Made by a program: the position numbers and the translations under genes
The notes under the pieces: model-generated
Seen by the model: the letters and a program-made list of their open reading frames with translations, nothing else
Told to the model about the DNA's origin: nothing
The model's database searches: none
Virus record (IMG/VR): IMGVR_UViG_3300006735_000226
Coordinates: 1-25,151 of that record
Length of the DNA stretch: 25,151 nt
Reading direction: 5' to 3' (one strand)
From: a virus
Part shown: positions 1 through 25,151 of the stretch, in pieces
Numbering within the stretch: the first letter of the stretch is position 1
Layout: each line of letters opens with the position of its first letter

Positions 1-1
1 A

Positions 2-607
2 ACCGGCCTCGTAGCCATCAGTTTCTCCGACGACAACATCTCCACCGACGCCAACGACATCTCCATCCAACCCCTTCTCCTGGGCGTGGACTTCAACGTG
101 GACCCAATGAGCGGAATCTGCGCCGTAAAAGACGCCGACACCCTCTACGTCTTCGACGAAATCATGCGCACAGGCGGCGCAACCACCTGGGACTTCGCAG
201 AAGAAGTCACCCGCCGCTACGGCGTAGACCGCCGCGTCATCGCCTGCCCCGACCCCACGGGTGGAGCGCGCAAAACCAGCGGCGTCGGCGTCACCGACCA
301 CGCAATCCTTCGCCGCAGCGGCTTCACCGTCCAATCACCCCGCTCCCCCTGGAAAATCCGCGACAAAATCACCGCCGTCAACACCGGTCTCATGGACGCA
401 TCCGGCGCCCGCCGCGTAAAAATCCACCCCCGCTGCAAAGAACTCATCAAATCCCTCCGCACCCTCACCTACGCCCCTGGAACGGGCCTACCTAACAAAA
501 ATCTGGGAGTAGACCACGCTTTCGACGCCTTCGGGTATCTTGTGCTGCAGCAGTTCAACTTGGCCAAGCCTGAGGCCATGGGAACTACGTCATACCGCTT
601 GTATTGA
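2..607 (+). CDS. terL: Phage terminase large subunit, C-terminal nuclease part (5' partial)
   Basis: The frame is open from the window edge, so the ATPase domain lies upstream. Visible is an RNase H-like nuclease domain: a first acidic site in GVDFNVDP (Asp at 89-91), a second in YVFDEI, and a third in the NLGVDHAFDAFGYL segment near the C-terminus, the usual spacing of three catalytic acidic residues in TerL. The enzyme cuts concatemeric DNA and, with the missing ATPase half, drives it into the prohead through the portal encoded at 2563. A GTG at 86 is inside the domain and is not the true start. The first ~480 bases use C-ending codons almost exclusively, unlike the last 120 bases and all later genes. 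Identification is by motif and by position at the head of a packaging/head operon. Confidence 0.9.
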   Translation, partial: TGLVAISFSDDNISTDANDISIQPLLLGVDFNVDPMSGICAVKDADTLYVFDEIMRTGGATTWDFAEEVTRRYGVDRRVIACPDPTGGARKTSGVGVTDHAILRRSGFTVQSPRSPWKIRDKITAVNTGLMDASGARRVKIHPRCKELIKSLRTLTYAPGTGLPNKNLGVDHAFDAFGYLVLQQFNLAKPEAMGTTSYRLY

Positions 608-609
608 GG

Positions 610-864
610 ATGTTTCGTCCGCTCAACGCGCCCCACTGCCCAAAATGCGGATCAGAAGAATCAAAGGTGCTGGGACGCTACACATCACAGGAAAACGATT
701 GTGTGCGTGAGCGTCGTTGTCTGGACTGCGACCACCGCTGGAAAACGCTGCAATCGCCCGAAGAGCCGCTCGATCCATCAATCCGCGTCAAATTTTCTCG
801 CTGGAACACACCAAAGGGCAGCAAACGCCGCGTAACCCTGGAATACGCATCCAAGGCTGGTTAA
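610..864 (+). CDS. Small zinc-ribbon protein (NrdR-like finger)
   Basis: An 84-residue protein. Residues 10-40 hold CPKCG and a later CLDC pair separated by about 24 residues, with basic residues between them and an aromatic residue after, the layout of the NrdR N-terminal zinc ribbon. The ATP-cone domain of NrdR is absent, so it is not NrdR itself. A single-domain zinc ribbon of this kind is likely to bind nucleic acid. The ATG at 610 lies just past the terminase stop; a TTG at 604 overlapping that stop is an alternative start adding two residues. Neither has a well-spaced Shine-Dalgarno sequence. Its place directly after terL suggests a packaging or late-regulation role, which is inference. 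Confidence 0.75.
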   Translation: MFRPLNAPHCPKCGSEESKVLGRYTSQENDCVRERRCLDCDHRWKTLQSPEEPLDPSIRVKFSRWNTPKGSKRRVTLEYASKAG

Positions 865-892
865 ACTAAAAACACCCCATCACCTAGTTGTC

Positions 893-994
893 ATGCCTGG
901 TCATTACGGAGCTGGCGGCAAGAAAAAGCCCAACGGAAAAAAGAAGGGTATGAAGAAGGGCAGCAAGAAGATGCGGTGCAGCTGTGGCAAGTGA
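893..994 (+). CDS. Tiny Lys/Gly-rich basic protein with C-terminal CSCGK
   Basis: A 33-residue ORF beginning MPGHYGAGG and continuing with repeated KKK/GMKKG blocks, ending RCSCGK. More than one third of residues are Lys, and the two cysteines form a CxC near the end. The length is short, but the strongly biased composition, the ATG start and the overlap of its end with the next gene's GTG (984) support a real gene. Similar tiny KKG-rich proteins recur in phage head regions. Function unknown; nucleic acid contact is plausible from charge only. Confidence 0.55.
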   Translation: MPGHYGAGGKKKPNGKKKGMKKGSKKMRCSCGK

Positions 995-1190
995 AAACGT
1001 CCCAGTAAACAAGGCGCTTTATGCTCGCGTAAAGGCAGAAGCCAAGCGCAAGTTTGACGTGTATCCGAGCGCGTATGCAAATGCGTGGCTTGTGCGCGAA
1101 TATAAGAAGCGTGGTGGCACCTACAAGAAGGTAACCAGTGGCGGAACGAAAAAAACCACGAAAACCCGCAAAACCAAAAAAGCCAAGTAA
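984..1190 (+). CDS. Small basic conserved phage protein
   Basis: 68 residues from a GTG that overlaps the end of the preceding tiny gene by 11 bases. The N-terminal two thirds (VNKALYARVKAEAKRKF, then an AYANAWLVREYKKRGG segment) is a compact basic helical domain that I recall as a recurring small phage protein often found beside the DUF5872-type gene that follows here. The C-terminus is a low-complexity Thr/Lys tail. No catalytic motif is visible. The positive charge and tight coupling to neighbouring basic proteins suggest a DNA- or RNA-contacting virion or packaging accessory; this is inference. Confidence 0.65.
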   Translation: MASENVPVNKALYARVKAEAKRKFDVYPSAYANAWLVREYKKRGGTYKKVTSGGTKKTTKTRKTKKAK

Positions 1191-1443
1191 GGGCCGTGGC
1201 GGCCTGGGCAGATGGTTTGACGAGAAGTGGGTCGATATAAAGACCGGGAAGCCTTGTGGCCGCTCCAAGGGTGAAGACAGGGCATATCCAGCGTGCCGAC
1301 CGTCAAAACGAGTGTCCGACAAGACGCCAAAAACGACCAAAGAAATGTCGCCTGCCGAAAAAGCCCGATTTAAGCGTGAAAAAACGGGCTCAAAGAAGAT
1401 AAGCTATCAACATCGGCGTCGTAAACCCAAGGGTAAAAGCTAA
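1138..1443 (+). CDS. Small basic Cys-containing protein (DUF5872-like)
   Basis: 101 residues from GTG, overlapping the preceding gene by 53 bases. The conserved core reads GLGRWFDEKWVDIKTGKPCG, followed by a PACRPSKRVS segment and a KTPKT motif, which I associate with the DUF5872 family of phage and algal-virus proteins (from memory, not searched). The rest is highly basic with Lys/Arg-rich ends. Two cysteines lie in similar G-K-P-C and A-C-R-P contexts. Its stop and the next start share TAATG, so translation is coupled. No biochemical role is known to me. Confidence 0.7.
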   Translation: MAERKKPRKPAKPKKPSKGRGGLGRWFDEKWVDIKTGKPCGRSKGEDRAYPACRPSKRVSDKTPKTTKEMSPAEKARFKREKTGSKKISYQHRRRKPKGKS

Positions 1444-1784
1444 TGGCCACCACCGTCACACGCTTCTCAAACACTGTTGAGCACCGCGAGTCCACGGCGC
1501 TGGCATCAGCTAATGACGCCTTTGAGGTGGACTGTAAATCCGATAGTTATACATTTTTGCTGACCACAACTGGCAGCGCTGAGTATGTAATTGCTCTTGA
1601 AATGAGCACTGCAGGCGCTCCAACAGAATACTTTGCTATTGATACAAACAAGACGCTAAGCTCTGCTGGCAACTACGATTATTCGTACACCGGCATTCCA
1701 GCAAGCCGTATTCGCGTTCGTATTGTGTCAATTACGTCTGGCACGCCGAACGTTACGCCGCAAATCATCGTTCATAAGAGCTGA
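1443..1784 (+). CDS. Hypothetical structural-type protein, beta-rich
   Basis: 113 residues, ATG overlapping the preceding TAA by one base. The sequence is rich in Ser/Thr/Ala with alternating hydrophobics (SYTFLLTT, EYVIALEM, IRVRIVSI), as expected of an all-beta fold. There is no signal peptide, no cysteine pattern and no membrane segment. It sits directly upstream of the tail-tube-like gene and may be a virion decoration or tail accessory protein. I do not recognise a family. Confidence 0.65.
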   Translation: MATTVTRFSNTVEHRESTALASANDAFEVDCKSDSYTFLLTTTGSAEYVIALEMSTAGAPTEYFAIDTNKTLSSAGNYDYSYTGIPASRIRVRIVSITSGTPNVTPQIIVHKS

Positions 1785-1847
1785 TTGCGTGGCTTAGAAG
1801 GCATAAAGAGTTAGACTCGAAGGCATAGACCCTTCCTATGTCTACTC

Positions 1848-2270
1848 ATGGCCATCCTTCGCGGAGAGCAAGGTGCGGTCCAGTTTGACGCTGCTGGCTC
1901 TTCTAACGCCACCATCGTTGGAACCCGTAGCTGGACTCTGAACATCACCAAAGACACGTTGGACGTTACCGATCACGGTGACACGTTCCGTGCATTTGTC
2001 GGCAGCATGATCAGCGGTTCCGGCACCGTTGAACTGGTGTACGACCCAGATGCAACCGGTCAGGCTGCATTTATCGAAGACGTGATCACTGCTGCAGACA
2101 CGGCAGACGCCACGTTTGAGCTGTTTACCACCGGCACCACTTCCGGCACTGACAGCGTAAGCTTTGCGGGCATTATCACCAGCATGGATATTGCATCCAC
2201 TGTTGGCGATTTGGTCGTTGCCACCTGCAACTTCGTCACCAGCGGCGCCATCACCTCCAACCTTGAATAA
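1848..2270 (+). CDS. Tail tube / major tail protein-like
   Basis: 140 residues, beta-rich, with the hallmarks of tail tube monomers: an N-terminal GTRSWTLNITKDTLDVTDHG segment, a central GSGTVELVYDPDATGQ strand and loop, and a C-terminal half with alternating strands ending in a polar tail. Tail tube proteins polymerise as hexameric rings around the tape measure. The assignment is supported by absence: no other tail tube candidate lies at the usual place between the tail terminator (8678) and the chaperones (9133). Its location between terL and portal is unusual. A 63-base gap upstream contains only a weak 5-bp inverted repeat (TAGAC 1826-1830 / GTCTA 1840-1844). Confidence 0.7.
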   Translation: MAILRGEQGAVQFDAAGSSNATIVGTRSWTLNITKDTLDVTDHGDTFRAFVGSMISGSGTVELVYDPDATGQAAFIEDVITAADTADATFELFTTGTTSGTDSVSFAGIITSMDIASTVGDLVVATCNFVTSGAITSNLE

Positions 2271-2281
2271 GGGTTAGGACG

Positions 2282-2542
2282 ATGGCAGAGCGCAAAAAGC
2301 GTAAGCGTGGTCCCAACCTTAGTGTTGGCCGTGGCGAGAAGCTGCCTGTTAGTAAAGGTGCTGGCCTGACTGCTAAAGGTCGGGCTAAGTACAACCGGGA
2401 AACGGGTTCTAATTTGAAGCCGCCGGTTACAGGCAAGCCAAAGACAAAGGAAGAAGCTGCCCGTAAGCGTTCTTTCTGCGCTCGAAGCCGTAACTGGACT
2501 GGTGAACGGGGTAAAGCAGCCCGTCGTCGATGGGGCTGTTAA
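2282..2542 (+). CDS. Small Arg/Lys-rich protein (DUF6321-like)
   Basis: 86 residues. The middle GLTAKGRAKYNRETGSNLKP, the KRSFCARS motif and the C-terminal RRRWGC match what I remember of DUF6321, a small protein widespread in marine phages (not searched). It shares its MAERKK N-terminus, and a similar R-x-T-G-S stretch, with the basic gene at 1138, hinting at a loose relationship or similar job. Two cysteines, no obvious zinc knuckle. Encoded 11 bases after the tail tube gene and 20 before the portal gene. Function unknown. Confidence 0.75.
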   Translation: MAERKKRKRGPNLSVGRGEKLPVSKGAGLTAKGRAKYNRETGSNLKPPVTGKPKTKEEAARKRSFCARSRNWTGERGKAARRRWGC

Positions 2543-2562
2543 TAACTCAACTCTGAGGTGTC

Positions 2563-4065
2563 ATGACTTACTCCGTTCCTGGTCTCGTTAGAACGCATCT
2601 CGTCAGCAGTTCCTACATGGGCACTGTTGATAGTCCGTTCGTGCGAACACGGGCTGTGATCGACCAGATGAAGGGCTGGGAGATCATGAAGGCCGTCACC
2701 AACGGCACGGAGTATTTACGCGAAAACAGCGAAGCATTTTTGCCGCTAGAGCCGCGTGAGGACTACACCGCATACCTGGCACGGGTCAATCGATCAGTTT
2801 TTACGCCTTACACGCAGCGTTTAATTCGAGCTGCTGCTGGCTTAATACTTCGCAAGCCAATTAGCGTAGAAGGCGACCCTTATTGGACAGATGTCTTTAA
2901 TAAGGACGTTGATGGCTGTGGATCGGATTTAGATGAATACGCTCGACGACTCTTAATCTGTGCCCTGACGTATGGGCACTGTCACACGCTGGTTGATTTT
3001 CCTGCGCCTTCGGACGCGAGAAGTCTTGCAGAAGAGCGTGCTCTTAATCGTCGGCCCTATTGGATTGAGGTGGATCCGACCAACGTCTACGGTTGGCGAT
3101 TGGACCGCGAGACCAATTACGGAAACCTTACGCAAGTTCGGATTGGGGAAAAGGCTGTAGTCCCTGACGGCGAGTTTGGAGAAAAGGTCTATGACCAAAT
3201 CCGTGTCATTGAGCCTGGTCGTTATCGCGTCTTCCGGCAAGAAGAGCAGAAGAAAGAGATGCAAGGGAACTTCCCATATCCCTCTTCGTTCGATCAATCC
3301 GACGCTACGGAAGAGTATGAACTGGTTGAGTCTGGTCCTTACTCGCTCGATCAAATCCCCTTGGTAACGATCTACGCGAATAAAACGGACACAATGACCA
3401 GTAAGCCACCGCTACTGGACATTGCTCATCTCAATCTGGCCCACTATCAGCGGCAAGCGGATCTTATCCACAGTCTCCACATCGCTTCGCAACCGATGCT
3501 CGTCCTTGAGGGCTGGGACGACCAAACGAAAGACATGGCTATCAGTGTTAATTACGCGATGGCGACCCAGCCGGGTAACAAGGTCTATTACGTGGAGCCT
3601 GCGGCAAGCGCGTTTGAGGCGCAATCATCGGAGATCCAGGAGTTACAGCAGCAGATGGCGACGTTGGGCATCAGCACGCTGAGCCAACAGAAGTTCGTTG
3701 CTGAATCTGCTGACGCACGCCGTCTGGATCGTATTGACACGAACTCGATGTTGTCGATGGTGTCGATGGATCTGGAGTCAGGTTTGCAGAAGTCTTATGA
3801 CTTGGCGGCCAACTACTTGGGTCTTGAGCCACCCAAGGTGAAGATCAGCCGTGACTTTGACCTGCAACGCCTGATTGGGCAGGATATTGCTGCAATGAGT
3901 CAGCTGTTTGAAGATGAGGTAATCAGCCGTGAGGAGTTCCGCGACATGCTGGTGCAGGGCGAAATCTTGCCAACAGCAGCTGAGCAAAAGCAAGAACCGC
4001 CTAGCGAAGAGGCTTCACCAAACAGCGATCAAATCGACCGTTTAATCAACGCAATGATGCAGTGA
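2563..4065 (+). CDS. Portal protein, DUF4055 type
   Basis: 500 residues, within the usual range for siphovirus portals. The N-terminus ([20 protein letters not shown], then [19 protein letters not shown] and [20 protein letters not shown]) is characteristic of DUF4055 portals. A central [20 protein letters not shown] helix and a Gln-rich helix near residues 360-385 fit the stem/crown region, and the C-terminus is a polar, flexible tail rich in Glu/Gln/Ser. The portal dodecamer forms the DNA channel at one capsid vertex, docking the terminase during packaging and the neck proteins afterwards. It lies upstream of scaffold and capsid in the canonical order. Confidence 0.92.
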
Positions 4066-4069
4066 GGTT

Positions 4070-4960
4070 ATGGCGGACAAAAACAGCCTCACGCTTGCAC
4101 AGATCGCCGCACTGGTAAAACTCGCCAAAAAGGTTGATCAGTTCAACAACCTGTTATCCGGCAACGGCTCGCCAGGGGACATCGGCACCAACGGTGATTG
4201 GTACGTCGATGTTTTAACGAAGCGGCTGTACGGCCCAAAAACTGAAACCGGCTGGGCGGGAGCACCTGTTGCTATTGGCACGGCAGACGAAACAGGCACG
4301 CCACGCTCAACTGCTCCAAGAACTGAAGTTAATGCTGACGGCACACTTGCCGCTGGCTCAGGTGCTACTGGCCCCCAGGGTCCACAAGGTGAGCAAGGAC
4401 CACAAGGTGAGCAGGGGCCTGCTGGTGCAGATGGCGCTGATGGTGCAACAGGTGCCACAGGAGCTACTGGCGCTACAGGCGCAACCGGACCTCAAGGTCC
4501 AGCAGGCGCAGATGGTGCTGACGGAGCAGATGGTGCTACTGGACCTCAGGGACCAACAGGTGCAACTGGAGCTACAGGCGCAACAGGAGCCACGGGTGCA
4601 ACAGGACCAGCTGGCGCTGACGGTGCCGATGGAGCTGATGGTGCAGCTGCAACTATTGCTGTTGGCACGATTACGACTGGGGCTGCTGGCGGTAGTGCAA
4701 GCGTTACTAACAGCGGTACTTCTGCTGCTGCTGTTTTTGACTTCACAATCCCTAGGGGCGCTACGGGTGCTACAGGCGCTCAAGGCCCAGCTGGATCAGA
4801 TGCCTTTGTCGCGGTGGGGACAACCGCTGAGCGTCCAGGCAGTCCTGCAACAGGAGCCATCCGTTACAACACCACAGAAAACAGGTTTGAGGGCTACAAC
4901 GGCAATGAGTGGCTGAACCTCTCGCCAGCAACCATAGATGAGGTTGGCGGCACGGTTTAG
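4070..4960 (+). CDS. Collagen-like protein with Gly-X-Y domain
   Basis: 296 residues; ATG preceded by GAGG at 4064-4067. Residues 1-97 are non-collagenous and include a [12 protein letters not shown] segment of the sort that begins phage fibre modules. Residues 98-193 are 32 uninterrupted Gly-X-Y triplets, mostly GAT, GAD, GPQ. Residues ~195-232 form a short beta module ending FDFTIPRG, followed by a second short Gly-X-Y run, and the C-terminus ([19 protein letters not shown]) resembles C-terminal segments of tail and head fibres. Such proteins trimerise as a triple helix. The place between portal and scaffold suggests a head or neck fibre rather than a tail fibre, which is inference. Confidence 0.85.
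4361..4648 (+). repeat. Gly-X-Y coding repeat (32 triplets)
   Basis: A run of 9-base units encoding 32 consecutive Gly-X-Y triplets. The units are dominated by GGT/GGC-GCN-ACN (GAT) and GGT/GGC-GCN-GAN (GAD), arranged as blocks of GPQ/GEQ, then GAD, then five GAT, and then this GPQ-GAD-GAT order repeats. The recurring block order suggests expansion by slippage or unequal recombination. Synonymous codons vary between units, so the expansion is not recent. Confidence 0.85.
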
Positions 4961-4984
4961 ACTTAGGAAAACGCCTTTTTAGCA

Positions 4985-5161
4985 ATGGCTAAGTCTCTCG
5001 ACAAAGTTTTGCAGGCCGACGGTTCCTACAAGTGGGAACTTGTTGATTCTTGGGATCCGTCATCCGAAAGATCAGCTAAGCCCGTTGAAAAGCCTGCAGT
5101 CAAAAAGCCTGCCGCCAAAAAAGCAAAGACTAGTAAAGTAACAGAGTCAACTGATTCCTAG
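4985..5161 (+). CDS. Small Lys/Pro/Ala-rich protein
   Basis: 58 residues, starting ATG and ending TAG two bases before the scaffold ATG. The N-terminus (LDKVLQADGSYKWELVDSWD) looks folded; the rest is a low-complexity tail of KPAVKKPAAKKAKTSK type, as in DNA-binding histone-H1-like tails. I do not know the family. Placement inside the head operon and tight spacing support translation. Confidence 0.55.
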   Translation: MAKSLDKVLQADGSYKWELVDSWDPSSERSAKPVEKPAVKKPAAKKAKTSKVTESTDS

Positions 5162-5163
5162 TA

Positions 5164-5871
5164 ATGGAAGAACAAGTCATCCAGGAGACGCCTGTGGCGT
5201 CCTCTGAACAGCCCGTGGCTGAGACTTCAAACACCGTCAACATTGATGTTTCTGCTTACGAGCAGCAAATTCAAGCGTTGCAACAGCGTGCCGCTGAAGC
5301 TGAGGAAAAGTTCCAAGGCATCAAAGGTAAGCTCGACGACGTTTACAAGAAACAAGACGAGCAACGCCGCAAAACACTGGAAGATCAAGGCCAGTGGAAA
5401 GATCTCTGGGAAGAGGCCAACAAAACTGCTCAGACTAAAGATCAGCAAATTGCTGAGCTAGAGCAAAAGCTGGCTGATCTTCGGACTTCTAATGAGACAG
5501 CAGCGATGAAAACGTCTGCTCTGTCAGCAATTAGTCAATCTGGTGCGATTAACGCTGCACAGATGCTGCAACTGGTTCAAGGTAACTTGAAAAAAGCAGA
5601 AGATGGCAGCGTCAAAGTGCTGAATGGTGGCGTTGAGGAAGACCTCAATGTTTACCTTGCCAAGCTTAAAAATCCTGGTTCTGGCTACGAGCATCACTTC
5701 AAACCAAGTGCTCAAGCTGGTATGGGCGCTAAGCCAACAACCGCAACTGCGGGTGCTTCAGGTGTCGCTAATCCTTGGTTGGAAGGTAGTATTAACTTAA
5801 CGAGGCAAATGGCCTTGGAATCTACCGACCCTGACCTTGCAGCTGTGCTCAAGCGAGAGGCTGGTAAATAA
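5164..5871 (+). CDS. Head scaffolding protein
   Basis: 235 residues, directly before the capsid gene. A Glu/Gln/Lys-rich coiled coil runs from about residue 30 to 115 (heptad-like stretches around IQALQQRAAEAEEKFQGIKG and KDQQIAELEQKLADLRTS), then an Ala/Gln-rich helical region and a low-complexity Gly/Ala/Thr segment. This layout, with acidic N-terminus and basic C-terminal end (LKREAGK), is typical of phage scaffolds that nucleate capsid assembly and are removed before packaging. No protease motif is visible here or in the capsid gene. Confidence 0.85.
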   Translation: MEEQVIQETPVASSEQPVAETSNTVNIDVSAYEQQIQALQQRAAEAEEKFQGIKGKLDDVYKKQDEQRRKTLEDQGQWKDLWEEANKTAQTKDQQIAELEQKLADLRTSNETAAMKTSALSAISQSGAINAAQMLQLVQGNLKKAEDGSVKVLNGGVEEDLNVYLAKLKNPGSGYEHHFKPSAQAGMGAKPTTATAGASGVANPWLEGSINLTRQMALESTDPDLAAVLKREAGK

Positions 5872-5907
5872 GTCCCCGTGGGACACCACCTCAAGTCCGT
5901 GACTTGA
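5872..5907 (+). promoter_or_regulatory. Two tandem hairpins in the capsid gene leader
   Basis: The short gap between scaffold and capsid genes holds two perfect inverted repeats: GTCCC-cgt-GGGAC at 5872-5884 and TCAAGT-ccgtg-ACTTGA at 5891-5907. Neither is followed by a T run, so they do not look like terminators. In a leader immediately before the most highly expressed gene they could stabilise or process the mRNA; that role is inference. Confidence 0.45.
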
Positions 5908-5937
5908 AACCCCGCAAACCTCAACCCTGAATAAGAA

Positions 5938-7017
5938 ATGGCTGCTCCATTTCAGAATTATTCCGGCGGTGTCCTTCTGGCGGACATCGTAAAAAGGAAT
6001 AATCTCAGCACCTATGTGTCTGAGGCAATCAAAGAACGCTCCATGCTGCTGAAGAGCGGCGCTGTGGTGCGTAACCCTCTTCTGGATGCACGCGAAGGCG
6101 GCACCCGGATTCAAGTTCCTGAGTTCAACCCCGTTGCACCGACCGAAGAGATCTTCGACGGCACTGCAACTTGGGGCACCAGCTCTGCCGGTTATCTGAC
6201 TCCTCAAAAGGTCGGCACCGGAACCCAGATTGCATCCATCGTTCACCGTGGTTTTGCCTACGCCGTGGATGACGTTGCCCTTCTGGCAGCTGGTGAAGAT
6301 CCGATGCTTCACATCCGCAATCAGCTGGCTGACGCCATCAACAAGCTGAATGCAACCCGTCTGTTCGAGCAACTGACTGGTCTGTTCCACACTGCTCTCA
6401 ACGACCACCGTCTTGAGAAGAACCTGGGTGGTTCTGGCGCTACTTCTGAGTCCAACTATCTGACGGCCTCAGTCATCGCTGAAGCTCGCTCCAAGCTGGG
6501 TGAGCGTGGCGAAGAGCTGGACACTCTGATCGTCCACCCCTCCGTCGCTTACTACCTGTATCAGGTGGGTATGCTGACCTTCTCCACTTCTGCACTGGCT
6601 GCTTCTGGCGCGGTGACCTGGGGTGGCGGTGGTGTTGGCATCGGCGCTCGTGAAGTTGGTGAGTTTGCTGGTTGCCGAGTCATTGTTGACTCCCTGTGCA
6701 ACATCAACGACCCGACCTCTTCTGGCAACCGCCAAGAGTTCCGTTGCTATCTGCTGAAGTCCGGCACCATCCTTGAGGGTGTGCAGCAGGACCTCCGCAT
6801 TGAGGCTGATCGCAACATCCTCTCCAAGCAGGATGTGCTGTCCGTTGACTACCACGGTGCTTATCACATCATGGGAACCAAGTGGACCTCCTCTGACGAC
6901 AACCCCACCAACGCAAACCTGCGTACTGGTAGCAACTGGGAAGCTACCTATGACATCGACCTCATCCCTGCGGTTGAGATCTTCGTCAACTCTCCTCTGG
7001 ATAACGCCACCACCTGA
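5938..7017 (+). CDS. Major capsid protein
   Basis: 359 residues, a normal length for an HK97-fold capsid protein. Features: N-terminal YSGGVLLADIVKRNN, an RIQVPEFNPVAPTEEIFDG strand/loop segment, a long helix (HIRNQLADAINKLNATRLFE) fitting the spine helix, and a GREVGEF-like A-domain region before a hydrophobic, beta-rich end. Context is decisive: scaffold immediately upstream, strong terminator downstream, neck genes next. Codon use is heavily biased to C-ending codons as in highly expressed genes. No covalent crosslink residues or delta-domain are evident, fitting the presence of a separate scaffold. Confidence 0.9.
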   Translation: MAAPFQNYSGGVLLADIVKRNNLSTYVSEAIKERSMLLKSGAVVRNPLLDAREGGTRIQVPEFNPVAPTEEIFDGTATWGTSSAGYLTPQKVGTGTQIASIVHRGFAYAVDDVALLAAGEDPMLHIRNQLADAINKLNATRLFEQLTGLFHTALNDHRLEKNLGGSGATSESNYLTASVIAEARSKLGERGEELDTLIVHPSVAYYLYQVGMLTFSTSALAASGAVTWGGGGVGIGAREVGEFAGCRVIVDSLCNINDPTSSGNRQEFRCYLLKSGTILEGVQQDLRIEADRNILSKQDVLSVDYHGAYHIMGTKWTSSDDNPTNANLRTGSNWEATYDIDLIPAVEIFVNSPLDNATT

Positions 7018-7033
7018 TCCTGACGAGACAAAC

Positions 7034-7066
7034 GGCCCTACCATTAGGTGGGGCCTTCTTCTTTTT
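7034..7066 (+). terminator. Rho-independent terminator after the capsid gene
   Basis: A 9-bp stem (GGCCCTACC / GGTGGGGCC, with one G-U pair) around the loop ATTA, followed by TTCTTCTTTTT. It lies 17 bases past the capsid stop codon. Genes on the same strand resume 4 bases later, so it is probably a partial terminator that gives the capsid mRNA a stable 3' end and lowers neck and tail gene dosage. Confidence 0.85.
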
Positions 7067-7069
7067 CGC

Positions 7070-7237
7070 ATGGCGTACAGCAGTCCCAAAAAACTGACCA
7101 CACGGCAAAAAGCCGCGATGGAACGTCATGCAGAGCATCACACCAAAAAGCACATGGCCGAGATGCGTCGGCTGATGAAGGCTGGTAAGACCTTCACCGA
7201 AGCGCATAAAATGGCAATGAAAAAAGTAGGTAGGTAA
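7070..7237 (+). CDS. Small basic helical phage protein
   Basis: 55 residues, ATG just after the terminator T run. The sequence is almost entirely helical and basic (LTTRQKAAMERHAEHHTKKH, then a TFTEAHKMAMKKVG end), with a His/Met/Lys-rich face. The closing KTFTEAHKMAMKKVG motif is one I recall in several cyanophage small proteins. Function unknown. It is the first gene of the neck block. Confidence 0.65.
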   Translation: MAYSSPKKLTTRQKAAMERHAEHHTKKHMAEMRRLMKAGKTFTEAHKMAMKKVGR

Positions 7238-7240
7238 GCC

Positions 7241-7771
7241 GTGGCCGCAACCATCACAGCCACACTTGAAAGCGAAAGCGCCAACAGCTATGTGACGCTG
7301 GCAGAGGCTGACGCCTACTTTGAAACCGTTCCAAGCAGCACGCAGTGGGACAACAAGACGGATGACGCAAAGAACCGTGCATTGATCTCAGCTACGCGCT
7401 GGATCGACACGTTGAATTTTTACGGTGACCGGTGTAATGCAGACCAAGCCCTGAGCTGGCCTCGCAATAATTACCATGTGGATCGTGTTGAGCTTGCTTG
7501 CTCCGCGATTCCAAACGACATTAAATACGCTACCTATGAATTAGCCAACGCACTGGCTAATGACACGGACTCGATTACAGGGACTACCGGCGATACGGGG
7601 CTATACGAATCCGTCAAGCTCGGGGAGATGGAAGTCAAGTACAACACTTCTAGCCAGGCTGTTGGAACTGTTAATAACGTATTCGACGTTTATCCTTGGC
7701 TTCAGTCTTATCTCGGCGCTTATTGTCTGGGCGGCAGTGGCTCGTATTCTATCCGCGTTGTGAGAGGTTGA
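7241..7771 (+). CDS. Head-tail connector/adaptor protein (DnaT-like annotated family)
   Basis: 176 residues from GTG, three bases after the preceding stop. The opening SANSYVTLAEADAYF, ALISATRWID, and DQALSWPR motifs define the family often auto-annotated as DnaT-like ssDNA-binding but in phages located at the first neck position, where it acts as the gp6-type adaptor bound to the portal. The helical N-terminal two thirds fits that fold. Position directly after the capsid gene and before the closure protein makes the connector role more likely than DNA binding. Confidence 0.75.
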   Translation: MAATITATLESESANSYVTLAEADAYFETVPSSTQWDNKTDDAKNRALISATRWIDTLNFYGDRCNADQALSWPRNNYHVDRVELACSAIPNDIKYATYELANALANDTDSITGTTGDTGLYESVKLGEMEVKYNTSSQAVGTVNNVFDVYPWLQSYLGAYCLGGSGSYSIRVVRG

Positions 7772-7772
7772 T

Positions 7773-8156
7773 ATGCCAGGCGCACTAGACACTCTCTTCA
7801 AAAACGTTGCTAAACAGGTCGTTGCCGATCTAGGAAAGGCGTTCGACCACACAATCACCTACACCCGCAAAGCATCTCCGACGTACAACACCAGCACCGG
7901 AGCGCTAACGACGACTGACACGGACTACTCTTTTGACGTTCCAATCGAGTTTGTTGATTCTGAAGAAGAGGAAGGACGCGAAGAGCGCAAAGCCAAGCTA
8001 TATATCACCCCAGATTTGATCGGGGATAACCAACCCACTTTTGAAGACACGATCACTTTGAAGTACGCAGGCTCTGACCGCGTTGCTCAGATCACAGACA
8101 TTCGCACGTTTAAGGGCGACGAAGAGTATTTCTTTGCCGTCCAGGTGAGGTTCTGA
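7773..8156 (+). CDS. Head closure / stopper-like neck protein
   Basis: 127 residues, ATG one base after the previous stop; its TGA overlaps the next ATG. Beta-rich sequence with HTITYTRKASPTYNTSTGAL at the N-terminus and a C-terminal TDIRTFKGDEEYFFAVQVRF segment typical of small head-closure (gp7/gp16-like) proteins. It would plug the neck after packaging and join adaptor to tail. The exact family is not certain; the evidence is order and fold-like pattern. Confidence 0.65.
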   Translation: MPGALDTLFKNVAKQVVADLGKAFDHTITYTRKASPTYNTSTGALTTTDTDYSFDVPIEFVDSEEEEGREERKAKLYITPDLIGDNQPTFEDTITLKYAGSDRVAQITDIRTFKGDEEYFFAVQVRF

Positions 8157-8674
8157 TGGCTAAGAAAAAAGGTCTTGGCCAAATCGTCACTGACCTGGAA
8201 CGCAAAATAAATGACGACTACAACGCTTTGATTCAACTGACTGTCGAAGGTTTAGCCACAGAGGAGAACAGCCCAGTGGACACGGGGTTTTTCGCATCAA
8301 GCTGGAAAGCATCAACCCAAAAAGTTCGCGCTGAGGACAAGCGCGAGGACTTTGCTCCTTGGTCAAGCATTTACAAAACTAGAGATCCCAGCAAAAACCA
8401 GTGGGTTCATACAAGTAAGAAACCTGTTGGCAGCCAGATAAAACCGCGCTTTGCTGTTCCCGAGTTCAACTTCAAGCGTCAGCCCACGGTCTACATCGGC
8501 AACACCGCTGAATATGCGGGTTATGCCCTTGAGTCCCCAAAAGTGGCAAACTTTGTTCAGGGCGAAATGGGGCCACTGGTTCAACAAACCTTTGGGGACA
8601 AACGTCCTGGCCGCATTTTTGTCAGAACTGGATCCAGCAGCAGCAGTGTGTTTGGGTCTTATACCAAGCTCTAA
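8156..8674 (+). CDS. HK97 gp10-like neck/tail completion protein
   Basis: 172 residues. The SPVDTGFFASSW motif near residue 40 and VYIGNTAEYAGYALESP near residue 115 are the signature of the gp10-like minor tail/neck family. Basic N-terminus and a Ser-rich C-terminal tail. The middle (EFNFKRQPTV region) is an insertion between the two motifs. It lies in the canonical slot between closure protein and tail terminator and is coupled to the upstream gene by a one-base overlap. Confidence 0.8.
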   Translation: MAKKKGLGQIVTDLERKINDDYNALIQLTVEGLATEENSPVDTGFFASSWKASTQKVRAEDKREDFAPWSSIYKTRDPSKNQWVHTSKKPVGSQIKPRFAVPEFNFKRQPTVYIGNTAEYAGYALESPKVANFVQGEMGPLVQQTFGDKRPGRIFVRTGSSSSSVFGSYTKL

Positions 8675-8677
8675 GCC

Positions 8678-9106
8678 ATGACTCTCGTAAACGCCCGCGC
8701 GGCCTTCGAAAAAGCAGTCACCGACGCTGTTGAAGATGCTGATGACACAGTGCTGATGGTCTACGACAACGTTCGTTACACCACCCCCGGTAAAACCAAG
8801 AAATACATCCTGATGACGGTGAACTTCAACCGTTCCACCATCCAAAACCAAGGCGCAGCCCAGGACTATTACTCCGGCGTGATTCAGTGCAACATTTATG
8901 TTCCCAAGTCTGCTGGAACGTCAGTGCTGTCATCTTTAAGCGAAGCTGTAATCGACGGCCTTACATCTGTGAATGCTTCTGGCTACACCGATACTTTCAG
9001 CGTTGCACCTCGCGTTTCTGACATTTCCGGCCCAACCCCGTTAGAGCTAGAAGATCGCTCGCACTTCATCGGCATTGTTTCTTGTCAGTTCACAGCAGTT
9101 GTGTAG
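8678..9106 (+). CDS. Tail terminator-like protein
   Basis: 142 residues, ATG three bases after the preceding stop. The alpha/beta pattern (N-terminal helix, YILMTVNFNRSTIQNQG strand, DYYSGVIQCNIYVPKSAGTS strand, a helix, and a last IGIVSCQFTAVV strand) matches tail terminator proteins (lambda gpU/DUF4128-like), which cap the tail tube at the head end. Family name is inferred from order and secondary-structure pattern. Confidence 0.7.
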   Translation: MTLVNARAAFEKAVTDAVEDADDTVLMVYDNVRYTTPGKTKKYILMTVNFNRSTIQNQGAAQDYYSGVIQCNIYVPKSAGTSVLSSLSEAVIDGLTSVNASGYTDTFSVAPRVSDISGPTPLELEDRSHFIGIVSCQFTAVV

Positions 9107-9132
9107 TATATTGAGGCAAACGGTACTACTTT

Positions 9133-9483
9133 ATGCGCGCCTCTGAACTGCTTCGCAATAGGTTCGGTGTCAGCCAGTTGTATAAGTACGAAGTTAAAGA
9201 CGGCGACGAAACCGTGCTTGAGATCTACTGGCACCCCCTCACCATTGCAGAACGCGAGGCCATCCAAAAGAAAGCCGGTTCAGACGATGCCACGGATTTT
9301 GCCCTGGGCATGATGCTTGAAAAAGCGCTCGACGAAGACGGCAAACGCCTGTTCCAGGACGGCGAAAAAGCGGTGCTCAAAAATGCCATTGAAGCCGCTG
9401 TTCTGCAAGATATTCAGCTTGCGATGCTCTCTTCTGGCGCTGAAAACAAGGTGGAGGACGCGAAAGCATCCTTGAAAAGCTAG
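9133..9483 (+). CDS. Tail assembly chaperone, short form (gpG-like)
   Basis: 116 residues. An N-terminal beta segment (YKYEVKDGDETVLEIYWHPL) and a helical C-terminal half with LTIAEREAIQKKAG match the short tail assembly chaperone that coats the tape measure protein before tube polymerisation. It sits immediately before an out-of-frame continuation and the tape measure gene, exactly as lambda G/GT. The frame closes with two consecutive TAG codons at 9481-9486. A GAGG at 9113-9116 is rather far from the ATG. Confidence 0.82.
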   Translation: MRASELLRNRFGVSQLYKYEVKDGDETVLEIYWHPLTIAEREAIQKKAGSDDATDFALGMMLEKALDEDGKRLFQDGEKAVLKNAIEAAVLQDIQLAMLSSGAENKVEDAKASLKS

Positions 9484-9673
9484 TAGCGACTGGTACTTTA
9501 TTTATTTTCTTGCCAAAGAGTTAGGCACTACAGTCGCTCAGCTCACAAAGGACCTAACCCAGGAAGAGCTAGTTGGCTGGGCTGCATTTTTTGAAATGCA
9601 AGCTGAAGAACGCGAAAAAGCGTCTGATCAAGCGCAGATGGGTAGAGGAGCGCGAGCTATGGCTAGGCGTTAA
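9133..9673 (+). CDS. Tail assembly chaperone, frameshifted long form (gpGT-like)
   Basis: The continuation from 9479 to 9673 encodes 64 residues (beginning ASSDWYFIYFLAKELG) with the W-Y-F-x-x-x-LAKELG and LTQEELVGWAAFFE motifs of the T part of GT chaperones. It has no ATG/GTG/TTG near its beginning. It lies in the +1 frame relative to the upstream ORF. The only window open in both frames is 9476-9480, between a TGA in the +1 frame (9473-9475) and the first TAG. The sequence TTG-AAA-AGC-TAG-TAG lets tRNA-Lys on AAA (9475-9477) re-pair with AAA at 9476-9478, giving a predicted 179-residue fusion. Rate and exact site are inference. Confidence 0.72.
9475..9486 (+). promoter_or_regulatory. Putative +1 programmed frameshift site
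   Basis: AAAAGCTAGTAG: four A bases allow Lys-tRNA to slip forward one base with perfect re-pairing, next to tandem TAG stop codons in the original frame. It bridges the short and long tail chaperone frames. A -2 shift would give the same downstream frame but would need P-site pairing to TGA or mismatched AAA, so +1 is favoured. Confidence 0.6.
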
Positions 9674-9704
9674 ACTGCGGTAAGGACTGTCTGCGTTTGC
9701 GCTT

Positions 9705-12251
9705 GTGGCCAACTACAACGTAGATATTAAACTCGCTCTGCAAGGCGAAGCGCGGTTAAAGGCGTTTAGAGAAAATCTATCAAAAGCAGCAGATCAAGCT
9801 GAGCGTCTTCAAGAGGCTGTTTCTGGGCGTGGCCGTACTTTAGGGGATGTTTTTGCTCAGCAAGACAGGGAGAGACTTAAAATACACGAAAATCTTGTAA
9901 AAATAGAGCAAAAAGCTTTAGGTATAGACAAAGAATCAATCAAAAATAATAACGCAATTTTAGATCAAAAAGCGGAAGAATTTGTACAAAACGAAAGACT
10001 TATTAACCAGGAAAAAGTACGTCAAAGCATTGCAAATAAACGACGACAAGTAGAAGAAGCTAAAGGACGACGGCAAGCTATCGGGCGTGGTCTTGAAAGC
10101 GCCCTGATAGGCGGCGCTTTTCCCCTTCTTTTTGGCCAAGGACTTGGCGCTGCTGCTGGGGGCGCTGCAGGGGGTTTTGGCGGCGGAGTGCTCGGCGGAC
10201 AGCTCGGCTTCGGTTTATCCCTGGTTGGAACGCAAGTGGGTTCCACAGTGGACCAGTTGGCGACTAAAGCATCTGAGTTGGGAACTGCGCTGAACCCGCT
10301 AACCGCAGACATTGAGGCTCTTACTACAGCGGCAGGCGAATCTAATACAGAATTTGGGCAACTTCTTGCTGCTTACGAAGAACAAGTGGGAGCCCAAGAA
10401 GCCCTAGAATTTGCTACAAATAGACTGGCAACTGTTGTTGGATTAGATGGAGTAAATGCTTTAAGCACTTTTAACTCTGATATGGTTGACGCTACTAATG
10501 AATTTAGTAAGTTTACTAGCGTAGTTTTAGCTGGCATTGCAGACTTAATAAACCGCGCAGGAATTCTCCGTGGAGCGGCAAACTTAGCAGAAAGATCCAG
10601 GCTTCTTGTCAGCGCACAAAGGAGTGGCGACCCAGAAGTGCAGAAGCTGATGAGGCAACGTCGAGTTGCACAAGGCAATGTTCAATCTTTCTTGGGAGAG
10701 GTTGCGCCCGAAAGAGTAGCTGGTCAGATAGCAGCAGTCAGGAGCATAGAAGATCAAATCATTCTTTTGCAACGTGCTAACGAAGCAAAAGAGCTGGGAC
10801 TGCAGCAAGACGAGCTAAGCGCTAAGTTTTCGGAAAAACAACTGCAAGGTCTCCGAGGAAGTCGGGCAGAGTTAGAGGCTCGTAACGTTATTCTTAAAAA
10901 TAACGGAGACCTGTTGAACGATGAAGTTTTCAACGCAGAAAAACTTTTGCTCGACGAAAAAATGCGGGCTAAGGTTGCTAAAATCACAAGAACGCAAGAA
11001 GAAGCAAAGGTAAAACTAAGTAAAGAAGCTTTTAACGAACAGCTTTCGCAAGCGGTTCTGGACTACAACAATGATTTGCTTGCTTTAACTAATCGTCGTG
11101 CAGACGCACAGCAAGCAGCGGACGACAAAGCAGAAAGAGCTGCTAATAAAGCTACCAACAAAGCGGAAAGAGAGGATCGAAGAAAGCAACGAGCTATTGA
11201 GCGACGAATCGAAGCAGCAGATAGGGAAATAGAACGCGCCACTGCAGCTTTCGATAAAGTCGATAGTCAACTGGATGCCATTATCAATAAGAATAAGGAC
11301 AAAGTTGCATTCGAGCGTGAATATGCTGAATTGATTAGAAACGGGAGCACGCCTGCTGCCGCCAGACAGGCTATTGAGCTTAAAAAGCAACAGCTAGAGC
11401 TGGACCGCAACTTTGAGAAGCTCAAAGAGCAATTAGACCTGCAAGTCAAGGTTGCTGAAGCAGCCATTTTAGAAGCAAAAGCAAGAGGAGCTTCAGGTGC
11501 CGAGCTGGACGCATTAAATAAAGATTTAGCCGACCTTTTAGATAAGATTGACAAGCTCCCGGGTAAAAAAGAAAATGCTGAGGGAGCGATTCTTGAAGCG
11601 TTAGCACCTAAAAGCGATCGTGAAGTTTTAGAGGAGTACCTAACAAAACTTCAGGGACAGCTGAATGACCTGATGAACCCAGCCAAGCAGTTGATTGGCC
11701 TTGCTGAAACTGTTGGTGGAGCGTTTAGCGAGTCATTTAAGGGTCTTGTTACGGGCAGCATGACCGCTCAGCAGGCGTTGGCCAACTTGTTCCAGCGCAC
11801 AGCCGATCACTTCATTGATATGGCTGCCCAGATGATTGCAGCTCAGATCAAGATGAAGATCCTGGGCATCGGCCTGAACTTCCTTGGTGGCGGTTTAGGT
11901 GGTGGTGCCAGCGCAGTGCCATCTACCGCATATGGTGATTTTTCTGTCGCTGGTCCTGGTTTCTTCTCTGGCGGGATGATTCCTGGCTTTGCCAATGGTG
12001 GTCGTCCACCTGTTGGTCGCCCGTCGATCGTTGGAGAACGGGGTCCCGAGCTGTTCGTTCCTGATCGCGCTGGAACGATTGTTCCGAACCATGCAATGGG
12101 CAGCGCTAACGTGGTTGTAAACGTGGATGCTTCTGGTTCGTCTGTCGAAGGTGATGCTGATCAAGCCGCACAACTTGGCAAGATGCTTGGCGCTGCAGTG
12201 CAGGCTGAGCTAGTCAGACAAAAACGTCCTGGTGGTCTCCTTGCAACCTGA
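9705..12251 (+). CDS. Tape measure protein
   Basis: 848 residues from GTG. The N-terminus has long charged helical stretches; residues ~125-170 are a hydrophobic Gly-rich segment (ALIGGAFPLLFGQGLGAAAG) typical of tape measure proteins. A long central coiled coil follows (~450-620, with an Arg/Lys/Glu-rich stretch around AERAANKATNKAEREDRRKQ), and the C-terminal end contains hydrophobic patches and RPSIVGERGPELFVPDRAGT, a motif common at tape measure C-termini. It sets tail length and is ejected with DNA. The 5' two thirds is visibly richer in A/T and uses AGA/TTA/AAT codons, whereas the last ~600 bases resemble the neighbouring genes. Confidence 0.9.
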   Translation: MANYNVDIKLALQGEARLKAFRENLSKAADQAERLQEAVSGRGRTLGDVFAQQDRERLKIHENLVKIEQKALGIDKESIKNNNAILDQKAEEFVQNERLINQEKVRQSIANKRRQVEEAKGRRQAIGRGLESALIGGAFPLLFGQGLGAAAGGAAGGFGGGVLGGQLGFGLSLVGTQVGSTVDQLATKASELGTALNPLTADIEALTTAAGESNTEFGQLLAAYEEQVGAQEALEFATNRLATVVGLDGVNALSTFNSDMVDATNEFSKFTSVVLAGIADLINRAGILRGAANLAERSRLLVSAQRSGDPEVQKLMRQRRVAQGNVQSFLGEVAPERVAGQIAAVRSIEDQIILLQRANEAKELGLQQDELSAKFSEKQLQGLRGSRAELEARNVILKNNGDLLNDEVFNAEKLLLDEKMRAKVAKITRTQEEAKVKLSKEAFNEQLSQAVLDYNNDLLALTNRRADAQQAADDKAERAANKATNKAEREDRRKQRAIERRIEAADREIERATAAFDKVDSQLDAIINKNKDKVAFEREYAELIRNGSTPAAARQAIELKKQQLELDRNFEKLKEQLDLQVKVAEAAILEAKARGASGAELDALNKDLADLLDKIDKLPGKKENAEGAILEALAPKSDREVLEEYLTKLQGQLNDLMNPAKQLIGLAETVGGAFSESFKGLVTGSMTAQQALANLFQRTADHFIDMAAQMIAAQIKMKILGIGLNFLGGGLGGGASAVPSTAYGDFSVAGPGFFSGGMIPGFANGGRPPVGRPSIVGERGPELFVPDRAGTIVPNHAMGSANVVVNVDASGSSVEGDADQAAQLGKMLGAAVQAELVRQKRPGGLLAT

Positions 12252-12592
12252 TGGCTACTTTCCCGTCAATCACGCCGACCTACGGCATCCAAAAAAGCAG
12301 TGCCCCGGTGGTACGAAGAGTGCAGTTCGGTGACGGCTATGAGACCAGACTGAAGTATGGCCTTAATCAAAACCCTAAAGTTTTTAATCTGACATTTGAA
12401 GTGTCAGAAACTGATGCCGATACCATCGAAACATTTTTGGATGCACGGGCTGACGACTCCGCGAGTTTTGACTTCACACCCCCTGGCGAGGGCAGTGCTC
12501 TTAAGTTTGTTTGTGAGCAGTGGAGCAAGTCGATTCCGTATTTAAATCGTGCCACTATTCAAGCAACGTTCCGCCAAGTTTTTGAACCGTAA
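12251..12592 (+). CDS. Minor tail protein, lambda gpM-like
   Basis: 113 residues, ATG overlapping the tape measure stop (TGATG). RVQFGDGYETRLKYGLNQNP near the N-terminus, then LTFEVSETDADTIETFLDAR and FDFTPPG, follow the lambda gpM pattern (FGDGYE, short L/V-rich strand, W/F-TPP). In lambda this protein is the first tail tip component after the tape measure, equivalent to a distal tail protein that joins tube and tip. Length agrees with the 109-residue lambda protein. Confidence 0.88.
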   Translation: MATFPSITPTYGIQKSSAPVVRRVQFGDGYETRLKYGLNQNPKVFNLTFEVSETDADTIETFLDARADDSASFDFTPPGEGSALKFVCEQWSKSIPYLNRATIQATFRQVFEP

Positions 12593-13488
12593 TGGCAGCA
12601 GTTGCAGCCTGGGCAGCCAGCACAGCCTTTTCTGTTGGTGACATACGCAGGGCTACCACAAGCCAAGACAGCGGCCTGTGGTTTCGCTGCACTACGGCTG
12701 GTACGTCTGCCAGCAGTGAGCCGAGCTGGCCAACGGATGTTGGCAGCACAGTCACTGACAACACTGTTGTCTGGACTGCGATCAGCAGCGTTTATGAGGA
12801 CGTATCGGTTCTCGCGCCAAGCGCAATTATCGAGTTATTTGAGTTACAGCTAGACAACACGCTGCACGGCAGCACCGATGTGTATCGATTTCACGCTGGC
12901 AGCAATGCTGACGTGACAGGCAATATCACTTTCGACGGCAACGCTTACACGCGGTTTCCGGTGCAAGCTGACGGATTTGAGATGCGTTCAGGTGGCACCC
13001 TCCCGCAGCCCACGCTGACTATTGCCAATCTTGACGGGACCATGACCACGATTTTGGCACTGGTTAATGCCACTACAACGGGCAATGACTTGACGGGTGC
13101 AACAGTCAGGCGGATTCGTACTCTGAAGCGTTATTTAGACGGCGAATCAACGGCAGACCCTAATGCCAAGTTCCCTACAGAAGTTTGGCGCATCAGTCGT
13201 AAAGCGACAGAGACTCGTGATCTTGTTGTTTTTGAGCTTGCTAGTGAGTTTGACCTTGCTGGGCAGTTTTTGCCTAAGCGCCAGATTGTGGCTAACACCT
13301 GCCAATGGATCTACAGAAGCAGTGAGTGCAGCTACACAGGCACTGATTATTTTGACGTAAATGGCAACACGGTTAGCACAGAAGCTGAGGATGTTTGCGG
13401 CAAGCGCATTGCATCATGCAAGCTGCGGTTTGGTGAGAACGGGACGTTGCCGTTTGGGTCGTTCCCTGGGGCGGGGTTGACACGATGA
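12592..13488 (+). CDS. Minor tail protein, lambda gpL-like, with extra N-terminal module
   Basis: 298 residues, about 65 longer than lambda gpL. The first ~65 residues (WAASTAFSVGDIRR, a CTTAGTSASSEPSWP stretch, TVVWTAIS) form a small module seen in many virion proteins and probably carbohydrate-binding in type. The rest is gpL-like, with four C-terminal cysteines at 237, 246, 269 and 276 in CQWIYRSSEC and DVCGKRIASC, followed by KLRFG and LPFGSFPGA. As I recall, lambda gpL holds an iron-sulfur cluster with four cysteines spaced the same way. Its stop overlaps the next ATG (ATGA). Confidence 0.88.
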   Translation: MAAVAAWAASTAFSVGDIRRATTSQDSGLWFRCTTAGTSASSEPSWPTDVGSTVTDNTVVWTAISSVYEDVSVLAPSAIIELFELQLDNTLHGSTDVYRFHAGSNADVTGNITFDGNAYTRFPVQADGFEMRSGGTLPQPTLTIANLDGTMTTILALVNATTTGNDLTGATVRRIRTLKRYLDGESTADPNAKFPTEVWRISRKATETRDLVVFELASEFDLAGQFLPKRQIVANTCQWIYRSSECSYTGTDYFDVNGNTVSTEAEDVCGKRIASCKLRFGENGTLPFGSFPGAGLTR

Positions 13489-14192
13489 AGTTGACTGAAG
13501 CGATGCAGGCAGACATCCTGCAGCACGCCAAGGATGAGTTCCCCAAAGAAGCCTGCGGGTTGGTTGCTGTGGTGAAGGGCAGGCGTCGTTACTTCCCCTG
13601 TCGCAATATCGCACGAACGCCAGATGAGCATTTCGTGCTCGATGGCTGGCACGAAGTGGAGGACAAGGGCGAGGTGGTGGCGATTGTCCACAGTCATCCT
13701 GTAACTAACCCCAGACCGTCAAAGGCTGATCGCGTTGCCTGTGAGAAGTCCGGCCTGCCTTGGTTTATCGTCAACCCAAAAACCGAGAATTGGGGCTACT
13801 GCGAGCCAGACGGGTTTGAGCTTCCGTATGTGGGACGTGAGTTTGTCCACGGGATTGTGGACTGCTACACGCTGGTACGGGACTTTTTCCAGCGCGAGGA
13901 CGGCATCACATTGACTGACTACCACCGTCGAGATGAGTGGTGGCACAACGGCGAGAACATGTATGTGGAGAACTTTGCTAAGGAAGGATTTTCGCGAGTG
14001 CCGATCCAGCAGCTGCAGCGTGGCGACTTGCTGCTGATGAACCTGCAGTCACCCGTGCCAAACCATGCTGCGATCTACCTTGGTGATCAGCAGATCCTTC
14101 ATCACGTTCAGGGTCGTTTGAGTTCTAGGGATTTACTGGGTGGCTATTATTTGAAGGCCACGGACCGCGTTATACGCCATGAAAGTCGTTAA
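13485..14192 (+). CDS. Tail tip peptidase, lambda gpK-like (JAMM + NlpC/P60)
   Basis: 235 residues with two enzyme domains. The N-terminal JAB/MPN metal-peptidase domain has Glu22 in KEACG and a complete JAMM motif H69-S-H71-x7-S79-x2-D82. The C-terminal NlpC/P60 domain has Cys127 in VDCYTLVRDFF, His194 in NHAAIYLG and His206/207 in ILHHV as the third catalytic residue. In lambda-like tails gpK is needed for tip assembly and may open the host peptidoglycan. ATG at 13485 overlaps the upstream stop by four bases; its own 3' end overlaps the gpI-like start by 14 bases. Confidence 0.9.
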   Translation: MKLTEAMQADILQHAKDEFPKEACGLVAVVKGRRRYFPCRNIARTPDEHFVLDGWHEVEDKGEVVAIVHSHPVTNPRPSKADRVACEKSGLPWFIVNPKTENWGYCEPDGFELPYVGREFVHGIVDCYTLVRDFFQREDGITLTDYHRRDEWWHNGENMYVENFAKEGFSRVPIQQLQRGDLLLMNLQSPVPNHAAIYLGDQQILHHVQGRLSSRDLLGGYYLKATDRVIRHESR

Positions 14193-14916
14193 GGTCTACG
14201 GCGCTTTGAGGGAGCGGCTAGGCCAGTGCCGGTTTGAGTTGAACGTGGCAACACCTGCCCAGGCAATTAAGGCCCTGTGCGTCAATTTCCCCGGTTTAGA
14301 AAAATGGTTGATTGATAGCGAGAAGGACGGGGTTGGTTATCGGGTAAGAGTCGGCAAACAAAAAGCAACACCAGATGATGTCAGCGTGTTAGGGCTGCCC
14401 TGGTCAGAGCGTGAGGTTTTCAGCATTACGCCTGTTGTTGCTGGCGCGGGTGGCGTCGGCAGGGTCATTGCTGGTGCGCTGCTAATTACTGCTGCGGTTG
14501 TATTTGCACCAGCAGCCGCTGCAGGTGGTGGATTTTTGACAGCTGCCGCAGCGGGGACCAGCATAGGTGCTGTGGGCATTGCGACTGTTATAGCTGGCAA
14601 TATCGGAATTTCATTAGTCCTCGGCGGCATTGCTCAGATGATTTCTCCAACGCCGTCTTCAGGACTTGAGTTAAAAGAAGCGAATCGAATCCAGAACTTT
14701 AGTTTCAGCGGAATTACCAATACGAGCCAGCAGGGCTTAGCAGTTCCTATAGCCTACGGACGGGTTGTCATTGGGTCGGCTGTGATCAGCAGCGGTCTTG
14801 ATGTTGACCACTCTGCTAAAGAAACTGTTGACCCACGGCTTGTCGGCCTGCCATTCAGTATGCGTAAGAAGTACGGCATGATCTTTGAAGTTACAGACGC
14901 TATTGGCTTTACCTAA
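14179..14916 (+). CDS. Tail assembly protein, lambda gpI-like
   Basis: 245 residues. The first ~80 residues are a ubiquitin-like fold (VKVYGALRERLGQCRFELNV, PAQAIKALCVNFPGLEKWL), the known gpI N-terminal domain. A Gly/Ala-rich hydrophobic region (VIAGALLITAAVVFAPAAAA and onward to ~160) resembles the gpI middle hairpin, and the C-terminal part (AVPIAYGRVVIGSAVISSGL) is typical of the family. In lambda gpI acts with K, L and J in tip assembly. It overlaps gpK and ends two bases before the gpJ ATG. Confidence 0.88.
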   Translation: MKVVKVYGALRERLGQCRFELNVATPAQAIKALCVNFPGLEKWLIDSEKDGVGYRVRVGKQKATPDDVSVLGLPWSEREVFSITPVVAGAGGVGRVIAGALLITAAVVFAPAAAAGGGFLTAAAAGTSIGAVGIATVIAGNIGISLVLGGIAQMISPTPSSGLELKEANRIQNFSFSGITNTSQQGLAVPIAYGRVVIGSAVISSGLDVDHSAKETVDPRLVGLPFSMRKKYGMIFEVTDAIGFT

Positions 14917-14918
14917 AA

Positions 14919-17900
14919 ATGATTGACGAAAAGCTAATTCAAGGTGCAGGCGGCGGCGGCGGCAAGGGCGGCAGCAGCAGCAGCAGAACTCCGACTGAAC
15001 AGGATGACAGTCTCAAGTCAGAACAGTTTATTAGCATTCTTGAGCTGCTTTGTGAAGGTGAGATTGAAGGACTAGACGATGGAGCAAAAAGTATTTTCTT
15101 GGATGATACGCCCGTTCAAAACAGTGACGGCTCCGTTAATTTTGATAATTTTATAGGTACTTTTGCATTTGGAACTCAAGCCCAACCGCACATTCCAGAC
15201 CCCTCGGGTGGTATTCAAAATGAGAGGTCAGTAAACGTTGAAGTAACTAATGGAGCGCCAGTTACACGATCAATCACTGATTCAGACATTGATCGTGTGC
15301 GTGTTACGATTACAGTCCCTGCACTTCAGGTGATTGAGGACGATGGTGATATTGTTGGGCATTCTGTTGACTTAAAAATTCAGCTGCAATACGATAGTGG
15401 TGGTTTTAACGACGTTATAACTGACACAATTAGTGGTAAAAGCAGTAGTCGTTACCAGCGCGACTATTTAGTAGAATTAAACGGTGATTTTCCTGTTGAT
15501 GTGCGCGTTGTTCGCACAAGTGCTGATGAAACTAGCACAAAACGTGCAAACGCAACATTTTTTAGCAGCTATACAGAGATTCAAGATGAGAAGCTGGCTT
15601 ATCCCAATAGCGCTTTAGCCGGTCTGCGTTTTAGCTCAAAACAGTTTCAAAGCATTCCAAAGCGCAAATATCTGATCCGGGGCACAAAGGTCAGAATCCC
15701 TAGCAATGGCACTGTTGACACCACAACGCATCTGGGACGGATCACCTACTCAGGGTTGTTTGATGGAACGTTGTCTGCGGCAACGTGGACAAATGATCCA
15801 GCTTGGTGCCTGTACGATCTGCTTACAGATACAAGATATGGATGCGGCGTTCCAGAAGCATCACTTGATGTTTTTGATTTTTATGAGATCAGCCGTTATT
15901 GCAACGAGCTTGTTGATGATGGCAAGGGTGGGCAAGAGCCACGTTTTAGCCTCAACCTGCTTCTCAACAGGCGTGATGAGATTTACAACGTTATTCAGCA
16001 GCTAACCAGCATCTTTAGGGGTATTAGCTATTACGGTGCTGGGTCACTTGTTTTGCGGCAAGATAAACCCGCAGACCCTCAATACTTGCTTGGACCGAGC
16101 AATGTTGTTGATGGTCTGTTTACTTATAGCGGTGCAGCAGAAAAAACACGCCATACTTGTGCAACAGTAGCGTGGCAAAGTTACGACACTCTTGGCGAAG
16201 TTGAATACGAATACGTTGAAGATCATGACGCAGTTGCTAAATATGGCATTAACAACAAAGACATAAAAGCAATCGGTTGTTACAGCCAAGGACAAGCGCA
16301 TAGGTTGGGCAAATGGCTGCTAACTAGCGAAAAACTCTTGACAGAAACAGTTAGCTTTGCTGTTTCTATTGATGCTGGCATTGTCCTTACTCCAGGAATC
16401 GTTATTGACATTGCGGATCCTTTGCGAGCTGGAACGCGCCGCAGTGGCAGGATTAGTTCTGCAACCACAACTGTGGTCACGATTGACAGTGACACGGATT
16501 TGTCTGTAAATCTGTCAAACAGCCCGACGCTATCAGTCTTACTGCCCACAGGCTTAGTAGAAACCAAAACAATCGACAGTATTTCAGGCGCTGAAGTCAC
16601 TGTCAGCGAGGCGTTCAGTCAGGCACCACAAGCGCAAGCGATTTACCTGATCCAAACCAGCGATATTCAGTCGCAGCAGTTCCGAGTCGTATCTGTTGCT
16701 GAAGGGGGTGATGGAACGGTTGCCGTTACGGCTGTTGCTTACAACGAGTCAATCTATGCAAATGTCGAACAAGACATTGCACTGACGACACGAGACATCA
16801 GCAACCTAAGCACCACTCCAAATGCACCGGAAGGCTTGTCTGGTACTGAGTTTTTATATCAAGAGGGACAAACGGTTCACACAGGTTTTGATCTGAGCTG
16901 GCAGCATGACAGGCTAAATGTCAATGAGTTTCGTGTTAAATACAAACTTGATGATGACAATTTTACTGAGCTAAATACGTCAAGCCCGTCAATTACCCTC
17001 CGCAGTCTTAAGTCCGGCACTCTTACGGTTCAAATTCGTGCGATTAATTATCTAGGCAAGCAAAGTTCAACAGCATCAGCAACTTTCACGCTTGTCGGCA
17101 AGACGGCAGTTCCTAGCGATGTGCAGAACCTGTCGATTGAAGCAATCAGCGCCAACAGTGCTCGTCTGCGCTGGGATCAGACTGTAGACCTAGACGTAAA
17201 AGTGAATGGCCTTGTTCACATCAAGCACAGCAACCTGACTGATGGAACGGCAACGTGGCCCAACTCTGTTGACCTCATCCCTGCTGTTGCAGGCAACTCA
17301 ACTGAGGCGATTGTTCCGCTGGTAGCTGGCGAGATATTTGCCAAGTTTGAGGATGATTTAGGCAACAAGAGCACGAATGCGACTAGCGTCATCATGCAGT
17401 TCCCAGACACTCTGGGACGGCTTGCGGTTGAAACCCGTAGAGAAGATCTCGACAGCCCGCCGTTCCAAGGGACAAGAACTGACTGCACTTACATCGAAGA
17501 TCTCGACGCATTGGTCATTGATGGTGATGAAGACTTGGACGATGCGACCGACTTTGATGAGATTGATGATTTTGACAACATGGGTGACGTGTTGGCCTCT
17601 GCGGAATATCAATTTGTCAATGCTCTTGATCTTGGCGCACGATTTTCACTGGATATTCAGCGCCGGTTTGTCACGCGAGCATTTTTCCCGAATGCCTTGA
17701 TCGATTCTCGTAGCGCCAACGTAGACGATTGGAGCGATTTCGATGGTGATGACGCTGACGCAGTAAATGCCAAGCTGTACTTCAGAAGCACCAACGACGA
17801 CCCATCAGGTTCTCCGACCTACGGGGCATGGCAGGAGTTCATCTCTGGAACGTTTGAAGCCAGAGCGTTCCAGTTCAAAGCAGAGCTAACCAGCTCCGAC

Positions 17901-18230
17901 ACGGGTCAGAACATTTTGGTTGATGAGCTGGGTTACGAGGCAACGTTCCAGCGGCGTCAAGAAAACAGCAACGGCACTATTGCTTCAGGCACCAGCACCA
18001 AGAGCGTGACCTTCGACAAGGCGTTCTTCACAGGCACAGCATCGCTTGGTGGAACGAACGCTTACCTGCCCAGTGTTGCGGTAACGGTTCAGAACCTTGG
18101 CAACGGCGAGCGGCTAAACGTCAGCAATGTCAGTGCTACTGGTTTTGACGTGGACATCTTGAATAGCAGTGATGCCAACGTTGACAGGAACTTCACCTAT
18201 GCGGCTGTGGGCTATGGCAAGGCGGTTTAA
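14919..18230 (+). CDS. Tail tip / host specificity protein, lambda gpJ-like
   Basis: 1103 residues. The Gly/Ser-rich start (GAGGGGGKGGSSSS) followed by ILELLCEGEIEGLDDGAKSI is the classic gpJ beginning. Residues ~230-520 hold the tail-hub core (HLGRITYSGLFDG, AWCLYDLLTDTRYGCG, YCNELVDDGKGGQEPRFSLN). Residues ~634-830 contain one clear and one weaker fibronectin type III-like domain (SGTLTVQIRAINYLGK; IEAISANSARLRWDQ). At ~857-889 is a strongly acidic Asp-rich stretch, and the C-terminal 200 residues are beta-rich and probably variable. This trimeric hub contacts the host receptor or carries the fibre. Base composition shifts several times along the gene, as expected for a mosaic adsorption gene. 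Confidence 0.9.
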   Translation: MIDEKLIQGAGGGGGKGGSSSSRTPTEQDDSLKSEQFISILELLCEGEIEGLDDGAKSIFLDDTPVQNSDGSVNFDNFIGTFAFGTQAQPHIPDPSGGIQNERSVNVEVTNGAPVTRSITDSDIDRVRVTITVPALQVIEDDGDIVGHSVDLKIQLQYDSGGFNDVITDTISGKSSSRYQRDYLVELNGDFPVDVRVVRTSADETSTKRANATFFSSYTEIQDEKLAYPNSALAGLRFSSKQFQSIPKRKYLIRGTKVRIPSNGTVDTTTHLGRITYSGLFDGTLSAATWTNDPAWCLYDLLTDTRYGCGVPEASLDVFDFYEISRYCNELVDDGKGGQEPRFSLNLLLNRRDEIYNVIQQLTSIFRGISYYGAGSLVLRQDKPADPQYLLGPSNVVDGLFTYSGAAEKTRHTCATVAWQSYDTLGEVEYEYVEDHDAVAKYGINNKDIKAIGCYSQGQAHRLGKWLLTSEKLLTETVSFAVSIDAGIVLTPGIVIDIADPLRAGTRRSGRISSATTTVVTIDSDTDLSVNLSNSPTLSVLLPTGLVETKTIDSISGAEVTVSEAFSQAPQAQAIYLIQTSDIQSQQFRVVSVAEGGDGTVAVTAVAYNESIYANVEQDIALTTRDISNLSTTPNAPEGLSGTEFLYQEGQTVHTGFDLSWQHDRLNVNEFRVKYKLDDDNFTELNTSSPSITLRSLKSGTLTVQIRAINYLGKQSSTASATFTLVGKTAVPSDVQNLSIEAISANSARLRWDQTVDLDVKVNGLVHIKHSNLTDGTATWPNSVDLIPAVAGNSTEAIVPLVAGEIFAKFEDDLGNKSTNATSVIMQFPDTLGRLAVETRREDLDSPPFQGTRTDCTYIEDLDALVIDGDEDLDDATDFDEIDDFDNMGDVLASAEYQFVNALDLGARFSLDIQRRFVTRAFFPNALIDSRSANVDDWSDFDGDDADAVNAKLYFRSTNDDPSGSPTYGAWQEFISGTFEARAFQFKAELTSSDTGQNILVDELGYEATFQRRQENSNGTIASGTSTKSVTFDKAFFTGTASLGGTNAYLPSVAVTVQNLGNGERLNVSNVSATGFDVDILNSSDANVDRNFTYAAVGYGKAV

Positions 18231-18264
18231 CATAGAGGCAATGTTGTCCAAAACGGGCTGAGGC

Positions 18265-20019
18265 ATGGCTACTCACGATTATGTGATTGCTAATGGAACG
18301 GGAGCTGCGGTCCGTTCTGACTTGAATAACGCCCTTGCGGCAATCGTCAGCAACAACAGCGGCAGTTCCGAGCCTGGGACGACCTACGCATATCAATGGT
18401 GGGCAGACACTAACGCCAATGTTCTGAAGATCAGGAACAGCGCGAACGACGCATGGATCACGCTGCGTGAGCTTGACGGCACGATGCTGATTGAGGACGG
18501 CAGTGCCTCAACGCCTGGCCTTGCATTCGCTGACGACGTAAACACTGGCATCTTCAGCCCTGCTGCTGATCAGATTGGTTTTGCGACTGGCGGTGCAGAG
18601 CGCCTTGAGATTGGCAGCTCTGAGGTTGTATTCAATGACCCCAGCAATGATGTTGACTTCCGCGTGGAGTCAAACGGCCAGACTCACATGCTGTTTGTCG
18701 ATGCAGGGAATGATCGCGTTGGCATAGGAACGTCGGCGCCAGCGAGGACATTTGTTGTAAGTGGTGGTTCTAGTGAAGCTGTTGCACAGTTCACAAACGA
18801 TACGAGTGGTGACGGACAAGATGATGGTTTTCAAATTCTTCATTTTACAAGTGGTTTAACTCGACTTTTAAATCGTGAAAATGGACCAATAGCCTTTAGC
18901 ACTAACAACAGCGAGCGAGCACGCATCGATGCAGATGGCAGGCTCCTCGTAGGGGCATCTGATACGACTCACGCCGACGCTAACGCGAAAATACAGGCCA
19001 CTTCTACTGGTGGTACGAGCATTGTTTTGGCCCGTGATGATGCTTCAGTTGTTGCAGGTAATGTTATAGGAAACATCCAATTTTATGGAAATGATGGAGG
19101 CACAAATCAACAATGCGCTGAAATTAGATGTGACGCTGATGGAACCCAGTCAAATAACAACAAGCCATCACGCTTAGTGTTTGGGACCACTGCAGACGAC
19201 GCAAGCAGCGCGACGGAGCGGATGCGTATCGACAGTTCTGGTCGGGTTGGCATAAAAAATTCAAGCCCTAGCTCGCAATACTTCAATGATCTAGTTATTG
19301 GCGACGGCTCTGGTGATCACGGAATTACGTTGCACACCAGCAGCAGCGGCAGTTCTGCTATTGCGTTTTCTGATGCTACATCTGGAGATGGTCGGTACGC
19401 AGGTTATATTCAATATGACCATAGCGATAATACGCTGAAGTTCTACACCAACGGTGGTAATGAGCGGATGAGGGTCAACAGTTTTGGTAACTTTATGGTG
19501 GGCCAAACCAATGGCAGTTCTGGAACTGTAGGCATTGTTTGCAACGCCAATGGCTTGCTTACAAATTGCACATCCAATACAGACGCCTCAGTTATTAACA
19601 TCAATAATCTTACGGGGGCTAAAAATTTAATCTTATTTAGGTCTGATGGAACCAATAGAGGCTCCATTGAAACTAATGGCTCAACTGTTACCTACAACAC
19701 TACCTCTGACTATCGTGTTAAAGAAAACGTTGTTGATATCGATGGTGCGATTGATCGTGTCAAGCAGCTACTGCCTAAACGTTTCAACTTTATTAGTCAC
19801 CCTGAGCGAACTGTTGATGGATTTTTGGCACACGAAGCGCAAACCGTTGTTCCAGAAGCAGTCACTGGAACGCACAACGAAGTCGATGATGACGGCAACG
19901 CTGTAATGCAAGGTATCGATCAATCAAAACTTGTCCCGCTGCTAACTGCAGCATTGCAAGAAGCAATCGCCAAGATCGAAACTCTAGAGACTAAAGTTGC
20001 AGCCCTTGAGGCTGGTTAA
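18265..20019 (+). CDS. Tail fibre with C-terminal S74-type chaperone/protease domain
   Basis: 584 residues. N-terminal ~85 residues likely attach to the tail. Residues 90-470 contain repeated fibre-shaft units (NDRVGIGTSAP, ERARIDADGRLLVG, ERMRIDSSGRVGI, ERMRVNSFGNFMVG). The C-terminal ~105 residues are an intramolecular chaperone domain: TSDYRVKENV with the Ser481/Lys486 pair of peptidase S74, VKQLLPKRFNF, DGFLAHEAQ, and a closing coiled coil (KLVPLLTAALQEAIAKIETL). These domains trimerise fibres and then cleave themselves off at the Ser. The 18750-19700 part is A/T-richer, as expected of a variable receptor-binding region. Confidence 0.9.
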   Translation: MATHDYVIANGTGAAVRSDLNNALAAIVSNNSGSSEPGTTYAYQWWADTNANVLKIRNSANDAWITLRELDGTMLIEDGSASTPGLAFADDVNTGIFSPAADQIGFATGGAERLEIGSSEVVFNDPSNDVDFRVESNGQTHMLFVDAGNDRVGIGTSAPARTFVVSGGSSEAVAQFTNDTSGDGQDDGFQILHFTSGLTRLLNRENGPIAFSTNNSERARIDADGRLLVGASDTTHADANAKIQATSTGGTSIVLARDDASVVAGNVIGNIQFYGNDGGTNQQCAEIRCDADGTQSNNNKPSRLVFGTTADDASSATERMRIDSSGRVGIKNSSPSSQYFNDLVIGDGSGDHGITLHTSSSGSSAIAFSDATSGDGRYAGYIQYDHSDNTLKFYTNGGNERMRVNSFGNFMVGQTNGSSGTVGIVCNANGLLTNCTSNTDASVININNLTGAKNLILFRSDGTNRGSIETNGSTVTYNTTSDYRVKENVVDIDGAIDRVKQLLPKRFNFISHPERTVDGFLAHEAQTVVPEAVTGTHNEVDDDGNAVMQGIDQSKLVPLLTAALQEAIAKIETLETKVAALEAG

Positions 20020-20046
20020 GTAAACTTCTTCTGACTTCACTTCACC

Positions 20047-20379
20047 ATGGCTAACACCTACGTCTGGAAGATCGCTGATCTCAACCGTGACCTCAGCGAC
20101 GGTTTTGCCCACACGGCGCATTACACCGTGACCGCAATCAGCGATCAGGTTGACGCTGAGGGCAATGCCTACAACTCTGGCGCTTACGGCAGCATTGGCC
20201 TTGATCGTCCCAACACGTTGGCTGATTTTGAGGATCTGACTGAGGCTGACATTATGGCTGCTGTGCAGGCCAAGCTTGGTGGCGCTGAAAAGGTCACTGA
20301 GATTCAGGATGCACTTGCTGCACGAATCACTGAGCAGATCAATCCGACGCAGGCATCTGGCAAACCTTCTGGCTGGTGA
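20047..20379 (+). CDS. Small fibre-associated conserved phage protein
   Basis: 110 residues. A predicted beta-rich N-terminal half (TYVWKIADLNRDLSDG, HYTVTAISDQVDAEGNAY) and a helical C-terminal half (FEDLTEADIMAAVQAKLG, EIQDALAARITEQINP) ending PSGW. Proteins of this type recur in phage genomes next to tail fibres, in a place sometimes occupied by fibre assembly chaperones. I recall it as a DUF-class cyanophage protein but cannot name the family safely. Its stop overlaps the following ATG. Confidence 0.7.
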   Translation: MANTYVWKIADLNRDLSDGFAHTAHYTVTAISDQVDAEGNAYNSGAYGSIGLDRPNTLADFEDLTEADIMAAVQAKLGGAEKVTEIQDALAARITEQINPTQASGKPSGW

Positions 20380-20534
20380 TGTCGGCTCATCGGCTGGCTT
20401 GGTGCCTCGGGTTAACAGTCACGTCTTTTGTGATAGTGATCCTGGGGAGCACCAATATCATGTACCGGGCTGGCTATTTACAAGCTCAGCGTGACTTCCC
20501 TGCACAACAGCAATGCAACGCCCTGACCCGATGA
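20379..20534 (+). CDS. Small single-pass membrane protein
   Basis: 51 residues, ATG sharing one base with the preceding TGA and TGA sharing ATGA with the next gene. Residues ~6-29 (LAWCLGLTVTSFVIVILGST) form one transmembrane segment or uncleaved signal; the remainder is polar with one Cys (AQQQCNALT). Coupled starts on both sides support translation. It could be a virion membrane or lysis accessory; nothing more specific can be said. Confidence 0.6.
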   Translation: MSAHRLAWCLGLTVTSFVIVILGSTNIMYRAGYLQAQRDFPAQQQCNALTR

Positions 20535-20704
20535 TCGCCGCTAAGCCTGGTGCGGAGGACGTACAGGCTATGGCGGCTAGAACGCTGTGGCTGGAAGAAT
20601 TGTTCTTCCTTGATGGTCGCGACCAAGTGTCACATCCTCAATATGGTCTGTTCACGGGTTTGGCTCTGAAGTATCAGAACTTGACTTCGACTGACGGTAT
20701 CTGA
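20531..20704 (+). CDS. Small conserved phage protein
   Basis: 57 residues using the ATG in ATGA at 20531; an upstream ATG at 20513 would add six residues but overlap further. Sequence contains AARTLWLEELFFLDGRDQVS and HPQYGLFTGLALKYQNL, an acidic, aromatic-rich helical protein. I recall very similar small proteins near fibre genes in cyanophages; no function is known. Stop overlaps the next ATG by one base. Confidence 0.65.
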   Translation: MIAAKPGAEDVQAMAARTLWLEELFFLDGRDQVSHPQYGLFTGLALKYQNLTSTDGI

Positions 20705-20829
20705 TGGCTAAGTCACTTAGCGGGCAAAATTTTGTCCCTAGCAAGCCGAAAAAGACACGTCAAGGTAATGGATCACATTCAAAACCGTCCCATGGACGGA
20801 AGAAGTATCGTGGCCAAGGAAAACGTTAA
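20704..20829 (+). CDS. Tiny basic protein with TRQGNG / KKYRGQGK motifs
   Basis: 41 residues, start overlapping the previous stop. KKTRQGNGSHSKPSHGRKKY followed by RGQGKR is a pattern I recognise from many cyanophage genomes, where equally tiny proteins end in (K/R)YRGQG(K/R). Highly basic and without hydrophobic residues, so probably disordered and nucleic-acid- or virion-bound. Function unknown. Confidence 0.7.
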   Translation: MAKSLSGQNFVPSKPKKTRQGNGSHSKPSHGRKKYRGQGKR

Positions 20830-20840
20830 TTCTCTTCCAA

Positions 20841-21200
20841 ATGATCAAGCGTCTTGCTTTTGGTGCCATCGCTGGTGCTCTTGCCTTGGCCCCCCTGTCT
20901 GCACGCGCAGACGGCTTTTATCTGAATCCTGAGTGGAACGGTGCCTGGTCAGGTTCTGACTTTGGCGGTGCTGTTCTTGACGGTCACGTTGGCTATGAGT
21001 CAGGCGCCTTCTACATCCAGGGCGGTCCTTCTTGGCTCCAGCCTGATGCAGGTGACACTGAAGTTGGCTTCTCCGCCAAGACCGGTGTTTCTGCCGCTGT
21101 TGCAGAACCTCTGGATGTTTACGGCGAAGTGTCTTACGCCAAGTACAAAGACAGCGATGCTGGTTATGGCCTGAAAGCTGGCATGAAGTACAAATTCTGA
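20841..21200 (+). CDS. Exported small beta-barrel-like (outer membrane type) protein
   Basis: 119 residues. Residues 1-23 are a signal peptide (IKRLAFGAIAGALALAPLSA, cleavage after ARA). The mature ~95 residues consist of alternating amphipathic strands rich in Gly and aromatics (FGGAVLDGHVGYESGAFYIQ, LDVYGEVSYAKYKD) and end in KYKF with a terminal Phe, the outer-membrane insertion signal of beta-barrel proteins. It is short for a complete barrel, about 6 strands. A phage-encoded porin-like protein could alter the host surface or be a virion-related remnant. A terminator follows. Confidence 0.75.
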   Translation: MIKRLAFGAIAGALALAPLSARADGFYLNPEWNGAWSGSDFGGAVLDGHVGYESGAFYIQGGPSWLQPDAGDTEVGFSAKTGVSAAVAEPLDVYGEVSYAKYKDSDAGYGLKAGMKYKF

Positions 21201-21229
21201 GCTAGCTTGAGTCTGCAGAGACGCATACG

Positions 21230-21266
21230 CCCCTTCCTCGCCTCACACGGGAAGGGGTTTTTCTTT
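21230..21266 (+). terminator. Rho-independent terminator
   Basis: Perfect 8-bp stem CCCCTTCC (21230-21237) / GGAAGGGG (21250-21257) with a 12-base loop, followed by TTTTTCTTT. It ends the long plus-strand structural transcript 29 bases after the exported beta-barrel gene. Confidence 0.88.
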
Positions 21267-21276
21267 GACAACCATC

Positions 21277-21507
21277 ATGCAAAAGGTCTTTAACCTGCTC
21301 GGCGCACTGGGCTTTGTTATGTCTGGAACGATGGCTGTGATGGGCGTGGTGGCTTACACTCGCGTTCCATCAATGGTCAAAAATTACGCCAGCAATCTGA
21401 AGCTGGAGTTGACGAAGACGATTCTTGATCAGGTGCCCGTCCCAGAGTTCCCTGAGATGCCAAAGCTGCCAACGGAGACAGGCCCTGCGATCACGTCACC
21501 ATTTTAG
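21277..21507 (+). CDS. Small membrane-anchored protein
   Basis: 76 residues from the ATG at 21277; a TTG at 21265, inside the terminator T run, would add four residues and is less likely. Residues ~5-30 (FNLLGALGFVMSGTMAVMGV and on) are one transmembrane segment; the rest is a polar region ending in a Pro-rich tail (VPEFPEMPKLPTETGP). It resembles small signal-anchored proteins of cyanophages. Its 3' end overlaps the convergent minus-strand gene by 17 bases. Confidence 0.65.
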   Translation: MQKVFNLLGALGFVMSGTMAVMGVVAYTRVPSMVKNYASNLKLELTKTILDQVPVPEFPEMPKLPTETGPAITSPF

Positions 21508-21805
21508 TGTTGGCGGTTGGATCGTCGTCATGAGCTTCAGGCCCGAAGCCTTCAGCCTTGATTTTTGCCATGTCAAGTTCTGGCGCGGGTGCTTGAGGTT
21601 TCTGCTCAAACGACGCCAGCCATTCGCGTAAAGCATCACCAGTTGGTGTGCCTTTTGGCCATTTAACCCACTTGAGAATGGCTTTTGGATCGGTAAATGG
21701 TCTGGCGGATTTGCCGGACAATACGGTGTAAACAACAGGCGGACCTTCACGTCTGCGGTTACGTTCAATCCAAAGTTGACCTGCTGTAAACCGCTCTGAC
21801 TTCAT
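21491..21805 (-). CDS. Hypothetical minus-strand protein
   Basis: 104 residues, single minus-strand gene between plus-strand genes. The body (ERFTAGQLWIERNRRREGPP, VVYTVLSGKSARPFTDPKAI, LKWVKWPKGTPTGDALREWL) has normal protein-like composition with conserved-looking aromatic and charged residues; the C-terminus is acidic and Pro-rich. The two overlapping frames of the same region look poorer. No family recognised with certainty. Its ATG (21803-21805, as CAT) overlaps the ATG of the divergent gene at 21804 by two bases, so each gene's translation signals lie within the other. Confidence 0.6.
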   Translation of the reverse strand: MKSERFTAGQLWIERNRRREGPPVVYTVLSGKSARPFTDPKAILKWVKWPKGTPTGDALREWLASFEQKPQAPAPELDMAKIKAEGFGPEAHDDDPTANTKMVT

Positions 21806-22331
21806 GGAGATCCGAGAGATCGTTGTGCCTGAGATTAACGTGGTTCACGATCTGCCACAGGTTGCAATACCGCAAGCGCCACCAGTCACGTTGGATATTG
21901 GCGTTCCAGTAATCAACTTGCCTCACTTCAACCCAATGGAGATGGAGCCTGAGGTTGAGCCAGAACCTGTAAAGCCTGTCGCTCCAAAGCCTGCAGATCC
22001 CCCACCAGCAACAAAACCACCGCCGATCAAGCTCCCCACAAAAGAACCACCAGCAGCAACAGCACCAGCACCAACAGAGCAACCACCTGTCGAGCCAAAA
22101 CCACTAACTGTTCGCATTATCGAAGCGATTCCGACAATTCCGCAAGCAGTCAATACTGCTGGAACGTCCGCGATTGCGGTGTCAGCAGCCTTGGCAACTC
22201 CATTGCTGCTGAAGGCGATCAGGCCGACGATAAAGAAGTTGGCGAAGAAACTTCAAAAGGTATTGGGTAAAAAGGTCAAGGTAGAAAGCGTCAGGGAGCG
22301 GCGGAAGTTCCAGAGGTCGTTACGGAGATAG
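21804..22331 (+). CDS. Proline-rich membrane protein with basic C-terminus
   Basis: 175 residues. N-terminal ~45 residues are rich in Val/Ile/Pro (VVPEINVVHDLPQVAIPQAP). Residues ~50-105 are a Pro/Glu/Lys/Ala low-complexity spacer (EPVKPVAPKPADPPPATKPP and beyond), like TonB-type or spanin-like extended linkers. Residues ~118-140 (TAGTSAIAVSAALATPLLLK) form a membrane segment, and the last 35 are very basic (IKKLAKKLQKVLGKKVKVES). The layout suggests a protein anchored with a long extended arm. Function unknown. Its 3' end overlaps a convergent minus-strand gene by 41 bases. Confidence 0.7.
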   Translation: MEIREIVVPEINVVHDLPQVAIPQAPPVTLDIGVPVINLPHFNPMEMEPEVEPEPVKPVAPKPADPPPATKPPPIKLPTKEPPAATAPAPTEQPPVEPKPLTVRIIEAIPTIPQAVNTAGTSAIAVSAALATPLLLKAIRPTIKKLAKKLQKVLGKKVKVESVRERRKFQRSLRR

Positions 22332-23088
22332 AATGGGTATGTGGAACGGGCCGGTGAACACGCACGTCACGGCAGACTTTTTCGTAAGGGCTGCCTTTAG
22401 CGAAGCGAATACCCTTCATCATCAGCTCACCGCAGTGCTTTAGTCGGCTGATCTCGAAGTCCAGTCGCTTGTTGGCGAGAAGCTGTTGCTGGATCGCGAG
22501 CTGCGTATCGACTGCCTCTTTACAACGTTGTTGCAGACCTTGGTCTAGCGGGATGGTTGCCTGAATCGACAAGCCCACATTCCAGTTGTGGTTGTCCTTT
22601 TGTCCTGTACGCGTGTCTTTGAAGAACAGCACATCACCTGGATTGTCTAGGCGACCATCGTCATTCAGATCAGAGAGGTCATAGACCGGATCGTCGTAGC
22701 TGTACTCGTAAGGCAAGCCCCATGATTTGGTGCGGTTGAGATATGGCGTGACGGTTAGCGTTGGACCTTGGCACTGAATGTTGCCGCCATAGGTGTTGGT
22801 AATTGCTGAACCTTGCATGATCTGCACCGCCTGATTGCTAACCGATCCAGACGATGTGGCAGTTGGAGATGCGGTTGCAGAAATACCACCAACGTCTTGT
22901 GCGTTGACTGGAGCGGTGGCGATTATTCCGAAAAGGAGGAAACCGTATCGGTAACGCTGGTGATTTCGGTGACGCGCTGAGTGGTTGTGACGTTGGACAA
23001 TCCTGGCCCCTTCAGGCTTTCGACGAACTGAAAGGCTTCTCCAGGTTTGACGATTGACCAGTTTGGTCGTTCTCCTAAGGAGGTCCAT
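22291..23088 (-). CDS. Secreted protein of unknown function; start uncertain
   Basis: 265 residues if read from the ATG at 23088. A signal peptide-like core (YGFLLFGIIATAPVNAQ) ends at about 22900-22970, so the mature protein is ~205 residues: SNQAVQIMQGSAITNTYGGN, a GPTLTVTPYLNR segment, a YDLSDLNDDGRLDNPGD EF-hand-like Asp loop, WNVGLSIQATIPLDQGL, then a helical region with several Cys (QQRCKE, LKHCGEL, KVCRDV). No ATG/GTG/TTG lies between 23088 and the signal core. An ATT at 22999-23001 preceded by GAAGGGG is a possible unusual start, and a -1 shift from the upstream gene is another. It is the last gene of the minus-strand operon. Confidence 0.7.
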   Translation of the reverse strand: MDLLRRTTKLVNRQTWRSLSVRRKPEGARIVQRHNHSARHRNHQRYRYGFLLFGIIATAPVNAQDVGGISATASPTATSSGSVSNQAVQIMQGSAITNTYGGNIQCQGPTLTVTPYLNRTKSWGLPYEYSYDDPVYDLSDLNDDGRLDNPGDVLFFKDTRTGQKDNHNWNVGLSIQATIPLDQGLQQRCKEAVDTQLAIQQQLLANKRLDFEISRLKHCGELMMKGIRFAKGSPYEKVCRDVRVHRPVPHTHSISVTTSGTSAAP

Positions 23089-23318
23089 CCGTTGACCGTT
23101 GTGTTGGAGACGGGATTGATTGGTCCGTCTGGTGTGATATTTACACCGCTAGCACTGTATTCAAACCCCGTTGAATAGTTCTCACTGACAATCGTTTCAG
23201 TGACCTTGCTGGTTGTTTCTGTGTGGGACGACATCGTGCCCTGCGTGAAGTTGGGGATCACAGGGACAGCGTGAGCTGCTGGAGCGGATAGCAACAACAG
23301 CAGAAGCCAACGCATCAC
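22923..23318 (-). CDS. Secreted protein B of minus-strand cassette
   Basis: 131 residues with a clear signal peptide (MRWLLLLLLSAPAAHA, then VPVIPNFTQG). The mature part is Ser/Thr/Val-rich and beta-like (TETTSKVTETIVSENYSTGF, SASGVNITPDG, KPGEAFQFVESL, QRVTEITSV). The motifs S-x-SG-x-NI, PG-[DE]-AF-x-F and Q-x-VTEIT also occur in the same order in the adjacent gene at 23315, so the two look like diverged paralogues. ATG overlaps the upstream stop (ATGA). I recall similar proteins in cyanophages; function unknown. Confidence 0.75.
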   Translation of the reverse strand: MMRWLLLLLLSAPAAHAVPVIPNFTQGTMSSHTETTSKVTETIVSENYSTGFEYSASGVNITPDGPINPVSNTTVNGWTSLGERPNWSIVKPGEAFQFVESLKGPGLSNVTTTQRVTEITSVTDTVSSFSE

Positions 23319-23806
23319 TTAATCGTGATTTCGGTCACGAGCTGACCTACAGCCAGCGTGTTTGCTCCACCACCTGTGATGGTCATGCCACCGTCAGAGG
23401 AGATAGTTCCTGCCAAATCACCTGCAGTGCCTGAAGCTGTAGAGGTAAGGCTGCCAAAGTTGCCAACAGCGCCAGTGGTAACGGCTGACGTTGGAACGGC
23501 ATCAGCTTGGCGATAGGTCTGGCTAAAGGAGAACGCATCACCTGGAACGTCTTGCGTTGCAGAGATTGTGCCGGGTGCGTAGACACCGCTGGTGATCGTG
23601 CCAGCAGAGACGGTGTTGGCAGTGGTTCCGTCAGTTGTATCGATGTTGGTGCCAGAGATGCTGAATGAAGAGCCAATACGCTCTGCAGTGGTTACAGCAC
23701 CACCAACCTGCAGCTGAACCGACGACATGATCTTGTGTTGGAGATCAGCGCGGGCGGGCAATCCAGCTGCCAATGTGATGCCCAATACCAAAAGTGTCCG
23801 GGTCAT
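23315..23806 (-). CDS. Secreted protein A of minus-strand cassette
   Basis: 163 residues; signal peptide MTRTLLVLGITLAAGLPARA followed by DLQHKIMSSVQLQVGGAV. The mature protein is a Gly/Ser/Thr-rich, strand-like sequence (FSISGTNIDTTDGTTANT, PGDAFSFSQTYRQADAVP) ending QLVTEITIK. Composition resembles adhesins or surface-layer-like beta proteins, without cysteines. Start overlaps the stop of the holin-like gene (ATGA). Exported to periplasm or beyond; no assigned function. Confidence 0.75.
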   Translation of the reverse strand: MTRTLLVLGITLAAGLPARADLQHKIMSSVQLQVGGAVTTAERIGSSFSISGTNIDTTDGTTANTVSAGTITSGVYAPGTISATQDVPGDAFSFSQTYRQADAVPTSAVTTGAVGNFGSLTSTASGTAGDLAGTISSDGGMTITGGGANTLAVGQLVTEITIK

Positions 23807-24069
23807 TTGATGCCGACTTTGGTGTCTTTGTTGTCAACAATAGTCGGCTTCTTGTTTCCACCGCCATTGGACTTACGTTCGATGCCAAATGACGCCATCG
23901 CGCCAGTGAGCAGCGATGCAACAAAGGTGTTGTCCATTTTCATCTGGGGGAACAAGCCCAGGTAGGAGACGGTGAGCAGAGTGGCGCTCCAAAGCAAGAC
24001 AGCGCATTTAACGAGGTCGGCAACGCCAACGCCTTCTTTTTCGTGCTGCTCTTCGGGGTTGTTGGCCAT
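23803..24069 (-). CDS. Holin-like small membrane protein
   Basis: 88 residues, first gene of the minus-strand operon. Charged N-terminus (NPEEQHEKEG), a first hydrophobic helix (VKCAVLLWSATLLTVSYLGL), a short polar turn, a second weaker hydrophobic helix (FVASLLTGAMASFGI), then a basic tail. Two helices with short charged ends and proximity to the endolysin gene fit a small holin or holin-like protein; the opposite strand and coupling to secreted proteins leave room for a different membrane role. Confidence 0.65.
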   Translation of the reverse strand: MANNPEEQHEKEGVGVADLVKCAVLLWSATLLTVSYLGLFPQMKMDNTFVASLLTGAMASFGIERKSNGGGNKKPTIVDNKDTKVGIK

Positions 24070-24086
24070 GACGCAACAGAGCTACC

Positions 24087-24099
24087 GTTACAGCGTAAC
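24087..24099. promoter_or_regulatory. Palindrome in divergent intergenic region
   Basis: GTTAC-agc-GTAAC lies in the 42-base gap between the divergent minus-strand operon (start 24069) and the plus-strand lysis genes (start 24112). A symmetric 13-base site between two divergent transcripts is a plausible operator for joint control. No convincing -35/-10 pair is visible on either side. Confidence 0.4.
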
Positions 24100-24111
24100 T
24101 AGGTCAATCCA

Positions 24112-24285
24112 ATGCTTCTAGTTCTTAAGCCTCTGGTCATGACGATGTGGCGCTCCAGGGCGTTCAAAGAGTTGATCATTGCGATGTTGGAGCGGATCGT
24201 GACTCGCACTGACAACGATTTGGATGATCTGGCTGTAAAGCATTTGAAGGATTTGCTTTTGCCTGACACTCGTGTTGAGAAGTGA
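24112..24285 (+). CDS. Small amphipathic protein of the lysis region
   Basis: 57 residues: a hydrophobic N-terminus (LLVLKPLVMTMWRSRAFKEL), a helical middle, and an acidic/Leu-rich end (TDNDLDDLAVKHLKDLLLP). Similar small proteins precede the endolysin in phages of cyanobacteria as I recall. Its stop overlaps the GTG of the next small gene (GTGA). Function unknown. Confidence 0.6.
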   Translation: MLLVLKPLVMTMWRSRAFKELIIAMLERIVTRTDNDLDDLAVKHLKDLLLPDTRVEK

Positions 24286-24428
24286 AGCTATCCGCGTTTT
24301 CCGCAACTGGCTGGTTTATTGCAGGCAGCGCGGTCACGCTGTTGCTCTGCACCACAATGGTTGTTTTCATCGCTGGATACAGCTCTGGCACAGCCACTTG
24401 CGATCAAGCAAGATCAGGCCAGCTTTAG
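24282..24428 (+). CDS. Small single-pass membrane protein of the lysis region
   Basis: 48 residues from GTG, overlapping the upstream stop by four bases. Residues ~10-33 (GWFIAGSAVTLLLCTTMVVF) form a transmembrane segment; the C-terminal ~15 residues are polar with one Cys (ATCDQARSG). Placement just before the endolysin suggests a holin, antiholin or anchor role; this is inference from position and topology. Confidence 0.55.
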   Translation: MKLSAFSATGWFIAGSAVTLLLCTTMVVFIAGYSSGTATCDQARSGQL

Positions 24429-25144
24429 CTGTAACCGGTGTGTTGAGCCTGCTGCCGTTCTTCGAGTTCTTCCGTGGTACGCCCCACCAGCTGGCTGCGA
24501 TTAAACAACTTGAGGAGTCAATGCCAGCTGAACTACTGGAGGAGCACGAAGCTGATTGGTTTCAGGCATGGAAGGAGAGTGGATATGACCAGCAGATCTT
24601 CATGCCGTACTTCAAGCAGCTCGATAACGAGACTGGAACGGGATACCGCGAGTGCTTCAGTTCAGCAGCTGCGATGGTGGCAGCGTTTTACAAGAAGGTT
24701 CGTACGGATGATGAGTACAACAGGATCCGCGCCAAATATGGGGACACCACATCGGTAGAGGCTCAGCTAGCCGCGTTACGCAGTCTTGGCTTGGAAGCTG
24801 AGTTCAGAAAGGACGCCGACGCCGACATGGTGGAACTTGAGATTGAGGCTGGCCGTCCGGTTTTGGCTGGATATTTGTCTGCAGGCAATATGCTTCGTGG
24901 CGAACCACCAATGTGCAACGGCTTAGGTTGCGGACACTGGCTGGTCATTAGCGGGTTCGCAGGGAAGAACAGCAACGACCCGGAATGGATCGTCCAAGAC
25001 CCGCGTGGCTACCCCGAAATGGAGAAGGGTGGTCACAGCAACCCGCATTTGGGACGTAACGTCCGTGTGAGGCAGGCAGCGTTTTACCAGCGTTGGCAGG
25101 CTGAAGGCCCTGGAACTGGTTGGGTGATTTTGGTGAACGAGTGA
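24398..25144 (+). CDS. Endolysin-like C39-family cysteine peptidase with N-terminal signal-anchor
   Basis: 248 residues from a TTG at 24398; a GTG at 24440 is another possible start. Residues 1-25 (basic start, then LAVTGVLSLLPFFEFF) form a signal or signal-anchor-release segment. The peptidase domain has Gln74 in PYFKQLDN, Cys86 in GYRECFSSAAAM, His180 in CGHWLVISGF and Asp201 in VQDPRGYP, the order Gln-Cys-His-Asp of papain-like C39 enzymes. C173 and C178 flank the catalytic loop and might form a disulfide. It probably cleaves peptidoglycan peptides. An open frame extends upstream to 24272, but those residues look like shadow sequence. Confidence 0.8.
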   Translation: MRSSKIRPALAVTGVLSLLPFFEFFRGTPHQLAAIKQLEESMPAELLEEHEADWFQAWKESGYDQQIFMPYFKQLDNETGTGYRECFSSAAAMVAAFYKKVRTDDEYNRIRAKYGDTTSVEAQLAALRSLGLEAEFRKDADADMVELEIEAGRPVLAGYLSAGNMLRGEPPMCNGLGCGHWLVISGFAGKNSNDPEWIVQDPRGYPEMEKGGHSNPHLGRNVRVRQAAFYQRWQAEGPGTGWVILVNE

Positions 25145-25151
25145 GTTCTCA

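Follow-up and report, generated by a model that had tools for sequence, protein, structure and literature searches.

The locus treated here may bear on how phages breach the outer membrane of Prochlorococcus and Synechococcus, the most abundant photosynthetic cells of the sea. In the spanin survey of Kongari et al. 2018 (PMC6139136), 20 Prochlorococcus or Synechococcus phages have no identifiable spanin, P-SSP7, Syn9, Syn19, P-SSM2, P-SSM4, P-SSM7, S-SM1, S-SM2, S-PM2, Syn5, P-SS2 and S-CBS4 among them. Two ideas were put forward there. The host outer membrane may be fragile, or spanins of a topology not yet known may be at work, in which the part of a subunit is played by an OMP or by an inner-membrane protein of type I whose transmembrane (TM) segment is C-terminal (PMC6139136).

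The closest described relative of the locus treated here is a gene cluster of cyanomyophages. It comprises T4-GCs 218, 219, 234, 235 and 237, often together with a 'plasmid stability' gene, and is found in 15 of 16 cyanomyophages, S-PM2 being the exception (Sullivan et al. 2010, PMC3037559). The authors proposed no function and regarded the cluster as a probably functional, mobile cassette (PMC3037559).

The window analysed here is a whole stretch of 25,151 nucleotides (positions 1 to 25,151 of IMG/VR virus record IMGVR_UViG_3300006735_000226). Its portal, scaffold, major head, connector, tape-measure, minor tail and J-like tail genes assign the record, which is apparently a fragment, to a siphovirus. 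By head protein, the nearest cultured relatives are the cyanosiphophages S-2L, KBS-S-2A and MED4-184. An earlier note had reported four coupled minus-strand genes at 22291-24069. They are indeed present at these coordinates, with overlaps of 4 nt between the 88- and 163-aa ORFs, 4 nt between the 163- and 131-aa ORFs and 166 nt between the 131- and 265-aa ORFs. The note had further joined to them an exported beta-barrel at 20841 and a Pro-rich membrane protein at 21804. These do belong to one module of exported or envelope-targeted proteins, and the gene set is larger than was then described. The minus-strand operon converges on the plus-strand genes at 20841, 21265 and 21804, as follows:

18265..20019, plus strand: tail fibre gene; bounds the module on its far side, a neighbour and no part of it
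20841..21200, plus strand: exported small outer-membrane beta-barrel, Phage_OMP (PF24653, E 9e-29; in 57 of 80 close loci)
21265..21507, plus strand: P568 (T4-GC414), 80-aa protein with one TM segment (phrog_568, E 8e-8; Kyte-Doolittle (KD) peak at residue 14)
21491..21805, minus strand: accessory 104-aa ORF between P568 and P570 (phrog_37139, E 3e-18)
21804..22331, plus strand: P570 (T4-GC234), Pro-rich, with a C-terminal hydrophobic segment; core gene (phrog_570, E 3e-18; family alignment)
22291..23088, minus strand: T4-GC235, exported, 265 aa from the ATG; core gene (phrog_848, E 1e-104)
22923..23318, minus strand: DUF6322 (T4-GC236), exported Ser/Thr-rich beta protein, 131 aa; core gene (PF19847, E 5e-28; phrog_650)
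23315..23806, minus strand: OMP1 (T4-GC237), exported Ser/Thr-rich all-beta protein, 163 aa (phrog_564, E 4e-59)
23803..24069, minus strand: DUF6450 (T4-GC218 family), two-helix membrane protein, 88 aa; core gene (PF20048, E 1e-15; phrog_21865/721/2714)
24272..25144, plus strand: endolysin-like gene, Peptidase C39-like, divergent from the cassette (phrog_10051 endolysin, E 7e-55; PF13529)

Searches over positions 20000-25151 returned zero matches to Rfam and zero sigma-70-like sites.

The likeness to the cyanomyophage cluster is close. Homologues of GC235, 236 and 237 (phrog_848, 650 and 564) lie in one operon in the same order, and a convergent partner operon on the opposite strand carries GC234 (P570) and the 'plasmid stability' gene (P568). 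GC218 is also present, the Syn19 GC218 and the DUF6450 of the window sharing phrog_2714/721/21865. Since Sullivan et al. 2010 (PMC3037559) already had the cluster, the statement of the earlier note that such a module had not been described was mistaken; the genes also carry PHROG and Pfam DUF entries. Nevertheless, the two arrangements differ. In Syn19 and S-SM1, from whose records the T4-GC labels were taken, the order is OMP1 > DUF6322 > GC235 facing P570 < P605 < P568 < DUF6450, and Syn9 is alike. DUF6450 of the window heads the exported-protein operon rather than the partner operon, and the window, a siphovirus, has an added Phage_OMP beta-barrel and a divergent endolysin. T4-GC219 (phrog_605) has 0 matches in the loci of the two siphovirus lineages (A, that of the window, and B) versus 52 of 80 in the myovirus loci, which makes the window a variant arrangement rather than a full copy of the cluster. 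What is new here is the spread to siphoviruses and podoviruses, the occurrence in S-TIM5, the co-occurrence of the core genes, the T4-type late promoters and the placement in podoviruses.

The minus-strand ORFs are real, selected genes, as their median dN/dS of 0.05-0.17 shows (40 relatives each). DUF6322 has a dN/dS of 0.067 and GC235, outside the overlap, one of 0.046; every module gene tested is under purifying selection (medians 0.05-0.30). The earlier description of their products, as one two-helix membrane protein and three beta-rich proteins with signal peptides, is borne out by hydropathy, A-x-A motifs and AlphaFold models of OMP1 and GC235. By hydropathy, the 88-aa DUF6450 protein has two hydrophobic segments, starting at residues 24 and 48, suggesting a small hairpin, holin-like in form. 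A single N-terminal hydrophobic segment is found in OMP1 (start 4) and in DUF6322 (start 5), and a single segment at residue 50 in the 265-aa GC235 ORF. A-x-A closes the hydrophobic segments and the conserved mature part follows (PARA/DLQ, AHA/VPV, VNA/QDV). The mature parts had also been called Ser/Thr-rich. This applies to the two smaller exported proteins (27.6% and 27.5% Ser+Thr), whereas the large GC235 has 15.5%. GC235 carries four invariant cysteines (C40, C123, C153 and C173), a pattern compatible with the oxidising periplasm.

The annotated ATG gives GC235 a basic n-region of unusual length, and the true start is uncertain. The reading frame, which opens within DUF6322, is -1 in every case; this, together with the lack of a close canonical start in most sequences, led us to consider a programmed frameshift from DUF6322 into GC235. 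The idea is unsupported: start-like NTG codons occur within DUF6322, and a closer ATG is present in some podovirus homologues. Wobble diversity is about equal inside and outside the overlap, apart from a lower value inside it in podoviruses that rests on few sites. The second frame is thus not clearly more constrained than the rest, and the long n-region is probably unimportant.

OMP1, a name that stands as 'OMP1 protein' in the annotation of several of its 411 phage records, is probably a diverged paralogue of DUF6322, to judge from an hhalign probability of 73.5% and cross-hits between the two. The AlphaFold model of the 163-aa OMP1 is all-beta (pLDDT 72.7), and that of GC235 has beta strands and one helix of 43 residues (117-159 of the mature part; pLDDT 65). 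Neither structure search gave a significant fold match (the lowest Foldseek E values were 0.4 and 2.4, and the top VIA Z, 4.0, covered the helix only). Beta-pore-like rows in these searches were set aside as not significant, the models themselves being of low to middling confidence.

Topology calls throughout rest on hydropathy and charge. P570, which is convergent with GC235, is 19% Pro and ends in a basic tail of +15 over the last 40 aa; its orientation in the membrane, with the tail in the cytoplasm, is suggested by charge alone. The 'plasmid stability' label of P568 is inherited, and nothing in the make-up of the protein speaks for it. Phage_OMP adjoins the module in the lineage of the window only; some T4-like phages have it just beyond the module or at another place. 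The 104-aa accessory ORF (P37139) is likewise restricted to the siphovirus lineage of the window (53 of 80 siphovirus A loci).

GC235 is found in 438 phage records and OMP1 in 411, all of them cyanophage or marine, and DUF6450 in 458 cyanophage records. The search for the same gene order in other phages, which the earlier note had proposed, revealed co-occurrence both in a survey of loci and in 14 whole genomes. For the survey, families were mapped with iterated profiles in the best 80 loci for each of four queries (relatives of the window's lineage, MED4-184, Syn9 and P-SSP7); since only the best 80 were taken, the counts per lineage are not frequencies, and the virion type of metagenomic loci was inferred from closeness to isolates. 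The order is fixed within each set of 80 loci (siphovirus A, siphovirus B, myovirus and podovirus). In siphovirus A it reads LYS< DUF6450> OMP1> DUF6322> GC235> P570< (P37139>) P568< OMPb< fibre< and in siphovirus B DUF6450> OMP1> DUF6322> GC235> P570< P568< fibre<. The myovirus order is OMP1> DUF6322> GC235> P570< (P605<) P568< DUF6450<, and that of the podoviruses (fibre>) DUF6450> DUF6322> GC235>. The two siphovirus lineages thus have a common gene order, and T7-like podoviruses carry a reduced form from which OMP1 is absent. In P-SSP7, P-SSP2 and S-RIP1 a short P570-like gene precedes the podovirus core. Of the 14 genomes, which were our own choice, eight carry every one of the four core families (S-TIM5, P-SSP7, MED4-184, P-SSP2, S-RIP1, Syn9, Syn19 and P-SSM7) and six carry none of them (S-PM2, KBS-S-2A, Syn5, P-SS2, S-CBS4 and Pf-WMP4). 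S-TIM5 is an unrelated myovirus, in which DUF6450 stands apart from the other module genes.

In the GC235 and DUF6322 trees the lineage of the window groups with the myoviruses (support 0.91 and 0.97) rather than with siphovirus B, a grouping that does not extend to DUF6450. The exported genes have therefore probably been exchanged between virion types. Such exchange, together with the mobility named by Sullivan et al. 2010 (PMC3037559), is what one would expect of a selfish cassette that is moved by its 'plasmid stability' gene and has no role in egress. We consider this very improbable: the 'plasmid stability' protein is an 80-aa protein with one TM segment, dN/dS is 0.05-0.3, and order and convergence are kept across lineages, which argues for functional linkage rather than drift. 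The 2010 cluster, then classed as mobile and as carrying a plasmid stability gene, is more probably a machine of the envelope. A host origin of the module was also considered and rejected. One scan of 84,980 bacterial and archaeal species genomes gave no convincing host chromosomal homologue; the matches came from binned metagenomes, single-cell genomes and, among isolates, a single contig of phage size, and we read them as misbinned or infecting phage DNA.

The timing of expression is indicated by promoters and by position. Of 55 distinct myovirus cases, 22 have the T4-type late motif NATAAATA at 12-47 nt upstream of OMP1. Within the same distance upstream of DUF6450 the motif occurs in 30 of 55, for the most part at -29 to -31. 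For comparison, it precedes 46 of 1938 other ORFs of these loci (2.4%) and occurs in 0.3% of random windows, and operon-internal control genes have it 0-1 times; since the myovirus sequences are related, the binomial values cannot be taken as independent tests, yet the effect is large. Upstream of DUF6450 there is no such motif in siphovirus A, and in siphovirus B none at promoter distance, as expected of phages that are not T4-like. In T7, the holin 17.5 and the spanins 18.5/18.7 lie between tail fibre and small terminase, in the late block. The core of P-SSP7, P-SSP2 and S-RIP1 lies between the same two genes. Together, the T4-type late motifs and the podovirus placement make a late role of the module likely.

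Late timing bears on the proposal, raised in the earlier note, that the module blocks superinfection. The exported proteins might coat or block the outer-membrane receptors of infected cells and debris, against re-adsorption of other phages or of the phage's own progeny. They are exported and outer-membrane-like, tail-fibre genes adjoin the module in sipho- and podoviruses, and of the phages of a single host some carry the module and others do not, as would suit an accessory competitive trait. However, superinfection exclusion is usually early, and the late promoters of the T4-like relatives do not suit it. Moreover, a blocker would have no need for several inner-membrane and periplasmic partners, the module is conserved across phages with unrelated fibres, and PADLOC gave no match (neither PADLOC nor NCBIfam returned anything useful for the module). 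Receptor blocking is thus unlikely, and the other reading offered in the note, an aid to adsorption or lysis, would seem the better one.

The same tail-fibre neighbours could instead mean that the products are accessories of the virion or of tail assembly, such as partners of the tail tip or fibre, whose signal-like segments are merely hydrophobic regions of virion proteins. T4-type late promoters drive structural genes too, and the 45 virion proteins of S-SCSM1 include unknowns left unnamed in the text. Against this stand the clean A-x-A signal peptides, each followed by a conserved mature part, and the sharing of one gene set among sipho-, myo- and podoviruses, which argues against a virion-specific fit. 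Indirect evidence comes from the GenBank records of S-SM1 and S-TIM5, deposited by groups that carried out virion proteomics, where all module genes are labelled hypothetical or 'plasmid stability', with no structural label, next to neighbours called 'virion structural'; a virion proteome of S-TIM5 has reportedly been done. A virion role is accordingly given little chance.

Late switch-on in the T4-like phages suggests instead that the module may aid the exit of the virus through the outer layers of the host. Our tentative proposal, the best of the explanations considered, is that the cassette forms one arm of an egress module of marine picocyanophages, expressed late, targeted to the envelope and spread by horizontal exchange, which replaces the canonical spanins. 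DUF6450 would play the part of a holin or pinholin in the inner membrane. P570 would be anchored by its C-terminal segment, its basic tail remaining in the cytoplasm and its body reaching into the periplasm, while DUF6322, OMP1, GC235 and the beta-barrel at 20841 would assemble in the periplasm or the outer membrane. Once the neighbouring endolysin has cut the peptidoglycan, the module might breach or fuse the outer membrane, thereby doing the job of a spanin without a lipoprotein. Some findings count against it. S-PM2, Syn5, P-SS2 and S-CBS4 have neither the module nor an identifiable spanin, so the module is not needed for the lysis of every picocyanobacterium and the absence of spanins does not single it out; and in T4-like phages the module does not adjoin a known endolysin.

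A module that is late, exported, co-inherited and common to several virion types is nonetheless a concrete candidate for the breach of the outer membrane, and it fits the second idea of Kongari et al. 2018 (PMC6139136) in parts, timing and neighbours. As with the spanins lambda Rz/Rz1, T7 18.5/18.7 and T1 gp11, the genes are late envelope genes near an endolysin or small terminase, exported genes overlap out of frame, and a role at the outer membrane is proposed. Unlike those spanins, the module has more components, its exported proteins are beta-rich, and its proteins include no spanin-like sequence. A lipobox is also lacking, the residue after the cleavage motif being D, V, Q, E or similar and never Cys in the sequences shown. 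Nor is there a canonical coiled-coil subunit with an N-terminal TM segment, P568 having some 50 Pro-containing residues past its TM segment and P570 being anchored at its C-terminus. Equivalence to spanins is thus hypothetical. The most specific form of the proposal, that a lipoprotein-free late trans-envelope machine (an inner-membrane hairpin, a C-terminally anchored Pro-rich strut and exported beta proteins), exchanged among unrelated virion types, disrupts the cyanobacterial outer membrane, is for now doubtful. If true, it would add a third route through this membrane to those of two-component and unimolecular spanins.

An envelope module might also remodel or protect rather than break, by delaying lysis, stabilising the outer membrane or serving nutrient uptake. 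Several exported beta proteins with a small beta-barrel would suit such a task, and pstS, phoA and hsp20 lie nearby in T4-like phages. We regard this as rather improbable, because late timing fits uptake poorly and the records of MED4-184 and P-SSP2 do not show these metabolic neighbours next to the module.

Returning to the egress proposal, the holin-like component can be compared with class II holins and pinholins such as phage 21 S and T7 17.5. DUF6450 is similarly small, with two hydrophobic segments (88 aa, KD peaks at 24 and 48); an N-in/C-in orientation would be compatible with its charge pattern. It differs in having no holin family match and in that its T4-like copies are far from any known endolysin. 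In the lineage of the window, by contrast, it adjoins an endolysin-like gene whose product has a hydrophobic N-terminal segment (N-terminus in relatives ...GIIQVTLLLLAMGLALLPFF), and the cassette is divergent from such an endolysin in 59 of 80 loci.

The window also holds the following features, listed by window coordinates.

4070-4960: repeat-rich tail-fibre or collagen-like gene, with portal and scaffold genes on either side
18265-20019: tail fibre, C-terminus YRVKENVVDIDGAIDRVKQLLPKRFNF...
20047-20379: DUF7936/phrog_7802 gene (L087, another collected record, 2687-3022), between tail fibre and module
20704-20829: very basic 41-aa ORF (MAKSLSGQNFVPSKPKKTRQGNG...), immediately ahead of the beta-barrel gene
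21491-21805, minus strand: 104-aa ORF, phrog_37139, flanked by two plus-strand module genes
22923-23088: stretch of 166 nt where DUF6322 and GC235, both coding for exported proteins, overlap
24272-25144: endolysin-like protein, Peptidase C39-like domain
24282-24428: 48-aa one-TM ORF, overlapping the endolysin-like gene in another frame

The overlap of the exported-protein genes is seen in all four phage lineages. The second gene always lies in the -1 frame, and its hydrophobic segment spans the stop codon of the first.

In the interval between fibre and module, the DUF7936/phrog_7802 gene is common to both siphovirus lineages, and phrog_9114 to MED4-184 and P-SSP7. This sharing indicates that the post-fibre region is mosaic across virion types. 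The phrog_37139 ORF is present at its position in 53 of the 80 best loci of the window's own lineage (close loci) and was not seen in the other loci; its distribution suggests a lineage-specific, insertion-like gene. The basic ORF is kept in 43 close loci.

Cyanophage-like matches to the module also occur within public bacterial and archaeal assemblies (records L331, L332, L333, L336 and L337), including Sphingobacteriales bins, Euryarchaeota bins and a 188 kb Nonlabens xiamenensis contig. Such matches probably come from contaminating phage DNA or from phage genomes that were co-purified.

Relatives of the endolysin-like protein carry a hydrophobic N-terminal segment, possibly SAR-like or a signal anchor; unlike theirs, the window's N-terminus, read from the annotated GTG start, is longer. 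The C-terminus of the tail fibre looks, by eye, like a putative self-cleaving S74-type chaperone domain. The site between portal and scaffold genes is unusual for a tail-fibre or collagen-like protein.
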